From positions 2,592,001 to 2,656,000 of the forward strand of contig NZ_JAVDWM010000001.1 of the NCBI RefSeq assembly GCF_031457495.1: a stretch of DNA of 64,000 bases, read 5' to 3'. The notes under the pieces were generated by a model. It saw only the letters and a program-made list of their open reading frames with translations. It did no database searches and was not told the origin of the DNA. The DNA is from Sphingopyxis sp. BE259 (GTDB lineage Bacteria; Pseudomonadota; Alphaproteobacteria; Sphingomonadales; Sphingomonadaceae). Below, piece after piece: positions 1 through 64,000 of this stretch; position 1 is the first letter of the stretch, and every line of letters starts with the position of its first letter. Both the position numbers and the translations under genes were made by a program.

Positions 1-60
1 CACCGTATTGGTGGTCCCGAAATCGAGCCCGAGCGCGCGCGCCGTGGCATGGCTGGTCAT
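1..60 (-). CDS. Hsp70/DnaK-family protein, N-terminal fragment (cut by window edge)
   Basis: Read on the minus strand, the ATG at 60 opens a frame that runs off the left edge. Only 20 residues are visible, but they include GLDFGTTNT, the phosphate-1 motif of the Hsp70/actin ATPase fold. DnaK itself is usually GIDLGTTN, so the Phe and the short N-terminus fit a divergent YegD-like Hsp70 better. The substrate-binding part lies outside the window, so the function cannot be settled here. Confidence 0.6.
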   Translation of the reverse strand, partial: MTSHATARALGLDFGTTNTV

Positions 61-180
61 GGCGGGCTCCTGCGGGGGTTGGCGGGCGGCGCCTATTGCA
101 TGGGGCGCGGCGACGGGCAAGGCGGAGACGGACGCGGTTGACGATCCATGTCGAACCGTCTGCGGCGTCCCTACACCCTC

Positions 181-257
181 GTCATTCCCGCGAAAGCGGG
201 AACCCAGGGCGTGCGTCGGCCGATCCCACCCTGGGTTCCCGCTTTCGCGGGAATGAC
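181..257. repeat. Dispersed palindrome, family 1 (CCCGCGAAAGCGGG core)
   Basis: Arms of 29 bases (181-209 and 229-257) are perfect reverse complements around a 19-base spacer. The same core recurs near 8.6, 17.4, 20.4, 36.8 and 42.4 kb, always between genes. This copy lacks the conserved outer flanks seen at four of the other sites. Confidence 0.9.
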
Positions 258-290
258 AAGCTCTATCAAGTCAGCGACCTTCTAAACGTC

Positions 291-391
291 GTCATGCTGA
301 ACTTGTTTCAGCATCCATGGCCCAAGCCCTCATCTTGCGCCGCCACGAGGGAAACGACAGACCATGGACCCTGAAACAAGTTCAGGGTGAC
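291..391. repeat. Dispersed palindrome (GAACTTGTTTCAG type)
   Basis: Near-perfect 30-base arms at 291-320 and 362-391 flank a 41-base spacer. The arms begin and end with GTCA/TGAC like the other palindromes of the window, but the inner sequence differs. It sits 33 bases from the family 1 copy. Confidence 0.8.
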
Positions 392-439
392 GATAGTTTG
401 ATGGCTGTTTTTATCGAAACCAGCCCTAACCCAAACAGA

Positions 440-473
440 AAAAGGGGCGCGGCTCTGCGTCCGCACCCCTTTT
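440..473 (-). terminator. Hairpin terminator downstream of the SPOR lipoprotein gene
   Basis: AAAAGGGG...GCGG pairs with CCGC...CCCCTTTT, a 13-base stem with one mismatch and an 8-base loop. It lies 35 bases past the stop of the minus-strand gene ending at 508. The symmetric A/T ends would allow it to work in both directions. Confidence 0.7.
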
Positions 474-507
474 CCGTGGATCCCGCCGACAGGCTGGGAA
501 ACTCAAA

Positions 508-1926
508 TCATCGCGAAGCAAGCCGCAACGGGCTGGCTTTCGACGCCCACTGGATGCTCTCGCTGCCGCCCATCGCGCGGATGAAGCAGGTCTGACCCTG
601 CGCCTTCAGCTCGCGGCACAGATTGTTCGCATCGGCGCGGGTCGCCAGACCGTTGACGGTCAGGCGATAAAAGGTGCGGCCCTTGACCGTCGCGGCGTGG
701 CTTGATGCCGGAAAATTGGCCAGCATGGCGCTGCGTTTTTTCAGCCCGCCCCATTTTTCCTTGGCGATGCCCAGACTGTCATAAGCGCCCAGCTGCACGG
801 CCCAACCGGTCGGCTTTTTCGCATTGAAAGCGATTGCCTTCGGAATCAGCACGGTTGCCAGTTCCAGCGCCTGCTGCTGCGCCGGGCGGATCCGACCTTC
901 GCCCGCCACGCGCGGAGCGGCGCGATACGGCGCGGCGTCGGCCAAGATGACCTCGCTCGCCGCCTGCGGCTGTGGCAATTCAGTGACCGGTACGACGCCA
1001 TCGGCGGTGCGCTTCGGCATCGGCAGCTCGACGCTGCGAATGGCGTTGCTGGCATCCGCCAGGACCGGCGCCACCACCGGCGGCGGCGGTGCATAGGCCT
1101 CGACCGGTGCCGGATCGGCGCTGGCGAGTTCGACGGGGGCCGGTTCGACGGGCGACGGCACGGCGGCCAGCTGGGTGTCGGCATAATTGCTCAGCGCCAG
1201 GCGCACCGGCATCCCGGCGTCCTGCCGCACGTCGGTGCCGATCAGGCTCGCGACGCGCAGTTGCTGGTTCGGCGTTTCGGCCAGTTTCGACCATTCGGCC
1301 ATCCGCGCTTCCAGCTTGGCTGGCGACAGGTCCTGCGATGCCAATATGCGCGCCTGCGCCCAACGCCCGGACAGGGCATAGGCCAGCGCCAGATTCTGCC
1401 GCGTCCGCGCGCCAGCCTCGGGGGCGCGCGCCGCTTCGCTCAGCACATAAATCGCGCTTTCGCTATCGCCTGCCAGCGCCAGCGCCAGTCCGATGTCCGA
1501 TGCGGGGACCGTGTCGCGGTGCGCTTGCAACAAGGCAACCGCCTCGCCGCTCTGGCCCTGCGCGATCTGCGCCAGAGTCAGCGCGATGATCGTGTTGCTG
1601 TCGCTGGCGCCCAATTCCATCGCTTCGGTCAGCGCGGTCGTGGCCGATGCAAAGCGGCCGTCGTTCAAATAGGCTTGGCCCAGCAGCGCGCGATAGCTTG
1701 CGTCGCGCGGGCTTCCTGCCACCGCTGCTTCGGCCAGTCCGACCGCCTTGCTGATCTTGCCTGCTTCCAGCGCGGCGCGCGCCTGCGTCGCCGATTTGGC
1801 GGCGGCGGCGGGCTTGCCCGCGGCGCGCGACGGCGCCTCGGCCATCGCGCCCATCCCGCTGCATCCGGTCGCAACACTCAGGACAAAGCCTGAAATGGCC
1901 AGGTTCATCAGCATTTTGCGGTTCAT
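508..1926 (-). CDS. SPOR-domain lipoprotein with TPR-like repeats
   Basis: This is a 472-residue envelope protein. The N-terminus has a lipoprotein signal with lipobox VATGC (Cys at about 22). Residues about 40-230 are Ala/Leu-rich helical repeats of tetratricopeptide type. A Pro/Val-rich linker (about 240-290) leads to a C-terminal SPOR domain from about residue 375 (WAVQLGAYDS... to ...CFIRAMGG). SPOR domains bind denuded septal peptidoglycan, so a septum or cell-wall role is likely. It is the third gene of a minus-strand run behind the ParA and RHH-like genes, 23 bases after the latter, and ends before the hairpin at 440-473. Confidence 0.85.
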   Translation of the reverse strand: MNRKMLMNLAISGFVLSVATGCSGMGAMAEAPSRAAGKPAAAAKSATQARAALEAGKISKAVGLAEAAVAGSPRDASYRALLGQAYLNDGRFASATTALTEAMELGASDSNTIIALTLAQIAQGQSGEAVALLQAHRDTVPASDIGLALALAGDSESAIYVLSEAARAPEAGARTRQNLALAYALSGRWAQARILASQDLSPAKLEARMAEWSKLAETPNQQLRVASLIGTDVRQDAGMPVRLALSNYADTQLAAVPSPVEPAPVELASADPAPVEAYAPPPPVVAPVLADASNAIRSVELPMPKRTADGVVPVTELPQPQAASEVILADAAPYRAAPRVAGEGRIRPAQQQALELATVLIPKAIAFNAKKPTGWAVQLGAYDSLGIAKEKWGGLKKRSAMLANFPASSHAATVKGRTFYRLTVNGLATRADANNLCRELKAQGQTCFIRAMGGSESIQWASKASPLRLASR

Positions 1927-1949
1927 CTTATGGTCCCCTCTGGACTGGT

Positions 1950-2690
1950 TCAGCGCGGCATCGTCTGGCGCGTCGGACGAGCGGCCGGCAGGCGGCTCGC
2001 CATCGCGTCAATTTCGGGCAGCGAAGACAGATATTCGTCGAGCAGGTCGGTCAGGATCACCTGCGACGACCGGTTGGTCACCGCACTCGCCAGCCGCAGC
2101 CGCAGATGGCGTTCGGCGTCGAGGCGCAGCGTGAACGCCGCCTTTTCGCGGGCGCGCAGCGCGCGCGGCGCCTTTTCCTTCTTCGGTTTCGGCACCGGCC
2201 GCGCTTCGACCTTGCGTGCCACCGCGGCGACGCGATCGATCAGCGATTCCTGCTGGCGGACGATTTCCGGAACCTCATGGACTTCGGCTTCAAAAGCGTC
2301 GGCGCCATAGGGGTCCGGACCACGATCTGCCGTCCCGAAATCTGGCGTGCCGAAATCCGGCGCGCTGAAATTCTGGCCGCCAAGATCTTGCCCGATACCA
2401 TCGGTCAATTCCTGCCCGGCGCTCTCGTCGACCGCATGTTCGGCCTCGACATTATGCGCCGGTACCGATCCGGTGAGGAGCGGCTTCAAGTCGAGCATCC
2501 GCGCCGGCTCACCCGACTGATCGGGATCGACGTCGTAGCCCATGTCGTTCCAGCCCAGGTCGTCGTAACCGACGGCGTTGGTGGGTGCGGGGCCGCTGCC
2601 CAGCGGCTGGCGGCGCATGGCGGGCCGGGCGCCGCCCTTGCGGGCCAGCAATCCGGCGCTCAGCGATGCGAGAGGTTTGGGTTCGCCCAT
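1950..2690 (-). CDS. ParA-partner-like protein with C-terminal ribbon-helix-helix-like domain
   Basis: The protein has 246 residues and I do not recognise a named family. The N-terminus PLASLSAGLLARKG is short, helical and basic, like the ParA-stimulating peptide at the start of ParB proteins. The middle (about 40-135) is acidic and low-complexity with Asp-Phe-Gly repeats. Residues about 184-222 (FTLRLDAERHLRLRLA... followed by a second helix ending in LLDEYL) look like a ribbon-helix-helix DNA-binding unit. The start at 2690 follows a G-rich ribosome site and lies 17 bases after the ParA stop. The same frame stays open back to 3473, but that extension is antisense-like shadow over parA. An adaptor between ParA and DNA or protein cargo is my inference. 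Confidence 0.6.
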   Translation of the reverse strand: MGEPKPLASLSAGLLARKGGARPAMRRQPLGSGPAPTNAVGYDDLGWNDMGYDVDPDQSGEPARMLDLKPLLTGSVPAHNVEAEHAVDESAGQELTDGIGQDLGGQNFSAPDFGTPDFGTADRGPDPYGADAFEAEVHEVPEIVRQQESLIDRVAAVARKVEARPVPKPKKEKAPRALRAREKAAFTLRLDAERHLRLRLASAVTNRSSQVILTDLLDEYLSSLPEIDAMASRLPAARPTRQTMPR

Positions 2691-2707
2691 GGTTCCGATC
2701 CCCCCCG

Positions 2708-3430
2708 TCACTGGCCAGCGATGCGGCGGCCAAAGCCACCACCCATCGGGCGCACCGCGCCATAATTGCCCTGCGTCGGAACCGGCGCGGCAAAGATCGT
2801 GCGGCGGAAATTCTTTTCGAGCCGATCGCTCATATAGGTCCACAACTGGCGGATCTCTTCGGCCGATCGACCATTGGGATCGACTTCCATCACCGTGCGG
2901 CCGTCGATCATCGACGCGGCATAATCGGTGCGGTGATGCAACGTGATCGGGGCGACGGTGCCGTGCTGCGACAGCGCGACCGCGGCCTCGCTGGTGATTT
3001 TCGCTTTCGGGGTCGCGCCGTTGACGACGAACACCAGCGGCTTGCCGGCGCGTTCGCAAAGGTCGACGGTGGCGCCGACGGCGCGCAGATCGTGCGGGCT
3101 GGGCCGGGTCGGCACGACAATCAGTTCGGCGACCGAAATCACGCTCTGGATCGCCATGGTGATCGCCGGCGGCGTATCGATGACCGCGAGTTTGAAGCCC
3201 TGCTGGCGCAGGATTTCCAGGTCGGACGCGAGCCGCGCCACGGTGGTCTGGGCAAAGGCCGGCAGGTCGGTTTCGCGCTCGTTCCACCAATCGGCCAGCG
3301 AGCCTTGCGGATCGATGTCGATCAGGACGACCGGGCCTGCCCCCGCAAGCTGCGCCTGTACCGCGAGATGCCCCGACAGGGTCGTTTTTCCCGACCCGCC
3401 CTTTTGTGAAGCCAATGCCAAAACGCGCAC
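2708..3430 (-). CDS. ParA/MinD-family ATPase
   Basis: This 240-residue ATPase has the deviant Walker A motif KGGSGKTT (residues about 10-17), switch I DIDPQGS and Walker B VIDTPP. No N-terminal helix-turn-helix precedes the ATPase domain, so it is the short chromosomal/orphan type that positions cargo by ATP-dependent binding to DNA or membrane. No parB or parS cluster is next to it. The downstream partner is an RHH-like protein and then a SPOR lipoprotein, which suggests that it positions something at the envelope or septum. It is not MipZ by context, and its cargo is unknown. Confidence 0.8.
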   Translation of the reverse strand: MRVLALASQKGGSGKTTLSGHLAVQAQLAGAGPVVLIDIDPQGSLADWWNERETDLPAFAQTTVARLASDLEILRQQGFKLAVIDTPPAITMAIQSVISVAELIVVPTRPSPHDLRAVGATVDLCERAGKPLVFVVNGATPKAKITSEAAVALSQHGTVAPITLHHRTDYAASMIDGRTVMEVDPNGRSAEEIRQLWTYMSDRLEKNFRRTIFAAPVPTQGNYGAVRPMGGGFGRRIAGQ

Positions 3431-3559
3431 AGCTGTCCCCCTGAAAAACCACGAATTGGCGGTGGAATGCCATGCGGGGCGCTAAAATTGAGTTAACGAT
3501 GATAAAAAGAAGGTGAACGGCTCGCTCGCCATCATGGTTAACAAGGCCTCAACAGCAAC

Positions 3560-3590
3560 TTGTGCCGAAATGGATCAGATATGCTACAAG
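3560..3590 (+). promoter_or_regulatory. Putative promoter for the Sel1/SPOR gene
   Basis: TTGTGCC (3560-3566) and GCTACAAG (3583-3590) resemble the Caulobacter-type housekeeping elements TTGACGS and GCTANAWC. The -10 half matches 7 of 8 positions. The spacing (16) is a little longer than usual. It lies about 84 bases before the start codon. Confidence 0.35.
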
Positions 3591-3673
3591 GCACAGGTTG
3601 CTAACGCGGTGTTAGCCATTCCACGCTAAGAAACCCCCGGGGACTGCAGCGATGCCAGTCATTGGAGAATATG

Positions 3674-4876
3674 ATGCGTCATTTCCGCACCGCCGTTTCG
3701 TTGGCGTTGCCGCTGATTGCGGCAACGATGCTGACCGCGCCCGCCCATGCCGACGTCAAGGACGGCGTCGATGCGTGGCAGCGCGGCGACTATCAGGCGG
3801 CGGTCGCCGCGTGGCGCGCCGAGGCGCTGGCCGGCGATGCCGATGCCCAGTTCAACCTTGGTCAGGCCTATAAGCTCGGCCGCGGCGTTCCCGCCGATCT
3901 GGTTCAGGCCGAAAGCTGGTATCGCCGCGCCGCCAAACAAGGGCATTTGCAGGCCGAGGATAATCTTGGCCTCGTCCTGTTCACCGCCAACCGCCGCGAC
4001 GAAGCAATGCCGTTCATCACCCGCTCGGCCGAACGCGGCGAACCGCGCGCCCAATATGTCCTTGGCACCGCGCTGTTCAACGGCGACCTCGCGCCGCAGG
4101 ATCTACCGCGCGCCTATGCGCTGACCAAGCGCGCCAGCGACGCCGGGCTCGGCATCGCCTCGGCCCGCCTGGCGCAGCTCGATATGCTCATCCCGCTCGA
4201 CCAGCGCCAGCGCGGCATCGCGATGCTGCCCGCGATCGAAAAGAACGAGGCGCGCGCGCGCCTGACGGCGGTGACCGCCGCGGCGCCCGCTGCCGCGAAA
4301 CCCGCCCCCGCGTCGCCGATCAAGACCGCCAGCCTGCCCGCCTCGGCGCCCGGCACCAGCTATACCCCGCCGCCGGTGATCGCCGCCGGGCCGCCGCCCG
4401 CCAATTTGCCGCCGACCCGGCTGCCCAGCCCGGCCGCGCAGGCGGCCGCGACGGCCGCAGCCGAAGCCACCGCTGCCGCCACCGCCGCGACGGACAGCGG
4501 CAAACCGGGAACGACCTACGCGCCGCCGCCCGCGAACGACAAGCCGTCGCCCGCACCGGTAGCGGCCAAACCCAAGCCGCCCTTCAACAACGATCCCATC
4601 ACGATCCGCGAAACCCCCACCCCGGCCCGCCCCGGCGGCGGCAACAGCCCGTGGCGCGCCCAGCTCGGCGCCTTCGGGGTCGAGGCGAACGCCCGCAACC
4701 TGTGGGCCTCGCTCGGCAAGAAACACCCCGCCGTCGCCGCACGCCAGCCGGTTTACGTCAAGACCGGTAAGGTCACCCGCCTCCAGACCGGCGGCTTTGC
4801 GAACAAGGGCGAAGCCAACAACTTCTGCGCCGCGCTCAGCAAGAGCGGCCAGGCGTGTTTGGTGGTGGATAAGTAA
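3674..4876 (+). CDS. Secreted Sel1-repeat and SPOR-domain protein
   Basis: This 400-residue exported protein has a signal peptide ending in TAPAHA (about residue 24). Sel1-like repeats follow (about 27-165, such as GDADAQFNLGQAYKLGRGV and QGHLQAEDNLGLVL), then a long Ala/Pro-rich linker and a C-terminal SPOR domain (about 325-400). GGAG at 3664-3667 lies six bases before this ATG, which favours it over the ATG three bases earlier and the TTG at 3662. It is divergent from the ParA gene. The architecture mirrors the SPOR lipoprotein at 508-1926, so both probably act at the septal wall. Confidence 0.8.
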   Translation: MRHFRTAVSLALPLIAATMLTAPAHADVKDGVDAWQRGDYQAAVAAWRAEALAGDADAQFNLGQAYKLGRGVPADLVQAESWYRRAAKQGHLQAEDNLGLVLFTANRRDEAMPFITRSAERGEPRAQYVLGTALFNGDLAPQDLPRAYALTKRASDAGLGIASARLAQLDMLIPLDQRQRGIAMLPAIEKNEARARLTAVTAAAPAAAKPAPASPIKTASLPASAPGTSYTPPPVIAAGPPPANLPPTRLPSPAAQAAATAAAEATAAATAATDSGKPGTTYAPPPANDKPSPAPVAAKPKPPFNNDPITIRETPTPARPGGGNSPWRAQLGAFGVEANARNLWASLGKKHPAVAARQPVYVKTGKVTRLQTGGFANKGEANNFCAALSKSGQACLVVDK

Positions 4877-4918
4877 GCGAATTTGCTCCTGGTGATGTAA
4901 TCGGGATCTTGCTTAAAC

Positions 4919-5000
4919 ACTCGTCATTGCGAGCGCAGCGAAGCAATCCAGAGTGGGGTAGACCGCCCTAGATTGCTTCGCTGCGCTCGCAATGACGAGT
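4919..5000. repeat. Dispersed palindrome (CGTCATTGCGAGCGCAGCGAAGC type)
   Basis: Perfect 30-base arms (4919-4948 and 4971-5000) flank a 22-base spacer. It lies between the convergent Sel1/SPOR and beta-lactamase genes and could act as a transcription terminator for both. The sequence type differs from family 1. Confidence 0.85.
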
Positions 5001-5075
5001 CTAGAAAGTGGGATGGTGTTGACCGCCCTCGGCGGCGCGCGGCGCGACCATCATCCAGTGCGCTTGGCCAACCCG

Positions 5076-5948
5076 CTACTTTATCGCTCCCGCCTTCTCC
5101 GCCGCCAACCGCTTCGCCAGCGCCTGACGCGACCGATCAGCATAAGCCCGGCAAGCCCCCGGATTGGCGTTATACCGCCCCTCCCCCGCATTGTCGGGGT
5201 GCGCCGCAATCAGGATGTCGCACGGCAGCGCCTCCATCGTTCGCCAGCTTTGGGCAAAGGCCGCGACGAACGGCGCTCCCGCGGCGCTGCTGAACTTATA
5301 ATCATCCGCCGACACCGGATTCAGGCTCGACGCAAAGACGATCGTCTTGCACCCAAGCTGCTCACAAGCCCGCCAGCTCCAGCTCATGTTGCCCATCGTA
5401 TGCCCCGGCGTCGCATGGGCGGTGATCGCAATCTTGCCCAGCCGCAGCACCTCGCCGTCCGCCATCACGCGCACCGGCGTCGTCACCGCGGGCCAGCTGC
5501 CGCCATAGGCCAGCTGCGGATCGTCGGCGGCGTGCCGCCCCGATTTCAGCCCTTCGGCGCCGCGCGCACTCGCAACCACCGTCGCGCCCGTGTCGCGCGC
5601 CAGCGCCGCCAGCCCACCGGCATGGTCGAAATGCGGCTCGGTGCTCAGAATAAATTTGATGTCTTTGGGATTGAACCCCAGCGCCCGGACATTCGCCAGG
5701 ATCGCAGGCGCTGCTTGCGGCAACGCGCCATCGACCAGCACCAGCCCGGCGCCGGTATCGATCAGCGCCACGCTCATCCCGCCGAACCCGACCAGATAGC
5801 TGGTGCCCAGAATTTTCTCCGGCTTGGCGGGCGCCAGCCACTGCGCCGTGCGCGACGTCACGATCGGTTGGGTCAGCGGATCGGCCGCGGGCACCGGCGC
5901 TCCGTTCGCCGCGGCAAGCCACGCGAACAGACTGATTGCTTCGAACAT
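5076..5948 (-). CDS. Subclass B3 metallo-beta-lactamase with Glu in the first zinc site
   Basis: This 290-residue protein belongs to the metallo-hydrolase fold and should open the ring of beta-lactam antibiotics in the periplasm. The start at 5948 has AAGGAG six to seven bases upstream; an N-terminal hydrophobic stretch ends in APVPA. The signature that is normally HxHxDH reads EPHFDH (E104, H106, D108, H109). The other ligands are present: H183 in PGHTMG and H250 in AAHPDN. ASSLNPVSADDYKF is typical of B3 enzymes. A Glu at the first ligand position is known from SIE-1 of Sphingobium, so this is probably a B3-E type enzyme. It is divergent from an AmpR-like regulator, which suggests inducible expression. 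Substrate range cannot be read from the sequence. Confidence 0.85.
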   Translation of the reverse strand: MFEAISLFAWLAAANGAPVPAADPLTQPIVTSRTAQWLAPAKPEKILGTSYLVGFGGMSVALIDTGAGLVLVDGALPQAAPAILANVRALGFNPKDIKFILSTEPHFDHAGGLAALARDTGATVVASARGAEGLKSGRHAADDPQLAYGGSWPAVTTPVRVMADGEVLRLGKIAITAHATPGHTMGNMSWSWRACEQLGCKTIVFASSLNPVSADDYKFSSAAGAPFVAAFAQSWRTMEALPCDILIAAHPDNAGEGRYNANPGACRAYADRSRQALAKRLAAEKAGAIK

Positions 5949-6018
5949 TCCCGTCTCCTTCGCCGCCAAAATGCCCATTGGGTGCGTGCCCGACAAAGCA
6001 TCATTCCTCGACAAAGCC

Positions 6019-6033
6019 ATGAGAATTTCTCAT
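6019..6033. promoter_or_regulatory. Perfect palindrome, candidate AmpR-like operator (T-N11-A)
   Basis: ATGAGAATTTCTCAT has 7-base arms around a central T and contains T-N11-A (6020-6032), the LysR-type recognition pattern. It lies 71 bases upstream of the beta-lactamase start, in the divergent region shared with the LysR gene. The assignment to that regulator is inferred from position. Confidence 0.6.
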
Positions 6034-6040
6034 AAGTCTC

Positions 6041-6136
6041 GTTATCCCGGACTTGATCCGGCGTCCATTGCCAGCAGCCCCCGCATGGACGCCGGATCAA
6101 GCCTGTCCTGAGTTTGTCGAAGGGTCCGGGGTGACG
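6041..6136. repeat. Mosaic palindrome between lactamase and regulator genes
   Basis: The left part (6041-6067, CCGGACTTGATCCGG) pairs with ATGGACGCCGGATCAAG from 6085. The right arm is then interrupted by CCTGTCCTGAGTTTGTCGAA, a piece typical of family 2, before it closes with CCGGGGTGACGA. It therefore looks like a chimera of two palindrome families, and it separates the operator from the regulator start. Confidence 0.65.
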
Positions 6137-6165
6137 AGGCGAGACAGGTCGAGATAGTAAGCCCA

Positions 6166-7068
6166 ATGGACCGCGCCCAACTGCCACTCAACGCGCTGCG
6201 CGCCTTCGAAGCCGCCGCGCGCCATCTCAACTTCACCCGCGCCGCCATTGAACTCTGCGTCAGCCAGGGCGCGGTCAGCCACCAGGTCGCGCAGCTCGAA
6301 CGCCGCCTCGGCACCCGCCTGTTCCATCGCCTGCCGCGCGGCCTGGCGCTGACCGACGAAGGTCATGCACTCGTCCCCGTCGTCGCCGACGCCTTCGATC
6401 GCGTCGCCGCGACGCTCGATCAATATAGCGGCGGCCACTTTCGCGAGACGCTGAAAGTCGGCGTCGTCGGCACCTTCGCCACCGGCTGGCTGCTCCCGCG
6501 CCTCGACGCCTTCGCGCGCGCGCATCCCGGCATCGATCTGCGGATCGCAACCAACAACAACCGCGTCGATCTGGCGGGCGAGGCGCTCGATTTCGCCATC
6601 CGCTTCGGCGACGGCGCGTGGCACGGCACCCACGCCGAACCGCTGCTCGCCGCCCCGCTGGCGCCGCTCTGCACCCCCGCGATCGCCGCAAAGCTCAAAA
6701 GCCCCGCCGATCTGATCCCCGAACGCCTGCTGCGCTCGTATCGCGCCGACGAATGGGTCCGCTGGTTCACTGCAGCGGGGTTGGCCGCACCGCTCCTGCG
6801 CGGACCGATCTTCGACAGCAGCACGCTGATGGCGACCGCTGCCGCCGCGGGCCAAGGCATCGCCCTCGCGCCGCCCGCCATGTTCACCCGCGAACTCGCT
6901 TCGGAAATTCTCGTTCAGCCCTTCCGCATCACCATCGACGCCGGTCGCTACTGGCTCACCCGCCTGATCTCGCGCGCCGAAAGCGATGCCATGGCGCGCT
7001 TTCGCGGCTGGCTGTTCGATGAAATTTCGTCAGCGATGACGCTAGCCTCGCCGCCCGATGCCGAATAG
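6166..7068 (+). CDS. ampR: AmpR-like LysR-family transcriptional regulator
   Basis: This 300-residue regulator resembles AmpR of Enterobacteria along its length. The N-terminal winged helix has LNALRAFEAAARHLNFTRAA (about residues 8-27) and the recognition helix region SQGAVSHQVAQLE. The effector domain has VGVVGTFATGWLLPRL, NNNRVDLAGEALDF and LLRSYRADEW, all hallmarks of the AmpR branch. AmpR senses cell-wall muropeptides and UDP-MurNAc-pentapeptide and controls a divergent beta-lactamase gene. Here the divergent gene is a B3 metallo-enzyme, not ampC. Other AmpR-like regulators (for example GcvA) share the fold, but the divergent lactamase supports this assignment. The start has only a weak ribosome site. 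Confidence 0.8.
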   Translation: MDRAQLPLNALRAFEAAARHLNFTRAAIELCVSQGAVSHQVAQLERRLGTRLFHRLPRGLALTDEGHALVPVVADAFDRVAATLDQYSGGHFRETLKVGVVGTFATGWLLPRLDAFARAHPGIDLRIATNNNRVDLAGEALDFAIRFGDGAWHGTHAEPLLAAPLAPLCTPAIAAKLKSPADLIPERLLRSYRADEWVRWFTAAGLAAPLLRGPIFDSSTLMATAAAAGQGIALAPPAMFTRELASEILVQPFRITIDAGRYWLTRLISRAESDAMARFRGWLFDEISSAMTLASPPDAE

Positions 7069-7093
7069 GGCCGACCCGCTCTTTCGCCCGCCC

Positions 7094-8455
7094 TCAATGC
7101 CCCTCCAGCGTCGCCCAGGCCTTGCTGAAATCGCGCTGCGCCAGGGCGTCGGGGGCGATCCAGAACGTCGCTTCGCCGACATCCCCGAACATCCATCCCA
7201 GCCCGGCATCGCTGGCCAGGTTGAGCAAACACACGGTCGGATCGTCGGTCTCCCGAGCTTGCTGCGACGACGGGGCATGGCCCAGCATCTGCGAATATTG
7301 GATGCCCCACGCCGAATCGCCCTGAAAATGCGGCGCCATCACATCGTAGAGGGTGGGCGTGATCAGCGCCGCCTTTCGCGGATCATGGGCAAAGCTGCGG
7401 ATCGCCGCTTTTGCCGCTTCCAGCATCCAGTCGGCGACCGCATAATCCAGCGCCACCTTCGCCTCGCCGCGCTGCATCGATGTTGCCCAGCGCCGGAAAG
7501 TGTCGCGCTCGGCCGCAGGAACCGGCGCTGCCGGATCGGACGCATCGGCGATGCTGATCCACTTCGCCGCCGCAGCGATGCGTGCTTCGGCATCCTCGAT
7601 ATTCTTGCGCGCCGTCGGCCGCTCCAAACCGGCGCGCAGCGCGCGGCAGAAAAAGCCGACATGGATCCAGCGATCGGGCCACGCGTGGCTGCCGCTGTCT
7701 TCTTGCAGGATCCGCATCGCCAACTGGGTGTTGCGAAAATAGGGCTCGCCGGTCTTGGGCCGCGGCCGCGCAAAGCCGCTGGCGGCGTAAAAGGCGTCGG
7801 CGCGCTTCACGTCCAGCTGATCCTGATAGGCGTCCCACAGCTGGGCGCGATCGGCCTCCTGCTGCTGCGCCTGCTTCTCCTTGTTGACCAGCGCCAACAA
7901 CCGCGATCGCCAGCCTTCACCGCTGCCTGCGCCAAAATCCTCGTCGGTCAGCGCCGCCGCGTCGGGCCATGTGTCCATCGCCCGCAATTCGATCGGCCAT
8001 TCGACATGGACATTCGGCCCCGTCTCGCCCTCCAGCAGCAACGGCCGCCAGTTGGGCCGCGGATAAGAGCCGCCGATCGGCATCAGATCGGGCGGCGCCG
8101 GGCGGGCCGGATCGTCGCCGACCGCGCCCGGCGCGTGGATCACCCGCCACGCCTGGTCGCCGACATAATCTTCGCCCCAGATCTGTTCGTCATCGTCGCG
8201 CCCGAAAAAGAACAACAGGCCGCGATCGGGCAAGACGCCGCGCACCGGCAGCGCGCTGCAATCGATCTGCGCCAGGAAATGCAGCGGCGTTCCGTCTTTC
8301 ATCCGCGGCCATTCGATCGCGTCGGGCAACGCGGGCAACCCCCCGAATCGGCTCTGCGTCGCGGCGGACGCGAACGGCGGATAAGGCCGGTGCAGTAACA
8401 CCGCCGCGCTGCGATGCCGCGCGAATATTTCGGCAATCTTTGCGCTCGAATCCAT
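7094..8455 (-). CDS. YwqG-like DUF1963 protein
   Basis: This is a 453-residue cytoplasmic protein. The N-terminal half has features of the YwqG/DUF1963 family: SRFGGLPALPDAIEWPR, FLAQIDCSALP and GLLFFFGRDDD. The C-terminal half contains further blocks such as DAGLGWMFGDVGEATFWI, which fit the same family. Its function is not known; YwqG proteins are often found with toxins or as predicted immunity-like proteins, but no toxin gene is adjacent here. ATG at 8455 follows GAGGAGG, so I prefer it over the longer frame from 8503. Confidence 0.6.
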   Translation of the reverse strand: MDSSAKIAEIFARHRSAAVLLHRPYPPFASAATQSRFGGLPALPDAIEWPRMKDGTPLHFLAQIDCSALPVRGVLPDRGLLFFFGRDDDEQIWGEDYVGDQAWRVIHAPGAVGDDPARPAPPDLMPIGGSYPRPNWRPLLLEGETGPNVHVEWPIELRAMDTWPDAAALTDEDFGAGSGEGWRSRLLALVNKEKQAQQQEADRAQLWDAYQDQLDVKRADAFYAASGFARPRPKTGEPYFRNTQLAMRILQEDSGSHAWPDRWIHVGFFCRALRAGLERPTARKNIEDAEARIAAAAKWISIADASDPAAPVPAAERDTFRRWATSMQRGEAKVALDYAVADWMLEAAKAAIRSFAHDPRKAALITPTLYDVMAPHFQGDSAWGIQYSQMLGHAPSSQQARETDDPTVCLLNLASDAGLGWMFGDVGEATFWIAPDALAQRDFSKAWATLEGH

Positions 8456-8528
8456 GATTGCCTCCTCGGCGCAGGGTTTCACGCTTTTCGGGCGGAACGG
8501 CAAGCGGGTGTGAGCTACCGGGTCTGCA

Positions 8529-8670
8529 TTGGGGTGGGGGGCTGCTATTCCCCAGATTCGTCATCCCCGCGAAAGCGGGGACCCAGAGCGTGCGTAGGCT
8601 AACCCCATCCTAGGTTCCCACTTTCGCGGGAATGACGAAGTTGTAGGATCCGGAACGTCTACTTCCGGTC
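8529..8670 (-). repeat. Extended family 1 element, degenerate copy
   Basis: The palindrome core spans 8559-8637 with several mismatches between arms. Its left flank (GGGGTGGGGGGCTGCTATTCCCC) matches, in reverse orientation, the flank found beside the copies near 17.4, 36.9 and 42.4 kb. The right flank (from 8638) is only loosely similar to theirs. The element sits between the starts of two minus-strand genes and carries no frame of its own. Confidence 0.6.
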
Positions 8671-8689
8671 GAAACCTGCCAGCCAACCC

Positions 8690-9574
8690 CTACCCCAGCA
8701 CCCAGCTCCGCCGCGGATAGCCCTGCGCCCATAACAATGCCGTCAGGTCATGGTGCCGCACCACCGCCGCCGCGGCCTCGCCCGCCGCCGGGTGCGGATA
8801 ATAGCCCACGCCCAGCCCGGCCGACGTGATCATCGGAATGTCGTTGGCGCCGTCGCCGACCGCCAGCGTCTCGGCCAGCGGCAGGCCGTGCTTCGCCGCC
8901 TCGGCCTTCAGCGTCTCCAGCTTCGCGGCGCTATCTACGATCGGCTCGATGACCCGCCCGGTCAACTTGCCGTCCTTAATCTCCAGCGCGTTCGCAACCA
9001 CCTTGTCGAACCCGATCGCCTCGCCCACCGGCCCGGCAAAAGCGGTAAAGCCCCCCGAAACCAGCACCGAATACGCGCCATGCGCCTTCATCGTCTGCAC
9101 CAATGTCCGCGCCCCGCGCGTCAGCTTCACCCGCTCCATCCGGCATTCGACCAAGGTGGCTTCGGGCATCCCGGCCAGCAACCCGACGCGCTCGATCAGC
9201 GCGGCGCGGAAATCGAGTTCGCCGCGCATCGCGCGCTCGGTAATCGCCGCGATCTGCGGCTTCAGCCCGGCATAATCGGCCAGTTCGTCGATGCACTCGA
9301 CGGTGATCATCGTCGAATCCATATCGGCGATGATCAGCTTCTTCGTCCGGTCGCCCTGCGGCTGGACGATCGTGTCGAGCGCGCCATGGTCCATCAACGC
9401 CAGTTCGGCGCGCGCGCTGACCAGGCTGCCCTGAAAGACGATGTCGGCGGCATCACCGACATCCAGCCAGTGCGGCGCGCCGACATCGTGGCCTGTGGCG
9501 TCGAGCCGGTCGATCGCTTCGCGAACCACCTCGTCGGTCAGCTTCCCGGCTGCTATCAGCGTCGCGACGAACAT
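8690..9574 (-). CDS. serB: Phosphoserine phosphatase
   Basis: This enzyme removes phosphate from L-3-phosphoserine, the last step of serine synthesis. The 294-residue protein has an N-terminal regulatory part (about 1-75) and a HAD phosphatase domain with DMDST (nucleophile D84), the second motif VSGGF and the fourth motif [10 protein letters not shown]. The start at 9574 has AAAGGAG five bases upstream. Its ATG overlaps the start of the divergent miaA gene within the tetranucleotide CATG. Length and motifs are normal for the family. Confidence 0.93.
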
Positions 9575-10532
9575 GGCTACTCCTTTATCTTCTTTCGGCC
9601 CAAGGCCTCCTGTCGCACTTATCGCTGGCCCCACCGCCAGCGGCAAGAGTGCAATGGCAGTACATCTGGCAAAAGCCGTCGGGCGCGGCGTCGTGATCAA
9701 TGCTGACGCCAGCCAGGTCTATGCCGACCTGCGGATCCTGTCGGCGCGCCCGAGCGACGAAGAAATGGCAGGCATCCCCCACCATCTGTTCGGTCATGTC
9801 AACGCCGCCGAGGCGCATAATGCCGCGCGCTGGGCGGATGACGCGCGCGTCGCGATCGCCGCCGCGCATGCCGCGAGCGAAATCCCGATCCTCGTCGGCG
9901 GCACCGGGCTGCATATCCGCACGCTGCTCGACGGCATTTCGCCGATACCCGACATCGACCCCGATGTTCGCGCCGCAGTCCGCGCGCTGCCTGTCGCCGA
10001 AGCCCACGCCGCGCTGACCCGCGAAGACCCCGCCACCGCCGCCCGCCTCAATTCCACCGACACCACCCGCATCGCCCGCGCGCTCGAAGTCGTCCGCTCG
10101 ACCGGCCACCCGCTGGGTCATTGGCACGCCGCGCACACCGGCGGCATCGGCGACACGATCACACTCGCCCCGCTCATTCTCCTCCCGCCGCGCGAGTGGC
10201 TGCGCGATCGCTGCGACCAGCGGCTGGTCCAGATGTTCGACGGCGGCGCGGTTGCCGAAGTCGAAGCGCTGCTCGCCCGCAACCTCGACCCCGATCTTCC
10301 CGCCATGCGCGCGATCGGTGTCCCGCAGATTGCGCAATATCTGACCGGTACGATCGACCGCGACCAAGCGCTCACGCTGACGCAAGCCGCCACGCGCCAA
10401 TATGCCAAACGCCAATATACCTGGTTCCGCAACCAGCCGCCCGCCGACTGGCCGCGCCACAGCGAGTCACTAAACAATGATTCTATTGATGAATTAGCAA
10501 TTATATTACGTCAAAGCCTGTTGACAGGATAG
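9573..10532 (+). CDS. miaA: tRNA dimethylallyltransferase
   Basis: MiaA adds the dimethylallyl group to A37 of tRNAs that read UNN codons. The 319-residue protein has the P-loop GPTASGKS (residues 19-26), the substrate motif [19 protein letters not shown] and the C-terminal segment [14 protein letters not shown]. The ATG at 9573 is the only sensible start before the P-loop; no GTG or TTG lies between. It overlaps the serB start codon on the other strand and has no clear ribosome site. The last 25 or so codons are unusually AT-rich compared with the rest. Confidence 0.93.
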
Positions 10533-10549
10533 AATCATATACCTATTGC
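10521..10549 (+). promoter_or_regulatory. Putative ilvB promoter overlapping the end of miaA
   Basis: TTGACAG (10521-10527) and CCTATTGC (10542-10549), 14 bases apart, fit the alphaproteobacterial housekeeping pattern TTGACGS-N10-14-GCTANAWC. The leader to the GTG start at 10608 would be about 50 bases. Confidence 0.45.
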
Positions 10550-10607
10550 CCGCAACCCTGTTGCAGCGCACAAGCGCGGCGATTTTGGTTCGGAAAGGAG
10601 TTTCGTC

Positions 10608-12362
10608 GTGACGGAAATGAGCGGTGCCGACATGGTGGTTCAGGCGCTGGTCGATCTTGGGGTCGATACAGTGTTCGGCTATCCGGGTGGCGCGGTGCTC
10701 CCGATTTACGACGCGCTGTTCAAGCACCCGACTATCAAACACATACTCGTCCGCCACGAACAGGCCGCGACCCACGCCGCCGAGGGCTATGCGCGCTCGA
10801 CCGGCAAACCCGGCGTCGTGCTCGTAACCTCCGGTCCTGGCGCGACCAATGCCGTCACCGGAATCACCGACGCGCTGATGGACTCGATTCCGATGGTCGT
10901 CCTCACCGGCCAGGTGTCGACCGCCTTGATCGGCACCGACGCCTTTCAGGAATGTGACACCGTCGGCATCACCCGCCACTGCACCAAGCATAATTATCTG
11001 GTGATGGACCCCGAACGCCTCGGCCCGATCCTGCACGAGGCATTTTACATCGCGACTAACGGCCGCCCTGGCCCGGTGGTGATCGACATCCCCAAGAACG
11101 TGCAGGTCGCGACCGGAAATTATGTGATCCCCGAAAAGATCGCGCACAAAAGCTATCGCCCGCAGGCCGAACCCGACGCCGATGCGATTGCCCAGGCTGT
11201 CGCGATGATCGCCGCGGCGGAGCGCCCGATCTTCTACACTGGCGGCGGCGTCATCAACGCCGGACCCGACGCGAGCGCGGCGCTGCGCCAGCTTGTCGCG
11301 CTCACCGGCGCGCCGGTCACCTCGACCCTAATGGGCCTCGGCGCTTTCCCCGCCGACGATGACAAATGGCTCGGGATGCTCGGCATGCACGGCACGTTCG
11401 AGGCCAATATGGCGATGAACCGCGCCGACCTGATCATCGCCGTCGGGGCGCGCTTCGACGACCGCGTCACCGGCCGCCTCGACGCCTTCTCGCCCGATTC
11501 CAAAAAGATCCATATCGACATCGATCGCAGTTCGATCAACAAGATCGTTGCCGTCGATCTCGCCATCGTCGGCGATGCCGGGCGCGCGGTCGATGCGATC
11601 ATCGCGGGCTGGCAGGACGCAGGACACCAAGCGCGCGACCTTGGCGAATGGTGGCGCCGCGTCGACGGCTGGCGCGCGACGCGCTGCCTCGACTTCCCCG
11701 AAAAGAAAGAAGACGGCGCCGAGATCATGCCGCAGCGCGCGGTCAAGGCGCTGTTCGACGCCACCCGCGGCATGGACCCGATCATCACCACCGAGGTCGG
11801 CCAGCACCAGATGTGGGCGGCGCAGCATTTCCATTTCGACAGCCCCAACCGCTGGCTGACCAGCGGCGGCCTCGGCACCATGGGTTACGGCTTCCCCGCC
11901 GCAGTCGGGGCCCAGATCGCGCACCCCGACCGCCTCGTCATCTGCATCGCGGGCGAAGCCAGCTTGCAGATGAACATCCAGGAGATGGGGACGGTCAGCC
12001 AGTACCGCCTGCCAGTGAAGATCTTCATCCTCAACAACCAGTGGATGGGCATGGTTCGCCAGTGGCAGGAACTGACCTATGAAAGCCGCTATTCGAACAG
12101 CTATTCGGACAGCCTGCCCGATTTCGTCAAACTCGCCGACGCCTATGACTGGACCGGCCTGCGCATCGACACCCTCGGCGAGCTTGCGGACGGCATCCAA
12201 CAGATGATCGACACCCCCGGCCCGGTGATCGTCGACTGCCGGGTCGCCCAGCTCGCTAACTGCTTCCCGATGATCCCCTCGGGCGCGGCGCACACCGAAA
12301 TGCTCCTCCAGCCAAGCGACGTCACCGGCACGATGGACGACGAAGCGAAAGCATTGGTCTAA
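10608..12362 (+). CDS. ilvB: Acetolactate synthase, large catalytic subunit
   Basis: This is the first common enzyme of branched-chain amino acid synthesis, condensing pyruvate with pyruvate or 2-oxobutyrate using thiamine diphosphate. The 584-residue protein has the catalytic Glu in VRHEQAATHAAEGYAR (E51), the central domain segment RFDDRVTGRLDAF and the ThDP-binding region AGEASLQMN...ILNNQ. In that region the usual GDG reads GEA, which I believe occurs in related alphaproteobacteria. The GTG at 10608 is seven bases after AAAGGAG and is preferred over the ATG at 10617. ilvN follows after four bases. Confidence 0.95.
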   Translation: MTEMSGADMVVQALVDLGVDTVFGYPGGAVLPIYDALFKHPTIKHILVRHEQAATHAAEGYARSTGKPGVVLVTSGPGATNAVTGITDALMDSIPMVVLTGQVSTALIGTDAFQECDTVGITRHCTKHNYLVMDPERLGPILHEAFYIATNGRPGPVVIDIPKNVQVATGNYVIPEKIAHKSYRPQAEPDADAIAQAVAMIAAAERPIFYTGGGVINAGPDASAALRQLVALTGAPVTSTLMGLGAFPADDDKWLGMLGMHGTFEANMAMNRADLIIAVGARFDDRVTGRLDAFSPDSKKIHIDIDRSSINKIVAVDLAIVGDAGRAVDAIIAGWQDAGHQARDLGEWWRRVDGWRATRCLDFPEKKEDGAEIMPQRAVKALFDATRGMDPIITTEVGQHQMWAAQHFHFDSPNRWLTSGGLGTMGYGFPAAVGAQIAHPDRLVICIAGEASLQMNIQEMGTVSQYRLPVKIFILNNQWMGMVRQWQELTYESRYSNSYSDSLPDFVKLADAYDWTGLRIDTLGELADGIQQMIDTPGPVIVDCRVAQLANCFPMIPSGAAHTEMLLQPSDVTGTMDDEAKALV

Positions 12363-12366
12363 AACC

Positions 12367-12882
12367 ATGAAAATCAAAACCGAAGCGGGCGAGCGCCATG
12401 TGCTCGCCGTCACCGTCGATAACGAGGCGGGCATCCTGGCCAAGATCACCGGGCTGTTCTCCGCCCGCGGCTATAATATCGAAAGCCTGACCGTCGCCGA
12501 CATCAGCGCCGATCATGCCCTGTCGCGGATCACCATCGTCACCAGCGGCCCGCCCGCGGTCATCGACCAGATCATCGCGCAGCTCGACCGGCTGGTTCCC
12601 GTCCACTCGGTCACCGACCTTGCCGACGGCGGCGCGCATGTCGAGCGCGAGATCGCGCTCGTGAAGGTCGCGGGCACCGGCGACAAACGGATTGAGGCGC
12701 TGCGTATGGCGGACGTGTTTCGCGCCAAGGTCGTCGACACGACGCTGACCAGCTTCATCTTCGAAATCACCGGGACGAGCGACAAGGTCGACCGCTTCAT
12801 CGCGCTGATGCGCGAATGCGGGCTGGTCGAAGTCGGTCGCACCGGCGTCGTCGCCATCGGCCGCGGGGCGGAGGCGCTCTAG
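12367..12882 (+). CDS. ilvN: Acetolactate synthase, small regulatory subunit
   Basis: This 171-residue subunit activates IlvB and gives feedback inhibition by valine. It has an N-terminal ACT domain (about residues 10-80: VLAVTVDNEAGILAKITGLF, GYNIESLTV) and the C-terminal IlvN domain (about 90-165). It starts four bases after ilvB, so the two are co-expressed in equal amounts. Confidence 0.95.
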   Translation: MKIKTEAGERHVLAVTVDNEAGILAKITGLFSARGYNIESLTVADISADHALSRITIVTSGPPAVIDQIIAQLDRLVPVHSVTDLADGGAHVEREIALVKVAGTGDKRIEALRMADVFRAKVVDTTLTSFIFEITGTSDKVDRFIALMRECGLVEVGRTGVVAIGRGAEAL

Positions 12883-12910
12883 GGTTTACTACAGGAATTA
12901 GGGTCCAACC

Positions 12911-14025
<1,115 letters not shown>

Positions 14026-14048
14026 GCTACTGCTTGCGCCCCTCTTCA

Positions 14049-14171
14049 GCCGTTCGTGCTGAGGAGGGGCTGAGGTTGTCGAAGACTCGTCTCGAAGCAC
14101 CGCAAGCCCAATCTCGCAAGTCCTTCGAGACGCCCCTTCGCCAGGCTCAGTGGCTCCTCAGGACGAACGGC
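14049..14171. repeat. Dispersed palindrome, family 2 (CCGTTCGTSCTGAGGAG)
   Basis: The outer arms GCCGTTCGTGCTGAGGAG and CTCCTCAGGACGAACGGC enclose further paired blocks (GTCTCGAAG / CTTCGAGAC). It fills the gap between ilvC and bioF and ends one base before the TTG start of bioF. Relatives lie at 15914, 37369 and 39526. Confidence 0.8.
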
Positions 14172-14172
14172 T

Positions 14173-15312
14173 TTGAATAACCGCTCCCCCTTCGACACCC
14201 ACCGCAGGGATCTGGATGCGCTCACCGCACAAAGCCGCCGCCGCGCCCTCGCGCCGCGCACCGGCCGCGATTTTGCTTCGAACGACTATCTTGGCCTCGC
14301 AAATTCCGACGCCCTGCGCGCCGCGCTGACCACGGGCATCGCACGCGGCCTGCCCGCCGGGTCAGGTGGTTCGCGCCTGCTCCGCGGTAATCACCCCGAA
14401 CATGAAGCACTCGAAGCCCATGCGGCGCGCCATTATGGCAGCGAGGCCGCGCTGTTTTTCCCGACCGGCTTCGCCGCCAACACTGCGCTGTTCGCGACCC
14501 TGCCCCAGCGCGGTGACCTGATCGTCCATGACGAACTGATCCACGCCAGCGCCCATGACGGCATGAAGCTCGGCCGCGCCGGGGCGATCGCCGCCGCGCA
14601 CAACGACGCTCAATCCTTCGACGACCTCATCACCCGCTGGCGCGCGGGGGGCGGCGGCGGGACACCGTGGATCGCGGTCGAAAGCCTCTACAGCATGGAC
14701 GGCGACCGCGCGCCGCTCACCGCCCTCGCCGCGGTGGCGGACCGCCACGACGCCGTGCTGGTGGTCGACGAAGCGCACGCGACCGGCGTCTTCGGCCCGG
14801 GCGGCGCGGGCCTCGCGCACGCGCTGCCGCGCCGCGACAACCTGATCACCCTCCACACCTGCGGCAAGGCGCTCGGCTGCGAAGGCGCCCTGCTCTGCGC
14901 CCCCGCGATCGCCACCGACTTCATCGTCAACCGCGGCCGCCCCTTCATCTTCTCGACCGCCCCGTCGCCGCTCATGGCCTGGCTCGTCGGCCAGGCGATC
15001 GAGATCGTTGCTAACCAGCCCGAACGCCAGGCTCGCCTCCACGCGCTCGTCCGGCACGCCGCCGAACGCCTCGTCCCGCTCGGCATCCCGGCCAGCGGCA
15101 CCCAGATCCTGCCGGTGATCATCGGCGACAACGACCGCACGATGCGGATCGCCGCGACGCTTCGCGATGCCGGTTTCGATGTCCGCGGCATCCGTCCGCC
15201 CACCGTGGCACAGGGCACCGCGCGGCTGCGTATCGCAATCACGCTCAATGTCGACGAGACCGACATCGACGCGCTGGCCGACACGCTGGCGCAGGCGATG
15301 GCCGCCGCATGA
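14173..15312 (+). CDS. bioF: 8-amino-7-oxononanoate synthase
   Basis: BioF condenses pimeloyl thioester with alanine in biotin synthesis, using pyridoxal phosphate. The 379-residue protein has [49 protein letters not shown] and the PLP-lysine segment [11 protein letters not shown]. The usual TLGKALG is here TCGKALG. The only in-frame start near the N-terminus is the TTG at 14173; AGGA at the end of the upstream palindrome is the nearest ribosome-site-like sequence. bioD overlaps the 3' end by four bases. Confidence 0.9.
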
Positions 15313-15926
15313 CGCGCTTCGTCGTCACCGGCACCGATACTGGCATCGGCAAAACGGTCTTTTCGGCCGCGCTTGCGGGTGCGATCGGGGCGCCCTATTG
15401 GAAGCCGGTCCAGTCGGGGCTGGCGGACGAAACGGACAGCGAAGTCGTCGCGCGGCTCGCAGGTGTCCCGATCCTTCCCGAAGCCTACCGCCTGGAAACT
15501 CCCGCCTCACCCCATATCGCGGCCGAAATTGACGGCGTGACGATCGACCTCGACACCCTCAATCCGCCCCCCGGCGACCTGATCGTCGAAGGCGCGGGCG
15601 GCGCGCTCGTCCCGGTCACCCGCACCACCCTCTACGCCGACCTGTTCGCGCGCTGGCAGATCCCCGTCATTATCTGCGCGCGCACCACACTCGGCACGAT
15701 CAACCACAGTCTGCTGACGATCGAGGCGCTGCGGTCGCGCGGGGTGCCGATCCACGGCCTCGCCTTTCTCGGCGATGCGGTGGCGGACAGCGAGGCGATC
15801 ATCTGCGACATAGGCGGTGTGCGCCGCTTGGGACGGTTGCCGATCATCGAACCATTAACACGCGAAAATCTGGCCGCCGCGTTCGCGAAGCATTTCAGTC
15901 TTGCAGATTTTTCCCGTTCGTCCTGA
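15309..15926 (+). CDS. bioD: Dethiobiotin synthetase
   Basis: BioD closes the ureido ring of dethiobiotin from 7,8-diaminopelargonate, CO2 and ATP. The 205-residue protein has the P-loop GTDTGIGKT (about residues 7-15), [13 protein letters not shown] and [10 protein letters not shown]. It overlaps bioF by four bases (ATGA), so translation is coupled. The last codons and the TGA stop lie inside the family 2 palindrome that follows. Confidence 0.92.
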
Positions 15927-16031
15927 GGAGGGACTGAGCCTCGGCGAAGGCCCGTCTCGAAGGATCCCGCGCGCTAAACTGTCTCTCGAGACGCCATTTC
16001 GACAAGCGCAATGGCTCCTCAGGACAAACGG
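15914..16031. repeat. Dispersed palindrome, family 2, between bioD and bioA
   Basis: CCCGTTCGTCCTGAGGAG at the left and CTCCTCAGGACAAACGGT at the right are near reverse complements, with a GTCTCGA-type inner block. The left arm contains the bioD stop codon. The right arm gives an open extension of the bioA frame. Confidence 0.8.
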
Positions 16032-16043
16032 TTGAAATTGACC

Positions 16044-17294
16044 ATGCCTCAATCCCCGATCTGGCACCCCTTCACCCAGCACGGCCTTGGCGACCCGATC
16101 CCGCTGATCGCCCGCGGCGACGGCGCCCGCCTCTACGACGCGCAAAACAACCGCTGGATCGACGCGATCTCCAGCTGGTGGGTCACCACCCACGGCCACG
16201 CCCACCCGCGCATCATGGCCGCGATCCGCGCCCAGTCCGAACGGCTCGACCAGTTGATCTTCGCCGGCTGGACCCACGAACCCGCCGAGACGCTTGCCGC
16301 CGAGCTCATCCGCATCACCCCCGATCCGCTCACCCGCGTCTTTTTCTCGGACTCGGGCTCGACCAGCGTCGAGGTCGCGCTGAAAATGGCGCTCGGCTAT
16401 TGGTATAACCTCGGCGAGCCGCGCCACCGCATCCTCGTCCTCGACCATAGCTATCACGGCGACACCATCGGCACGATGTCGGTCGGCGAACGCGGCGTCT
16501 ATAACCGCGCCTGGCAGCCTTTGCTGTTCGACGTCGGCACCATCGCCTTCCCGCATGAAGGACTGGAGCAAGCCACGCTCGACGCGCTCGAAGCCGCCTG
16601 CGCCCAAAAGCCCGCCGCCTTCATCATCGAACCGCTCATCCTCGGCGCCGGCGGCATGCTGATCTACCCCGCGTGGGTGCTCGCCGAGATGCGCGCCATC
16701 TGCGCCCGCCACCATGTCCTGTTCATCGCCGATGAAGTGATGACCGGTTGGGGCCGCACCGGTACCCGCTTCGCCTGCGACCAGGCGGGGGTGATCCCCG
16801 ACATCGTCTGTCTGTCGAAAGGCCTGACCGGCGGCGCGCTGCCGCTCGCGGTGACGCTCTGCATCGAACCGATCTTCGCGGCGCATCTCTCGACCGATCG
16901 CAGCAAGACCTTTTATCATTCGAGCAGCTACACCGCGAACCCGATCGCCTGCGCCGCGGCGGGCGCCAACCTCGCCATCTGGCGCGACGAGCCGGTGCAG
17001 CACCGCATCGATGCCCTCGCCGACGCCCAGGCCGCGCACCTCTCGCTGCTGTCTTACGACCCGCGGATCGCCAATCCTCGCCGCCTCGGCACCATCGCCG
17101 CGTTCGACATCATCGTTGCCGATCAGGGCTATCTCTCGAACCTCGCCCCGCGCTTGATCGCTTTTTACCGTGACCAGGGCGTGCTGCTACGCCCGCTCGG
17201 CAACACGGTGTATGTCATGCCGCCCTATTGCATCACCGCGGACGAGCTGGCGCAGGTGTGGGATACGATCGCGGCGTCGCTGGATATTGTCTAA
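16044..17294 (+). CDS. bioA: Adenosylmethionine-8-amino-7-oxononanoate aminotransferase
   Basis: BioA transfers the amino group of S-adenosylmethionine to 8-amino-7-oxononanoate. The protein (416 residues from the ATG at 16044) starts IWHPFTQHGLGDP, the typical BioA opening, and has SWWVTTHGHAHPRI, FFSDSGSTSVEVALKMAL, the cofactor segment FIADEVMTGWGRTG and the PLP lysine in CLSKGLTGG. An upstream ATG at 16011 would add 11 residues that come entirely from the palindrome, so I reject it. It follows bioFD in order. Confidence 0.93.
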   Translation: MPQSPIWHPFTQHGLGDPIPLIARGDGARLYDAQNNRWIDAISSWWVTTHGHAHPRIMAAIRAQSERLDQLIFAGWTHEPAETLAAELIRITPDPLTRVFFSDSGSTSVEVALKMALGYWYNLGEPRHRILVLDHSYHGDTIGTMSVGERGVYNRAWQPLLFDVGTIAFPHEGLEQATLDALEAACAQKPAAFIIEPLILGAGGMLIYPAWVLAEMRAICARHHVLFIADEVMTGWGRTGTRFACDQAGVIPDIVCLSKGLTGGALPLAVTLCIEPIFAAHLSTDRSKTFYHSSSYTANPIACAAAGANLAIWRDEPVQHRIDALADAQAAHLSLLSYDPRIANPRRLGTIAAFDIIVADQGYLSNLAPRLIAFYRDQGVLLRPLGNTVYVMPPYCITADELAQVWDTIAASLDIV

Positions 17295-17303
17295 AGCGAC
17301 GTC

Positions 17304-17453
17304 AGCTAACGACCGATTGCGGACATTCGCCGTTTTTTCACTTCGTCATTCCCGCGAAAGCGGGAACCCAAGGCGTGCGTCCGCTGATCCCACCCTGGGT
17401 TCCCGCTTTCGCGGGAATGACGAGGGTCGCGAATATCCGCTCCCTACCCCAAA
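17304..17453 (+). repeat. Extended family 1 element
   Basis: The palindrome core has 27-base perfect arms (17344-17370 and 17396-17422). Conserved flanks extend it: GACCGATTGCGGACATTCGC before the core and GAATATCCGCTCCCTACCCC after it. Both flanks recur at 36.8-36.9 kb in the same orientation and at 42.4-42.5 kb in the opposite one. Confidence 0.8.
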
Positions 17454-17467
17454 TCCCACGCTCGCCA

Positions 17468-17953
17468 TCACCCTCCGAATTTCGCATCCGCCGGCACCAC
17501 CGCCCAATTCGTCTCCGCCGCCGCAATATATCCCGCGCGGTTCATATCCCACTTCGCCTTCACCTCCTGGTTGAAGTTCAGATACAGTTTCCCGTCGACA
17601 ATCGCATAGGCCAGCGGGTCACCCGGCGCGAGGTAGCCGCGCGACATCGCCCACGCGCAATGGCCGCCATAGCGCGGCATAAATGCTTCGGGATTGGCCG
17701 CAAAACGCGCCGCATTGGCGCCGTTGGCGAAATGATAGACCGCATTGTCATGCGCGACCGCAAAATCGGCGTCGCCCTTCACCGGCACCCCGTCGCCGTC
17801 GAAATAACTCACCGCATCATAGCCGCTGACCGCGACATTGCCGCCTTCGACCCCGACATAAACCGGCGCGGCAGAGGCCTGCGGGGTCAAGGCTGCGAAG
17901 GGCAACGGCAGGGCCGCTGCCGCCAACAGGATGAACAGGACTTGGTTTTTCAC
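17468..17953 (-). CDS. Secreted YHS-domain protein
   Basis: This 161-residue exported protein has a short signal peptide (about 1-28, ending ASAAP). A YHS-type domain follows, with AVSGYDAVSYFDGD (about 45-58), VYHFANGANAARFAANPEAFMP and GHCAWAMSRG. Such domains are thought to bind metal, and the Cys in GHCAWA fits that. The start is a GTG at 17953, seven bases after GGAG; the frame further upstream has no good start. It stands alone, convergent with bioA. Confidence 0.75.
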   Translation of the reverse strand: MKNQVLFILLAAAALPLPFAALTPQASAAPVYVGVEGGNVAVSGYDAVSYFDGDGVPVKGDADFAVAHDNAVYHFANGANAARFAANPEAFMPRYGGHCAWAMSRGYLAPGDPLAYAIVDGKLYLNFNQEVKAKWDMNRAGYIAAAETNWAVVPADAKFGG

Positions 17954-18111
17954 GATCAATCTCCATCTGGACCGGATCGGCCCGTTGCCGATGCTCCATC
18001 CCCCCAATTCGGGGCCAGCGCGCAAAGGGTTACGCGGGCAGGTTCGGCTTAGGTTCATCTGGGCCCGCCATTCTGGCCGCGGGGACACGGGGTCTGGGAA
18101 CGCGATCTGTA

Positions 18112-18519
18112 ATGATGAAAAAAGCCATCCTCCTCCTCCCGCTGCTCGCCGCCTTCGCACTCGCCGCCCCTGCGACCGCGCAGGACGACAGCCTCGCCCA
18201 GTCGGGCCAGCCGCCGCAGCGCACGTCGGTCCTCTACACCTATGGCGACGAACCCTGCCCCGAACCGGTCGGCGACGAGATCATCGTCTGCGCCCAGCAA
18301 CCCGAATCCGAACGCTACCGCGTCCCCAAGGAATTGCGCGAGGAACTCAAGGACGACGCCCCGGTCGGCGGCGGCAGCTGGGCGTCTACGGTCGAGGGCT
18401 ATGACAATATCGCCCGCGCCACCCGCCCGAACAGCTGTTCGCCGGTCGGCAGTTACGGCTTCACCGGCTGCGCGTCGGCCGCGCTGCGCCAATGGTTCGA
18501 GGCGCGCCGCGCCCGCTGA
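18112..18519 (+). CDS. Hypothetical secreted protein with conserved cysteines
   Basis: The protein has 135 residues, a signal peptide (about 1-24, ending PATAQ), and a small mature part with four cysteines (EPCPEP, IIVCAQQ, NSCSPV, TGCASAAL). The EIIVCAQQPESERYRVP segment is the kind found in many short sphingomonad periplasmic proteins, but I recognise no named family. The cysteines would allow two disulfides. It is divergent from the YHS gene. Confidence 0.65.
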   Translation: MMKKAILLLPLLAAFALAAPATAQDDSLAQSGQPPQRTSVLYTYGDEPCPEPVGDEIIVCAQQPESERYRVPKELREELKDDAPVGGGSWASTVEGYDNIARATRPNSCSPVGSYGFTGCASAALRQWFEARRAR

Positions 18520-18615
18520 CGGAACCGCGGCGCGAAACATTGCGTTTCCTCTCGGTCGATTGACGCGCGCCCTTCCGCGCGCCTAGCCTGCACACCCCCA
18601 ACAGGAGACCTTTTC

Positions 18616-19260
18616 ATGCGCCGTATCGCTCCCCTCGCCGCTCTCGCCATCGCTGTCGTCGCCGTCCCCGTCGTCATCGCCCAGAACACGACGGGCACCC
18701 CCGGCGCCCCCGACAAGACGCGCGTCGCCGCGGGCACTTATGCCGCCGACGCTGGGCACACGATGGTGGTGTGGGAAGTCGATCATTTCGGCTTCAGCAA
18801 ATATACCGGCATTTTCGGCGACGTCACCGGCACCCTCGTCATCGACCCAGCCAATCCCGCCGCGTCGAAAGTCGATGTCACGATCCCGGTCGCCAAGGTC
18901 ACCACCGCCAGCAGCGGCCTGACCGGCCATCTGCTCCGCGCCGGCAAGGATGGCGGCAAGCCCGATTTCTTTGGCGCCGCGCCCGCCGACGCCAAATTCG
19001 TCTCGACAAGCGTCGTGCTCGACGACGACGGCGACGAGGCGACGGTCACCGGCAACCTGACCCTGAACGGCGTGACCAAGCCGGTCACACTCGACGTCGA
19101 TTTCCACGGCGCCGGGACCAATCCCTATAACAAGAAAGCGACCGTCGGTTTCGAGGCCGAGGGCAAGATTCGCCGCAGCGATTTCGGCATCGCCTATGGC
19201 ATCCCCGCGGTCAGCGACGAAGTCGAACTCGAAATCCACGCCGCTTTCGAAAAGCAATAG
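18616..19260 (+). CDS. YceI-family periplasmic protein
   Basis: This 214-residue protein begins with a signal peptide (about 1-22) and then forms the YceI lipocalin-like barrel, which binds isoprenoid or other long lipids. Typical signs are YAADAGHTMVVWEVDHFGFS, HLLRAGKDGGKPDFF, TGNLTLNGVTKPVTLDVDF and the closing FEAEGKIRRSDFGIAYGIP. AGGAG lies eight bases before the ATG. A strong terminator follows at 19307, so it is probably a single-gene unit. Confidence 0.88.
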   Translation: MRRIAPLAALAIAVVAVPVVIAQNTTGTPGAPDKTRVAAGTYAADAGHTMVVWEVDHFGFSKYTGIFGDVTGTLVIDPANPAASKVDVTIPVAKVTTASSGLTGHLLRAGKDGGKPDFFGAAPADAKFVSTSVVLDDDGDEATVTGNLTLNGVTKPVTLDVDFHGAGTNPYNKKATVGFEAEGKIRRSDFGIAYGIPAVSDEVELEIHAAFEKQ

Positions 19261-19306
19261 TCCCGCGCACCGCACCCCAATCTGTCACACGCGCCGCGTA
19301 AAAGCC

Positions 19307-19339
19307 GGGGCGGGGTCGTCATCGGCCCCGCCCCCTTTT
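19307..19339 (+). terminator. Rho-independent terminator after the YceI gene
   Basis: A perfect 9-base stem, GGGGCGGGG with CCCCGCCCC, encloses a 10-base loop and is followed by TTTT. It ends just before the ribosome site of the gene at 19356. Confidence 0.85.
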
Positions 19340-19355
19340 GCGAGGAGTCCGGGTG

Positions 19356-19712
19356 ATGAGCGAACTGGTACGCGAAATTGTCGATGTGAACGCCTTCATC
19401 GGCGGCGACGAGGACCATCCATTGCTGACCGTCGAGGTCGAGGGACTGACCCCCACCGCGGGCTGGGCCAATGTCCGGCTCGACCCGCACGTCTACATCA
19501 CCCCGCCCGAGGACGGCATCCAGGACTTCGACCTCGTCGGGGACCGGGCCGCAGGCGGCGATACGGGCGACCTCACGATGGTCGAAGCTGCTTGGGAAGG
19601 CCCGCTCGCCGACGGGGTGAGCGCGGTGCGTGTCCACGCCATCGACAATATGATCGAGGACGAAATTTTCGAGCCGTGGGACGAGGACGACGCGGCGAGC
19701 GAAGCCGCCTGA
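19356..19712 (+). CDS. Hypothetical acidic protein
   Basis: This 118-residue cytoplasmic protein is strongly acidic. I recognise no family. It has EVEGLTPTAGWANVRLDPHVYI and ends in an acidic tail rich in Asp and Glu. ATG at 19356 follows GAGGAG by eight bases. It is flanked by two clear terminators (19307 and 19745), which implies its own promoter in a very short space or read-through from the YceI gene. Confidence 0.7.
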   Translation: MSELVREIVDVNAFIGGDEDHPLLTVEVEGLTPTAGWANVRLDPHVYITPPEDGIQDFDLVGDRAAGGDTGDLTMVEAAWEGPLADGVSAVRVHAIDNMIEDEIFEPWDEDDAASEAA

Positions 19713-19744
19713 CCCGCTCGCGCAAACTCTACCGTCCCCTGCCT

Positions 19745-19783
19745 GCGCCGGATCGCGACCCCCTCGCGGTCCGGCGCCGTTTT
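19745..19783 (+). terminator. Rho-independent terminator
   Basis: GCGCCGGA pairs with TCCGGCGC, with a further inner CGCGA/TCGCG pairing, followed by TTTT. It closes the unit of the acidic protein at 19356. Confidence 0.8.
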
Positions 19784-19844
19784 GCGGTTCATCGCCGGTC
19801 CAGCAAGCCGCGCCTAGCCTCCCCTTAACCAAGGGAGGACCATC

Positions 19845-20360
19845 ATGCGTATCCTGCTGCCCGTCGCCATGCTCACCGCCGCGCTCGCCGCCGCGCTCGC
19901 CGCCACCCCAACCTTCGCCCAAACCAACCCGCAAATCGACTATCCCGCCTTCGAGGCGCTGACCGCAAGCGTCGCGCCAGAGCGCGCCACCCGCCTGCTC
20001 GCCTTCGCCGCTTTCAAGGCCGAGGCGGCCAAGCCTGACGTGCTGCTGCTCGACGCGCGTTCAGCCAGCGCCTTCGCGCGCGGTCATATCAAGGGCGCGG
20101 TCAACCTGCCGCTCACCGATTTCACCGCCGACAGCCTCGCCGCGGTCATCGGCGCCAACCCCGACCGCCCCATCCTGATCTATTGCAACAATAATTTCCG
20201 CAACGACGCTGCCCCGGTGCGGATGAAGGCCGCGCCGCTCGCGCTCAATATCCAGACCTTCATCAATCTCGTCGGCTATGGCTATCCCAATGTCTACGAG
20301 CTCGCCGACGTCGTCGATTTCAACGATCCCAAGGTGGAGTGGGTAAAGGGAACGGGATAA
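19845..20360 (+). CDS. Secreted rhodanese-like protein
   Basis: This 171-residue exported protein has a signal peptide (about 1-26, TFAQ). A single rhodanese domain follows with VLLLDARSASAFARGHIKGAVNLPLTDF and the active-site loop YCNNNFRND, whose Cys is placed to carry sulfur. The loop is longer and more polar than in sulfurtransferases such as GlpE, so another thiol chemistry or a binding role is possible. GGGAGG lies before the ATG. Confidence 0.75.
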   Translation: MRILLPVAMLTAALAAALAATPTFAQTNPQIDYPAFEALTASVAPERATRLLAFAAFKAEAAKPDVLLLDARSASAFARGHIKGAVNLPLTDFTADSLAAVIGANPDRPILIYCNNNFRNDAAPVRMKAAPLALNIQTFINLVGYGYPNVYELADVVDFNDPKVEWVKGTG

Positions 20361-20372
20361 CGCAACAAAACT

Positions 20373-20446
20373 CGTCATTCCCGCGAAAGCGGGAACCCAG
20401 CCAGCCCATGTCAGCTCGCTGGGTTCCCGCTTTCGCGGGAATGACG
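20373..20446. repeat. Dispersed palindrome, family 1, core only
   Basis: Perfect 29-base arms (20373-20401 and 20418-20446) surround a 16-base spacer. It sits directly after the rhodanese gene and 70 bases before the leucine leader peptide, so it could insulate leuA from upstream transcription. Confidence 0.85.
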
Positions 20447-20518
20447 AACGGCGGCACACGACGCAATTTTCCCACTCCCCCCTTGCCAAGCGCGACATTT
20501 TGCATCACTAGAGCCGCC

Positions 20519-20569
20519 ATGCGCGGCAACGCCCTTCTTCTTCTGCGACTTACACGCCCTTGGGCGTGA
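20519..20569 (+). CDS. leuL: leu leader peptide, 16 residues with five Leu
   Basis: The ATG at 20519 opens MRGNALLLLRLTRPWA and stops at TGA, 81 bases before leuA. Five of 16 residues are leucine, four in a row, and four of the five codons are CTT, which is rare in this GC-rich DNA. This is the classic sign of translation-controlled attenuation of a leucine operon. There is no clear ribosome site, and ACTAGAGC (20507-20514) resembles a -10 box just before it, so it may be translated from a leaderless transcript. The call rests on composition and position. Confidence 0.75.
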   Translation: MRGNALLLLRLTRPWA

Positions 20570-20607
20570 CACTGGCTGCGCGTTAGTCGCGGCCACCCGC
20601 TCAAGGG
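20557..20607 (+). promoter_or_regulatory. Nested hairpin in the leuA leader, probable attenuator structure
   Basis: CCCTTGGGCG (20557-20566) can pair fully with CGCTCAAGGG (20598-20607, one G-U pair). Inside it TGGCTGCG (20573-20580) pairs with CGCGGCCA (20588-20595). The outer left arm covers the last codons of the leader peptide. An alternative small hairpin is ACGCC/GGCGT at 20554-20567. No T-run follows, so the mode of control is uncertain. Confidence 0.5.
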
Positions 20608-20650
20608 TCCGATCGACATATTCGCAACCGACCAGCAGAAGACCAAGATC

Positions 20651-22315
20651 ATGACCATGCTCCGCGACCCTTCGGTCAAATACAGCGCCTTTCCGCAAGT
20701 TCCCTTGGCGAACCGCGAATGGCCCACCCGCGTCACCACCGCTGCCCCCATCTGGCTGTCCACCGACATGCGCGACGGCAATCAGGCGCTGATCGACCCG
20801 ATGGATGCCGAGAAAAAGGCGCGCTTCTTCGACCTCCTCTGCCGCATCGGCCTCAAGGAAATCGAGGTCGGCTTCCCCAGCGCCGGCGCGACCGAGTTCG
20901 ACTTCATCTCGGGCCTCGTCCGCGACGGCCGCATCCCCGACGACGTCACCCCGCAGGTGCTCACGCAAAGCCGCGCCGACCTCATCCGCACCAGCTTCGA
21001 CAGCCTTGCCGGCGCCAAGACCGCGATCGTCCACGTCTATAACGCGGTCAGCCCCGCCTGGCGCCGCATCGTGTTCGGCATGGAAATGCCCGAAATCAAA
21101 GCGATCGCGATCGAGGGCGCGAAGCAGTTGCGCGACAACGCCGCGCGCCTCCCCGGCACCGACTGGCGCTTTCAGTACAGCCCCGAAACCTTCTCGACTG
21201 CCGAACTCGATTTCAGCATCGAATGCTGCGCCGCGGTGATGGACATTCTCCAGCCCACCACCGCCAAGCCGATCATCCTCAACCTGCCCGCCACGGTCGA
21301 GGCGTCGTCCGCGAACATCTACGCCGACCAGATCGAATATTTCTGCAAGAACCTCCCCGGCCGCGACCGCGCGATCATCTCGCTGCACACCCACAACGAC
21401 CGCGGCACCGGCGTCGCCGCCGCCGAGCTCGGCCTGCTCGCAGGCGCCGACCGCGTCGAGGGCTGCCTGTTCGGCAATGGCGAGCGCACCGGCAACACCT
21501 GCCTCGTCACCATCGCGCTGAATATGTACACACAGGGCGTCGACCCTGGGCTCGACTTTTCGAACATCGACGAAGTCATCGCGACGGTCGAATATTGCAA
21601 CCAGCTCCCCGTCCACCCGCGCCACCCTTATGGCGGCGAGCTGGTATACACTGCCTTCTCGGGCAGCCATCAGGACGCGATCAAGAAAGGCTTCGCTGCG
21701 CGCGAACGGCAGAATGACGAACGCTGGGAAGTCCCCTATCTGCCCATCGACCCTGCCGACCTCGGCCGCAGCTACGAAGCGGTGATCCGCGTCAACAGCC
21801 AGTCGGGCAAGGGCGGCGTCGCCTGGGTGCTCGAACAGGACAAGGGGCTGAAACTGCCCAAGAAAATGCAGGCCAGCTTCAGCCATGTCGTGCAGGCGCT
21901 GGCCGACGAATCCAGCCGCGAGCTGACCGCCGATGACATCTGGGGCGCGTTCGAAACCGCCTATCTCAAGGTCGAGGACAAGCGCTTCCAGCTCGTCGAC
22001 TGGTCCGAAAGCCATGCCGGAACCGACCGCATCTTTGCCGGCAAGCTCACCATCGACGGCGCCCCGCGCAGCGTCAGCGGCCGCGGCAACGGCCTGATGA
22101 GCAGCGTCATCGCCGCGCTCGCCGAATCCGGCGGCCCGGTGATGGACATCGTCGATTACAGCGAGCACGCGATCGGCCAGGGCAGCACCGCGCAAGCCGC
22201 CGCCTATGTCGAATGCCGCACCCCGGACGGCAAAAGCGTCTTCGGCTGCGGCCTCGACACCGACGTCGCAACCGCCAGCGTGCGCGCGATCCTGAGCGCC
22301 GCCAACGGCGCCTGA
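20651..22315 (+). CDS. leuA: 2-isopropylmalate synthase, type 2
   Basis: LeuA makes 2-isopropylmalate from 2-oxoisovalerate and acetyl-CoA, the committed step of leucine synthesis. The 554-residue protein is the long form also found in Actinobacteria and many alphaproteobacteria. It has STDMRDGNQALIDPM (metal and substrate site, about residues 37-51), SLHTHNDRGTG and GNGERTGNTCLV, and a C-terminal regulatory domain (about 430-554) where leucine would bind for feedback inhibition. It stands alone behind a leucine-rich leader peptide. Confidence 0.95.
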   Translation: MTMLRDPSVKYSAFPQVPLANREWPTRVTTAAPIWLSTDMRDGNQALIDPMDAEKKARFFDLLCRIGLKEIEVGFPSAGATEFDFISGLVRDGRIPDDVTPQVLTQSRADLIRTSFDSLAGAKTAIVHVYNAVSPAWRRIVFGMEMPEIKAIAIEGAKQLRDNAARLPGTDWRFQYSPETFSTAELDFSIECCAAVMDILQPTTAKPIILNLPATVEASSANIYADQIEYFCKNLPGRDRAIISLHTHNDRGTGVAAAELGLLAGADRVEGCLFGNGERTGNTCLVTIALNMYTQGVDPGLDFSNIDEVIATVEYCNQLPVHPRHPYGGELVYTAFSGSHQDAIKKGFAARERQNDERWEVPYLPIDPADLGRSYEAVIRVNSQSGKGGVAWVLEQDKGLKLPKKMQASFSHVVQALADESSRELTADDIWGAFETAYLKVEDKRFQLVDWSESHAGTDRIFAGKLTIDGAPRSVSGRGNGLMSSVIAALAESGGPVMDIVDYSEHAIGQGSTAQAAAYVECRTPDGKSVFGCGLDTDVATASVRAILSAANGA

Positions 22316-22322
22316 CCGCAAG

Positions 22323-22862
22323 TTGCCGCTAACCCACCGCCTCGCGCAGCCGTCGGATCTCGACGCGCTGCGCGCGGTGATGGCGCTCGCCATCGCCGAA
22401 TTGCAAAAAGGCTTTCTCGACGACGCGCAGATCGCCGCCAGCGCTGCCGTCATGGGCCTCGACACCCAGCTGATTGCCGACGGCACCTATTTCGTCATCG
22501 CGGCGGAGGGTCAGATCGCGGGCTGCGGCGGCTGGTCGCACCGCGCAACGCTCTACGGCGGCGACCACGCCGCATTCCTGCGCGACCCCGCCCCGCTCAA
22601 CCCCGCCACCGACGCCGCGCGCATCCGCGCGATGTACACCCACCCCGCCTTCGCCCGGCAGGGCGTCGGCCGCATGGTGATGGCCCTCTGCGAAGCCGCC
22701 GCGCAGCAAGCCGGCTTCGCCCGCACCGAGCTGATGGCCACCCTATCCGGCGAACCCCTCTACCGCGCCTGTGGCTACACCCCGATCGAGCACGTCGAAG
22801 CGCCGGGACCGAACGGCGCGAGCGTCCCCCTCATCCGCATGGGCAAACACCTGAGCCCCTAA
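22323..22862 (+). CDS. GNAT-family acetyltransferase
   Basis: This 179-residue acyl-CoA N-acyltransferase has the GNAT acetyl-CoA loop RQGVGRMVM (about residues 113-121) after the strand ARIRAMYTHPAFA and ends with GEPLYRACGYTPIEH. The acceptor is unknown. The best start is a TTG at 22323, only eight bases after the leuA stop, with no clear ribosome site, so translation is probably coupled to leuA. Confidence 0.8.
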   Translation: MPLTHRLAQPSDLDALRAVMALAIAELQKGFLDDAQIAASAAVMGLDTQLIADGTYFVIAAEGQIAGCGGWSHRATLYGGDHAAFLRDPAPLNPATDAARIRAMYTHPAFARQGVGRMVMALCEAAAQQAGFARTELMATLSGEPLYRACGYTPIEHVEAPGPNGASVPLIRMGKHLSP

Positions 22863-22904
22863 CAAATCCTCCCCGTGTCCGCAGGCCATGGGGCGCGGGA
22901 CCGC

Positions 22905-22995
22905 TCGCGCAGCGAGGGGTGGAGCGGCCGCGACGTTTGTGCCATCGCCCCTCCGTCGGCGGTTACGCCGCTGCCACCTCCCCATCGCTGCGCGA
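22905..22995. repeat. Long imperfect palindrome (TCGCGCAGCGAGGGG type)
   Basis: TCGCGCAGCGA...GGAGCGGC at 22905-22928 pairs with GCCGCTGCCACC...TCGCTGCGCGA at 22968-22995, with a few unpaired bases. It separates the GNAT gene from the next gene on the other strand. Confidence 0.6.
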
Positions 22996-23046
22996 CAGCT
23001 AGGATCATTCGGCGGCAATTGCGGCGCGCTCGCGCCCGAGCCAGCC

Positions 23047-23427
23047 TTAATCGACTACCCAATAATCGGGGGCGCCGCCGGGTTCATGGCCGCGGCGGCA
23101 CACCATGATGCCGTCGTGCAGCAATTCGGCCCACGCGCCGATCGGCTCGCGCGCCATCATCGCCAGCGCGGCGGCGATATCGGGTGCCTCGAACGCCACG
23201 CGCTTTTCCAGCCCGAACCAGGCATCTTGGTAACGCAGGACATAGGTGGTCAGCGGCGGACCGGCGGCGGCATCGGGTTCGACATCGGGTCTGGATTCGG
23301 GTTCGGCGCCCGGTTCGGACCGCGGCTCGCGATGACGGCCCGCATCATGGGCGCGATCGGGGCGGGGCGGCAGGCAATCGCAATCGCCGTCGGCGCGGTC
23401 ATGCGGGGGTGGCAGGGAAATCGTCAT
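23047..23427 (-). CDS. Hypothetical protein
   Basis: This is a 126-residue protein I do not recognise. The N-terminal half is Pro-, Asp- and Arg-rich and probably disordered. The C-terminal half (from about residue 60) is compact: TTYVLRYQDAWFGLEKRVAFEAPDIAAALAMM and WAELLHDGIMVCRRG, which suggests a small alpha/beta fold. ATG at 23427 follows AAGG; a longer frame back to 23586 has odd composition and is unlikely. Confidence 0.55.
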   Translation of the reverse strand: MTISLPPPHDRADGDCDCLPPRPDRAHDAGRHREPRSEPGAEPESRPDVEPDAAAGPPLTTYVLRYQDAWFGLEKRVAFEAPDIAAALAMMAREPIGAWAELLHDGIMVCRRGHEPGGAPDYWVVD

Positions 23428-23748
23428 GAATAAACCTTCGTTGGGGGGCGCGAAGGGGCAGTGCCGCTGGTCAGGTCGGCTCAGACCGCTGCCGGTGGGG
23501 GCGAAAAACTGGGGTCGGCGATGCGTCTCCTCACCACGCAAACGCCCGAACCGCGCCGGCCGTTGCAAAACGGGCCGCGGCGCCATCCGGGGGAGAATAT
23601 GAAATTCACCGTCTTTTCATTGCCATAGACCCGCCGCGCGACGGGCCGCCATTCGACCAGCGCCCCCCGCCCCTCGACGAACGGCCCGCGCGGCGCGCCC
23701 CGGCGGCTGCGCGCCCGGCGGCCGACCGTCGTGGCGATGACGGTGGAT
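23428..23748. other. Non-coding stretch
   Basis: These 321 bases lie between two minus-strand genes. I see no convincing gene. A frame on the minus strand across 23481-23945 gives an Arg-rich product without a good start, and a 9-codon frame at 23599 is too short to judge. It presumably holds the promoter of the gene at 23047-23427. Confidence 0.55.
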
Positions 23749-24762
23749 TTACGCCACTTCGGCCAGCGATTGGGGGGTCGCGAACCGCTGGCGATATTCA
23801 TGCGGCGACAGGCCGGTGATGCGGTGGAACAATTTGCGGAACGCCGCCGCATCCTCATATCCGACGCCCCAGGCGATCTGGTCGACAGTGCGGCGGGTAA
23901 ATTCCAGCAGCTCGCGCGCCTTGCCGACGCGGACATGCTGGACATATTCGACCGGGGTCATCCCGGTGGCGGCCTTGAACCGCCGCTGGAACGTGCGTTC
24001 CTCCAGCCCCGCCTCGCTGGCCATGGCGGGGACCGCGACCGGCCCGGCTCCGCGCGCCTGCAACCAATGCTGGACCCGCAAGATCGCTTCATCGCCATGA
24101 GTCAGCTTTGGGGCAAAGCTCGCATAATTCTTCTGCTCCCGCCCGCTCGGGTCGATCAACAGGAAGCGCGCGGTCTCCATCATCACCGTCGGCCCCAGCA
24201 ACCGCTCGACAATCCGCAGCCCCAGATCGGTCCACGCCATCAGCCCACCCGCGGTCACAATGTCGCCGTCGTCGATCACCATCCGGTCGGCCTCCAGCCG
24301 CACGTCGGGGAACCGCTCGCGAAACTGCTCGGCGAAAAACCAGTGCGTCGTCGCCGGTCGGCCCGCCAACAAGCCGGTCGCCGCCAGCGCAAACGACCCG
24401 CCGCAATTCGACGCCAGCACCGTGCCATGGGCATGGCGGTCGAGCAACCAGCGGGCATAGGGCTCAACCTCGCCGGGTTCGAGTAGCTTGTGCAAGCTGC
24501 CCGGTGCAATCAGCACCGCGGGCGAATTGGCGGCGGGTTGATTGGGGTGGCTATCGTAAATGCGGGCAAACCCCCCGCCATCCTGCAACCGCCAATGGCT
24601 GACGCGGATCGGCGCGCGGCCATGATCGACAGCAAAGCGCCCGGCGATGTCGAACAGGTCGGTGATGCCGTGCACCATCCCCATCTGGCAGTCGGGATAG
24701 ATCATCATCCCGACCTCGATCAGCGGCACCGTCGCCACGTCGGGCACCTTCACCTTGGGCAT
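23749..24762 (-). CDS. GlxA-like transcriptional regulator (DJ-1/PfpI plus AraC)
   Basis: The 337-residue protein has an N-terminal DJ-1/PfpI-like domain (about residues 12-195) with the nucleophile-elbow-like [16 protein letters not shown] and [16 protein letters not shown]-terminal AraC DNA-binding domain with two helix-turn-helix units (about 235-325) includes [23 protein letters not shown] and [28 protein letters not shown] lies five bases before the ATG at 24762. It is divergent from the hydrolase gene at 24889, which it probably controls. The ligand is unknown. Confidence 0.85.
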
Positions 24763-24888
24763 ATCGCCTCCTTTGTCGGATTTGAACCGCATAATGTCGT
24801 ATCCGCCAATCGCGCGCAAGCCCGGATCGGCCTAAATCCATGTCATCGGGACGGACACCCCGCCCCCTCTACCGAAAGGAACCACGCC

Positions 24889-25716
24889 ATGACCACGATC
24901 ACCACCAAAGACAGCACCCACATCTTCTACAAGGACTGGGGTCCGAAAGACGGCCAGCCGATCATCTTCTCGCACGGCTGGCCGCTCAGCGCCGACGCCT
25001 GGGACGCCCAGCTGGTCTATTTCGCCAACCAGGGCTTCCGCACCATCGCCCACGACCGCCGCAGCCATGGCCGCTCGGATCAGGTGTGGGAAAACAACAA
25101 TATGGATCAGTACGCCGACGACCTCGCCGAACTGATCGAACAGCTCGACCTGAAAGACATCATCCTTGTCGGCCACTCCACTGGCGGCGGCGAAGTCACC
25201 CGCTATATCGGCCGCCACGGCACGGCGCGGGTCGCCAAGATCGCACTGATCGGTGCGGTGCCGCCCCTGATGCTCAAGACCGAAGCCAACCCGGGCGGCC
25301 TGCCGATCGACGCCTTCGACGGCATCCGCAAAGGCACCTTCGACAACCGCCCGCAGTTCTTCAAGGATCTGACAATCCCCTTTTACGGCTATAACCGCGA
25401 CGGTGCGGTGGTGTCCGAAGCACTACGCGACGATTTTGTCCGGCAGGGGATGATGGGCGGGCTCAAGGGCCAGCTCGACAGCATCCGCGCCTTTTCGGAA
25501 AGCGACTTCAATGACGATCTGAAGAAATTCGACGTCCCGACGCTCGTCCTCCACGGCGACGACGACCAGATCGTTCCCGTCGATGCCTCGGCGCGCGCCA
25601 CGGTGAAGATCGTCAAACAGGCGGTGCTGAAAATCTATGAGGGCGCCGACCATGGCCTGACCGCCACCCACCAGGACCGGTTCAACGCCGATCTTCTGGA
25701 TTTCATCAACAGCTGA
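24889..25716 (+). CDS. Alpha/beta hydrolase, non-heme chloroperoxidase type
   Basis: This 275-residue hydrolase has the chloroperoxidase-type features: oxyanion region [23 protein letters not shown], the nucleophile elbow [13 protein letters not shown] (catalytic Ser), the acid D in [12 protein letters not shown] and a late catalytic His in GADHGL. Such enzymes are mainly esterases with perhydrolase side activity. It heads a plus-strand run with a dehydrogenase and a membrane protein, divergent from the AraC-type regulator. Confidence 0.88.
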
Positions 25717-25787
25717 TAAGGTCGAGGCGTGGTCCCCTGAATCTCTAGGGACGGGACTGCGCCTCCTCCACTTAAAGGAGACGTCAG

Positions 25788-26564
25788 ATGGCCAAACAAA
25801 CTTTTCTCATCACCGGCGCATCGGACGGCATTGGCGCCGTCTATGCCGACCGCCTGGCCCACCGCGGCCACAATCTGATCCTCGTCGCGCGCCGCGCCGA
25901 CAAACTCGTCGATCTTGCTGAACGGCTCCGCAGCGACACCGGCGTCACCGTCGATGTCATCGCCGCCGACCTGGCCAATCCCGATGATCTGGCCCGCGTC
26001 GAAGCGCGCCTGCGCGATGACGATGCCATCATCGGCCTGATCAACAACGCCGGGATCGCGGGCGAGACAAGTTTCGTCGAGGCGGACCCCGATTTTCTTG
26101 GCGGCATGATCGACCTGAACATCGTCGCGGTGACGCGGCTCTCGGCCGCCATAGCGCCGCGACTTGCCGCGAATGGCGCAGGTGCAATCGTCAACATCAC
26201 CTCGGTTACCGCACTGATGCCCGACGGCTTCACCGCGGTCTATCCGGCCAGCAAAGCCTATGTTCTCGCCTTTACCGAAGCCCTGCAAGCCGAACTCGGC
26301 GCCAAGGGCGTGCGCATTCAGGCCGTTGTCCCCGGCATCACCCGCACCCCGATCTGGGACGAGGCGCAGCTGGCCAACATTCCCGCCGAAATGGTGATGG
26401 ACGTGAACGACATGGTCGACGCCGCGCTTGCCGGTTTCGACCATGGCGAGACGGTCACCATCCCCGCCCTCCCCGACATGGCCGATTATGACGCCTATAT
26501 CGCCGCCCGCGCGGCACTCCGCCCCAATCTCTCGCTGTCGCGGCCCGCGCCGCGCTATCTGTAA
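25788..26564 (+). CDS. Short-chain dehydrogenase/reductase
   Basis: This 258-residue NAD(P)-dependent oxidoreductase has the nucleotide motif TGASDGIG (about residues 9-16), NNAGIAG, the catalytic Ser in NITSVTA and YPASK (Tyr and Lys). ARRADKL after the second strand favours NADP. The substrate is unknown. AAAGGAG precedes the ATG. The preceding gap of 71 bases contains a small dyad (GTCCC/GGGAC), so it may also have its own start of transcription. Confidence 0.88.
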   Translation: MAKQTFLITGASDGIGAVYADRLAHRGHNLILVARRADKLVDLAERLRSDTGVTVDVIAADLANPDDLARVEARLRDDDAIIGLINNAGIAGETSFVEADPDFLGGMIDLNIVAVTRLSAAIAPRLAANGAGAIVNITSVTALMPDGFTAVYPASKAYVLAFTEALQAELGAKGVRIQAVVPGITRTPIWDEAQLANIPAEMVMDVNDMVDAALAGFDHGETVTIPALPDMADYDAYIAARAALRPNLSLSRPAPRYL

Positions 26565-26576
26565 AGGAGACGTGCG

Positions 26577-27074
26577 ATGATCCTCGGTCTGACCATTCCG
26601 CAATTTACCGCGCTCCATGTCGCGATCAGCCTGATCGCCATTGCCGCGGGCCTCATCGCCCTCCCCGCCTTTGCCCGCGGCGTCGTCCTGCCGCGTATCA
26701 CCGGCATCTTCCTGTGGACGACGTTGCTGACCAGCCTGACGGGGTTTCTGTTCCCGATCGTCGCCTTCACCCCGGCGCTCGGCTTCGGCATCCTCTCGAC
26801 GCTGATCCTCGTCGCCACCTTCTGGGCCTGGTACGCCCGCAAGCTCGCAGGGTGCGCCGCCACCATCTATGCGACCACTGCGACTCTCGCGCTCTACCTC
26901 AACCTGTTCGTGCTGGTGGTGCAGAGCTTCCTGAAAGTGCCCGCGCTCAACGCGCTGGCCCCGAATGGAACCGAACCGCCGTTCGCGGTCGTTCAAGGCG
27001 CGCTGTTGATCGCGATGACCGGTCTCGGCTACCTGACGTTCAAGGCCGCGCGGCGCCAAACCGCCGCCGCCTGA
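26577..27074 (+). CDS. Integral membrane protein with four helices
   Basis: The 165-residue protein is almost entirely hydrophobic, with predicted spans near residues 12-35, 42-65, 72-90 and 100-120 and a fifth near 140-158. I recognise no named family. It starts 12 bases after the dehydrogenase stop with AAAGGAG, so it belongs to the same transcript. A cUUCGg-loop terminator follows at 27094. Confidence 0.75.
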   Translation: MILGLTIPQFTALHVAISLIAIAAGLIALPAFARGVVLPRITGIFLWTTLLTSLTGFLFPIVAFTPALGFGILSTLILVATFWAWYARKLAGCAATIYATTATLALYLNLFVLVVQSFLKVPALNALAPNGTEPPFAVVQGALLIAMTGLGYLTFKAARRQTAAA

Positions 27075-27093
27075 TCGCAACCAAACCCAACAG

Positions 27094-27123
27094 CAAGGGC
27101 GGCTTCGGTCGCCCTTGTCGTTT
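27094..27123 (+). terminator. Rho-independent terminator with UUCG loop
   Basis: CAAGGGCGGC and GTCGCCCTTG form a 10-base stem closed by the very stable C(UUCG)G loop, with a short TTT tail after a few bases. It ends the hydrolase-dehydrogenase-membrane protein operon. Confidence 0.75.
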
Positions 27124-27199
27124 GAACACCGCCAACCCCTCTTGCATGACCTTCCGTTTACGTTAAGGTCAGTTTCAACCTGCACCCGGAGAGTGATTC

Positions 27200-28171
27200 A
27201 TGGCCCTGCCCCCGATTTTCGACCGCCTGCGCCTGCCCGTTATCGGCTCGCCGCTGTTCATCGTATCGGGGCCAGAGCTGGTCATCGCGCAGTGCAAGGC
27301 AGGTGTCGTCGGCAGCTTTCCGGCGCTCAACGCCCGACCGCAGACGTTGCTCGACGAATGGCTGCACCAGATTACCGAAGAACTCGCCGCGTGGGACCGC
27401 GCCAACCCCGACCGGCTGTCGGCGCCCTATGCGGTCAACCAGATCGTTCACAAATCGAACGACCGGTTGGAACAGGACATTGCGACCTGTGCCAAATGGA
27501 AAGTGCCGATCACCATCACCTCGCTCGGGGCGCGCGAAGAACTCAATCAGGCGGTGCATAGCTGGGGCGGCATCACGCTCCACGACGTCATCGACGATCG
27601 CTTTGCCCGCAAGGCAGTCGAAAAGGGCGCCGACGGCCTGATTCCCGTGGCCGCTGGCGCGGGCGGCCATGCCGGCCGCCAGTCGCCTTTTGCGCTGGTG
27701 CAGGAAATCCGCGAATGGTTCGACGGCCCCGTCGCGCTGTCGGGCGCCATCGGTCACGGGCGCTCGGTGCTCGCCGCGCAGGCGTGCGGCGCCGACCTCG
27801 CCTATATCGGCAGCGCCTTCATCGCCACCGCCGAAGCCAACGCCGATCAGGCGTATAAGGACGGCATTGTCGCGGGCCGTGCGGGCGACATCGTCTATTC
27901 GAACCTGTTCACCGGCGTCCACGGCAATTACCTGCGCCAATCGATCGTCGCCGCAGGAATGGACCCCGACAATCTGCCCGAAGGCGACCTCAAGACCATG
28001 AACTTCGGGTCGGGCGGCAATACCAAGGTCAAGGCGTGGAAAGACATCTGGGGATCGGGTCAGGGCATCGGTACGGTCAGCGCGGTGCGCCCTGTCGCCG
28101 ACTTCGTCGCCGAACTGGAAACGCAATATCTGGCAGCGCGCCGCGAACTTGAGGCAAAGGTCAGACTGTAA
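27200..28171 (+). CDS. Nitronate monooxygenase-family flavoprotein
   Basis: This 323-residue FMN enzyme of the nitronate monooxygenase/2-nitropropane dioxygenase family oxidises nitroalkane anions such as propionate 3-nitronate. It has the start PPIFDRLRLPVIGSPLFIVSGPELVIAQCKAG, the FMN-binding segments AAGAGGHAGRQSPFALV and SGAIGHGRSVLAAQACGADLAYIGSAFIAT. It ends inside the start of the convergent nuclease-like gene, overlapping it by 11 bases. Confidence 0.85.
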   Translation: MALPPIFDRLRLPVIGSPLFIVSGPELVIAQCKAGVVGSFPALNARPQTLLDEWLHQITEELAAWDRANPDRLSAPYAVNQIVHKSNDRLEQDIATCAKWKVPITITSLGAREELNQAVHSWGGITLHDVIDDRFARKAVEKGADGLIPVAAGAGGHAGRQSPFALVQEIREWFDGPVALSGAIGHGRSVLAAQACGADLAYIGSAFIATAEANADQAYKDGIVAGRAGDIVYSNLFTGVHGNYLRQSIVAAGMDPDNLPEGDLKTMNFGSGGNTKVKAWKDIWGSGQGIGTVSAVRPVADFVAELETQYLAARRELEAKVRL

Positions 28172-28649
28172 CCGCCTCGCCGAACAACCGCTCGATCGCA
28201 TCGTCCAGATAGGGGCGATCGACGAACAACCGCATCGGATCGCGGCGGTTGAGCCAGAATCCGGCGCCGTGCCGGTCGGTGAGCGCGCGCCGCGTCGTGT
28301 CCTGCAACAACCGCAGCCGCATCACCGCGGTGCGCCGCGCCGCACGGACGTCGCCCGGCGCGTGCAACGCAAAATAGGCCCGGATCTGTTCGACCCGCGC
28401 CGCGACGACATCGCTATAGCCCTGGTGCGGTCCGCGGTGCAGCGCATGGCCCAACCGCAGCGCGGCCGGTTCGGATGCGGGCAACATCACGCCGTTGCGG
28501 CGGAAATGCTCCAGGGTGAAACCTTCGGTCTGCAACTGATCGAACATGGCGTTCATCTGCCCCCGGTGGAGCAGGGCGATCGGAATGAGGTGGTGACGCT
28601 GGAAACCAGGCTGCGACGGAGGCGCGCCCTGCCACCCCCGGCGCGGCAT
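28161..28649 (-). CDS. AHH-type nuclease-like protein
   Basis: The 162-residue protein matches the AHH family of predicted HNH-type nucleases, which are common as toxin tips in polymorphic toxins. GFQRHHLIPIALL (residues about 15-27) carries the paired His, though the motif reads RHH and not AHH. The later block LHRGPHQGYSDVVAARVEQI carries the second conserved His cluster. There is no secretion domain, and the protein is the second gene of a pair: its ATG shares one base with the stop of the gene upstream (TGATG). Toxin, repair or phage-defence roles cannot be distinguished. Confidence 0.65.
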   Translation of the reverse strand: MPRRGWQGAPPSQPGFQRHHLIPIALLHRGQMNAMFDQLQTEGFTLEHFRRNGVMLPASEPAALRLGHALHRGPHQGYSDVVAARVEQIRAYFALHAPGDVRAARRTAVMRLRLLQDTTRRALTDRHGAGFWLNRRDPMRLFVDRPYLDDAIERLFGEAVTV

Positions 28650-29488
28650 CAGCGATCAGTGCCGAACTCGACCACCACGGTCGATCGCCGGCCATCCGCT
28701 GCAGTTTCCGGCAACAGATCGATCCATTCACCCGCCTCCAACCCCCGCATCGTGCGTTCGTGGCGAACCGGGCCGTTCAGCATCATGTCGAGCGCCAGTC
28801 GCGACAATCGCCGGACCATTTCGGCGACCGTCCAACCGATCGGTATTCTCGCTTCCAGCTCCTGCCCCGCAAATACCGCCAACCCCCGCGTTTCCATGCT
28901 CGCCCCGGCGCGACCCTCGCGGCGCCGAAACGCAACCACATGCAGTACCGGCGGCATCCCACTGGCCAGCATCTCGGCGATCGAACTCCGAAATTGCTGG
29001 GCGTCCGACCACAGCCGCGCCGGTGACCAGAAAATATGGCTGGCATCGAACAGGTCGATCAGCAGCACCATCACCTTGAAAAATTCGCGCATTCGCGTCG
29101 GCGGCTCGGTTGATGTTGCCGGATCGGCATCGGGTTCGGGTTCGGGAACGAACATCCAGCACTGCCCACCCTGACGCCAGTCGCGCGGCAGGCTGGCCGC
29201 GAGCAGGCTGGTCGACGGGTGATCGGGATCGGCGGTGTCCAGCGCGGTGTCAGCAGCGGGACCCGCCAGGATCGACACCGCGCCGAATCGCAAGCGAAAA
29301 CGCGGCGCGTCGATCAGCGCCGATGCCCCGGACGGATCATCCTCGACGCGTTCGGGAAGTAATCCCATATGACGCAGCGCCGTTTCCAAGGCATCATCCG
29401 AGCCACGCCGCAGCCCCCCCCGGACGATCAACGCAAAGGGTTCCGGCGGCACCGGCAGGATCAGCGCGTCGCTGTTGCCCACATCCAT
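28649..29488 (-). CDS. Unknown protein translationally coupled to the AHH-type gene
   Basis: This 279-residue cytoplasmic protein is not one I recognise with certainty. The segment LIDLFDASHIFWSPARLWSDAQQFRSSI followed by MLASGMPPVLHVVAFRR weakly resembles DUF4261-type proteins. A Glu/Asp-Pro-rich linker sits before it. GGAGGT lies 11 bases before ATG 29488; an upstream ATG at 29563 would add 25 residues. Its stop overlaps the nuclease start, so the two are made together. An immunity or accessory role is inference only. Confidence 0.5.
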   Translation of the reverse strand: MDVGNSDALILPVPPEPFALIVRGGLRRGSDDALETALRHMGLLPERVEDDPSGASALIDAPRFRLRFGAVSILAGPAADTALDTADPDHPSTSLLAASLPRDWRQGGQCWMFVPEPEPDADPATSTEPPTRMREFFKVMVLLIDLFDASHIFWSPARLWSDAQQFRSSIAEMLASGMPPVLHVVAFRRREGRAGASMETRGLAVFAGQELEARIPIGWTVAEMVRRLSRLALDMMLNGPVRHERTMRGLEAGEWIDLLPETAADGRRSTVVVEFGTDR

Positions 29489-29602
29489 ATCGCTCGCCGA
29501 CCTCCATCGGTTCGCGCTTGCATCGCAAGACTGGCGATAATGTTCAAACGTTGAATCGAACATATCGGTAAGTTAATATTCGCGAGGCGATCAGATCGCG
29601 GG

Positions 29603-31552
29603 TCAGATTGCGACCTGACTGCCCAATTCTACCACGCGGTTGGTCGGCAGGCGGAAATATTCCATCGCGCTTTCCGAATTGCGCAGCATCCACGCGAACA
29701 GCTTTTCGCGCCAGATCGGCATCCCGGGCTTGCTCGCCGCGATCAACGTCTGGCGCGACAGGAAAAAGCTGGTTTCCAGCATCTTGAACTCGCCGCCACA
29801 ACTCGTCACGCGCTTCAGCGCGTCGGGCACATCGACCGGCTGCATGAAGCCGTAATTCAGGATCAACCGGTGGAAACCCTGCCCCAGATCCTCGAGCGCG
29901 CAATGATTTTCCTCGCGCACGAACGGCACGTCGGCGACCTTGATCGTCAGCAGGATGATCCGCTGATGCAGCACCTTGTTATGTTTGAGATTATGGAGCA
30001 GCGCGTGCGGCACCCCGTCGCTGCTTGACGTCATGAACACCGCGGTCCCGGGCACCCGCGTCGCGCTGTTCGCCGCCGATTTGACGAACACCGGGATCGG
30101 CATCGCCCCCTCGGCCATTTCTTGCTGCATCAACTTGCGCCCGCGCGACCAGGTGGTGAGCATCGTAAAGATGATCAACCCGATCGCCAGCGGCACCCAA
30201 CCGCCGTCGGGGACCTTGATCAGGTTGGCGCCGAAATAGGCGATATCGACGATGAAGAAAACCGCCAGCACCGGCAACGCCTTCCACGCCGGCCATTTCC
30301 ACAGCGTAAACAGGACAACCGACAACAGGCAGGTGTCGATGAACATCGCGCCGGTCACCGCGATGCCATAAGCCGCGGCCAGATTGCTCGACGAACCGAA
30401 GAACAGCACCAGGATGATCACCATGATCATCAGGAACCAGTTGACCACCGGAATATAGATCTGCCCCGCCGCCGACGCGCTGGTGTGCTCGACCCGCAGC
30501 CGCGGAATGAAGCCCAGCTGGATCGCCTGCTGGGTCAGCGAAAAAGCGCCCGAAATCACCGCCTGGCTGGCGATGATCGTCGCGAGCAGCGCCAGAATCA
30601 CGACCGGCACCTCGAGAAATTCGGGCATCATTTGAAAGAAGGGATCGGAAATCAGCTCGGCGCGCGGTCCCGCTTCGGCCGCCAACACCATCGCGCCCTG
30701 CCCCATATAATTCAGCATCAGCGCGGGCAGCACAAAGGCCAGCCAGCTCATCCCGATCGGGCCGCGCCCGAAATGCCCCATGTCGGCGTAAAGCGCCTCG
30801 GCGCCCGTCACCGCCAGCACCACTGCGCCCAGCGCAATGAACGCGGTAAATCCATCGACGTAAAAGAACCGCAGCGCATTCACCGGATTGATCGTCTCGG
30901 CAATGATCCAGGGATTATCGGCAATATGCATGATGCCAAGCCCGGCCAGCGTGACGAAGTAGAGCAGCATGATCGGCCCGAACAGCGCCCCGACCTTGGC
31001 CGTGCCATAGGACTGGATCGCGAACAGGCCGATCAGGATGGCGAGCGCGATCGGCACGATATACGGGGCAAAGCCCGGGTCGATGTAACGCAACCCCTCG
31101 GTGGCCGACAGCACCGACATTGCCGGGGTAATCATGCTGTCGCCATAGAAGAGCGCGGTGGCGAACACCCCGAGCAGGATGATCGGCCAGGTCCAGCGCT
31201 TTTCGCCCGACGAGCGGCTAATCAGCGCCAGCAACGCCAGGCTACCGCCCTCGCCCTTGTTGTCGGCCTTCATGATCGTCATCACATATTTGAATGTGAC
31301 GACCAGCATCATCGACCAGAACACCAGGCTCAGCACGCCATAGATGTGCAGCCGGTCGGGCTCGATCGGATGATGCCCGGCAAAGGTTTCGCGAAACGCG
31401 TAAAGCGGGCTGGTGCCGATGTCGCCGAACACTACGCCGACCGCGCCGACAGCCAGCTTCAGCTTGCCGTCGCTGGCATGGTCATGGCCGTAATGGCCCG
31501 CGTTCGCGGCGCTTTCGGCAGCGCCTGCCGTGGGTTGCGACTCAGCAGTCAT
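29603..31552 (-). CDS. kup: KUP-family potassium uptake protein
   Basis: This 649-residue inner-membrane transporter takes up K+ with protons. The start of the transporter core is [22 protein letters not shown], the KUP signature, followed by about 12 membrane spans to about residue 460. A cytoplasmic C-terminal part runs to the end, including [22 protein letters not shown] and [27 protein letters not shown]. It is slightly longer than E. coli Kup. It stands apart from the ccm operon by only 44 bases. Confidence 0.93.
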
Positions 31553-31596
31553 CGCGAGCCTTTAGACGAGCCGGCGAGGTTGGAATAGCGTCCATG

Positions 31597-32247
31597 TCAG
31601 CGCGCTTGTCCCGGCTCGGGAGGCAGCTGCGGCCCCAGCGCCTGCCGCAGCTGCGCCAGCCGCATTTCCAGGTCGGGGCGCCACGGCGCGTCCGCCGGAC
31701 TGCGCGCCAGCAGCTCGCTCCATACCGCGTCCGCCCCTTTCAGGTCACCGCCTTGCGCCAGCGCCAGCCCAGCAAAAAACGGTGGTGCGGGGTGGGTCGG
31801 ATCGCGGCGCGCCGCCTCGTCGAAGGCCAGCGCCGCAGCGGGCGACATCATCCCGCCGCCATGCGCCGCCAGCGCATTGCCGAGGCCGACCCACAGATCG
31901 ACATTGTCGGGATATGTCTCGAGTCCCTTTTCCAGCGTCTGCGCCGCGAGTTCGGTCTTGCCGGTGCGCGCGAAGCCGTCGGACATGCCCAGCCATTGCG
32001 CCGCGGGACCGAAACGATCGGCCATGCCCTGCCGCTGATCGGTGAGCGCCTCGCCGAAACCCGCGGGCTCCTCGGGCGCCGCCACCGGCTTGCCGGGCAG
32101 GGACGGGCTGCCCTGAAGCGCATAGCCCGCGAGCCCCAGCATGACCGCGGCCCCTGCCAGCGGCCGCGCTGCGGCGGGCAGCTTGCCCAGCGCGAACATC
32201 CCGGCGATCGTCACCAGCGCCGCCAGCATGACCCACAGCCAGATCAT
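31597..32247 (-). CDS. ccmI: CcmI-like cytochrome c maturation protein, TPR part
   Basis: The 216-residue protein has two N-terminal membrane spans (about residues 1-40) and then tetratricopeptide-like repeats in the periplasm (GMADRFGPAAQWLGMSDGFARTGKTELAAQTLEKGL and onward), as in CcmI/CycH. It would bind the C-terminal part of apocytochrome c. Its ATG overlaps the ccmH stop by four bases (ATGA). It is shorter than full CcmI, and its position as last gene of the ccm run supports the name. Confidence 0.8.
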   Translation of the reverse strand: MIWLWVMLAALVTIAGMFALGKLPAAARPLAGAAVMLGLAGYALQGSPSLPGKPVAAPEEPAGFGEALTDQRQGMADRFGPAAQWLGMSDGFARTGKTELAAQTLEKGLETYPDNVDLWVGLGNALAAHGGGMMSPAAALAFDEAARRDPTHPAPPFFAGLALAQGGDLKGADAVWSELLARSPADAPWRPDLEMRLAQLRQALGPQLPPEPGQAR

Positions 32248-32780
32248 GCGTCGTCCTCCGCATCGCGGTCGCCGCGCCGGAAGCGTCCGAACGCCAGCCA
32301 GCCGCCGAGCAGCAGGAACAGCAGCGGCCCCAGCCACAGAAATGCCGTCGCGGCATCGAACGGCGGGTCATAGCTGACCCAATTGCCATAGCGTGCCACC
32401 AGCCACGCCTTGATTTCGTCGGGGCTTTCGCCCGCGGCAATCTTGCTGCGCACCTCGTGGCGCATGTCGCCCGCCAGCGGCGCGTCCGAATCGGCGATCG
32501 ACTGGCCCTGACAGACCAGACAGCGCAATTCCTCCATCAACGCCTTCGCCCGCGCCTCGCTCGCCGGATCGCGTAGCTGTTCATAGGCGTAGGGCGCGGG
32601 CGGCAGGCGGTCCTGCGCGGTAACTAAGGGAGCGAAGAAAACCAGCAACGCGGCCACGAATATCCCTGTTCCCCCGCGAACGCGGGGGTCCAGGGCAGCA
32701 AAGCGCGACGTTGGGGCAAGGCCGCCTTGGCGCCCCGCCTGCGCGGGGGAGCACGATGAGAGGGAGCGTTTTTCGCTCAC
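32244..32780 (-). CDS. ccmH: Cytochrome c-type biogenesis protein CcmH, with repeat-encoded N-terminus
   Basis: CcmH reduces the heme-binding cysteines of apocytochrome c. The 178-residue protein has the redox motif LRCLVCQGQSI (Cys about 87 and 90), a periplasmic helical domain with SPDEIKAWLVARYGNWVSYDPP, and a C-terminal membrane span. Residues about 10-38 come from a palindrome (32667-32753) inserted before the signal-anchor GIFVAALLVFFAPLVTAQ. A GTG at 32657, six bases after AGGG, could be an alternative start without the repeat. The 4-base overlap with ccmG favours the longer form. Confidence 0.85.
   Translation of the reverse strand: MSEKRSLSSCSPAQAGRQGGLAPTSRFAALDPRVRGGTGIFVAALLVFFAPLVTAQDRLPPAPYAYEQLRDPASEARAKALMEELRCLVCQGQSIADSDAPLAGDMRHEVRSKIAAGESPDEIKAWLVARYGNWVSYDPPFDAATAFLWLGPLLFLLLGGWLAFGRFRRGDRDAEDDA
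32667..32753. repeat. Dispersed palindrome inside the 5' end of ccmH
   Basis: TGTTCCCCCGCGAACGCGGGG at the left pairs imperfectly with CCCCGCCTGCGCGGGGGAGCA at the right. It is the only palindrome of this kind in the window that lies within a reading frame, and it keeps the ccmH frame open. Confidence 0.65.
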
Positions 32781-33307
32781 TTCATCGCCTCCAGCTTGGC
32801 GACGATCTCCGGCACCTGCTCGGCCAAAATCACACCCTGGATCTGCTCACGAATGACGCCCTTGCCGTCGATCAGGAACGTTTCCGGCACCCCTGACGAT
32901 CCCAGCGCGATCTGGACGCTGCTTTGCATGTCCGACCCGATGCGGTCGAACGGATTGCCATATTCGCGGAGGAACATTGCAACATCGTCGGGCGTGTCGC
33001 GGATCGCGATGCCGTCGATCGGCACCCCTGCGGCCTTCAACGCCTCCAGCTGCGGCGCCTCGGCGCGACACGGAATGCACCAGCTGGCGAACACATTGAC
33101 CAGCCGCGGGCGGCCGTCGGCAAGCTGGCTGCTCTTCAGCCCCGCGACCCCGGCGGTCGCGGGCGGCAGGTCGAACAGCGGCATCGGCTTGTCGATCCAC
33201 TGCGACTGGATCAGCGTCTCAGCGGGGGTCACCAGCCGATAGATGAAGGCGCCGAACAGCAAGCCCATGATCGCCAGCGGCACGAACAATACCCAGCGGT
33301 TGGTCAT
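32777..33307 (-). CDS. ccmG: Thiol:disulfide interchange protein CcmG/DsbE
   Basis: CcmG is a membrane-anchored thioredoxin-like protein that keeps CcmH or apocytochrome reduced in the periplasm. The 176-residue protein has one N-terminal span (about 5-25), the family's acidic-pocket segment WIDKPMPLFDLP and the active site FASWCIPCRAEAP. It overlaps ccmF upstream and ccmH downstream by four bases each (ATGA), so the three are tightly coupled. Confidence 0.92.
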   Translation of the reverse strand: MTNRWVLFVPLAIMGLLFGAFIYRLVTPAETLIQSQWIDKPMPLFDLPPATAGVAGLKSSQLADGRPRLVNVFASWCIPCRAEAPQLEALKAAGVPIDGIAIRDTPDDVAMFLREYGNPFDRIGSDMQSSVQIALGSSGVPETFLIDGKGVIREQIQGVILAEQVPEIVAKLEAMK

Positions 33308-35274
33308 GGCGCGAAACGCTCCTCAGATTTCCGGCGGCGGCGCGCGCGCCAGATGCCCAGCAATTGCGCGCGGCCGAGCAAGGAAAGCGCCGCGCCCAGC
33401 GCGATCAAGCCGCCGCCCAGCCATATCCACCACACCAAAGGCTTCCACCACAGGCGGATCTGGTAGCGGTCGGCGCGGCCGTCATCGCTCGTTACGGGTT
33501 GTCCCAGCACCGCGTACAGCTGCCCGCCCGGCCGCGTTAGCAACGCTGCCTCGTTGGTTTCGGTCGGCGCGGTGCCCATCAGGCCGGGAAAGGTCCGCGC
33601 TTCGGGACGCATCGTGAACGAAGCACCCGCCGCCGTCGTCGCCACCAATGTGCCCTCGATGGCAGTATAGTTCGGCCCGGCAATCGGTTTGACGCCCACG
33701 AATTTCACCGCAAAACCGCCGACCTTGATGACATCTCCCGGCGCCGCAGCGACCAGCCGTTCCTTGATAAAGGCGCTTTCCGCGCCCATCCCGGCCAGGC
33801 ACACGGCAACGCCGAAATGCGCCACGACCATGCCCCATGTCGGCAGCGGCGTGCGGCGCAGGTTACGACCCCACAACGGCGCCAGACTGGCAGCCGCGAC
33901 GACCCCGGCGACGGTCATCCCGAGCAGCGGTAATATGCCAACGCTGCCACCAAAGACCACCAGCAGGACGAGCACCAGCGCCCCCGCGAACACCGCCAGC
34001 GGCAGCCGCGACCACAGTTTCTTGCCATCATCCCGGCGCCAGCCGAGCAGCGGCCCCGCGACCATCACCAGGCACAGGATCAGCGCGAGCGGCCCCGCGA
34101 CGCGGTTGTAATAGGGCGGCCCGACCGAAATCTTCTCGCCCATCGCCTCGGCCACGATCGGATAGAGCGTGCCGAGCAAGACAAGCGCAAGGATCGTCGT
34201 TAGCAGCAGGTTGTTGATGACCAGCGCGCCTTCGCGGCTGAGCAGCGCGAATTTCTTACCCTCGGCGACCGCCCCCGCACGCAGCGCGAACAGGGTCAGC
34301 GCGCCGCCGATATAGATCGCCATCAACACGAGCAGGAATGTCCCACGCTCGGGATCGACCGCGAAGCTGTGGACGCTCGTCAGCAGGCCTGACCGCACAA
34401 TGAAGGTGCCGACCATCGACATCGAAAAACCAATGACGGCCAACATCACCGTCCAGGCGCGCAGTGCATTGCGCGTCGCCGTCACCGCGACCGAATGCAG
34501 CAAGGCGGCGCCCGCCAGCCACGGGATCAGCGAAACATTCTCGACCGGATCCCAGAACCACCAGCCGCCCCAGCCCAGCTCATAATAAGCCCAATAGCTG
34601 CCCGCGGTGATCCCGATGGTCAGGAATATCCAGCTGAACAGCACCCATGGCCGCATTGCGCGGGCGAAAGCGGGTCCGATTTCGCGCGTGATCAGCGCCC
34701 CGACGGCAAAGCTGAACGCGACCGACAGTCCGACATAACCGACGTAAAGCGTCGGTGGGTGGAAGGCCAAGCCGATGTCTTGCAGCAGCGGGTTCAGCCC
34801 CTGCCCGTCGGGCGGCGCTACCGGCAGCCGGTTGAACGGGTTCGACGAAAAGATCAGGAAGGCAAAGAAACCAAGGCTCAGCGCCGCCTGCGCGCTCAAG
34901 GTCGCGATCAGCGTATCTTCGCGCAGCCGCTTTTCGAACAACGCAATCAGCGCCCCCGACAGCGACAGGATCGTCAGCCACAACAGCATCGACCCTTCGT
35001 GATTGCCCCACGTCCCGGCGACCTTGAAGATCATCGGCTTCAGGCTGTTGCTGTTGCGCGCAACCAGCTCGACCGACATGTCGGATCGCACGAACAAGGC
35101 GATCAGCAGGGCGAACGCGGTCGCGGTGAGCATCCCTTGTGCGACGCTCGCCGGGCGGACCAGCGCCGCCAGATCCTTTTGCCCGCCGCGCAGGAACAGC
35201 GTCCCTGCGACCAGCGACAGGCACGCCAGCGCGGCGGCGATCCAGAGCAAGGCGAGGCCGAGTTCGGCGATCAT
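33304..35274 (-). CDS. ccmF: Heme lyase subunit CcmF
   Basis: CcmF is the heme-transfer subunit that attaches heme from CcmE to apocytochrome c in the periplasm. The 656-residue protein has about 14 spans and the tryptophan-rich WWD segment GWGGWWFWDPVENVSLIPWL (about 230-250), plus the conserved WGNHEGSMLLW and AFHPPTLYVGYVG. A palindrome of 89 bases separates it from ccmE upstream. Its stop overlaps ccmG. Confidence 0.93.
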   Translation of the reverse strand: MIAELGLALLWIAAALACLSLVAGTLFLRGGQKDLAALVRPASVAQGMLTATAFALLIALFVRSDMSVELVARNSNSLKPMIFKVAGTWGNHEGSMLLWLTILSLSGALIALFEKRLREDTLIATLSAQAALSLGFFAFLIFSSNPFNRLPVAPPDGQGLNPLLQDIGLAFHPPTLYVGYVGLSVAFSFAVGALITREIGPAFARAMRPWVLFSWIFLTIGITAGSYWAYYELGWGGWWFWDPVENVSLIPWLAGAALLHSVAVTATRNALRAWTVMLAVIGFSMSMVGTFIVRSGLLTSVHSFAVDPERGTFLLVLMAIYIGGALTLFALRAGAVAEGKKFALLSREGALVINNLLLTTILALVLLGTLYPIVAEAMGEKISVGPPYYNRVAGPLALILCLVMVAGPLLGWRRDDGKKLWSRLPLAVFAGALVLVLLVVFGGSVGILPLLGMTVAGVVAAASLAPLWGRNLRRTPLPTWGMVVAHFGVAVCLAGMGAESAFIKERLVAAAPGDVIKVGGFAVKFVGVKPIAGPNYTAIEGTLVATTAAGASFTMRPEARTFPGLMGTAPTETNEAALLTRPGGQLYAVLGQPVTSDDGRADRYQIRLWWKPLVWWIWLGGGLIALGAALSLLGRAQLLGIWRARRRRKSEERFAP

Positions 35275-35278
35275 GTAG

Positions 35279-35367
35279 CGTCGCCCCAGCGAAAGCTGGG
35301 GCCGCTAGAAGCCTTGGCCGGCAACGCTGCGTAAACCGACAGCGATCCCAGCTTTCGCTGGGATGAC
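35279..35367. repeat. Dispersed palindrome, family 3, inside the ccm operon
   Basis: CGTCGCCCCAGCGAAAGCTGGGG pairs with CCCAGCTTTCGCTGGGATGAC. The spacer holds GCTGCGTAAACCGACAGCG, which recurs in the opposite orientation inside the palindrome at 63402-63491. It lies in the gap between ccmE and ccmF. Confidence 0.75.
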
Positions 35368-35383
35368 AGAACAGGAAAGCCGA

Positions 35384-35821
35384 TCACACTCCCACCGGCG
35401 CCTTCATATTCTTCGGCATGTCGCCCATCTGCGGCGGCATATAGCGTTCGTCATGCTTCGCCAGAATACGATCGGCGACGAATGTCCCGTCGGCGCGCAT
35501 CCGGCCGTCGGCGACCATGCCGCTCTCTTCACCGAACAAATCGGGGACGATGCCGGTATATTCCACCGGTACCGACGCCTTGCCGTCGGTCGCGACGAAG
35601 CGGATCGTCAAGCCGTCGCTCTGCCGCGCGATGCTGCCCAACGCGACCATGCCGCCCAGCCGCATCGGTTCGCCAACGACCGCCTTGCCGTCCTTGATCT
35701 CGACCGGAGTGCGGAAATAGGCGGCTTCGTCTCGCAGCGCGCTGGCGCCCAGCACCCCCGCGCCCGCGATCCCCGCGACGGCGAACAGTGCCAGCACCAG
35801 CCGTTGATGTTTCGCCTTCAC
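35384..35821 (-). CDS. ccmE: Heme chaperone CcmE
   Basis: CcmE carries heme covalently on a His in the periplasm before CcmF passes it on. The 145-residue protein has an N-terminal anchor span (about 7-27), then the OB-like beta-barrel with PMRLGGMVALGSI, SVPVEYTGIVPDLF and the heme-binding motif AKHDERYMPPQM, whose His is the attachment site. The start is a GTG at 35821 that overlaps the ccmD stop by four bases. Confidence 0.93.
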   Translation of the reverse strand: MKAKHQRLVLALFAVAGIAGAGVLGASALRDEAAYFRTPVEIKDGKAVVGEPMRLGGMVALGSIARQSDGLTIRFVATDGKASVPVEYTGIVPDLFGEESGMVADGRMRADGTFVADRILAKHDERYMPPQMGDMPKNMKAPVGV

Positions 35822-35973
35822 GTGCGGTCCCGCCTCAGCGCGTCGCTACGCCGCTCGGCTTTCGCCATCGCGCGCCAGCTCACCCACAGCACCGCGCCGG
35901 TAAGCAGCAGCGTCAGCCCATAAGCCGCCGCCACATAGGCCCATTGGCCGCTGCCGCTAATCACCCCCGTCAC
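35818..35973 (-). CDS. ccmD: Small membrane protein CcmD
   Basis: A 51-residue frame from the GTG at 35973 reads QWAYVAAAYGLTLLLTGAVL and then WVSWRAMAKAERRSDALRR. It has one membrane span with a basic, charged tail, which is the pattern of CcmD. CcmD helps release holo-CcmE from the CcmABCD complex. It lies three bases after ccmC and overlaps ccmE by four bases, so it is in the expected place of ccmCDE. GAGGAGG in the end of ccmC is its ribosome site. Confidence 0.88.
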   Translation of the reverse strand: MTGVISGSGQWAYVAAAYGLTLLLTGAVLWVSWRAMAKAERRSDALRRDRT

Positions 35974-35976
35974 GCG

Positions 35977-36708
35977 TCAATCCTCCTCGTCGGCCAGCCG
36001 CCGCAGCCGCGCCGCAACGCGATTGTCGGCGATGATCCGCCGCATCCGCATCAGCACGATGGCTCCGAATAACAGCGAAAAACCCAACAAGGTCAAGCCC
36101 AAGGGCCACAGCAGCGCAGTGTCGATGCTCGATCCGCGCAGGGTGATGCTCGGCCCCTGGTGCAAGCTGTTCCACCACACGACGCTGCGGTTGATGATCG
36201 GGATATTTATCGCGCCGACCAGCGCATAAATCGCCGCGCCGCGCGACAACGCCCCGCCGCCGCGCCGTTCGCCGTCGCCGTTGGCCAGCGCGATAAAGCC
36301 TGCATAAAGGAACAGCAGCACGAGCATCGACGTCATCCGCCCGTCCCATTCCCACCACGTGCCCCAGGTTGGCTTGCCCCAGATCGACCCGGTGGCCAGG
36401 CACAGCGCGGTGAACAGCATCCCCGGCACCGCAATCGCGCGCGCCGCAATCCCCGATAGCGGATGCCGCCAGACCAGCTGGATCAGCCCCGCCAGCGCCA
36501 GCGACGTCCATCCGCCCATGCCCAGCCAGGCGGCGGGGACATGGACATAGAGGATTCGCGCGGTTTCGCCCTGCTTGTAATCGCCCGGCACCTGCGTCAG
36601 CCCGGCCCACGCACCCGCCAGCACGAGCAGCAAGCCAAGCCCGAGCAGCCACGGCGTCAGCGGCCTGGCAATCGCCAGAAAACGGGTCGGGTTCGCATAA
36701 GCGTGCAT
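35977..36708 (-). CDS. ccmC: Heme handling protein CcmC
   Basis: CcmC loads heme onto CcmE. The 243-residue protein has six spans and the tryptophan-rich segment TWGTWWEWDGRMTSMLVLLF (about 121-140), with the heme-binding His residues in HVPAAWL and NSLHQG. It is the first gene of ccmCDEFGHI in this window. The partners ccmA and ccmB are not in the window and must lie elsewhere. A family 1 palindrome lies just upstream. Confidence 0.93.
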   Translation of the reverse strand: MHAYANPTRFLAIARPLTPWLLGLGLLLVLAGAWAGLTQVPGDYKQGETARILYVHVPAAWLGMGGWTSLALAGLIQLVWRHPLSGIAARAIAVPGMLFTALCLATGSIWGKPTWGTWWEWDGRMTSMLVLLFLYAGFIALANGDGERRGGGALSRGAAIYALVGAINIPIINRSVVWWNSLHQGPSITLRGSSIDTALLWPLGLTLLGFSLLFGAIVLMRMRRIIADNRVAARLRRLADEED

Positions 36709-36774
36709 CGGTTCGCGTCCTTAGGGGAGCGTGGCGTGGGGGTCCAGTGATTTGCCCGAGGTGGTGGGGTGGCG

Positions 36775-36923
36775 GCTAGCGACCGATTGCGGACGTTCCG
36801 CATTTCTTGACTTCGTCATCCCCGCGAAAGCGGGGACCCAGAGCGTGCGTCGGCGGGCCTGTCCCTGGGTTCCCGCTTTCGCGGGAATGACGAGCGTGGA
36901 GAATATCCGCTCCCCACCCCAAA
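36775..36923 (+). repeat. Extended family 1 element
   Basis: The core is 36814-36892 (arms with few mismatches). The flanks GACCGATTGCGGACGTTCCGC (before) and GAATATCCGCTCCCCACCCC (after) match the copy at 17304-17453 almost base for base, in the same orientation. It lies between ccmC and the DUF454 gene. Confidence 0.8.
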
Positions 36924-36949
36924 GCAGACCTAAGCAGGGCCAACCAACC

Positions 36950-37303
36950 TCACCCCTCCGGCCGCGTCCATATCCAGCTACCGCCGACCACCGCCGCGAT
37001 GATCGGCGCCATCATCCATGGCCAGGGCGCAAAGACCAATGCCAGCACGATACTGAACGCGAACGCGATGCTGGCGGCGATCTTGCCCTTGCGGCTGATC
37101 GCGCCCTTTTCGCGCCACGCGATAATGTGCTGGCCAAAGGTCGGGTGATTCAGCAGCCACGCCTCAAGCCGCGGCGACGATCGCGCGAAGCAGAACGCTG
37201 CGAGGATGACGAACGGCACCGTCGGCAGCAGTGGCAGAAACGCCCCGATGGCGCCCAGCGCGAGCGACAGCCAGCCGCCGACCAAAAACAAATGCCGCTT
37301 CAT
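36950..37303 (-). CDS. YbaN-like DUF454 membrane protein
   Basis: The 117-residue inner-membrane protein opens with HLFLVGGWLSLALGAIGAFLPLLPTVPFVILAAFCFARSSPR, the DUF454/YbaN pattern of a span, a Leu-Pro-rich turn and a conserved CFARSSPRLEAWLLNHP segment. A second pair of spans lies near residues 75-110. The function is unknown. The ATG at 37303 opens this family-like start; the longer frame back to 37438 runs into a palindrome. Confidence 0.8.
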   Translation of the reverse strand: MKRHLFLVGGWLSLALGAIGAFLPLLPTVPFVILAAFCFARSSPRLEAWLLNHPTFGQHIIAWREKGAISRKGKIAASIAFAFSIVLALVFAPWPWMMAPIIAAVVGGSWIWTRPEG

Positions 37304-37368
37304 TGCCGGTGGGCTTAGCGGAATTGACGGCGCGCGCCAGCCTTTGCCTATGGCACCCACCCCAAAAC

Positions 37369-37453
37369 CGTTCGTGCTGAGCTTGTCGAAACACTGTCCT
37401 TTTTGGCAGCGCCAAAAGAAAGAGTGGCCCTTCGACAAGCTCAGGGCGAACGG
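37369..37453. repeat. Dispersed palindrome, family 2
   Basis: CCGTTCGTGCTGAGCTTGTCGAA pairs with TTCGACAAGCTCAGGGCGAACGG around a spacer of about 40 bases with an inner CTTTTTGGC/GCCAAAAG pairing. It lies between the stop of the dehydrogenase gene and the DUF454 start. Confidence 0.8.
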
Positions 37454-37475
37454 CGTCTGGGAACCGCGCCTAAAC

Positions 37476-38528
37476 CTACCCCCGCCCGATCAGCGTCTGC
37501 GCCATCCGGTCCGCCACCACCGACGCCGGGGTGCCGCTCGCCTTGCTCTCGGCCCAGATGTCGGCCAGCCGCCCGGGGATCAGGTGGATGCGGCTCTCCA
37601 CTTCCTCGCGGCTGCCCTGCCCCAGATATTCCAGCGCCACATTGATGATGCCGCCGGCATTGATCACATAATCGGGGGCATAGGTGATGCCGCGGTCGTG
37701 GACGCGCTGACCGTCAGCGGCGGTCGCGAGCTGGTTGTTCGCGCCACCCGCGATGATCGGCACGCGCAGCTTTTCGATGCTGCGCTCGGTCAGGATCGCG
37801 CCCAGCGCATTGGGGCTCAGCACATCGGCCTCGACCTCCATGATCGCGGCCGAATCGGCCAAGTCAGCACCCAGTTCTTCGGCCAGTGCCTTGGCGCGCG
37901 CCAGATTGACGTCCGCCAGCGTCAGCTTTGCGCCCTCTGCGGCCAGTCGCCGCGCGACCCCGCCGCCGACGCTGCCGACGCCCTGAATCGCAACGCGCAC
38001 GCCCTTGGCGCTGTCGGTGCCCAGTCCCTGCTGGATCGCCGCCTTGATGCCCAGATATACACCCAGCGCGGTGAATGGCCCGGGATCGCCACCCGCCGCC
38101 GCGCCGCTTGCCACGGGCAGACCGCTGACATGCTTGGTGTGCTTGGCAATCTCGACCATATCGGCATCGGTGATCCCGACATCTTCCGCGGTGACATAAG
38201 CGCCGCCCAGCGACTCGACCGAACGGCCGAACGCCGCGAGCAATTCGGGGGTCTTCGCCGCGCCCTCATCGGCCAAAATGACGCCTTTTCCGCCACCCAT
38301 CGGCAGCCCGGCCATCGCATTTTTGTAGCTCATGCCGCGCGACAGGCGGAGCGCGTCGGTGATCGCCGCCGCACGCTGGGGATAGTGCCAGTATCGCACC
38401 CCGCCAGCGCCCGGGCCAAGGTGCGTCGAGTGAACCGCGATGACCGCCGTCAGCCCGCTGGCGCGATCGCGAAACATATGGATATGCTCATGATCGTCGA
38501 AATCGGCGAAATCCCAGACTGCGGACAT
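37476..38528 (-). CDS. Leucine dehydrogenase-type amino acid dehydrogenase
   Basis: This 350-residue enzyme of the Glu/Leu/Phe/Val dehydrogenase family deaminates branched-chain amino acids with NAD+. The substrate domain has GPGAGGVRYWHYP, LSRGMSYKNAMAGLPMGGGKGVI (catalytic Lys in GGGKG) and VTAEDVGITDADM. The Rossmann domain has VAIQGVGSVGGGVARRLAAEGAKLTLADV. Its start is close to a 42-base nested dyad (38540-38581), a likely operator. Whether leucine, valine or phenylalanine is preferred cannot be told by eye. Confidence 0.88.
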   Translation of the reverse strand: MSAVWDFADFDDHEHIHMFRDRASGLTAVIAVHSTHLGPGAGGVRYWHYPQRAAAITDALRLSRGMSYKNAMAGLPMGGGKGVILADEGAAKTPELLAAFGRSVESLGGAYVTAEDVGITDADMVEIAKHTKHVSGLPVASGAAAGGDPGPFTALGVYLGIKAAIQQGLGTDSAKGVRVAIQGVGSVGGGVARRLAAEGAKLTLADVNLARAKALAEELGADLADSAAIMEVEADVLSPNALGAILTERSIEKLRVPIIAGGANNQLATAADGQRVHDRGITYAPDYVINAGGIINVALEYLGQGSREEVESRIHLIPGRLADIWAESKASGTPASVVADRMAQTLIGRG

Positions 38529-38539
38529 GGACTCGATCC

Positions 38540-38581
38540 TTGCGTTAAAAAATTACGTCAATGCGTAATAATCAGACGCAA
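38540..38581. promoter_or_regulatory. Nested dyad operator upstream of the leucine dehydrogenase-type gene
   Basis: Two perfect dyads share one centre (38560.5): outer TTGCGT/ACGCAA (38540-38545, 38576-38581) and inner ATTACG/CGTAAT (38552-38557, 38564-38569), each arm separated by six bases. It lies 12-53 bases before the start codon and touches the ribosome site. An Lrp/AsnC-type or other dimeric or tetrameric regulator is plausible. Confidence 0.6.
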
Positions 38582-38639
38582 GCCCGAAGTCACGCCGAAA
38601 CGCGGTCCAAGCGTTCATCGTCACCTGAGGGGCGAAAAA

Positions 38640-38717
38640 TGGGGCGACCAACGGGGCTCGAACCCGCGACCTCCGGTACCACAAACCGGCGCTCTAACCA
38701 ACTGAGCTATGGTCGCC
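38640..38717 (-). tRNA. tRNA-His (GTG)
   Basis: The minus strand folds into a normal cloverleaf with acceptor GCGACCA/TGGTCGC, D-arm AGCTCAGTTGGTTAGAGC, anticodon arm CCGGT-TTGTGGT-ACCGG with anticodon GTG, and T-arm CGGGTTCGAACCCCG. An extra G at the 5' end faces C73, the special mark of tRNA-His. The CCA end is encoded. Confidence 0.97.
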
Positions 38718-38829
38718 ACATATGCGAGGAGGGCGCCAAAAACGGCCTCAACAGCGCGCGGCGAATAGGCGCGCCTGCCCCCGTTCGTCAAGCATTGTTC
38801 GCGGGCGCTTCCCTGCTAAAACGCGCCAC

Positions 38830-39510
38830 ATGGCTGCAAATGAATTTGTCGACATGGCGACCTCGGGCGCCGACCGCACCGCAGCGCGGCTCGCCGCAGT
38901 TCCAGGCATCCGCCGCGCGCCGACGCCAAAGCTCGAACAGTTCATGCTGGCGGGATTTCTCGATGCCGAAACCTGCGCCGGGTTGATCGCGCAAATCGAC
39001 CGCGACGTGCGGCCCTCGACGATCGCCGATCCTAATGGCGATACCGCCTTTCGGACCAGCACGACCTGCGACCTCGACCACCGCGATCCGCTGGTGATCG
39101 CGGTCAACAACCGCCTTCACGACCTCACCGGCATTCCGCTCGTATATGGCGAGCCGATGCAGGGCCAGCGTTATGATGTCGGACAGGAGTTCAAGGCGCA
39201 CACCGACTATTTCGATCCGCACGGCGCCGATTGGGATACCTATTGCGCGGTGCCGGGACAGCGCAGCTGGACGCTGATGGTCTATTTGAACGAACCCGGC
39301 GCGGGCGGCGCCACCCGCTTTCTCGCGACCGGCAAGCTGCACCAGCCCGACCTCGGCAAGCTGCTCGCGTGGAACAATGTCCGCCCCGACGGCACCACCA
39401 ACCCCGACACCCTCCACCACGGGATGAAGGTCCGCAAGGGGCGCAAGTACATCATCACCAAATGGTTCCGCGAACGGCCGTGGCCATGGGCGGAGGGGGA
39501 GTTGGGGTAG
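38830..39510 (+). CDS. Prolyl 4-hydroxylase-type 2-oxoglutarate/Fe(II) dioxygenase
   Basis: This 226-residue oxygenase has the HxD iron motif in FKAHTDYFDP (about residues 121-130), the distal His in TLHHGMKVRKGRKYIITKWFR and the 2-oxoglutarate-binding basic residue in that last segment. It is of the P4Hc type (collagen prolyl hydroxylase-like); bacterial members modify proteins or free amino acids, and the substrate here is unknown. It starts 113 bases from tRNA-His and is followed by a family 2 palindrome. Confidence 0.85.
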   Translation: MAANEFVDMATSGADRTAARLAAVPGIRRAPTPKLEQFMLAGFLDAETCAGLIAQIDRDVRPSTIADPNGDTAFRTSTTCDLDHRDPLVIAVNNRLHDLTGIPLVYGEPMQGQRYDVGQEFKAHTDYFDPHGADWDTYCAVPGQRSWTLMVYLNEPGAGGATRFLATGKLHQPDLGKLLAWNNVRPDGTTNPDTLHHGMKVRKGRKYIITKWFRERPWPWAEGELG

Positions 39511-39525
39511 CTCATAAACAAAAAA

Positions 39526-39673
39526 CCGTTCGCCCTGAGGAGGGGCTGAGCGAAGTCGAAGCCTGTCCTGAGCGCCTGCAAGGCAGTCGAAGGGACCGGT
39601 CTCGAAGGGCCGCGAGGTCGCAATCCTTCGAGACGCCATTTCGACAAGCTCAATGGCTCCTCAGGACGAACGG
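39526..39673. repeat. Dispersed palindrome, family 2, long copy
   Basis: CCGTTCGCCCTGAGGAG pairs with CTCCTCAGGACGAACGG, with inner GTCTCGAAG/CTTCGAGAC blocks as in the copies next to the biotin genes. It sits between the convergent hydroxylase and SIMPL-domain genes. Confidence 0.8.
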
Positions 39674-39693
39674 AGTAAGAGGTACCGAATGGC

Positions 39694-40440
39694 CTAATTC
39701 ACCAACCGATACTGGAAATTCAGCGTCAGCGTGTTCGAAACGCGCCCCGGCTCAACCGGCGTCGCCTTGGCATCCATCGCCTGCATACGCACCATCGGCG
39801 GCGCCGGCGGCGGCGGCCCGCCAAAACTGCCGCCTTCGCTGATCGACACCAGCTCGGCGCCGCGGAAACCCGCCAGCCGCGCATAGTCCGCCGCTTTCGC
39901 TTCAGCGGCCTTGATCGCGCTGCCACGCGCGCCGACCAGCTGCGCGTCGGGATCCTTCATCCCGAACGAAGGCCCGTCGATATTGGTGCCGCCTGCCGCG
40001 ACCAACGCGTCGAGCAGCGGCCCGATGTCGGCAATCTTCGACGTCGTCGCGCGCACGCTGTTCGACACTTGATAGCCCAGAAAACGCGGCGGCTGGCCAT
40101 TGCCCTGGTTGTTATAATCATATTGCGGCGACAGGCTGATCCCGCTCGTCTGAATATCCTCGGCCTTAATCCCGCGCGCCTTGGCCGCGGCGATCAGCTT
40201 GTCCATCGCCGCCGCATTCAGCCGCATCGCCTCGACTGCGGTCGGCGCGGTGGTGGTCACCCCGGCGCCGACAGTCGCTTGGTCGGGACGCGAGCGCACC
40301 TCCTCGCTGACCGAAAAGGCCAGGATCGGTCCCTGCGTCGTGGCTGCGGTCACCGTCGAACCTCCCTGCTGCGCGAACGCAGGCGTTGCCGCCATCAGCG
40401 CCAGTCCGGTAGCCATAACGGCGAACAATTGCTTCGTCAT
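39694..40440 (-). CDS. SIMPL-domain (DUF541) secreted protein
   Basis: The 248-residue exported protein has a signal peptide (about 1-23, TPAFAQ). A SIMPL/DUF541 domain follows, with SVSEEVRSRPDQATVGAGVTTTA (about 45-67), LIAAAKARGIKAEDIQTSGISLSPQYDY and AKAADYARLAGFRGAELVSISE. The family is of unknown biochemical role; members in other bacteria are linked to oxidative stress (E. coli YggE). ACAGGAG lies before the ATG at 40440, which I prefer over a frame to 40587. Confidence 0.8.
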   Translation of the reverse strand: MTKQLFAVMATGLALMAATPAFAQQGGSTVTAATTQGPILAFSVSEEVRSRPDQATVGAGVTTTAPTAVEAMRLNAAAMDKLIAAAKARGIKAEDIQTSGISLSPQYDYNNQGNGQPPRFLGYQVSNSVRATTSKIADIGPLLDALVAAGGTNIDGPSFGMKDPDAQLVGARGSAIKAAEAKAADYARLAGFRGAELVSISEGGSFGGPPPPAPPMVRMQAMDAKATPVEPGRVSNTLTLNFQYRLVN

Positions 40441-40573
40441 TTCATTCTCCTGTCGGCCGAACCCCGGCCATTTCCGATTTCCAGCCCGTAACGCAGACGG
40501 ACTGAACCCGTTCCGGCCTTTGCGCGGACGGCGCTTGCATGATGCTGAATGGATCGGTAGCGCGCCGTTCATC

Positions 40574-42349
40574 ATGGCAGCTCCCATTCTTTCATACGAA
40601 GGCCTTGGCCTTGTGCAGGGCAGCGGCTGGCTGTTCCAGGATCTCGATATCTATGTCGGCGAGCGCGACCGGCTGGCGCTGATCGGCCGCAATGGTGCAG
40701 GCAAGACGACGCTGCTCAAGCTGCTTGCGGGCCAGATCGACGCCGACAAGGGCAAGCGGGTGATCGTGCCGGGGACGCACGTCGTGATGCTCGAACAGGA
40801 GCCCGATTTTTCGCGCTTTGCGACGCTGATGGACTTCGCCGTCGCTCCGCCCAGCGCGCCCGAGGCGTTTGAGGTTGCGGCAATCGCCGACCAGCTTGGC
40901 ATCGACATGAGCCGCACCGCCGCCAGTGCCTCGGGCGGCGAGCGCCGCCGCGCCGCGCTCGCGCGCGCGCTGGCGCAAAACCCCGACGTGCTCCTGCTCG
41001 ACGAACCGACCAACCACCTCGACCTCGCCGCGATCGACTGGCTCGAAAGCTGGCTGGCGCGTTACACGGGCGCCTTTGTCGCCATCAGCCACGACCGCAC
41101 CTTCCTGACCCGCCTGACCCGCCAGACCTTGTGGCTCGACCGCGGCAGCATCCGCCGCAAGGAAATCGGTTTCGGCGGCTTCGAAGAGTGGAGCGACGCG
41201 ATTGCCGCCGAGGAAGCGCGCGCGGCGCAGCGGCTCGATTCGAAACTGCGGCTCGAAGCGCATTGGCTCGAACGCGGCGTTACCGCGCGCCGCAAGCGCA
41301 ACCAGGGCCGCCTCGAAAAGCTGAAAGAAATGCGCGCCACCCGCGCCGCGATGATCGGCGGTCCCGGGGTTGCCAAGCTCGGCCTCGCCAACGACGATGT
41401 GCGCTCGAAATCGGTGATCGTCGCCGAAGGCGTCTCGAAAAGTTTCGGCGACCGCGTCATCATCAAGAATTTCGATTTCCGTGTCCAGCGCGGCGACCGC
41501 ATCGGCATCGTCGGCGCCAATGGCGCGGGCAAGTCGACCCTGCTCAAGCTGCTGACCGGCGAGGTCGCCCCCGACAGCGGCAAAATCACCCTCGCCCCGA
41601 CCCTCGACGGCATCGTCATCGATCAGCAGCGCAGCCTGATGTCACCCGACAAGACCGTCCGCGACATTCTTTCCGACGGCGGCGACTGGATCGAAGTGCG
41701 CGGCGTCAAAAAGCACATCCAGGGCTATCTCAAGGAATTCCTCTTCGACCCCGGCGTCATCGAGGCCAGCGTCGGCGCGCTGTCGGGCGGCGAACGCTCG
41801 CGGCTGCTGCTGGCGCGAGAATTTGCCCGCGAATCGAACCTGCTCGTGCTCGATGAGCCGACCAACGACCTTGACCTCGAAACCCTCGACCTCTTGCAGG
41901 AAGTCATCGCGGACTATGCCGGCACCGTGCTGCTGGTCAGCCACGACCGCGACTTTCTCGACCGCACCGTCACCGTCACCCTCGGCCTCGACGGAACGGG
42001 CAAGGTCGACATCGTCGCCGGGGGCTATGCCGATTGGGAGGCCAAGCGCGTCAAGCCGAACAGCATCAAAGGCAAAGCATCGGTCGCCGCCGCCCCGCCT
42101 CCGCCAACCGCGCGCAAGAAGCTGAGCTATAAGGATCAGCGCGACTATGATCTGCTCCCAGCACGGATCGAGGCGATCGAGGCGGACATGGCGACGGCCG
42201 AAACCGAGCTCTCCGACGGCACGTTGTTCACCCGCGACCATGCCAAATTCACCGCGCTGACCGAGAGGCTGGACGCGCTACGCGCCGAAAAGGCGGTAGC
42301 CGAAGATCGCTGGCTGGAGTTGGCGGAAGCGGTCGAAGCACTCGGGTAG
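40574..42349 (+). CDS. ABC-F ATPase (Uup-like)
   Basis: This 591-residue soluble ATPase has two ABC domains in one chain and no membrane span. Walker A motifs are GRNGAGKTT (about 36-44) and GANGAGKST (about 318-326). The signatures are SGGERRR and LSGGERSR, and Walker B is LLLDEPTNHLD and LVLDEPTNDLD. A C-terminal coiled-coil extension (about 520-591) is typical of Uup. ABC-F proteins act on stalled ribosomes or bind structured DNA. The start at 40574 begins the first domain properly; a longer frame upstream is the shadow of the SIMPL gene. Confidence 0.88.
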   Translation: MAAPILSYEGLGLVQGSGWLFQDLDIYVGERDRLALIGRNGAGKTTLLKLLAGQIDADKGKRVIVPGTHVVMLEQEPDFSRFATLMDFAVAPPSAPEAFEVAAIADQLGIDMSRTAASASGGERRRAALARALAQNPDVLLLDEPTNHLDLAAIDWLESWLARYTGAFVAISHDRTFLTRLTRQTLWLDRGSIRRKEIGFGGFEEWSDAIAAEEARAAQRLDSKLRLEAHWLERGVTARRKRNQGRLEKLKEMRATRAAMIGGPGVAKLGLANDDVRSKSVIVAEGVSKSFGDRVIIKNFDFRVQRGDRIGIVGANGAGKSTLLKLLTGEVAPDSGKITLAPTLDGIVIDQQRSLMSPDKTVRDILSDGGDWIEVRGVKKHIQGYLKEFLFDPGVIEASVGALSGGERSRLLLAREFARESNLLVLDEPTNDLDLETLDLLQEVIADYAGTVLLVSHDRDFLDRTVTVTLGLDGTGKVDIVAGGYADWEAKRVKPNSIKGKASVAAAPPPPTARKKLSYKDQRDYDLLPARIEAIEADMATAETELSDGTLFTRDHAKFTALTERLDALRAEKAVAEDRWLELAEAVEALG

Positions 42350-42370
42350 CGGCTAAAGCGCGCAACGTCA

Positions 42371-42520
42371 GCTTTGGGGTGGAGAGCTGCCATTCCCCAC
42401 CCTCGTCATTCCCGCGAAAGCGGGAACCCAGGGTGGGGTCAGCCGACGCACGCCCTGGGTTCCCGCTTTCGCGGGAATGACGAAGTGAAAAAACGGCGAA
42501 CGTCCGCAACCGGCCGCAAA
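42371..42520 (-). repeat. Extended family 1 element, opposite orientation
   Basis: The core (42404-42482) and both flanks match the copies at 17304 and 36775 in reverse complement: GCTTTGGGGTGGAG on the left and AACGGCGAACGTCCGCAA on the right. It lies between the ABC-F gene and the DUF3703 gene. Confidence 0.75.
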
Positions 42521-42615
42521 TTGCCGCCCACAAACAATATACTAGTTCCCTTGGCCGCTCGATTGACGGGCCATAGCCATGATAGCGTCGTCCTTCTGTT
42601 CCAAGGGCTTCCATC

Positions 42616-43035
42616 ATGAAATCACCGATTAAAGCGGCCGTTGCCCATGAAATGGCGTGCGCGCGGTCGGCCGAGGCGGCGGGCGACCTGGCGCTGGCCA
42701 AACGCCACCTCGAACGCGCCCATATTCTGGGCCAACGCTGGTATTTGAGCCATATCCGGACCCATTATCGCATGTTGCGGCTCGCGCTTAAGCAGTCCGA
42801 TAACAAAGAAATCCGCGGGCAACTCGTCCGGTTGATCGGCGCTGGCCCCTTTCATCTCGCGGGCTGGGTTCCGGTCGGCAACACCGGCGGGGCGAATGTG
42901 TCGGCGACGCTGCCGATGCCGATACCGTCTGACCTGCAATCCTATCTGGCCGGTCATTCGCTGCGGACCGGATTGATGTTGCGCGCTCTTCTGATTGCCG
43001 CACTGGTCGCCTTATACCTGCTTTTGGGACAATAA
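42616..43035 (+). CDS. DUF3703 protein
   Basis: This 139-residue protein has a helical N-terminal part and the conserved block HLERAHILGQRWYLSHIRTHYRMLRLALKQ (about residues 31-60) and GNTGGANVSATLPMPIPSDL (about 88-107), which mark DUF3703. A single span near the C-terminus (residues 118-137) anchors it. The family is unstudied as far as I know. It stands alone between the ABC-F gene and the amidase. Confidence 0.75.
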   Translation: MKSPIKAAVAHEMACARSAEAAGDLALAKRHLERAHILGQRWYLSHIRTHYRMLRLALKQSDNKEIRGQLVRLIGAGPFHLAGWVPVGNTGGANVSATLPMPIPSDLQSYLAGHSLRTGLMLRALLIAALVALYLLLGQ

Positions 43036-43069
43036 ATCGGCGCTGATCGGGCGCGGCGGCACCTGCGCC

Positions 43070-43759
43070 TCAATTTCCCTCGGGCTGCGGCAATAGCAGT
43101 GCCAGCAAGATCGCACGGCACTCGCCGCAGATCGTGCCATCGATCAGTTCGGGGCGAAAGCGGCGCTGAAACGCTACCGTCGCCGCAAACCCGTCGGTCA
43201 CGTCATAACCGAAGCGTTCCAGCGCGAGCAGGAATCCAGCGTCGGTCCACAGCGGGTCGGTCAGTTTTTTGCGCGGCCGCGGCAGCGCAAGGCGGCGGCG
43301 CGCGAGTTCGTCCCAGGGAAAAAGTTCGCCCGGATCCTGCTTGCGCGTCGGCGCAATGTCCGAATGACCCACGACATTGCCGCGGGTGATCGCGTGCCGG
43401 TCCTTGATGATGTGGACCAGGCGCACGACCGATGCGACCTGGGCATCTGGGAACGGGACATAGCCCCATTCATGCCCCGGGTTGACGATCTCGATCCCGA
43501 CGCTCGCCGAATTGATGTCGCTGATCCCGCGCCAGTGCGACTTTCCGGCGTGCCACGCGCGCTTGTCCTCGGGCACCATATGGGTGATCTGGCCGTCTTC
43601 GCTGACGACATAATGCGCCGATACTTTCGAATCAGGATTGGCAAGCCAATCAATGGCTTCGTCGCCGCTCTTCATGCCGGTATAATGCAATACGATCATC
43701 GAGACAGGCAACGCGCGATCATCGAAATTGGGGGACCAGCGTTCGATAAAATCGCTCAT
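43070..43759 (-). CDS. N-acetylmuramoyl-L-alanine amidase, AmpD/AmiD type
   Basis: This 229-residue zinc amidase cuts the bond between MurNAc and the stem peptide. The zinc ligands fit the family: H25 in IVLHYTGMK, H132 in GHSDIAP and D142 in RKQDPGELFPW. A C-terminal domain (about residues 165-225) looks like a peptidoglycan-binding unit, as in AmiD. There is no signal peptide or lipobox, so it is probably cytoplasmic, as AmpD is. The start at 43759 lies about 80 bases after the cheR stop. A muropeptide-recycling role would fit the AmpR-like regulator elsewhere in the window, but that is inference. Confidence 0.8.
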   Translation of the reverse strand: MSDFIERWSPNFDDRALPVSMIVLHYTGMKSGDEAIDWLANPDSKVSAHYVVSEDGQITHMVPEDKRAWHAGKSHWRGISDINSASVGIEIVNPGHEWGYVPFPDAQVASVVRLVHIIKDRHAITRGNVVGHSDIAPTRKQDPGELFPWDELARRRLALPRPRKKLTDPLWTDAGFLLALERFGYDVTDGFAATVAFQRRFRPELIDGTICGECRAILLALLLPQPEGN

Positions 43760-43839
43760 GCGCTCGGGAGACCGTCCTGTGCTTGCCAAGCCGTCGCTTG
43801 CGCCAGTGGCGCGCAAAAAGCAAGGCAGTGCCTGACCCG

Positions 43840-44697
43840 CTAGGCTGCCGCCGCGCGCCGCACTTGCTGATCGGCGGGTTCGTAAAGGCCGCGCAGCCGC
43901 GGGCTGGCGACGAATTGGTCGGTTTGACCCAGTACCGTCTCGCCCGCCCCCAGCACCAGGAAACTTTGCGGCGCCGCCATCGCGCGTAGCCGGGCAAAGG
44001 CCTTCTCGCGCATCGGCGCCGAGAAATAGAGGAGCAGGTTGCGGCAGAAAATCAGGTCGGCCGGACTTGCCAGCGGCGGCCGGTCGGTGAGCATGTTCTG
44101 CACCGAAAAATCGATCCGGCGGCGCAGGTCCGCCTTGGCCAGCCAGCCGCCCTCGGTCTGGTCGAACCAGCGCACCATGCGCTGCACGGGCAGCCCGCGC
44201 TGGATTTCGAACTGGCTGTACAGGCCGATGCGGGCGCGACCGATCGCGTGATAGCTGACGTCGGTGCCGACGATATCGACCTGCCACCCCGCCCATTTGG
44301 CGCCTTGTTCGGCAATCAGCATGGCCAGCGAATAGGCTTCCTGTCCGGTCGATACCCCACAATGCCAGATCGTCAGACGGCGGCGCAGCCGGTTGATGTC
44401 GCGAATCTGTTCAAGCGCGGTGGCAGCAAGCTCATCGAACACGCTATATTCGCGGTAGAAAAATGTCTCGTTGTTGAGCATCGCATCGACCGTATCATCG
44501 AGCAGTTGGCGGCTGTTCGAGGTGACGAGCGCGGCGACGAGCGCGTCAAGATCACCGATTCCGTGCCGCTGCATCACCGGTTTCAGCGACATTTCGATGC
44601 GCCAGATGCGGCTGGGTGACAGGGTCTGCCCAGTCCGCGATTCGAGCACCCCCATCAGAACGCGATACGCCGATTCGCTGGCGCTGCCGCCCATCAT
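43840..44697 (-). CDS. cheR: Chemotaxis methyltransferase CheR
   Basis: CheR methylates glutamates on chemoreceptors using S-adenosylmethionine. The 285-residue protein has the N-terminal helical part (about 5-75), then the methyltransferase domain with NNETFFYREYSVFDEL, LTIWHCGVSTGQEAYSLAML, VDIVGTDVSYHAIGRAR and LIFCRNLLLYF. These are the usual CheR motifs, with the common SCS-GEEPY variant to GVSTGQEAYS. The ATG overlaps the cheB stop (ATGA). No chemoreceptor gene is nearby. Confidence 0.93.
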   Translation of the reverse strand: MMGGSASESAYRVLMGVLESRTGQTLSPSRIWRIEMSLKPVMQRHGIGDLDALVAALVTSNSRQLLDDTVDAMLNNETFFYREYSVFDELAATALEQIRDINRLRRRLTIWHCGVSTGQEAYSLAMLIAEQGAKWAGWQVDIVGTDVSYHAIGRARIGLYSQFEIQRGLPVQRMVRWFDQTEGGWLAKADLRRRIDFSVQNMLTDRPPLASPADLIFCRNLLLYFSAPMREKAFARLRAMAAPQSFLVLGAGETVLGQTDQFVASPRLRGLYEPADQQVRRAAAA

Positions 44698-45794
44698 GGC
44701 TGGCGCCGCCCGGGCAGGAAGCTGCCCAACATCAGCGCGATCGCATCGGGGTTCAGCGTCGCCGCCGCCAGCCCAGCCTTGGCCACTGCCCCCGGCATCC
44801 CCCAGATCACGCAGCTTTCGGGCGCCTGCGCAAAAATCGTCCCGCCTGCTTCTTTCAATCGGGCCGCGCCGATCGCGCCGTCGCGCCCCATCCCGCTGAG
44901 GATGACGGCGACGCCGTTCTTGCCATACACGTCGGCCACCGAATCGAGCATCGGATCGGCCGAGGGGCAGCAGCCATTGTCGACGACGCGACGGTCGAGC
45001 GCGATTTCGCGGCGGCGACCGTTGGCGACGACGATCAGATGGGCATCGCCGGGCGCTAGGTAGATATGGTCGCGTTCGACGACCATCCCGGCCTGCGCCA
45101 CGCACACCCGGCGCGATGTCATCAGCGCGATCTGTTTGGCGTAATATTCCATGAAAGCATCGGGCAGATGCTGGGTCAGCAGGATCGGCGCCGTAACCCG
45201 CGGGTCGAGGTTGGCGAGGAAATTGGTAAAAGCCGGGATGCCGCCGGTCGATGCCGCCACCGCGATACAGTCGATCGCCTGATCGCTGTCGATCGCCAGC
45301 GCGACCGGGGCGGGCGGACGGCGGTCGGCAACCGGAACCGGAGCCGGGAATTCCTGCTGATGCCCCAGGGTCAGGATGCGATCGGTTAAGATTTCGGCAA
45401 AACGCCCCGAAAAGCTGCCGCGGCCGGGCTTGGTCAGCGTATCGCTGGCGCCGAGCGAAAGCGCCTCGATCGCCGCCGGGCCGCCTTCGACGCAATTCGA
45501 CGACAGGATCAGCACGCGCGCCGTGGCGGCGCGCTTCAGGATGTGGGGGAGCGCGTCGATGCCGTTCATTCCGGGCATTTCGATGTCGAGGACAACCACA
45601 TCGACCGGCTCGCGCGCCAGAAACGCGAGCGCGTCCTGTGCGGACGCAACCGACGCGCAAATCTGTAGCCCGGGGCGCTGATCGACAATGCGCTCGAGAA
45701 TGCTGCGAACCACCAGGCTGTCGTCGACCAGCATGACCCGCACCGTCCGCGCCGACGGTTCGGGATCGGGGATCAGGGGTTGCGGACGCGCCAT
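44694..45794 (-). CDS. cheB: Chemotaxis methylesterase CheB
   Basis: The 366-residue protein has a receiver domain (about 17-135, phospho-acceptor in VVVLDIEMPGMNGIDAL) and a methylesterase domain (about 170-360) with the catalytic Ser in AVAASTGGIPAF, a His in LLTQHLPDAF and the Asp in SGMGRDGAIGA. Phosphorylation by CheA would release the esterase. AAGG lies eight bases before the ATG at 45794; the ATG at 45800 is possible but too close to it. The cheY stop is ten bases upstream. Confidence 0.93.
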   Translation of the reverse strand: MARPQPLIPDPEPSARTVRVMLVDDSLVVRSILERIVDQRPGLQICASVASAQDALAFLAREPVDVVVLDIEMPGMNGIDALPHILKRAATARVLILSSNCVEGGPAAIEALSLGASDTLTKPGRGSFSGRFAEILTDRILTLGHQQEFPAPVPVADRRPPAPVALAIDSDQAIDCIAVAASTGGIPAFTNFLANLDPRVTAPILLTQHLPDAFMEYYAKQIALMTSRRVCVAQAGMVVERDHIYLAPGDAHLIVVANGRRREIALDRRVVDNGCCPSADPMLDSVADVYGKNGVAVILSGMGRDGAIGAARLKEAGGTIFAQAPESCVIWGMPGAVAKAGLAAATLNPDAIALMLGSFLPGRRQP

Positions 45795-45804
45795 CGCCAT
45801 CGCC

Positions 45805-46179
45805 TTACGCGATGCCGACGAGCTGCAATTTTCCTTCCAGCGTTTCACGATCGAACGGCTTCATCACATATTCGTCGGCGCCGGCTTCGATCGCGGCGCG
45901 GATATGGTCGATGCTGTTTTCGGTGGTGCAGAACACCACCCGCGGCCGCTCTTCATGGCCATAATCCAGGTCGTTGAATGCGCCCAGAAACTCCATCCCG
46001 CTCATCACCGGCATGTTCCAGTCGAGCAGGATCACGTCGGGGCGGTTGGCGCGGCAAAAGGTCAGCGCCTCCTGCCCGTCGGCCGCCTCTTCGACGGCGA
46101 AGGACATGCTTTCAAGGATATGGCGCGCGACCTTGCGAATGACTTTGCTGTCGTCGACGACCAGACAAGATTTCAACAT
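45805..46179 (-). CDS. cheY: Single-domain response regulator, CheY type
   Basis: This 124-residue receiver domain has the acidic pair in LVVDDSKVIRKVAR, the phospho-acceptor in VILLDWNMPVMSGMEF, the conserved Thr in FCTTENSID and the Lys in YVMKPFDRE. There is no output domain. Because the operon has chpT and no flagellar genes in view, it may act on something other than the flagellar switch. GGAGGT lies six bases before the ATG at 46179. Confidence 0.9.
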   Translation of the reverse strand: MLKSCLVVDDSKVIRKVARHILESMSFAVEEAADGQEALTFCRANRPDVILLDWNMPVMSGMEFLGAFNDLDYGHEERPRVVFCTTENSIDHIRAAIEAGADEYVMKPFDRETLEGKLQLVGIA

Positions 46180-46242
46180 TAATACCTCCGCAACCCCAGA
46201 TTTCACGCCACGCTAATGTGAAGGAGTGTCCAGCCCGTTAAT

Positions 46243-46680
46243 TCACGCTGCCTTGAGCGCGGGTAAAGTGATGAAATGCGACGGATCGACAACGAGCAGC
46301 GAGGCGCCCTCATGTTCGATCATCGCGTCGGCAACCCGGGCCCAGCCGGGCAGCAATTTTCCGGCGACCCGCGTTTCGGGTGCATTGATGAAACAGACAT
46401 CCTCGATCGCGTCGGCGAGCAGCGCATAGCCATGATCGGCGACATCGACGACGATCACCCTTTGTCCCGGTGCAACCGGCACCGCGGGCAGGCCGATCAC
46501 GACATGCGGGTCGATCAGGGTAAAGACGCGGCTGCGCAGCGCGAACAGGCCGGCTACATGCGGCGGCGCGCCGGGAACTTCGACCGGGATGCCGACGGTG
46601 ACCACCGAATTGATCGCGCGGCTGCGCAGCGCGACGCGGGTGTCGGCGATGCGCGCGATCAGGTAGAGTTTTTCCATCAT
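46243..46680 (-). CDS. cheW: Chemotaxis adaptor protein CheW
   Basis: CheW links CheA to chemoreceptors. The 145-residue protein is a single CheW-like beta domain with LYLIARIADTRVALRSRAINSVV, HVAGLFALRSRVFTLIDPHVVIGLP and RVIVVDVADHGYALLADAIEDV. It is overlapped by cheA (stop and ATG share bases), so they are produced together. Members of this family elsewhere are 150-170 residues. Confidence 0.88.
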   Translation of the reverse strand: MMEKLYLIARIADTRVALRSRAINSVVTVGIPVEVPGAPPHVAGLFALRSRVFTLIDPHVVIGLPAVPVAPGQRVIVVDVADHGYALLADAIEDVCFINAPETRVAGKLLPGWARVADAMIEHEGASLLVVDPSHFITLPALKAA

Positions 46681-49109
46681 GCGCTGCCTCCCCCAACCCG
46701 GCGCGCCAAAGCGTCGAGCAACGCCTGCCGATCATAGCGATAGACGGTGTCGTCCTCGGGCCCCGATGCGGCGATCGATGCGCGCAGGCGGATCACCGGA
46801 ACGTTGTCGTCGGCGTATCGGCACGCCGCACCCTCATCGGCAAGGCACAGCAGCACGTCCGCCGCCTCGTCCGCTGCGTCGCCATCGGAAACGACACGGT
46901 AGCCCGCGCTCCGCAGGATCGGCGCCAGGAAATTTTCGCCCCACCCGTCATGGTCGTCGGCGAGGCGGCACAGCGGCTGGTTCGCGACCGGCGTGTCGCC
47001 CAGCGCCGCATATTGCTGCATCAACCAAAAGGGATCGATCAGTTCGACCGGATCGCCGCCGACCAGCACGATGCCCGCAATCAACCCCGGCGCCGCCGAT
47101 GGCTGGACCGCGTCGGGCAAGCGGACGATGTCGATGACTTCGGCGATCGGATAACAAAGCATGGCGTGCCCGTCGTGAAGGCGCAGCAGTTTTTGCGTCC
47201 CCTGGGCATCGGCCAGCCGCGCCGCGTGGACCGCGATAATATCGTCGCCGATCTGCGCCTGCACTCGGCCCGCGCTTTCGAACAGCGCCGTGGCGGGAAT
47301 CTCTTCGACCCGTTCGATCACCGACAGCCGAACCCCACGGACGCGGCCGTTGGTGTCGCGGAACAACAAGAGCTGCACAGCGTTGCGCGCCGCAATGGCC
47401 TGCGCTTCGGCCTCTGCCATCTGGCCATGGCTGCGCCCCGCCTCGGACGCGTCGATCGCCGCGGCGGCGAGCAGCCCTTGCACGTCGAGCAGCAACACCG
47501 GGCGGCCGTTATCGGGCAGCGTCGTCCCGGCATAGAGGCCTGTCGCCATGATCATCGGCGCCGCGGGTTTGATCACCAGTTCCTCATGGTCGTGGATCGC
47601 CGCAACACTGAGGGCATAGCTTTGCCCCTGCCCCGGCCGCACGATCACCAGCGCGCGATCGTCGATGTCTTCGTCCTCGTCGCGCGGTCGGCCGAGCACC
47701 GTTTCGAGCCGCAGCAGCGGATATTGTTCGCCGCGTACGGTCGCCAGTTCGCCCCCGCCGACGCGGTCGATCCGGACGGAGTCGCCGTTTTCGAGCAGGA
47801 TTTCGCGAACCGCACCGCGCGGAACGGCAAAATATTGCCCCGCCGCGCGCACCATCAATCCCGAAATGATGGTCAGGGTCATCGGCACGCGGAGCAGGAT
47901 CGTCAGCCCTCGACCTTCATCGTTGCGCAGGTCGACGACGCCGCCGATCTTTTCGACATTCGCCTTGACGATGTCCATTCCGACCCCGCGCCCCGACACT
48001 GCGGTAATCTTTGCCGCGGTCGAAAAGCCGGGGCGAAAGATCAGCTCCAGCTTGTCCTTGGCCGACAGCGCGCGCGCTTCGGCAGCGGTAATCGCGCGCG
48101 ACGCGATCGCCTTTGCGACCAGCGCGTCGGGCGACATGCCGCGGCCATCGTCGCTGATCTCGATTTCGATCTGGTTTCCCGACTGGCGCGCCGAGACCGC
48201 AATGGTGGCGGTGACGTCCTTGCCCGCGGCGACGCGGTCGTCGAGCGATTCGATGCCATGGTCGATCGCGTTCCGGACAATGTGGATCAACGGATCGCGG
48301 ATATTTTCCATCATCTCGCGGTCGAGTTCGACTTCGCCGCCGTTGGTCTGGAACGCGATCTTCTTGCCGAGTTCCTGCGCCAGATCGCGGACGATCCGCG
48401 GCAGCGGCGCGAACAGCTTGTCGATGCGCTGCATCCGCATCTGGCTGACCGATTGCCGCATCCCGGCGATCGAATCCGACAGGCGATCGAACGACGCGAT
48501 CACGGTCGGGCTGACGCCCGATTCGCGCAGCATGCGGGCAAATTCATTGCGCGCGAGGACAATGTCGGTGACCCCGGTCATCACGCTGTCGAGCAAGGGC
48601 AACGGCACCCGGATCGAGCGCCAGCTTTGCAGATCGGCCTGGAAATCATCGTCGCGGCGCAGCGGCACGCCCGCAACCGCATAGGCTCCATCGACGGACG
48701 TATCCTCCGCAGCGAGCGCGTCGATGACGTCGCGGTCGTCGCCCACTGGCTCCACCGCGTCGCGGCCCAGCGCCTCGCACAGCGTGTTCAGCCGGTCGAG
48801 GATAGCGAGAACCCCGGTAACCAGTGCGGCATTGGCCGGACGATTGCCGCGCCGGACCTGATCGAGCGCGTCTTCGGCCGCATGCGACAGCGCAGTGACC
48901 CGCGGCAAAGACAGAAAGCCGGAACTGCCCTTGATCGTATGGACAAGGCGGAAAATCGCATCAAGCTGCGCGCGGTCGGATGGGTCGGCCTCCCACGCGA
49001 CAATGGCCCCACCCGCTTCGGCCAGGATTTCCGCCGTTTCGGCCAAAAAGTCGTTCAGCAGATCGTCTATCACGGTACCGGTGCGCCCCAGAAACTGAAG
49101 CTGCACCAT
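46677..49109 (-). CDS. cheA: CheA-type hybrid histidine kinase
   Basis: The 810-residue kinase has an Hpt domain at the N-terminus with phospho-His H57 in LVHTIKGSSG. A dimerisation segment follows (about 180-240). The ATP-binding domain has N280 in HIVRNAIDHGIE, DDGRGM at 320-325 and SGRGVGMD at 372-379. A CheW-like domain comes next (about 415-550). A second CheW-like segment lies at about 575-690, and the tail resembles a degenerate receiver. Only about 110 residues join Hpt and the dimer part, with no obvious CheY-binding P2 domain. The first codon is uncertain, as no strong ribosome site precedes it. Confidence 0.88.
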   Translation of the reverse strand: MVQLQFLGRTGTVIDDLLNDFLAETAEILAEAGGAIVAWEADPSDRAQLDAIFRLVHTIKGSSGFLSLPRVTALSHAAEDALDQVRRGNRPANAALVTGVLAILDRLNTLCEALGRDAVEPVGDDRDVIDALAAEDTSVDGAYAVAGVPLRRDDDFQADLQSWRSIRVPLPLLDSVMTGVTDIVLARNEFARMLRESGVSPTVIASFDRLSDSIAGMRQSVSQMRMQRIDKLFAPLPRIVRDLAQELGKKIAFQTNGGEVELDREMMENIRDPLIHIVRNAIDHGIESLDDRVAAGKDVTATIAVSARQSGNQIEIEISDDGRGMSPDALVAKAIASRAITAAEARALSAKDKLELIFRPGFSTAAKITAVSGRGVGMDIVKANVEKIGGVVDLRNDEGRGLTILLRVPMTLTIISGLMVRAAGQYFAVPRGAVREILLENGDSVRIDRVGGGELATVRGEQYPLLRLETVLGRPRDEDEDIDDRALVIVRPGQGQSYALSVAAIHDHEELVIKPAAPMIMATGLYAGTTLPDNGRPVLLLDVQGLLAAAAIDASEAGRSHGQMAEAEAQAIAARNAVQLLLFRDTNGRVRGVRLSVIERVEEIPATALFESAGRVQAQIGDDIIAVHAARLADAQGTQKLLRLHDGHAMLCYPIAEVIDIVRLPDAVQPSAAPGLIAGIVLVGGDPVELIDPFWLMQQYAALGDTPVANQPLCRLADDHDGWGENFLAPILRSAGYRVVSDGDAADEAADVLLCLADEGAACRYADDNVPVIRLRASIAASGPEDDTVYRYDRQALLDALARRVGGGSA

Positions 49110-49133
49110 GGCCGATAATGGTTAAGGGAGGCT

Positions 49134-49790
49134 TTACCCGCGCCCGCGCAGGACGGCGCCGACCAGCAGCGATGTCGGGGTTTCGCGCGCCAGCATCACC
49201 GTGCCGCCATTCTGCGCCGCGACGGCCTGCACCAGCACCGCGGGCGCGGTGCGGGAGGTCATCGCGGTGGCGCCTTCGCCATCGCGCAGGATCGTTTCGA
49301 CATCGGCGTCGAGGAAGATGCGCTCGGCCTCGACATGCAGCGCGATTTCGATCGCTCCGTCCGGATTGGCCCCCTGCTTTTCGCAGCCGACATCGAGCCG
49401 CCCGCCGCGCACCAGCGCATCGACGAGCAACAGCGACAGGTTGAGGATGATCTTGACCGCGGGCTTGGGCAGCGGGTCGGCACCGATCATCCAGTTCAGG
49501 TCGATCGCACGGTCGCCGATGATCCCCTGGATCGCCGATTTGGCCTCGTCGGCCGGAACCAGCTCACCAAAGCCGCCCGCCGACCCGAAGGCCAGGCGAA
49601 AGAATTTCAGCTTGTTCGCCGACGTCCGCGCGCTTTGTTCGAGCAGTTCGAAACAGCGTTCGCGCATCGCCGGGTCTTTTTCATCGGCGAGCAGTTCAAG
49701 ACCATTGGCGAAAGCGCCGACCGGGCTGAGCAAATCGTGGCACAGGCGCGAGGCCAGCATGGAGGCGAAATCGACGCGGTCGTCGGACAT
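49134..49790 (-). CDS. chpT: Histidine phosphotransferase ChpT
   Basis: ChpT passes phosphate from CckA to the cell-cycle regulator CtrA and to CpdR in alphaproteobacteria. The 218-residue protein has the phospho-His segment ASRLCHDLLSPVGAFANGLELL (about residues 12-33), which is diagnostic. A pseudo-kinase-like C-terminal half follows. It heads the signalling cluster, 24 bases before cheA, and its ATG at 49790 is preceded by GGAG about 11 bases away. The promoter region has GGTTAAC, one half of a CtrA-type site, without its partner. Confidence 0.85.
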   Translation of the reverse strand: MSDDRVDFASMLASRLCHDLLSPVGAFANGLELLADEKDPAMRERCFELLEQSARTSANKLKFFRLAFGSAGGFGELVPADEAKSAIQGIIGDRAIDLNWMIGADPLPKPAVKIILNLSLLLVDALVRGGRLDVGCEKQGANPDGAIEIALHVEAERIFLDADVETILRDGEGATAMTSRTAPAVLVQAVAAQNGGTVMLARETPTSLLVGAVLRGRG

Positions 49791-49892
49791 GGATTGGTTA
49801 ACTCCCCGCAAGCCAGACGTTTCCGGCGCGCGGATGCTCCCTAGGACACGCACCAACCCAGAGGCAAGTAGCATCCCCAAACCCGTTCGCAT

Positions 49893-49956
49893 CGTGCGAA
49901 GTCGAGATGCCTATCGTTCGCGCGCGTCCTCGGGGTGTCTCGACTTCGCTCGACAC
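49893..49956. repeat. Imperfect palindrome (CGAAGTCGAGA type)
   Basis: CGAAGTCGAGATGCC and GGGGTGTCTCGACTTCG pair around a spacer of about 20 bases. It sits in the 224-base region between the divergent chpT and rluD genes and contains no gene. Confidence 0.6.
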
Positions 49957-50014
49957 GGCCGGAACCGAAGGAGCGCACCTTGAAATTCCGCCGTCAATTT
50001 CCACATCGTGATCA

Positions 50015-50971
50015 ATGCAGGGGGATGATGATATTTTGACCGTGGCGCTGGAGAACAGCGCGGCTGGACTGCGTCTGGACCGCGCGCTGGCGGAAGCGTT
50101 GCCCAGCCTGTCGCGCGAGCGCGTCAAGAGCCTGATCAAGGGCGGCCGCGTCGCCGATTCCGTCGGCACGGTGTTGTGGGATCCGTCGGCGAAAGCGCCG
50201 GCGCCGATCACTTTGGAAGTGCGCGTTCCGGCGGCGACCCAGGCGCATAATGTCGCGCAGGACATGGGACTGGTGATCGCGTTCGAGGACGACCACCTGA
50301 TCGTCATCGACAAGCCCGCGGGGATGGTTGTCCATCCCGCCGCAGGCAACCTCGACGGGACGATGGTCAACGCGCTGCTCCATCATTGCGCGGGGCAATT
50401 GTCGGGGATCGGCGGCGTTGCGCGGCCGGGCATCGTCCACCGCATCGACAAGGACACCAGCGGGCTGATCGTTGCGGCCAAGCATGACCGCGCCCATGAA
50501 GGGCTGGCGAAGCAGTTCGCCGCGCACAGTATCGATCGCCGATACACCGCGGTCGCGACCGGGCGCCCGATGCCTGCAAACGGTACAGTGGACGCGGCGC
50601 TCGGCCGGTCCAACACCAACCGCAAGAAAATGGCGGTGGTCGCCGAAGATCGCGGCAAGCGCGCAGTGACGCATTACCGGATGATCGAGCCGCTGCGCCA
50701 CGCCAGCTTGATCGAATGCCGCCTCGAAACCGGACGGACGCATCAGGTGCGCGTCCATATGGCCCATATCGGCCATCCGCTGGTCGGTGACCCGGTCTAC
50801 GGACGCGCCAGAAAGCCACTGTCCGAGGTGCTGAAAGCGCGGAATTTCGTGCGGCAGGCATTGCACGCCGCCCATTTGGGCTTTATTCATCCGGTGACCG
50901 GTAACAACATCGCGCTCGACAGCGAAATCCCCCCAGACATGCGGGAACTGATCGACGAATTGCGCGTTTAG
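50015..50971 (+). CDS. rluD: 23S rRNA pseudouridine synthase RluD-type
   Basis: RluD makes pseudouridines at positions near 1911-1917 of 23S rRNA. The 318-residue protein has an N-terminal S4-like RNA-binding part (LRLDRALAEALPSLSRERVKSLIKGGRV) and the catalytic domain with GMVVHPAAGN, the active Asp in GIVHRIDKDTSGLI, and GRTHQVRVHMAHIGHPLVGDPVYG. ATG 50015 lacks a clear ribosome site. A TTG at 50036 with AGGGGG before it is the alternative start. Confidence 0.9.
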   Translation: MQGDDDILTVALENSAAGLRLDRALAEALPSLSRERVKSLIKGGRVADSVGTVLWDPSAKAPAPITLEVRVPAATQAHNVAQDMGLVIAFEDDHLIVIDKPAGMVVHPAAGNLDGTMVNALLHHCAGQLSGIGGVARPGIVHRIDKDTSGLIVAAKHDRAHEGLAKQFAAHSIDRRYTAVATGRPMPANGTVDAALGRSNTNRKKMAVVAEDRGKRAVTHYRMIEPLRHASLIECRLETGRTHQVRVHMAHIGHPLVGDPVYGRARKPLSEVLKARNFVRQALHAAHLGFIHPVTGNNIALDSEIPPDMRELIDELRV

Positions 50972-51054
50972 GTTTCGAATAAAAATCTATCTCGACCGCT
51001 GGCAACAACCGCGGCACATTGTGACTCAAGATTTCAAAGGGAAGACGCTCTCCA

Positions 51055-51954
51055 ATGGCTAAAAGCAATGTTCCGGCCACGGTGCCAGCGCTCGGCGGCG
51101 AAGCCAGCCTGAATCGCTATCTGTCGGAAATCCGCAAATTCCCGCTGCTGACCCCCGAGCAGGAATATATGCTCGCGAAGCGGTTCCAGGAGCATGGCGA
51201 CAATGAAGCTGCGGCGCAGCTCGTGACGTCGCACCTCCGCCTCGTGGCCAAGATCGCGATGGGCTACCGCGGCTATGGCCTGCCGGTCAGCGAGTTGATC
51301 AGCGAAGGCAATATCGGCTTGATGCAGGGGGTGAAGAAATTCGATCCCGAACGCGGCTTCCGCCTCGCGACCTATGCGATGTGGTGGATCCGCGCCTCGA
51401 TCCAGGAGTTCATCCTGCGCTCGTGGAGCCTGGTCAAGATGGGCACCACCGCGGCGCAGAAAAAGCTGTTTTTCAACCTGCGCCGGATGAAGAACAATCT
51501 GGAAGCATTCGAGGACGGCGATTTGTCGCCCGAACATCTGACCAAGATTGCGACCGACCTGGGGGTGACCGAGGAAGAGGTCACCAGCATGAACCGCCGC
51601 ATGGCGATGGGCGGCGACACCTCGCTCAACGTTCCGATGGGCGAGGATGGCGACAGCCAGTGGCAGGATCTGCTGGGCGACGAAGGGCCGCTCCAGGACG
51701 AACGCGTCGCCGAGGCGCAGGAGCGCGATGTGCGCCATTCGCTGCTCAGCGAGGCGCTGGAATCGCTTAACGAGCGCGAGCGGCACATCCTGACCGAACG
51801 CCGTCTGACCGACGATCCCAAAACGCTCGAAGATTTGAGCCAGGTGTATGACGTCAGCCGCGAACGCGTCCGCCAGATCGAGGTGCGTGCCTTCGAAAAG
51901 CTGCAAAAGGCGATGCTGAAACTCGCCGGCGACCGGCGTCTGATCAACGCCTGA
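51055..51954 (+). CDS. rpoH: Heat-shock sigma factor RpoH
   Basis: RpoH directs RNA polymerase to heat-shock promoters. The 299-residue protein has region 2 (LVAKIAMGYRGYGLPVSELISEGNIGLMQGVKKFDPERGFRLATYAMWWIRASIQEFI-type sequence), the RpoH box QKKLFFNLRRMK (about residues 141-152), and region 4 with ERERHILTERRL and SRERVRQIEVRAFEKL. Region 3 is shorter than in housekeeping sigma factors, as usual in RpoH. GGGAAG precedes the ATG. It follows rluD after 83 bases. Confidence 0.94.
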   Translation: MAKSNVPATVPALGGEASLNRYLSEIRKFPLLTPEQEYMLAKRFQEHGDNEAAAQLVTSHLRLVAKIAMGYRGYGLPVSELISEGNIGLMQGVKKFDPERGFRLATYAMWWIRASIQEFILRSWSLVKMGTTAAQKKLFFNLRRMKNNLEAFEDGDLSPEHLTKIATDLGVTEEEVTSMNRRMAMGGDTSLNVPMGEDGDSQWQDLLGDEGPLQDERVAEAQERDVRHSLLSEALESLNERERHILTERRLTDDPKTLEDLSQVYDVSRERVRQIEVRAFEKLQKAMLKLAGDRRLINA

Positions 51955-52048
51955 GCGGCGGGCGCCTTTGGCGCATCCGATGTAGCGATTTGACTCGCAG
52001 CCGCAATTGACTAGCCTCTTCGCCGGGTTGAGCGAAGGGGGACATATC

Positions 52049-52696
52049 ATGTGGAAATGGATCCGTATTCCCAAAGGCATCGCGCTACTGGCGTTTTTGT
52101 TGCCATGGATGACCGTTAGCTGTTCCGACCAGAAAATTGCCGAGGCGAGCGGCTTCGGCCTGGCCTTTGGCCGCATCTCGGCGATGGGCCAAGCGGCCGG
52201 TTCCGGTGACGGTGCAACGATGAATCTGTGGCTGATCCTGTCGCTGGTGGCGATCGCGGGCGGATTATTCCTGCTGTTCACGAAGGGTCGCGAAGCAGCG
52301 AAGCTGGTGCTCGGCACGTCGGTCGCCGCGCTGGTGCTGATTTTGGTAGGCACCTGGCGCTACAGCAAGGATGCGATCATGGCCGAAGCGGCCAAGAACG
52401 GCTCGAACGGCGGGATGGATCAGGCGGCACTGGCGATGATCCAGGTCAATTGGCATTTCGGTTACTGGCTCGCGCTGCTGTCGCTGATCGCCGCCGCGGT
52501 GATGGCGTGGCTGGTGATGAGCGGCAAGGAGGCCGAGGCCGAAGCGAAGATGCGCTCGCTCGCCGCCGACGCCACCGATGCGGCGAAGGTCGCGGCGGCG
52601 AAGGCGAGCGACGCCGCGAAGGACGCCGCCGCGAAAGCCAATGACGCGATCGACGCCGCCAAGGACAAGAAGGACGATGAGCCGCCCAAGGCTTGA
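52049..52696 (+). CDS. Membrane protein with Ala/Lys-rich C-terminal helix
   Basis: This 215-residue protein has an N-terminal span (about 10-24, containing a Cys at VSC), further spans near 60-80, 88-108 and 134-156, and a long charged helix (about 165-215) with repeats of DAAK-AAAKA type. I recognise no family. The helix could lie along the membrane or bind a partner. AAGGGGG precedes the ATG at 52049. The next gene, 69 bases on, is also a membrane protein of unknown role. Confidence 0.65.
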   Translation: MWKWIRIPKGIALLAFLLPWMTVSCSDQKIAEASGFGLAFGRISAMGQAAGSGDGATMNLWLILSLVAIAGGLFLLFTKGREAAKLVLGTSVAALVLILVGTWRYSKDAIMAEAAKNGSNGGMDQAALAMIQVNWHFGYWLALLSLIAAAVMAWLVMSGKEAEAEAKMRSLAADATDAAKVAAAKASDAAKDAAAKANDAIDAAKDKKDDEPPKA

Positions 52697-52765
52697 ATGT
52701 TGCGGAAATGAAGTGGGAACGGCAGGCTCGAGCGCCTGCCGTTCGACGAACGATCGGGGGATCCT

Positions 52766-53683
52766 ATGAGCACCGAAAGTGGCACCGCCGCCGCGCCTGC
52801 GGCCGCACCGGCGCCGGCGCCTATCACGCCAGCGACGGACCTCAAGACCAAGGGCGGCGATAAGCTCGCCGCCTGGTCCGGCTTTTCGCTGATCCTCGGG
52901 CTCGCCGGCGACATGGCGACCCCGATCGGCAATTATTCGCTGTGGCTGATGGCGGCGGGCATCGTCGGCTTTGTCCTGTGCTTTTTATTGCGGCGCATGA
53001 GCTTTGCGCGGCGCGGCATGTTTCACACCGGCATCTTTGCGCTGATCATGGGCACGATCTGGGGCTTGCAGCAATTCGCGGTCCCCGAAGAAGCGGGCGT
53101 CGAGCGCGGCGCAACGGTCGCCTTCCTGCCGATCCTGGCGCCGATCCAAACCAAGATTCTGCCGCTGCCGCAAAGCCAGAAGCTGTTGCTGCAATTTCAG
53201 GACAGCATTGCGAAAGGCAGCGACAGCGAGCGCGTCGCGGCCGCGCGCGAACTCTATGCCGCAACCGGAGACGCCGCGCTGCACCGCGGGATGATCGAGA
53301 CGATGATGGGATCGGGCAACCCCGCACTGCAACAGAGCGCGACGCTGCTCCGCCTGGCCGAACGCAAGCGCGATCGCCTGACATTGCTGCCGATAGATCG
53401 TGACACCAACGATCCGCTAGCGCGCCGCCTGCTGTCCTTTTCTTTTGAAGTCCGCGACGTCGATGTCGACAGCGGCGCGCTCGACCTGCGGTCCAGTTCC
53501 AGTCGATCTTTTGGCACCGTGACGCGCCAGGGCACGACGATGCAGTTGCCGATTATCGTCGCGGAAAACAGCGGCTGGCAGGATATGCTGGTCGATCTGA
53601 AACCCGGCAACGACATGCGACTGACCGGCAAGGCCCGGCTGGAGACGGGCGAAGTCGTCGCGGTCGAATTACCCTTGTTCTGA
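52766..53683 (+). CDS. Membrane protein of unknown function
   Basis: The 305-residue protein opens with an Ala/Pro-rich tail (residues 1-25) and has three spans in the first third (about 38-50, 58-75, 85-102). A long soluble part follows from about residue 105, with a helical block (about 130-215) and then a beta-rich end (FEVRDVDVDSGALDLRSSS..., TGKARLETGEVVAVELPLF). I do not recognise it. It lies between a membrane protein and mtgA, so a cell-envelope role is possible. Confidence 0.6.
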   Translation: MSTESGTAAAPAAAPAPAPITPATDLKTKGGDKLAAWSGFSLILGLAGDMATPIGNYSLWLMAAGIVGFVLCFLLRRMSFARRGMFHTGIFALIMGTIWGLQQFAVPEEAGVERGATVAFLPILAPIQTKILPLPQSQKLLLQFQDSIAKGSDSERVAAARELYAATGDAALHRGMIETMMGSGNPALQQSATLLRLAERKRDRLTLLPIDRDTNDPLARRLLSFSFEVRDVDVDSGALDLRSSSSRSFGTVTRQGTTMQLPIIVAENSGWQDMLVDLKPGNDMRLTGKARLETGEVVAVELPLF

Positions 53684-53711
53684 CACCCTGAGGTCCGATA
53701 CCAACCGGACG

Positions 53712-54425
53712 ATGAAGACTGCCACCAAGAAGCGCGCCAAGCGACGCAAACTCCCCTGGTATCTGCGGCCGTTCAAATGGCTGTTGTGGTTCGTCGCAAT
53801 TTCCGTGCTGTGGGTGCTGCTCTATGCGGTCGTGCCGCCACCGGTGACCTTTACGATGCTGGCCGACAGCAGCGGCATCACCAAGGACTGGACCAGCCTT
53901 TCGGCCATCGACCGCAACATGGTGCGCGCGGTGATCGCGGCCGAGGACGGCAAATTCTGCACCCACAACGGCTTTGACACCGAAGCGATCGAAGAAGCGA
54001 TCGAGCGCAACGCCAAGGGCAAGCGGATGCGCGGCGGATCGACGGTGAGCCAGCAGACCGCGAAGAATGTGTTCCTGTGGCAGGGCAGCGGGTGGACGCG
54101 CTATGTCCGCAAGGTGCCCGAGGTGTGGTTCACCTTTCTGATCGAGAAGATCTGGGGCAAGCGGCGGATCATGGAGGTCTATCTGAACGTCGCCGAGACC
54201 GGCATCGGCACCTATGGCGTCGAGGCGGGCGCACAGCGCTATTTCAAGCATGACGCGGGCAAACTGACCCCGGCCGAAGCCGCGCGCATCGCGGCGATCC
54301 TGCCGCTGCCCAAAAAACGCGAGGCGGTGAGCCCATCCGGCTTCACCCGCCGCTACGGTAACACCATCCGCGCCCGCATCGGCCAAGTCCGGCGGGACGG
54401 GCTAGACGGATGTGTTTACAGATAG
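53712..54425 (+). CDS. mtgA: Monofunctional peptidoglycan glycosyltransferase
   Basis: MtgA polymerises lipid II into glycan strands. The 237-residue protein has an N-terminal anchor span (about 20-45) and the GT51 motifs AAEDGKFCTHNGFD (catalytic Glu about 76), RGGSTVSQQTAKNVFL, EVWFTFLIEKIWGKRRIMEVYLNVAETGIGTYGVE. There is no transpeptidase domain. The 28-base gap after the preceding gene suggests a shared transcript. Confidence 0.93.
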   Translation: MKTATKKRAKRRKLPWYLRPFKWLLWFVAISVLWVLLYAVVPPPVTFTMLADSSGITKDWTSLSAIDRNMVRAVIAAEDGKFCTHNGFDTEAIEEAIERNAKGKRMRGGSTVSQQTAKNVFLWQGSGWTRYVRKVPEVWFTFLIEKIWGKRRIMEVYLNVAETGIGTYGVEAGAQRYFKHDAGKLTPAEAARIAAILPLPKKREAVSPSGFTRRYGNTIRARIGQVRRDGLDGCVYR

Positions 54426-54467
54426 CCTAGAGACAAGAATGCGGTCGGTCCGTCCACCGTCAGCCAA

Positions 54468-54887
54468 CTATTCACAGCATTTCGAATCTTCCAGAGCGTC
54501 TGCAAGCAGAACCCCGCCAACAACCGCAGCGGCTCCAACACCTATGGCGAGCCAGCCAAGCGTAGACACGCCTTGACGCCGCGACTTGTCCATTGGTCGG
54601 CCGTTGATCAGCAGCCGGTTATCGCGCTCCAGCGAAAAGCCGATCCGCGTTTCGTTAAGGGGGATGCCGCGGGTCGACAGCCGCGTGCCGTCGACGTTCA
54701 CGACATCGCGGGTCAGGCGCAGTTCGACCCGCGGCGGCGCCTTTTGCCGGTTGCCACCGATCGGAATGGTGAGGCCGAGCCCGACGACACCATCGACGCG
54801 GGTCAGCCCGTTTTGATATGCCATGGGTTCGGCCATTGCCGACGTCGTCAACGCCGCGCCGATCAATAACCCGCCAATAATCCGCAT
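54468..54887 (-). CDS. Small exported protein, unknown
   Basis: The 139-residue protein has a signal peptide (about 1-19), a soluble middle (about 20-105) and then a hydrophobic span (about 107-127, WLAIGVGAAAVVGGVLLADAL). It ends in EDSKCCE with a double Cys. I recognise no named family. It is convergent with mtgA, and its start lies about 110 bases from the next gene's stop. Confidence 0.6.
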   Translation of the reverse strand: MRIIGGLLIGAALTTSAMAEPMAYQNGLTRVDGVVGLGLTIPIGGNRQKAPPRVELRLTRDVVNVDGTRLSTRGIPLNETRIGFSLERDNRLLINGRPMDKSRRQGVSTLGWLAIGVGAAAVVGGVLLADALEDSKCCE

Positions 54888-54998
54888 GTCCGCCCCCTGA
54901 TCCGATCAAAATCGATCGGTTTCGATAAGCCTCCCTCGCGGCGATCGGTCAATCTCGTCCGGGAACCAGTACACCGGCATCCGCGGACATCGACAATG

Positions 54999-55544
54999 CT
55001 ATGCCGGTTTCCAGTTTTTGCGGTCTTCGGCCTGCTTCAGCACTTCGAACGCCGCCTGCCCTGCGGCAAAGCGTTTGGCGGCGTCCGCGTCGCCGGGTTT
55101 GACGTCGGGGTGGGTTTCCTTGGCGAGGGCGCGCCACGCCTTTTTGGTCGCTTCGAAATCGGCGTCGGGTTCCAGATCGAGGATTTCGAGGGCGCGCATT
55201 TCGTCGGCGCTGCGGCTGCCGTCGCCCGACCCGCCCCAGGCATAGTGCTGCGCCTTTGCATAAGCCCCCGCGTCGCGTGTTTCGTTGGCGGCGCGCGCGG
55301 CGGCGTCTTCGGCGCTCAATCCCTCGAAATAGTCCCAGCCGCGATTATATTCGGCGGCGTGGGTTTCGCAGAAATACCAGCGTTCGGGACTGTTCGGCGA
55401 TTTGGGCGCCGGGCAGTTGCCAGGGTTGGTGCAGCCGTGCCGGTCGCATAGGCGCACCTTTTGCGCTTCATTGCCCGAGCCATAGGGGCGCCAGCGGGGA
55501 AAACCCCAATCATCGGATCTCTTGGCGCGGCTCATCACCCCCAT
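54999..55544 (-). CDS. J-domain protein with N-terminal Cys-rich segment
   Basis: The 181-residue protein has a C-terminal J-domain (about residues 118-181: ALEILDLEPDADFEATKKAWRALAKETHPDVKPGDADAAKRF) with the HPD motif, which stimulates Hsp70 ATPase. The N-terminal half has Cys/His clusters (LCDRHGCTNPGNCPAPK and YFCETHAAEY) that may bind a metal. Partner Hsp70 is not identified. A second ATG (55535) is nearly as good a start. Confidence 0.75.
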   Translation of the reverse strand: MGVMSRAKRSDDWGFPRWRPYGSGNEAQKVRLCDRHGCTNPGNCPAPKSPNSPERWYFCETHAAEYNRGWDYFEGLSAEDAAARAANETRDAGAYAKAQHYAWGGSGDGSRSADEMRALEILDLEPDADFEATKKAWRALAKETHPDVKPGDADAAKRFAAGQAAFEVLKQAEDRKNWKPA

Positions 55545-55603
55545 GTAGCGAGCGGCGGTGATGATTGCTACCCGACCGGGCCGAAAAACCGAGGGTTCTG
55601 GCC

Positions 55604-56389
55604 CTAGCTTTGGGGCTTGTAGCCAAACGCCTTGCCCGCCAGTTTGACGACCGCGGGATCAAGATCGGGCGGCGTCATCGGCACCATCGCTTCCAACGCG
55701 TCGGCGATATGGGTCAGCGCCGCAATCCGCGCGGCTTTCTTGTTATTGCCGTCGATGACCTTCCACGGCGCCCAGCGCGTGTTGGTGTGCGCAAACATCT
55801 CGTCGATCGCGGCGAGATAATCGTTGCGCTTGGCGCGGTTACGATAATCTTCGCCGCCGGTTTTCCACCGCTTCCACGGGTCATCGAGGCGATCGGCAAA
55901 CCGCTTGTCCTGCTCATCCTGGGTCAAGTGGACAAAGATTTTGACCAGATTGGTGCGACTGCCCGTCATCTGCGCCTCGAATTCATTGATCTCGTCATAG
56001 CCCTTGCGCCACTCGGCCTCGGTCGCAAAACCTTCGACCCGCTCGACCAGCACGCGGCCGTACCAGCTACGGTCAAAGATCGCGATTTCGCGGTTGCCGG
56101 GCAGGCGTTTCCAGAACCGCCACAGGAAATGGCGCGCCTTTTCCTCATCGGTCGGCGCTCCGATCGGCCAGACATCAAAATAGCGCGGGTCGAGCAGCGC
56201 GGTCATCCGTTTGATGATCCCGCCCTTGCCTGCCGCGTCCCACCCCTCGAACATGATGATGCTGCGCTGGCCGTGGGTGATGTGCGCGGCTTGCACGCGC
56301 TCCAGTCGCGCCTGCAAGGCTTCGAGGGCGTCGTTGTAGTCGCCATCATATTTGGCGCCGGATTCATGATCGGAAAGCGAAATGGTCAT
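55604..56389 (-). CDS. ppk2: Polyphosphate kinase 2
   Basis: PPK2 moves phosphate between polyphosphate and nucleotides, usually making ATP or GTP. The 261-residue single-domain protein has the Walker A-like FEGWDAAGKGG (about residues 48-58), the lid/Walker B region AIFDRSWYGRVLVERVEGF and the later RAKRNDYLAAIDEMF. The class (ADP- or AMP-using) cannot be set by eye. A gene of the Ppx/GppA exopolyphosphatase family (63494) lies in the same window. Confidence 0.9.
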   Translation of the reverse strand: MTISLSDHESGAKYDGDYNDALEALQARLERVQAAHITHGQRSIIMFEGWDAAGKGGIIKRMTALLDPRYFDVWPIGAPTDEEKARHFLWRFWKRLPGNREIAIFDRSWYGRVLVERVEGFATEAEWRKGYDEINEFEAQMTGSRTNLVKIFVHLTQDEQDKRFADRLDDPWKRWKTGGEDYRNRAKRNDYLAAIDEMFAHTNTRWAPWKVIDGNNKKAARIAALTHIADALEAMVPMTPPDLDPAVVKLAGKAFGYKPQS

Positions 56390-56472
56390 GTCGCTTCCCT
56401 AGCGCAATCCGCGCTGTCCTTCCAAGCGCGATGCGAGCTTGTCATTTTCTGATACAAAGGGTGCGGCCATTG

Positions 56473-57411
56473 CTACTCCTGCCCCATGACCGCTTTTCGC
56501 GCGATCCAGGCACCCAGCGCGCTTTTGTAGCGGTCGAGCCGCGCCAATCCTTCGGCAACGGCATTGCCGCGCACGCCCTGCCGCTGAGCCTCGCCATACC
56601 AGCCGGTGGCCGCGTCGAGATCGCCCTCCATCTCTTCACAAAGCCCCAGGTTGAACGCCAGCGCCGCGGTCGGCTCGACATCGCGCGTCAGCGCGGTCCA
56701 CGCGGTGCAAGCGCCGACCTGATCGGTCTTGGTCAGCCGGATCGCCGCCTTGAACGCCGCTTGCGCCGGTTTCGTCAGCCCCTTGGTGCTTTCATCGACC
56801 CGGACGTCGACCGAATAGCTGCGCGGCGCCAGGTCATTGCGGATCGTCCGCACCTGACTGCGAAAGGTCGCGGCAAAATAATCCTCGATGCTCGGCGGCG
56901 CGCTGCGGTCGGGACAGACGGTCACTTGATCGCGCGCATTAAACGGCCGGGTGTGGCGGATCGATCCGTCGGCGATGGCGACCAAGCGGACGGTGGTGGC
57001 GACGGCCGCGGTGCGGCGGCGGCACCGAATGTCGACGTCGATTTCCTTCAGGCATTTCTTTTTGTCGGCGGGATCATATTCGGTGCAGCGGCGGCGCTTT
57101 TCGATGACCGGCACCTCGTCGACGCTGGCGCGCACCGTGCCGGTGATCAGCCCGTCGGTTGGCGCCCCCGATTCGGGTGCCACGACGCGATAGAAGGGAT
57201 TGCCCTGAAACGTCGCCGCGGCGAGTTCGGCCTCCAGCGCCTGTGCAAACGCCGAACCATCCTCCCCCTCGAACCGCTCGACCGAAATGCGGAGCAGGTC
57301 GGTGACATCGACCGCGGCGGGATCGCCGCTGTTTATCGTCAACGTTTCGGCGGTCGCGGGCGCTGCGAGGCTCAGCAAAGCGGCGCCGACTATCCATCGC
57401 ACATCGATCAT
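56473..57411 (-). CDS. Secreted TPR-like protein with paired cysteines
   Basis: The 312-residue exported protein has a signal peptide (about 1-21, APATAE) and a beta-rich first part with Cys pairs (RRRCTEYDPADKKKCLKE, DIRCRRR, VTVCPDR). The C-terminal third (about 220-300) looks like tetratricopeptide repeats (AALAFNLGLCEEMEGDLDAATGWYGEAQRQG). I recognise no named family. The two ATGs at 57414 and 57411 follow a G-run; the second has better spacing. Confidence 0.6.
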   Translation of the reverse strand: MIDVRWIVGAALLSLAAPATAETLTINSGDPAAVDVTDLLRISVERFEGEDGSAFAQALEAELAAATFQGNPFYRVVAPESGAPTDGLITGTVRASVDEVPVIEKRRRCTEYDPADKKKCLKEIDVDIRCRRRTAAVATTVRLVAIADGSIRHTRPFNARDQVTVCPDRSAPPSIEDYFAATFRSQVRTIRNDLAPRSYSVDVRVDESTKGLTKPAQAAFKAAIRLTKTDQVGACTAWTALTRDVEPTAALAFNLGLCEEMEGDLDAATGWYGEAQRQGVRGNAVAEGLARLDRYKSALGAWIARKAVMGQE

Positions 57412-57488
57412 CATTGCCCCCCAGATCGCCAATCCCACCGGGCTATCGCAGCAACCGGCGACTGTCAAAGTCGCCCGATGCACCGGGG

Positions 57489-58364
57489 TCAGAGTTCGCT
57501 GGCGATCAGATCGGCCAGCCGCTGCGGCGCTTCCATCGGAATGAAATGGCTAAGCTCGGCCCATTGCTCGTCGCGGACCGCACCGATCGTCACGCCCAGA
57601 TCGGGCGCCGTCGGGCTGATCGAAAAGTCGAGCGGACCGTCGCGCTCGCCAGTGCGGGCGCGGATGACGCTGGTCGGCACGGTCAGCGTCGCCAGCCAGC
57701 CATAGGGATTGTTGCGCTGCGCGCCCTGATAGACCGATGCCTCCAGCGCCGGTGGGCAGGCCAGCTCATACTCCTCGCCCGACGGCGCGGGCAGCAGGCC
57801 GTGGCGGCAATAGTCGGCCAGTACGTCGGGCTGCCACGCCGAATAGGGCAGACGCTCGCCAAAGCGGGCGATCATCGCCTCTGCGTCATCCCACGCGTTG
57901 CGCCGCCGCGCGACCGGATGATCGGCGGGATCGGGCACCGGCTGGCCTGACGGCAGGTAAAGCGCGGGATCGAAGATCGTCGGATCGACCAGGATCAGAT
58001 GGCGGAAGGCCGCGGGCCGCTGCGCCGCGAGCCAGCCGAGCATATAGCCGCCGCCGCTGTGTCCGCAGCCGACGATGGGCGTGCCGGCAAAGCGATCGAC
58101 CAGCGGCAGCATCGCCGCCGCATTGGCGGTCCAGTCGACCAGCGACGCAGGCCGAAAGCTGCGCCCATGGCCGGGCTGATCGGGCGCGACGACATGCGTG
58201 CCGTCGGGAAGCGCCGCGACCACCTGATCCCACAACCGGCCGTGAAAGCCGGTGGCATGGATCAGAAGGACGGTCGGCGCATCGTCCGATCGCTGCCCCC
58301 ATTCGAACCAGCAGATGTCGCCGCCAGGGGCAGCAATCCGATGTTCGCGCGGCGCTTCGTTCAC
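57489..58364 (-). CDS. Alpha/beta hydrolase
   Basis: This 291-residue hydrolase has HATGFHGRLWDQVV, APDQPGHGRS, the nucleophile elbow GCGHSGGGYMLGWL (catalytic Ser) and the late His in ELSHFIPMEAP. The acid residue is likely D or E before it. The substrate is unknown; esters or lactones are typical. It starts two bases after the aspS stop, so it is translated with aspS. Confidence 0.85.
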   Translation of the reverse strand: MNEAPREHRIAAPGGDICWFEWGQRSDDAPTVLLIHATGFHGRLWDQVVAALPDGTHVVAPDQPGHGRSFRPASLVDWTANAAAMLPLVDRFAGTPIVGCGHSGGGYMLGWLAAQRPAAFRHLILVDPTIFDPALYLPSGQPVPDPADHPVARRRNAWDDAEAMIARFGERLPYSAWQPDVLADYCRHGLLPAPSGEEYELACPPALEASVYQGAQRNNPYGWLATLTVPTSVIRARTGERDGPLDFSISPTAPDLGVTIGAVRDEQWAELSHFIPMEAPQRLADLIASEL

Positions 58365-58366
58365 CC

Positions 58367-60148
58367 TCAGCCTTTCGGCCCGTCGACGATGCGGATGCCG
58401 AGTTCCTTGAGCTGTTTGTCGCTGACCGGCGCCGGGGCGTTCATCATCAGATCCTCGGCCTTCTGGTTCATCGGAAAGACAACGACTTCACGGATATTCG
58501 GCTCGTCGGCGAGCAGCATCACGATGCGGTCGACGCCGGGAGCCGAACCGCCGTGCGGCGGCGCGCCGAATTTGAAGGCGTTGATCATGCCGCTGAAATT
58601 CGCGTCGACGTCAGCCTGCGAATAGCCCGCGATCTCAAACGCCTTGTACATGATGTCGGGGCGGTGGTTGCGGATCGCGCCCGACGACAGTTCGACGCCG
58701 TTGCAGACGATGTCATATTGCCACGCGAGGATGTCGAGCGGGTCTTTGGTTTCGAGCGCCTCGAGTTCCCCCTGCGGCATCGAGAAGGGGTTATGGCTGA
58801 AATCGATCTTGCCGGTGTCTTCGTCAGCCTCGAACATCGGAAAATCGACGATCCAGCACATTTCGAATTTGCTCGGGTCGATCAGGTCGAGCTGCTCGGC
58901 GACGCGGGTGCGGGCGAAACCGGCGAGCTTCGCGGCAGCCGCTTCCTTGCCGGCGGCGAAGAACAGCCCGTCGTCGGGGCCGATGCCAAGCTCGGCGGCG
59001 AGCGCGTCCATCTTCTCCGGTCCGTGGTTCTTGGCGATCGGGCCGCCCCACTCACCGCCCTTGCGCGTCGCATAGCCGAGCCCGGCAAAGCCCTCGCCCT
59101 GCGCCCAGCTGTTCATGTCGTCGAAGAATTTGCGGCTCTTTTCGGCGGTTGCAGGCGCCGGGATCGCGCGCACCACATCGCCCGCGGCCACGATGTCGGC
59201 AAAACGGCCGAAGCCCGAACCGGTGAAGTGCGACGACACGTCGGTGATGATCAGCGGGTTGCGCAGGTCGGGCTTGTCGTTGCCATATTTCAGCATCGAT
59301 TCGCGATACGGGATGCGCGGGAATGAGCCCGCCGGGGTCACCGACTTGCCGTTCGCGAACTCTTCGAACACGCCCGCAAGCACGGGCTCGATCGCGTTGA
59401 ACACATCGTCCTGCGTGACGAAGCTCATCTCGAAATCAAGCTGGTAGAATTCGCCCGGCGAGCGGTCGGCACGCGCGTCTTCGTCGCGGAAGCAGGGCGC
59501 GATCTGGAAATAGCGGTCGAAGCCCGCGACCATCAGCAGCTGCTTGAACATCTGCGGCGCCTGCGGCAGCGCATAAAATTTGCCGGGGTGAACGCGGCTC
59601 GGCACCAGATAGTCGCGCGCGCCCTCGGGCGACGAGGCGGTCAGGATCGGGGTCTGGAATTCGGTAAAACCCTGTTCCACCATGCGGCGGCGCAAGGACG
59701 CGATCACGTTCGAGCGCAGCATGATGTTGGCGTGCAGGCGATCGCGGCGCAGGTCGAGGAAGCGGTATTTCAGGCGGATATCCTCGGGATAATCCTGCTC
59801 GCCCGCGACCGGCATCGGCAGTTCGATCGCCGCCGACTGGACGGTGACGTCGCGCGCGCGCACTTCGATGGCGCCGGTCGGCAGGTTGGCGTTGACCGTT
59901 TCAGGGGAGCGCGCAACGACGTCGCCGGTGATCGTTACAACGCTTTCGGCGCGCAGGCCGTCGAGCGTCGCGAATACCGCATCGCTGCTGTCGGCGACGA
60001 TCTGGGTGAGGCCATAATGGTCGCGCAGGTCGACGAACAGCAGCCCGCCATGATCGCGCTTGCGATGCACCCAGCCCGACACACGGACCGACTGGCCGAC
60101 CTGTTCGGCGCGAAGCTGGCCGCAATTATGGGTGCGATAGGCGTGCAT
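58367..60148 (-). CDS. aspS: Aspartyl-tRNA synthetase
   Basis: AspRS charges tRNA-Asp. The 593-residue protein has the OB-fold anticodon domain (about residues 15-100), class II motif 2 ([24 protein letters not shown]), the bacterial GAD insertion (about 290-425) and motif 3 ([14 protein letters not shown]). Such bacterial-type enzymes often also charge tRNA-Asn where asnS is absent; I cannot tell here. The first in-frame TTG upstream is rejected in favour of ATG 60148. Confidence 0.95.
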
Positions 60149-60247
60149 GGGATCGTCTTTCAATGTTCGGGAGCGCGCGGAAAAACGCGCCGATATGGCC
60201 GCGCCTAAGGCAGCGCGGGGAGCGATTTGTCAAGGTGGAAGGCCAAA

Positions 60248-61759
60248 TCAGCACGTCAGACCCAGCCCGTCGAGCACGGCGCTGCCGAACAGCGCGCGGT
60301 GCGCGGGATCGGGGATCAGGCGATCGCGGGCGCACCGCCAGCGCCGGAAATCCTCACCATAATCGGCGGCGACCCGCGCCGCGTCGAGACGGCAGCTTTT
60401 CGCCCAATGCCGCGTGAACGCGATCCCTTCGGCATCGAGCCGTTCGACGACGCGGGCATAGGCATCGGCGGTGCGTGCGCTGCGCGGCCCGTCAAAGTCG
60501 ATCACCGCATTGTGCGGGAAGCGCGCCGGGGCGAGCAGCCCCTCGGCACGCGCCATGAACCGTACGGTGACCACCGTCGATCCGCCGTGCCGCGCATAGA
60601 CCGCGCAGATCAGCTCAAACGCGCGCGCCAGATCGGCCCGGTCGATGGTCACCGAGGCGTTGAACAGGTCGGCCAGCGGGCGATGCGTGTCGAGCCCCTC
60701 CCCCCAGCTGCCATAAACCGGCGGCGCATCGACATCGGGGCCGCTGGCATAGCCCTGCTTCATCGCAAACTGCAGCAGCGCGCCGCGCGCCCAGGGATAA
60801 TCGTCGAGCAGCCGCCCGAGCAGGCTGAGCGCGTCATAACCTGCGCCCATCTGGCCCGGCGTGGCGCGTGGATAATCGTCGCGCCATGGCTCGCGATACA
60901 GGAACCGCAGCATCGCCGGGCGCTTGAACGGGTTGTACGGGTTGACGATCATCTGGACAAAATCGGGCGCCTGATCGAGCGCATAGGCGGTCGAGAAGCG
61001 ACGAAAATCGCCCGCCGCCAGCCAGTCCAGCGCCGCGCGATCGACCTTGCGCAGATTCTGGATTGGACGGACGAGGAATTTCGGCACGCTATCGACGACC
61101 AGCGCGGTGATGATACCTAGCGCCCCGACCGGCAATTGCGCCGCGGCAAACACATCGTCATCGCGCAGCGGCACCGACCCCGTCGCTGCGATAAAGGCGT
61201 CGCCCATCACCCCGGCGGCGGGTTCGATCCAGTGAACGCCCGCGGGGGTCACGATCTGCACCGCGCGGATATGATCCTGAATGCCACCGCGGGCGATCAT
61301 CGACCCGTGGGTGCCGGTCGCCGCGGCGCCCGCAAACGTCTGGCCATTGCCCGCGCCGCTCGTCCACAGCGAACGGTCCTGCGCCTCCAGCTTGTCCGAC
61401 ACCTCATCGACCAAGGCCCCCGCTTCGATCAGCATCAGCCCGCTAGCATCCACGCCCGACCGCACGTCGGCAGCATCGATGCGAAAGCAGCGATTGAAAC
61501 GCCGAGTGTGAAGCAGCCAGCATTGCGAGGCGATATTGACGTTCGACGGCGACCAGCCCGCGCCGAGCGGGCGGACGCGGCGCTCCGCCGCCGCCGCCGC
61601 GACCAGCCAATCCTGCACCGACTTCGCCGCGATTGCGATCTCGTCACGACCGCGCGGCGCGTCGCCGCTGCGCAGCGCAAAGCGCGTCGCCGCCTCGCAG
61701 GTGCCGGTGCCGTGATAGTTGGTCCAGCGCCCTTCATCGCCAAGTTGGATCAGCGGCAT
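60248..61759 (-). CDS. FAD-linked sugar-lactone oxidase-like enzyme
   Basis: The 503-residue flavoprotein belongs to the vanillyl-alcohol oxidase superfamily. The PCMH-type FAD domain is in the N-terminal half (RRVRPLGAGWSPSNVN, GQTFAGAAATGTHGSMIARGGI, LPVGALGIITALVV). The C-terminal part ends with FTRHWAKSCRLDAARVAADYGEDFRRWRCARDRLIPDP, where HWAK and the following block are typical of aldonolactone/alditol oxidases. The substrate is unknown. It shares one base with the stop of the upstream small membrane gene. Confidence 0.75.
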   Translation of the reverse strand: MPLIQLGDEGRWTNYHGTGTCEAATRFALRSGDAPRGRDEIAIAAKSVQDWLVAAAAAERRVRPLGAGWSPSNVNIASQCWLLHTRRFNRCFRIDAADVRSGVDASGLMLIEAGALVDEVSDKLEAQDRSLWTSGAGNGQTFAGAAATGTHGSMIARGGIQDHIRAVQIVTPAGVHWIEPAAGVMGDAFIAATGSVPLRDDDVFAAAQLPVGALGIITALVVDSVPKFLVRPIQNLRKVDRAALDWLAAGDFRRFSTAYALDQAPDFVQMIVNPYNPFKRPAMLRFLYREPWRDDYPRATPGQMGAGYDALSLLGRLLDDYPWARGALLQFAMKQGYASGPDVDAPPVYGSWGEGLDTHRPLADLFNASVTIDRADLARAFELICAVYARHGGSTVVTVRFMARAEGLLAPARFPHNAVIDFDGPRSARTADAYARVVERLDAEGIAFTRHWAKSCRLDAARVAADYGEDFRRWRCARDRLIPDPAHRALFGSAVLDGLGLTC

Positions 61760-62088
61760 CACGCGTCTCCCAGCGGCAGGATGCCGGCATGGGCGCGCCA
61801 CGCGACGGTGATGGGACGCAGAAAGCCGAACGTCGCGATCGAGACCAATATCTGGCGCCGCGTCGCGAACACCCGGACGTCGGAAAGCCCGTGGTCGGAC
61901 TCGGGGGTCACAAACGGCTGGGCAGCCTCGGCCGCAAACCCCCACCCCTTCAGCGTTAACACCATCGATTCTTCATCGAGCGGCCGCGGGTTGGCGATCG
62001 AGACGAAAATATCCGCCTGCCCCGCCAGATACTGGCCGAACAGCAGCACGAAACCGAGCGCGGCGAGCGCCCAACCAAGCCAGAACAT
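61759..62088 (-). CDS. Small membrane protein coupled to the oxidase
   Basis: The 109-residue protein has one N-terminal span (about 5-22) and a short soluble part with conserved-looking DVRVFATRRQILVSIATFGFLRPITVAWRAH. I recognise no family. Its stop and the start of the flavoprotein overlap (TGATG), so it is co-translated and may anchor or accompany the enzyme. Confidence 0.6.
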   Translation of the reverse strand: MFWLGWALAALGFVLLFGQYLAGQADIFVSIANPRPLDEESMVLTLKGWGFAAEAAQPFVTPESDHGLSDVRVFATRRQILVSIATFGFLRPITVAWRAHAGILPLGDA

Positions 62089-62208
62089 GCCCCAAACCCC
62101 TTCGTTTTTCCCGCCGTTTTATTGGCTACCGGTATTCCGGTTCCGCGACCCGAAGAGTACGGACAATTTTTCCTGCCCGTTCTTTTCAACTAGCTGTATA
62201 GGCGCGCT

Positions 62209-63396
62209 ATGCAAGTCCATCCGTTGATCGAAACCAACGCCGCGCTCGTCGAATTCTGCGCCCTTATCGGCCGCAGCGATTTCATCGCCGTCGATACCGA
62301 ATTCATGCGCGAAAACACCTTCTGGCCAGAGCTTTGCCTGATCCAGGTCGCCGACCGCGAGCATGCCGCGGCGATCGATCCGCTGGCGCCCGGCATGGAT
62401 CTGAAGCCGCTGCTCGACCTGCTCGTCGACAATGAGGATATGCTGAAGGTTTTTCACGCCGGCGGCCAGGACGTCGAAATCATCTTCAACCTGACCGGCA
62501 AGACCCCGCACCCGATTTTCGACACCCAGATCGGCCAGATGGCGATCGGCCAGGCCGAACAGGTCGGCTATTCCAATCTGGTCGAGGCGTGGATCGGCCT
62601 GCAACTCGACAAGGGCGCGCGCTTTACCGACTGGAGCCGCCGTCCGCTCGACAAGCGCCAGATCGACTATGCGGTCGGCGACGTCACCCATCTCGCCAAG
62701 ATCTTCCCAATGATGCTCGACAAGCTGGTCAAGACCGGCCGCGGTCACTGGCTCGACGAGGAAATGGAAAAGCTGGCCGATCCGGCCAATTACAGCGTCG
62801 ATCCCGACAAGGCGTGGCACCGGATCAAGATCCCTTCGCGCAAGCCCGACGTGCTGGGCCGCCTGCAATCGCTGGCGGCGTGGCGCGAGCGCGAAGCACG
62901 CACCAAAAACCTGCCGCGCGGACGCATCGTCAAGGACGAGACGCTCGCCGACATCGCCGCGCATCCGCCGAAGGATCAGGACGGGCTGGGCCGCGTCCGC
63001 GGGCTGTCGGCGACTTGGCGCAGCAACGACATCGGCGCGCGGTTGATGGACGCGATCGCCAACGCCAAACCGATGGACAAGGACGACATGCCCGATCGCG
63101 CCCCGCGCGGTCCGGGGCTGGGCAAGGAAGGCGTGTTGGTCGCCGACCTGTTGAAGCTGCTACTCAAGATCCGCGCTCGCGAATTGAATGTCGCATCGCG
63201 GCTGATCGCGCGCAGCGACGATCTGGAAGCGCTGGCCGCCGGTGGTCGCGAAGGGATCGCGATGCTGCAGGGCTGGCGTTATGACGTCTTCGGCCACGCC
63301 GCGCTCGATCTGGTCGAAGGCCGGATGGGCTTTGCGGTCAAGCATGGCAAGCTGGTGATGAGCGAAATCGACGCTGCGACGGCGAGCGAGGCTTAA
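62209..63396 (+). CDS. rnd: Ribonuclease D
   Basis: RNase D trims the 3' ends of tRNA and other small RNAs. The 395-residue protein has a DEDDy exonuclease domain: FIAVDTEFMRENTF (D, E), VFHAGGQDVEIIF, and YAVGDVTHL (Y, D). One HRDC-like domain lies about 205-290 and a further helical part at the end. The start at 62209 fits the family. It converges with the ppx-type gene, with a palindrome between them. Confidence 0.93.
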   Translation: MQVHPLIETNAALVEFCALIGRSDFIAVDTEFMRENTFWPELCLIQVADREHAAAIDPLAPGMDLKPLLDLLVDNEDMLKVFHAGGQDVEIIFNLTGKTPHPIFDTQIGQMAIGQAEQVGYSNLVEAWIGLQLDKGARFTDWSRRPLDKRQIDYAVGDVTHLAKIFPMMLDKLVKTGRGHWLDEEMEKLADPANYSVDPDKAWHRIKIPSRKPDVLGRLQSLAAWREREARTKNLPRGRIVKDETLADIAAHPPKDQDGLGRVRGLSATWRSNDIGARLMDAIANAKPMDKDDMPDRAPRGPGLGKEGVLVADLLKLLLKIRARELNVASRLIARSDDLEALAAGGREGIAMLQGWRYDVFGHAALDLVEGRMGFAVKHGKLVMSEIDAATASEA

Positions 63397-63401
63397 GTGG
63401 A

Positions 63402-63491
63402 CGTCGCCCCCGCGAAGGCGGGGGCCGCTGTCGGTTTACGCAGCAGCACGGGAAAAGGCCGACGGCGGCTCCCGCCTTCGCGGGGGCGACG
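63402..63491. repeat. Dispersed palindrome, family 3, between rnd and the ppx-type gene
   Basis: CGTCGCCCCCGCGAAGGCGGGGG pairs with CCCGCCTTCGCGGGGGCGACG. The spacer contains CGCTGTCGGTTTACGCAGC, found in the reverse direction in the palindrome at 35279-35367. It lies at the meeting point of two convergent genes and could stop both. Confidence 0.8.
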
Positions 63492-63493
63492 GA

Positions 63494-64000
63494 TCAGAGC
63501 ATCACCAACTCGGCCTTGGCATCCAGCGCCTGCGCCAGCGACTTCAAGCGGCGTTCGACCGATTCGCCCGCCAGATGATGCCAGCCATGATCGAGACTGA
63601 GCCGCAGCTTGCCATCGACCAGCGCGATATGACTGGCCTTAAGCGGCGCTTCGACCCCCCCGGTCAACCGCTGCGCCAGCCGGATCGCCAGCCCCCATTG
63701 CCGCGCCCGTGCCAACCGCTCGGCGCTGACCAGCGGTCCCATGTCGGGGAAATCGCCGTCGGCGCCGCCGAACCCGGCGTGCAGCGCACGGGCGAGCAGG
63801 ATGCGGCCCGGGATGTCAATGCCGCGCCAGTTGCCGTGCAGTCCGATTTCGGTCCCGCGTTCGGCGCGGAAATCGGGATTGGCCGACCAGGCAACGTCGC
63901 TGAGCAGGCTGGCGGCCAGCCGCACGCGGTTATCGGCGGGCGCCTCGCCGGTGAACAGCGGCGTGATCCATTCGGTGATCGCGCGGCCATGCGGGGCGAA
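63494..64000 (-). CDS. Ppx/GppA-type phosphatase, C-terminal fragment (cut by window edge)
   Basis: The frame runs in from the right edge to the stop at 63494 (about 168 residues seen). The sequence FAPHGRAITEWITPLF, FTGEAPADNRVRLAASLLSD and then LHGNWRGIDIPGRILLARALHAGF matches the C-terminal HD-like domain of sphingomonad exopolyphosphatase/GppA proteins. The catalytic N-terminal domain is outside the window, so activity cannot be judged. Confidence 0.65.
   Translation of the reverse strand, partial: FAPHGRAITEWITPLFTGEAPADNRVRLAASLLSDVAWSANPDFRAERGTEIGLHGNWRGIDIPGRILLARALHAGFGGADGDFPDMGPLVSAERLARARQWGLAIRLAQRLTGGVEAPLKASHIALVDGKLRLSLDHGWHHLAGESVERRLKSLAQALDAKAELVML

Follow-up and report, generated by a model that had tools for sequence, protein, structure and literature searches.

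A B3-E metallo-beta-lactamase gene of Sphingopyxis is paired with a divergent ampR-type gene across a conserved spacer block

A stretch of 64,000 nucleotides from the chromosome of Sphingopyxis sp. BE259 (the window) was analysed. It carries a gene for a subclass B3 metallo-beta-lactamase, blaB3-E, in which glutamate occupies the first zinc-ligand position. Directly adjacent and in divergent orientation is a gene for an AmpR-type LysR regulator (Table 1). The enzyme is related to SIE-1 of Sphingobium indicum, the regulator accompanies this enzyme type throughout the genus, and the spacer between both genes contains a conserved block. Very probably the gene encodes a chromosomal, exported di-zinc B3-E beta-lactamase and forms a module with the divergent ampR, by which it would be controlled.

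Table 1. Positions of the features discussed, numbered from the first letter of the window.
Feature	Position	Strand	Basis
SPOR/Sel1-like TPR gene, flanking marker	3662..4876	+	read from translation, weak NCBIfam matches
blaB3-E, subclass B3 metallo-beta-lactamase, 290 aa	5076..5948	-	translation, family profile, alignments
Codons of the motif E104-P105-H106-F107-D108-H109	5622..5639	-	computed from gene coordinates
Shine-Dalgarno AAGGAG, 6 bases before bla ATG	5955..5960	-	sequence
Conserved 44-bp block, T-N11-A dyad ATGAG-N5-CTCAT	5991..6034	-	spacer comparison
Imperfect palindromic repeat, CGTCACCCCGGA...GATCCGG type, between block and ampR start	6042..6140	.	by eye, ends approximate
AmpR-type LysR regulator, 300 aa, divergent from bla	6166..7068	+	structure matches, NCBIfam, locus survey
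serB-like gene, other flanking marker	8690..9700	-	read from translation
Amidase_2 domain, AmpD-type candidate, sole match in genome	43325-43711	-	profile match

The translated protein was called Lactamase_B by Pfam and passed the cut-off of the NCBIfam subclass B3 model NF033105 (255.5 bits, cut-off 240). Its zinc ligands are E104-H106-H183 / D108-H109-H250, i.e. the EHH/DHH type. In the alignment the standard ligand positions 118, 196, 120, 121 and 263 read H, H, D, H and H. At the remaining position, 116, E104 was aligned with the Glu of 7luu and with the His of AIM-1, SMB-1, Rm3 and MEM-A1. The top match among solved structures was 7luu (E=2.4e-127), followed by SMB-1, Rm3, AIM-1 and MEM-A1; 7LUU is the structure of the B3-E enzyme SIE-1 (Wilson et al., 2021, as given in excerpts of PMC10318434). 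A first-pass annotation, made from the letters of the window, had named a B3 enzyme with Glu in place of the first ligand His, had listed all six ligand positions and had named SIE-1 as precedent. All of this was borne out by the family cut-off, the translation and the alignments, in which the motif is unshifted.

An alignment of 110 sequences was assembled from the window protein, 100 B3-E loci and nine His loci, duplicates counted. Ligand column 116 contained E in 101 and H in nine sequences, a set skewed towards E because one of the search patterns was TEPHFDHA. The five remaining ligands were invariant (110/110). Of the relatives sample, the best 80 of 93 were kept. After removal of identical frames and addition of five solved sequences the ligand column comprised 92 E and 13 H. 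Ten of the 251 positions examined separated these groups, i.e. one residue was present in at least 95% of the E group and in at most 10% of the H group. Among them was P105, the residue right after the ligand Glu, which was found in 92/92 E and in 0/13 H sequences. P211 was equally present in 92/92 E sequences, and all 13 H sequences had Ala there. In a tree from this sample, which is skewed towards B3-E and includes no B3-Q, all 92 B3-E sequences, SIE-1 among them, formed a single clade apart from the 13 His sequences (support 0.991). That a sequencing error or a shifted alignment has turned a His into this Glu is of negligible probability. Glu is present in 101 of the 110 aligned sequences, and a change from His to Glu at the ligand requires two base changes (Pedroso et al., 2020; PMC7381538). 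An error, a shift or a chance motif is refuted by the 7luu match, by the 110-sequence alignment and by the tree alignment.

The enzyme type has been described before. In 111,330 genomes Pedroso et al. (2020) found 1,449 B3 proteins in 1,383 genomes, 1,150 with HHH/DHH, 162 with QHH/DHH, 90 with EHH/DHH and 47 with HRH/DQK ligands. The EHH/DHH type was named B3-E; twelve genes were expressed, and the B3-E members conferred resistance in E. coli (PMC7381538). According to excerpts of a 2023 review, SIE-1 is the only characterised B3-E member. Its kinetics and structure are available; it acts on every major class of beta-lactams with a preference for cephalosporins, and its two-zinc site is retained (PMC10318434). 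The window protein has the EHH/DHH ligands and the EPH-x-DH motif in common with SIE-1 and is 70.6% identical to it over 265 positions; the genus is different and about 29% of the aligned residues differ. With AIM-1, SMB-1, Rm3 and MEM-A1 it shares five of six ligands at 43-46% identity. These four enzymes have His at 116 where the window protein has Glu, E, S or G in place of P105, and Ala in place of P211. A naming table lists SIE and SIQ from Sphingobium indicum and SSE from Sphingopyxis sp. The last one is entered as 'Sphingopyxis sp. Enzyme?', question mark included, and is credited to Pedroso et al., 2020 (PMC10740994). SSE goes unmentioned in the main text of that study (PMC7381538). 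Going by its table entry, SSE shares the genus with the window enzyme, and its source is the study which defined B3-E. By its sequence, the window enzyme is one more example of the already described B3-E type.

The first-pass annotation had called the type rarely studied. This is correct as far as characterised enzymes are concerned, SIE-1 being the only one according to the review excerpts; in genomes the type is not rare, as judged by the 90 of 1,449 B3 proteins above and by its presence in 21 of the 36 genomes surveyed within the genus (see below). It had also expected that confirmation would widen this branch of the family. Little widening is to be expected because B3-E is a named type that conferred resistance in E. 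coli, kinetics and a structure exist for SIE-1, and SSE has its place in the naming table.

MBL-fold enzymes are often promiscuous. Possibly, then, the window protein is an MBL-fold hydrolase with another physiological substrate, e.g. a lactone, and Glu116 marks a changed function; Glu116 is indeed a minority ligand by the counts above (PMC7381538). We consider this quite improbable. The closely similar SIE-1 is active on all major beta-lactam classes (PMC10318434, excerpts), B3-E enzymes conferred resistance (PMC7381538), the cut-off of the B3 equivalog model was passed, and the linkage to AmpR points to a role connected with beta-lactams. As a side observation, SIE-1 is nearer to a second Sphingopyxis enzyme, that of locus L019 (82% identity), which is itself 77% identical to the window protein, hinting at an exchange between Sphingobium and the genus of the window.

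The start codon of bla is the ATG at 5948 on the minus strand. An alternative start at 6020, yielding 314 amino acids, was dropped in favour of 5948, which has a Shine-Dalgarno sequence. The upstream start would fall within the conserved spacer block, and L010, a close relative, has an open frame of only 297 amino acids, too short for the longer version. The plus strand of the same interval contains merely an antisense frame. Compared with nine relatives, dN/dS of bla was 0.155-0.253, thus the gene is under purifying selection. The N-terminus (5898-5948) reads MFEAISLFAWLAAANGA; an acidic residue and zero basic ones precede the hydrophobic stretch, and close relatives are similar. This would be unusual for a Sec signal peptide and counts against the predicted export. 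A plasmid location was rejected, as the window belongs to a single 3.67-Mb contig. A search of 72,556 plasmid records yielded eight matches to the window enzyme at E <= 1e-20. Three of them, two from Sphingobium and one from Sphingomonas, were 60-80% identical and located on records of 290 to 893 kb. The other five were below 60%, two being LMB-1 on Enterobacter and Citrobacter plasmids. Therefore, relatives do occur on large sphingomonad replicons.

The divergent gene encodes a regulator which matched best with the AmpR effector-domain structures 5mmh (5.9e-77) and 3kos (9.6e-63), from Citrobacter freundii and relatives. The next non-AmpR match was GcvA (6.3e-54), despite a GcvA chain that spans the full length. 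The best NCBIfam model was PenR with 385.6 bits, below its cut-off of 625; it is a narrow model of the 'exception' type, Burkholderia by name. An AmpR model was absent among the 25 of 46 NCBIfam matches listed. In the alignment the regulator keeps G102, T103, D135, S219 and Y262 at AmpR-equivalent positions, presumably the effector contacts of AmpR. Owing to a gap, S219 and Y262 carry numbers lower by two than their AmpR counterparts.

With AmpR from Citrobacter freundii and its relatives the window regulator shares effector-domain homology and the divergent arrangement. In Stenotrophomonas, the L1/L2 genes are under AmpR-type control. Unlike in the Citrobacter and Stenotrophomonas systems, the window regulator directly adjoins a B3-E gene. 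AmpR-type control of L1, also a B3 enzyme, has been published, judging by a title cited in PMC6598227 (Okazaki and Avison, 2008). Further, according to excerpts of two reports, the LysR-type regulators VarR of Vibrio cholerae and CARR of P. diazotrophicus act on the metallo-beta-lactamase genes VarG and CAR-2, and VarR, like the window regulator, is divergent from its target (PMC5595328, PMC12434095). VarG/VarR and CAR-2/CARR are likened to the window pair by description only, which does not imply that either enzyme is B3-E. Thus, as far as these excerpts go, LysR-type control of other metallo-beta-lactamases is already in print. Titles and abstract beginnings in the open-licence literature yielded no report of the ampR-B3-E pair or module, of its conserved spacer or of an exchange with a His enzyme within the genus, and nothing on smbR together with SMB-1.

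How regularly do enzyme and regulator occur together? We surveyed 111 loci, a number that includes duplicates and both copies of the window itself. The regulator was present in 83 of 102 B3-E loci, and in all 83 AmpR-bearing loci it was divergent from bla. The 28 loci with no AmpR match in the stretches available were the nine His loci and 19 B3-E loci; one of the latter, L056, offered only 111 bases upstream. A sample of the family comprised 159 genomes including our own, of which 73 had a bla match (75 matches in total). The 30 loci most similar to the window protein were typed. Three of these (L009, L011 and L016, all Glu) overlapped with the earlier set. Among the 27 new loci, six were EHH/DHH (49-70% identity) and 21 HHH/DHH (37-45%). 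An AmpR match was found in 4/6 Glu and 0/21 His loci, which had short flanks, and a strict spacer core in 3/6 and 0/21, respectively. Hence AmpR is not obligatory for B3-E, as no match was obtained in 19 of 102 loci nor in two of the six Glu loci of the family sample. Separately, we noted a second B3-E group with 53-55% identity (L102-L104 and L106-L112), consisting of Sphingomonas and one Caulobacter MAG; its loci reach 6 kb upstream and contained no AmpR match.

Within the genus 36 genomes, our own and 35 others, were searched at E <= 1e-20. In 21 the bla match was 72-100% identical and always of the Glu type; in 12 it was 42-46% identical and always of the His type. Three genomes had no match (G009, G018 and G021, which are 88, 85 and 95% complete), and none of the 36 had two. 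Among named loci, the nearest five (L039-L043, 86-90% identity) belong to Sphingopyxis strains. Outside of the genus one of 24 genomes had a bla match, at 37% identity. AmpR, searched at E <= 1e-70, was detected at 78-100% identity in all 21 genomes with the Glu enzyme, in none of the 12 with the His enzyme and in none of the three with neither. Three of the 21 AmpR matches (G034, G020 and G005) are recorded as having a single internal stop. Two His genomes, G004 and G035, have a LysR gene at 53-54% identity, located on contigs other than those with their bla.

The spacer between bla and ampR contains a 44-bp block with a T-N11-A dyad, an arrangement of the kind bound by LysR regulators. A core pattern recovered it from 67 of the 72 distinct spacers compared; in the other five it was visible by eye with a mismatched core. 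For 55 of the 67 spacers, the start of the block precedes the ampR match by 7-11 bases. The remaining 12, all from the genus and including the window, show a distance of 63 to 147 bases; there, to judge from visual inspection, a palindromic repeat or part of one fills the gap on the ampR side and leaves the block intact. The block is probably the AmpR operator and promoter region. The AmpR-type protein might also be a mere neighbour or serve other genes, and the beta-lactamase be expressed constitutively. The B3-E loci with no AmpR match, both in the survey and in the family sample, and the extra palindromic repeat in the window spacer point in this direction. On the other side are the co-occurrence in the genus (21/21 Glu vs 0/12 His genomes), the uniformly divergent orientation and the conserved block. 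We consider an AmpR without control over the beta-lactamase unlikely.

AmpR control of the B3-E enzyme may be envisaged as follows. In the enzyme Zn1 would be held by Glu116, His118 and His196, and Zn2 by Asp120, His121 and His263. A zinc-bound hydroxide would open the beta-lactam ring as in SIE-1. bla and the divergent ampR would constitute one module. By analogy with AmpR systems, cell wall damage would release muropeptides which are imported by AmpG and sensed by AmpR, and AmpR would then turn on the enzyme from the conserved spacer block. AmpG and an AmpD-type amidase may feed into this induction, and the genome has candidates for both: AmpG was found above cut-off in the own genome, and the Amidase_2 domain is listed in Table 1. 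The genome also has three above-cut-off matches to Beta-lactamase2 (class A-type). The best one, G000:C1:3336293-3337072, may encode a serine beta-lactamase or a related protein.

Through this context, many B3-E genes of environmental sphingomonads can be assigned to a conserved ampR-bla module. Their presumed natural role, inducible self-protection, is thus directly testable in an environmental host. Moreover, the genus offers a natural comparison of genomes with a Glu and genomes with a His enzyme.

Finally, the chromosomal site was compared in regions from 17 of the remaining 20 genomes of the genus with a B3-E gene. As in the window, the ampR-bla pair adjoins a Sel1/SPOR-type gene in 16 of the 17 regions, the exception being G019; in 10 of the 16, serB follows on the far side of the pair. 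In His genomes the same Sel1 gene was accompanied by neither bla nor ampR (9/9 regions, from 9 of 12 genomes). In four of these nine regions, where only marker genes were compared, the next marker was serB at a distance of 28 to about 1,630 bases; in the other five serB was absent from the stretch compared. The His-type bla was located away from the Sel1 and serB markers in all 12 regions. A tree of the site was calculated from the two flanking genes, i.e. from a single locus, in 27 genomes (17 Glu, 9 His, 1 with neither) and rooted at the midpoint. One derived group comprised 16 Glu genomes together with the genome without either enzyme. G003 (His) branched next to it, followed by G007 (Glu), with the remaining His genomes further out. 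This topology would fit one or two enzyme exchanges in the genus. Tentatively, we propose that in one Sphingopyxis lineage a Glu116 enzyme under AmpR control, located at a fixed chromosomal site, may have taken the place of a canonical His116 B3 enzyme that had a lipobox-like N-terminus and was encoded elsewhere. If so, Glu116 would not be a stray active-site variant. It would be part of an inducible, soluble resistance module which is kept together with its operator across sphingomonads.

Two minor observations are added. The His-type B3 enzymes of the genus (L030-L038) have a lipobox-like N-terminus, L-A/V/T-G-C, in 9/9 cases, unlike the Glu type, suggesting that they may be membrane-anchored lipoproteins. 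And motifs of the CGTCACCCCGGACTTGATCCGG-type spacer repeat recur in the window near 12.9 kb (12913-12959).
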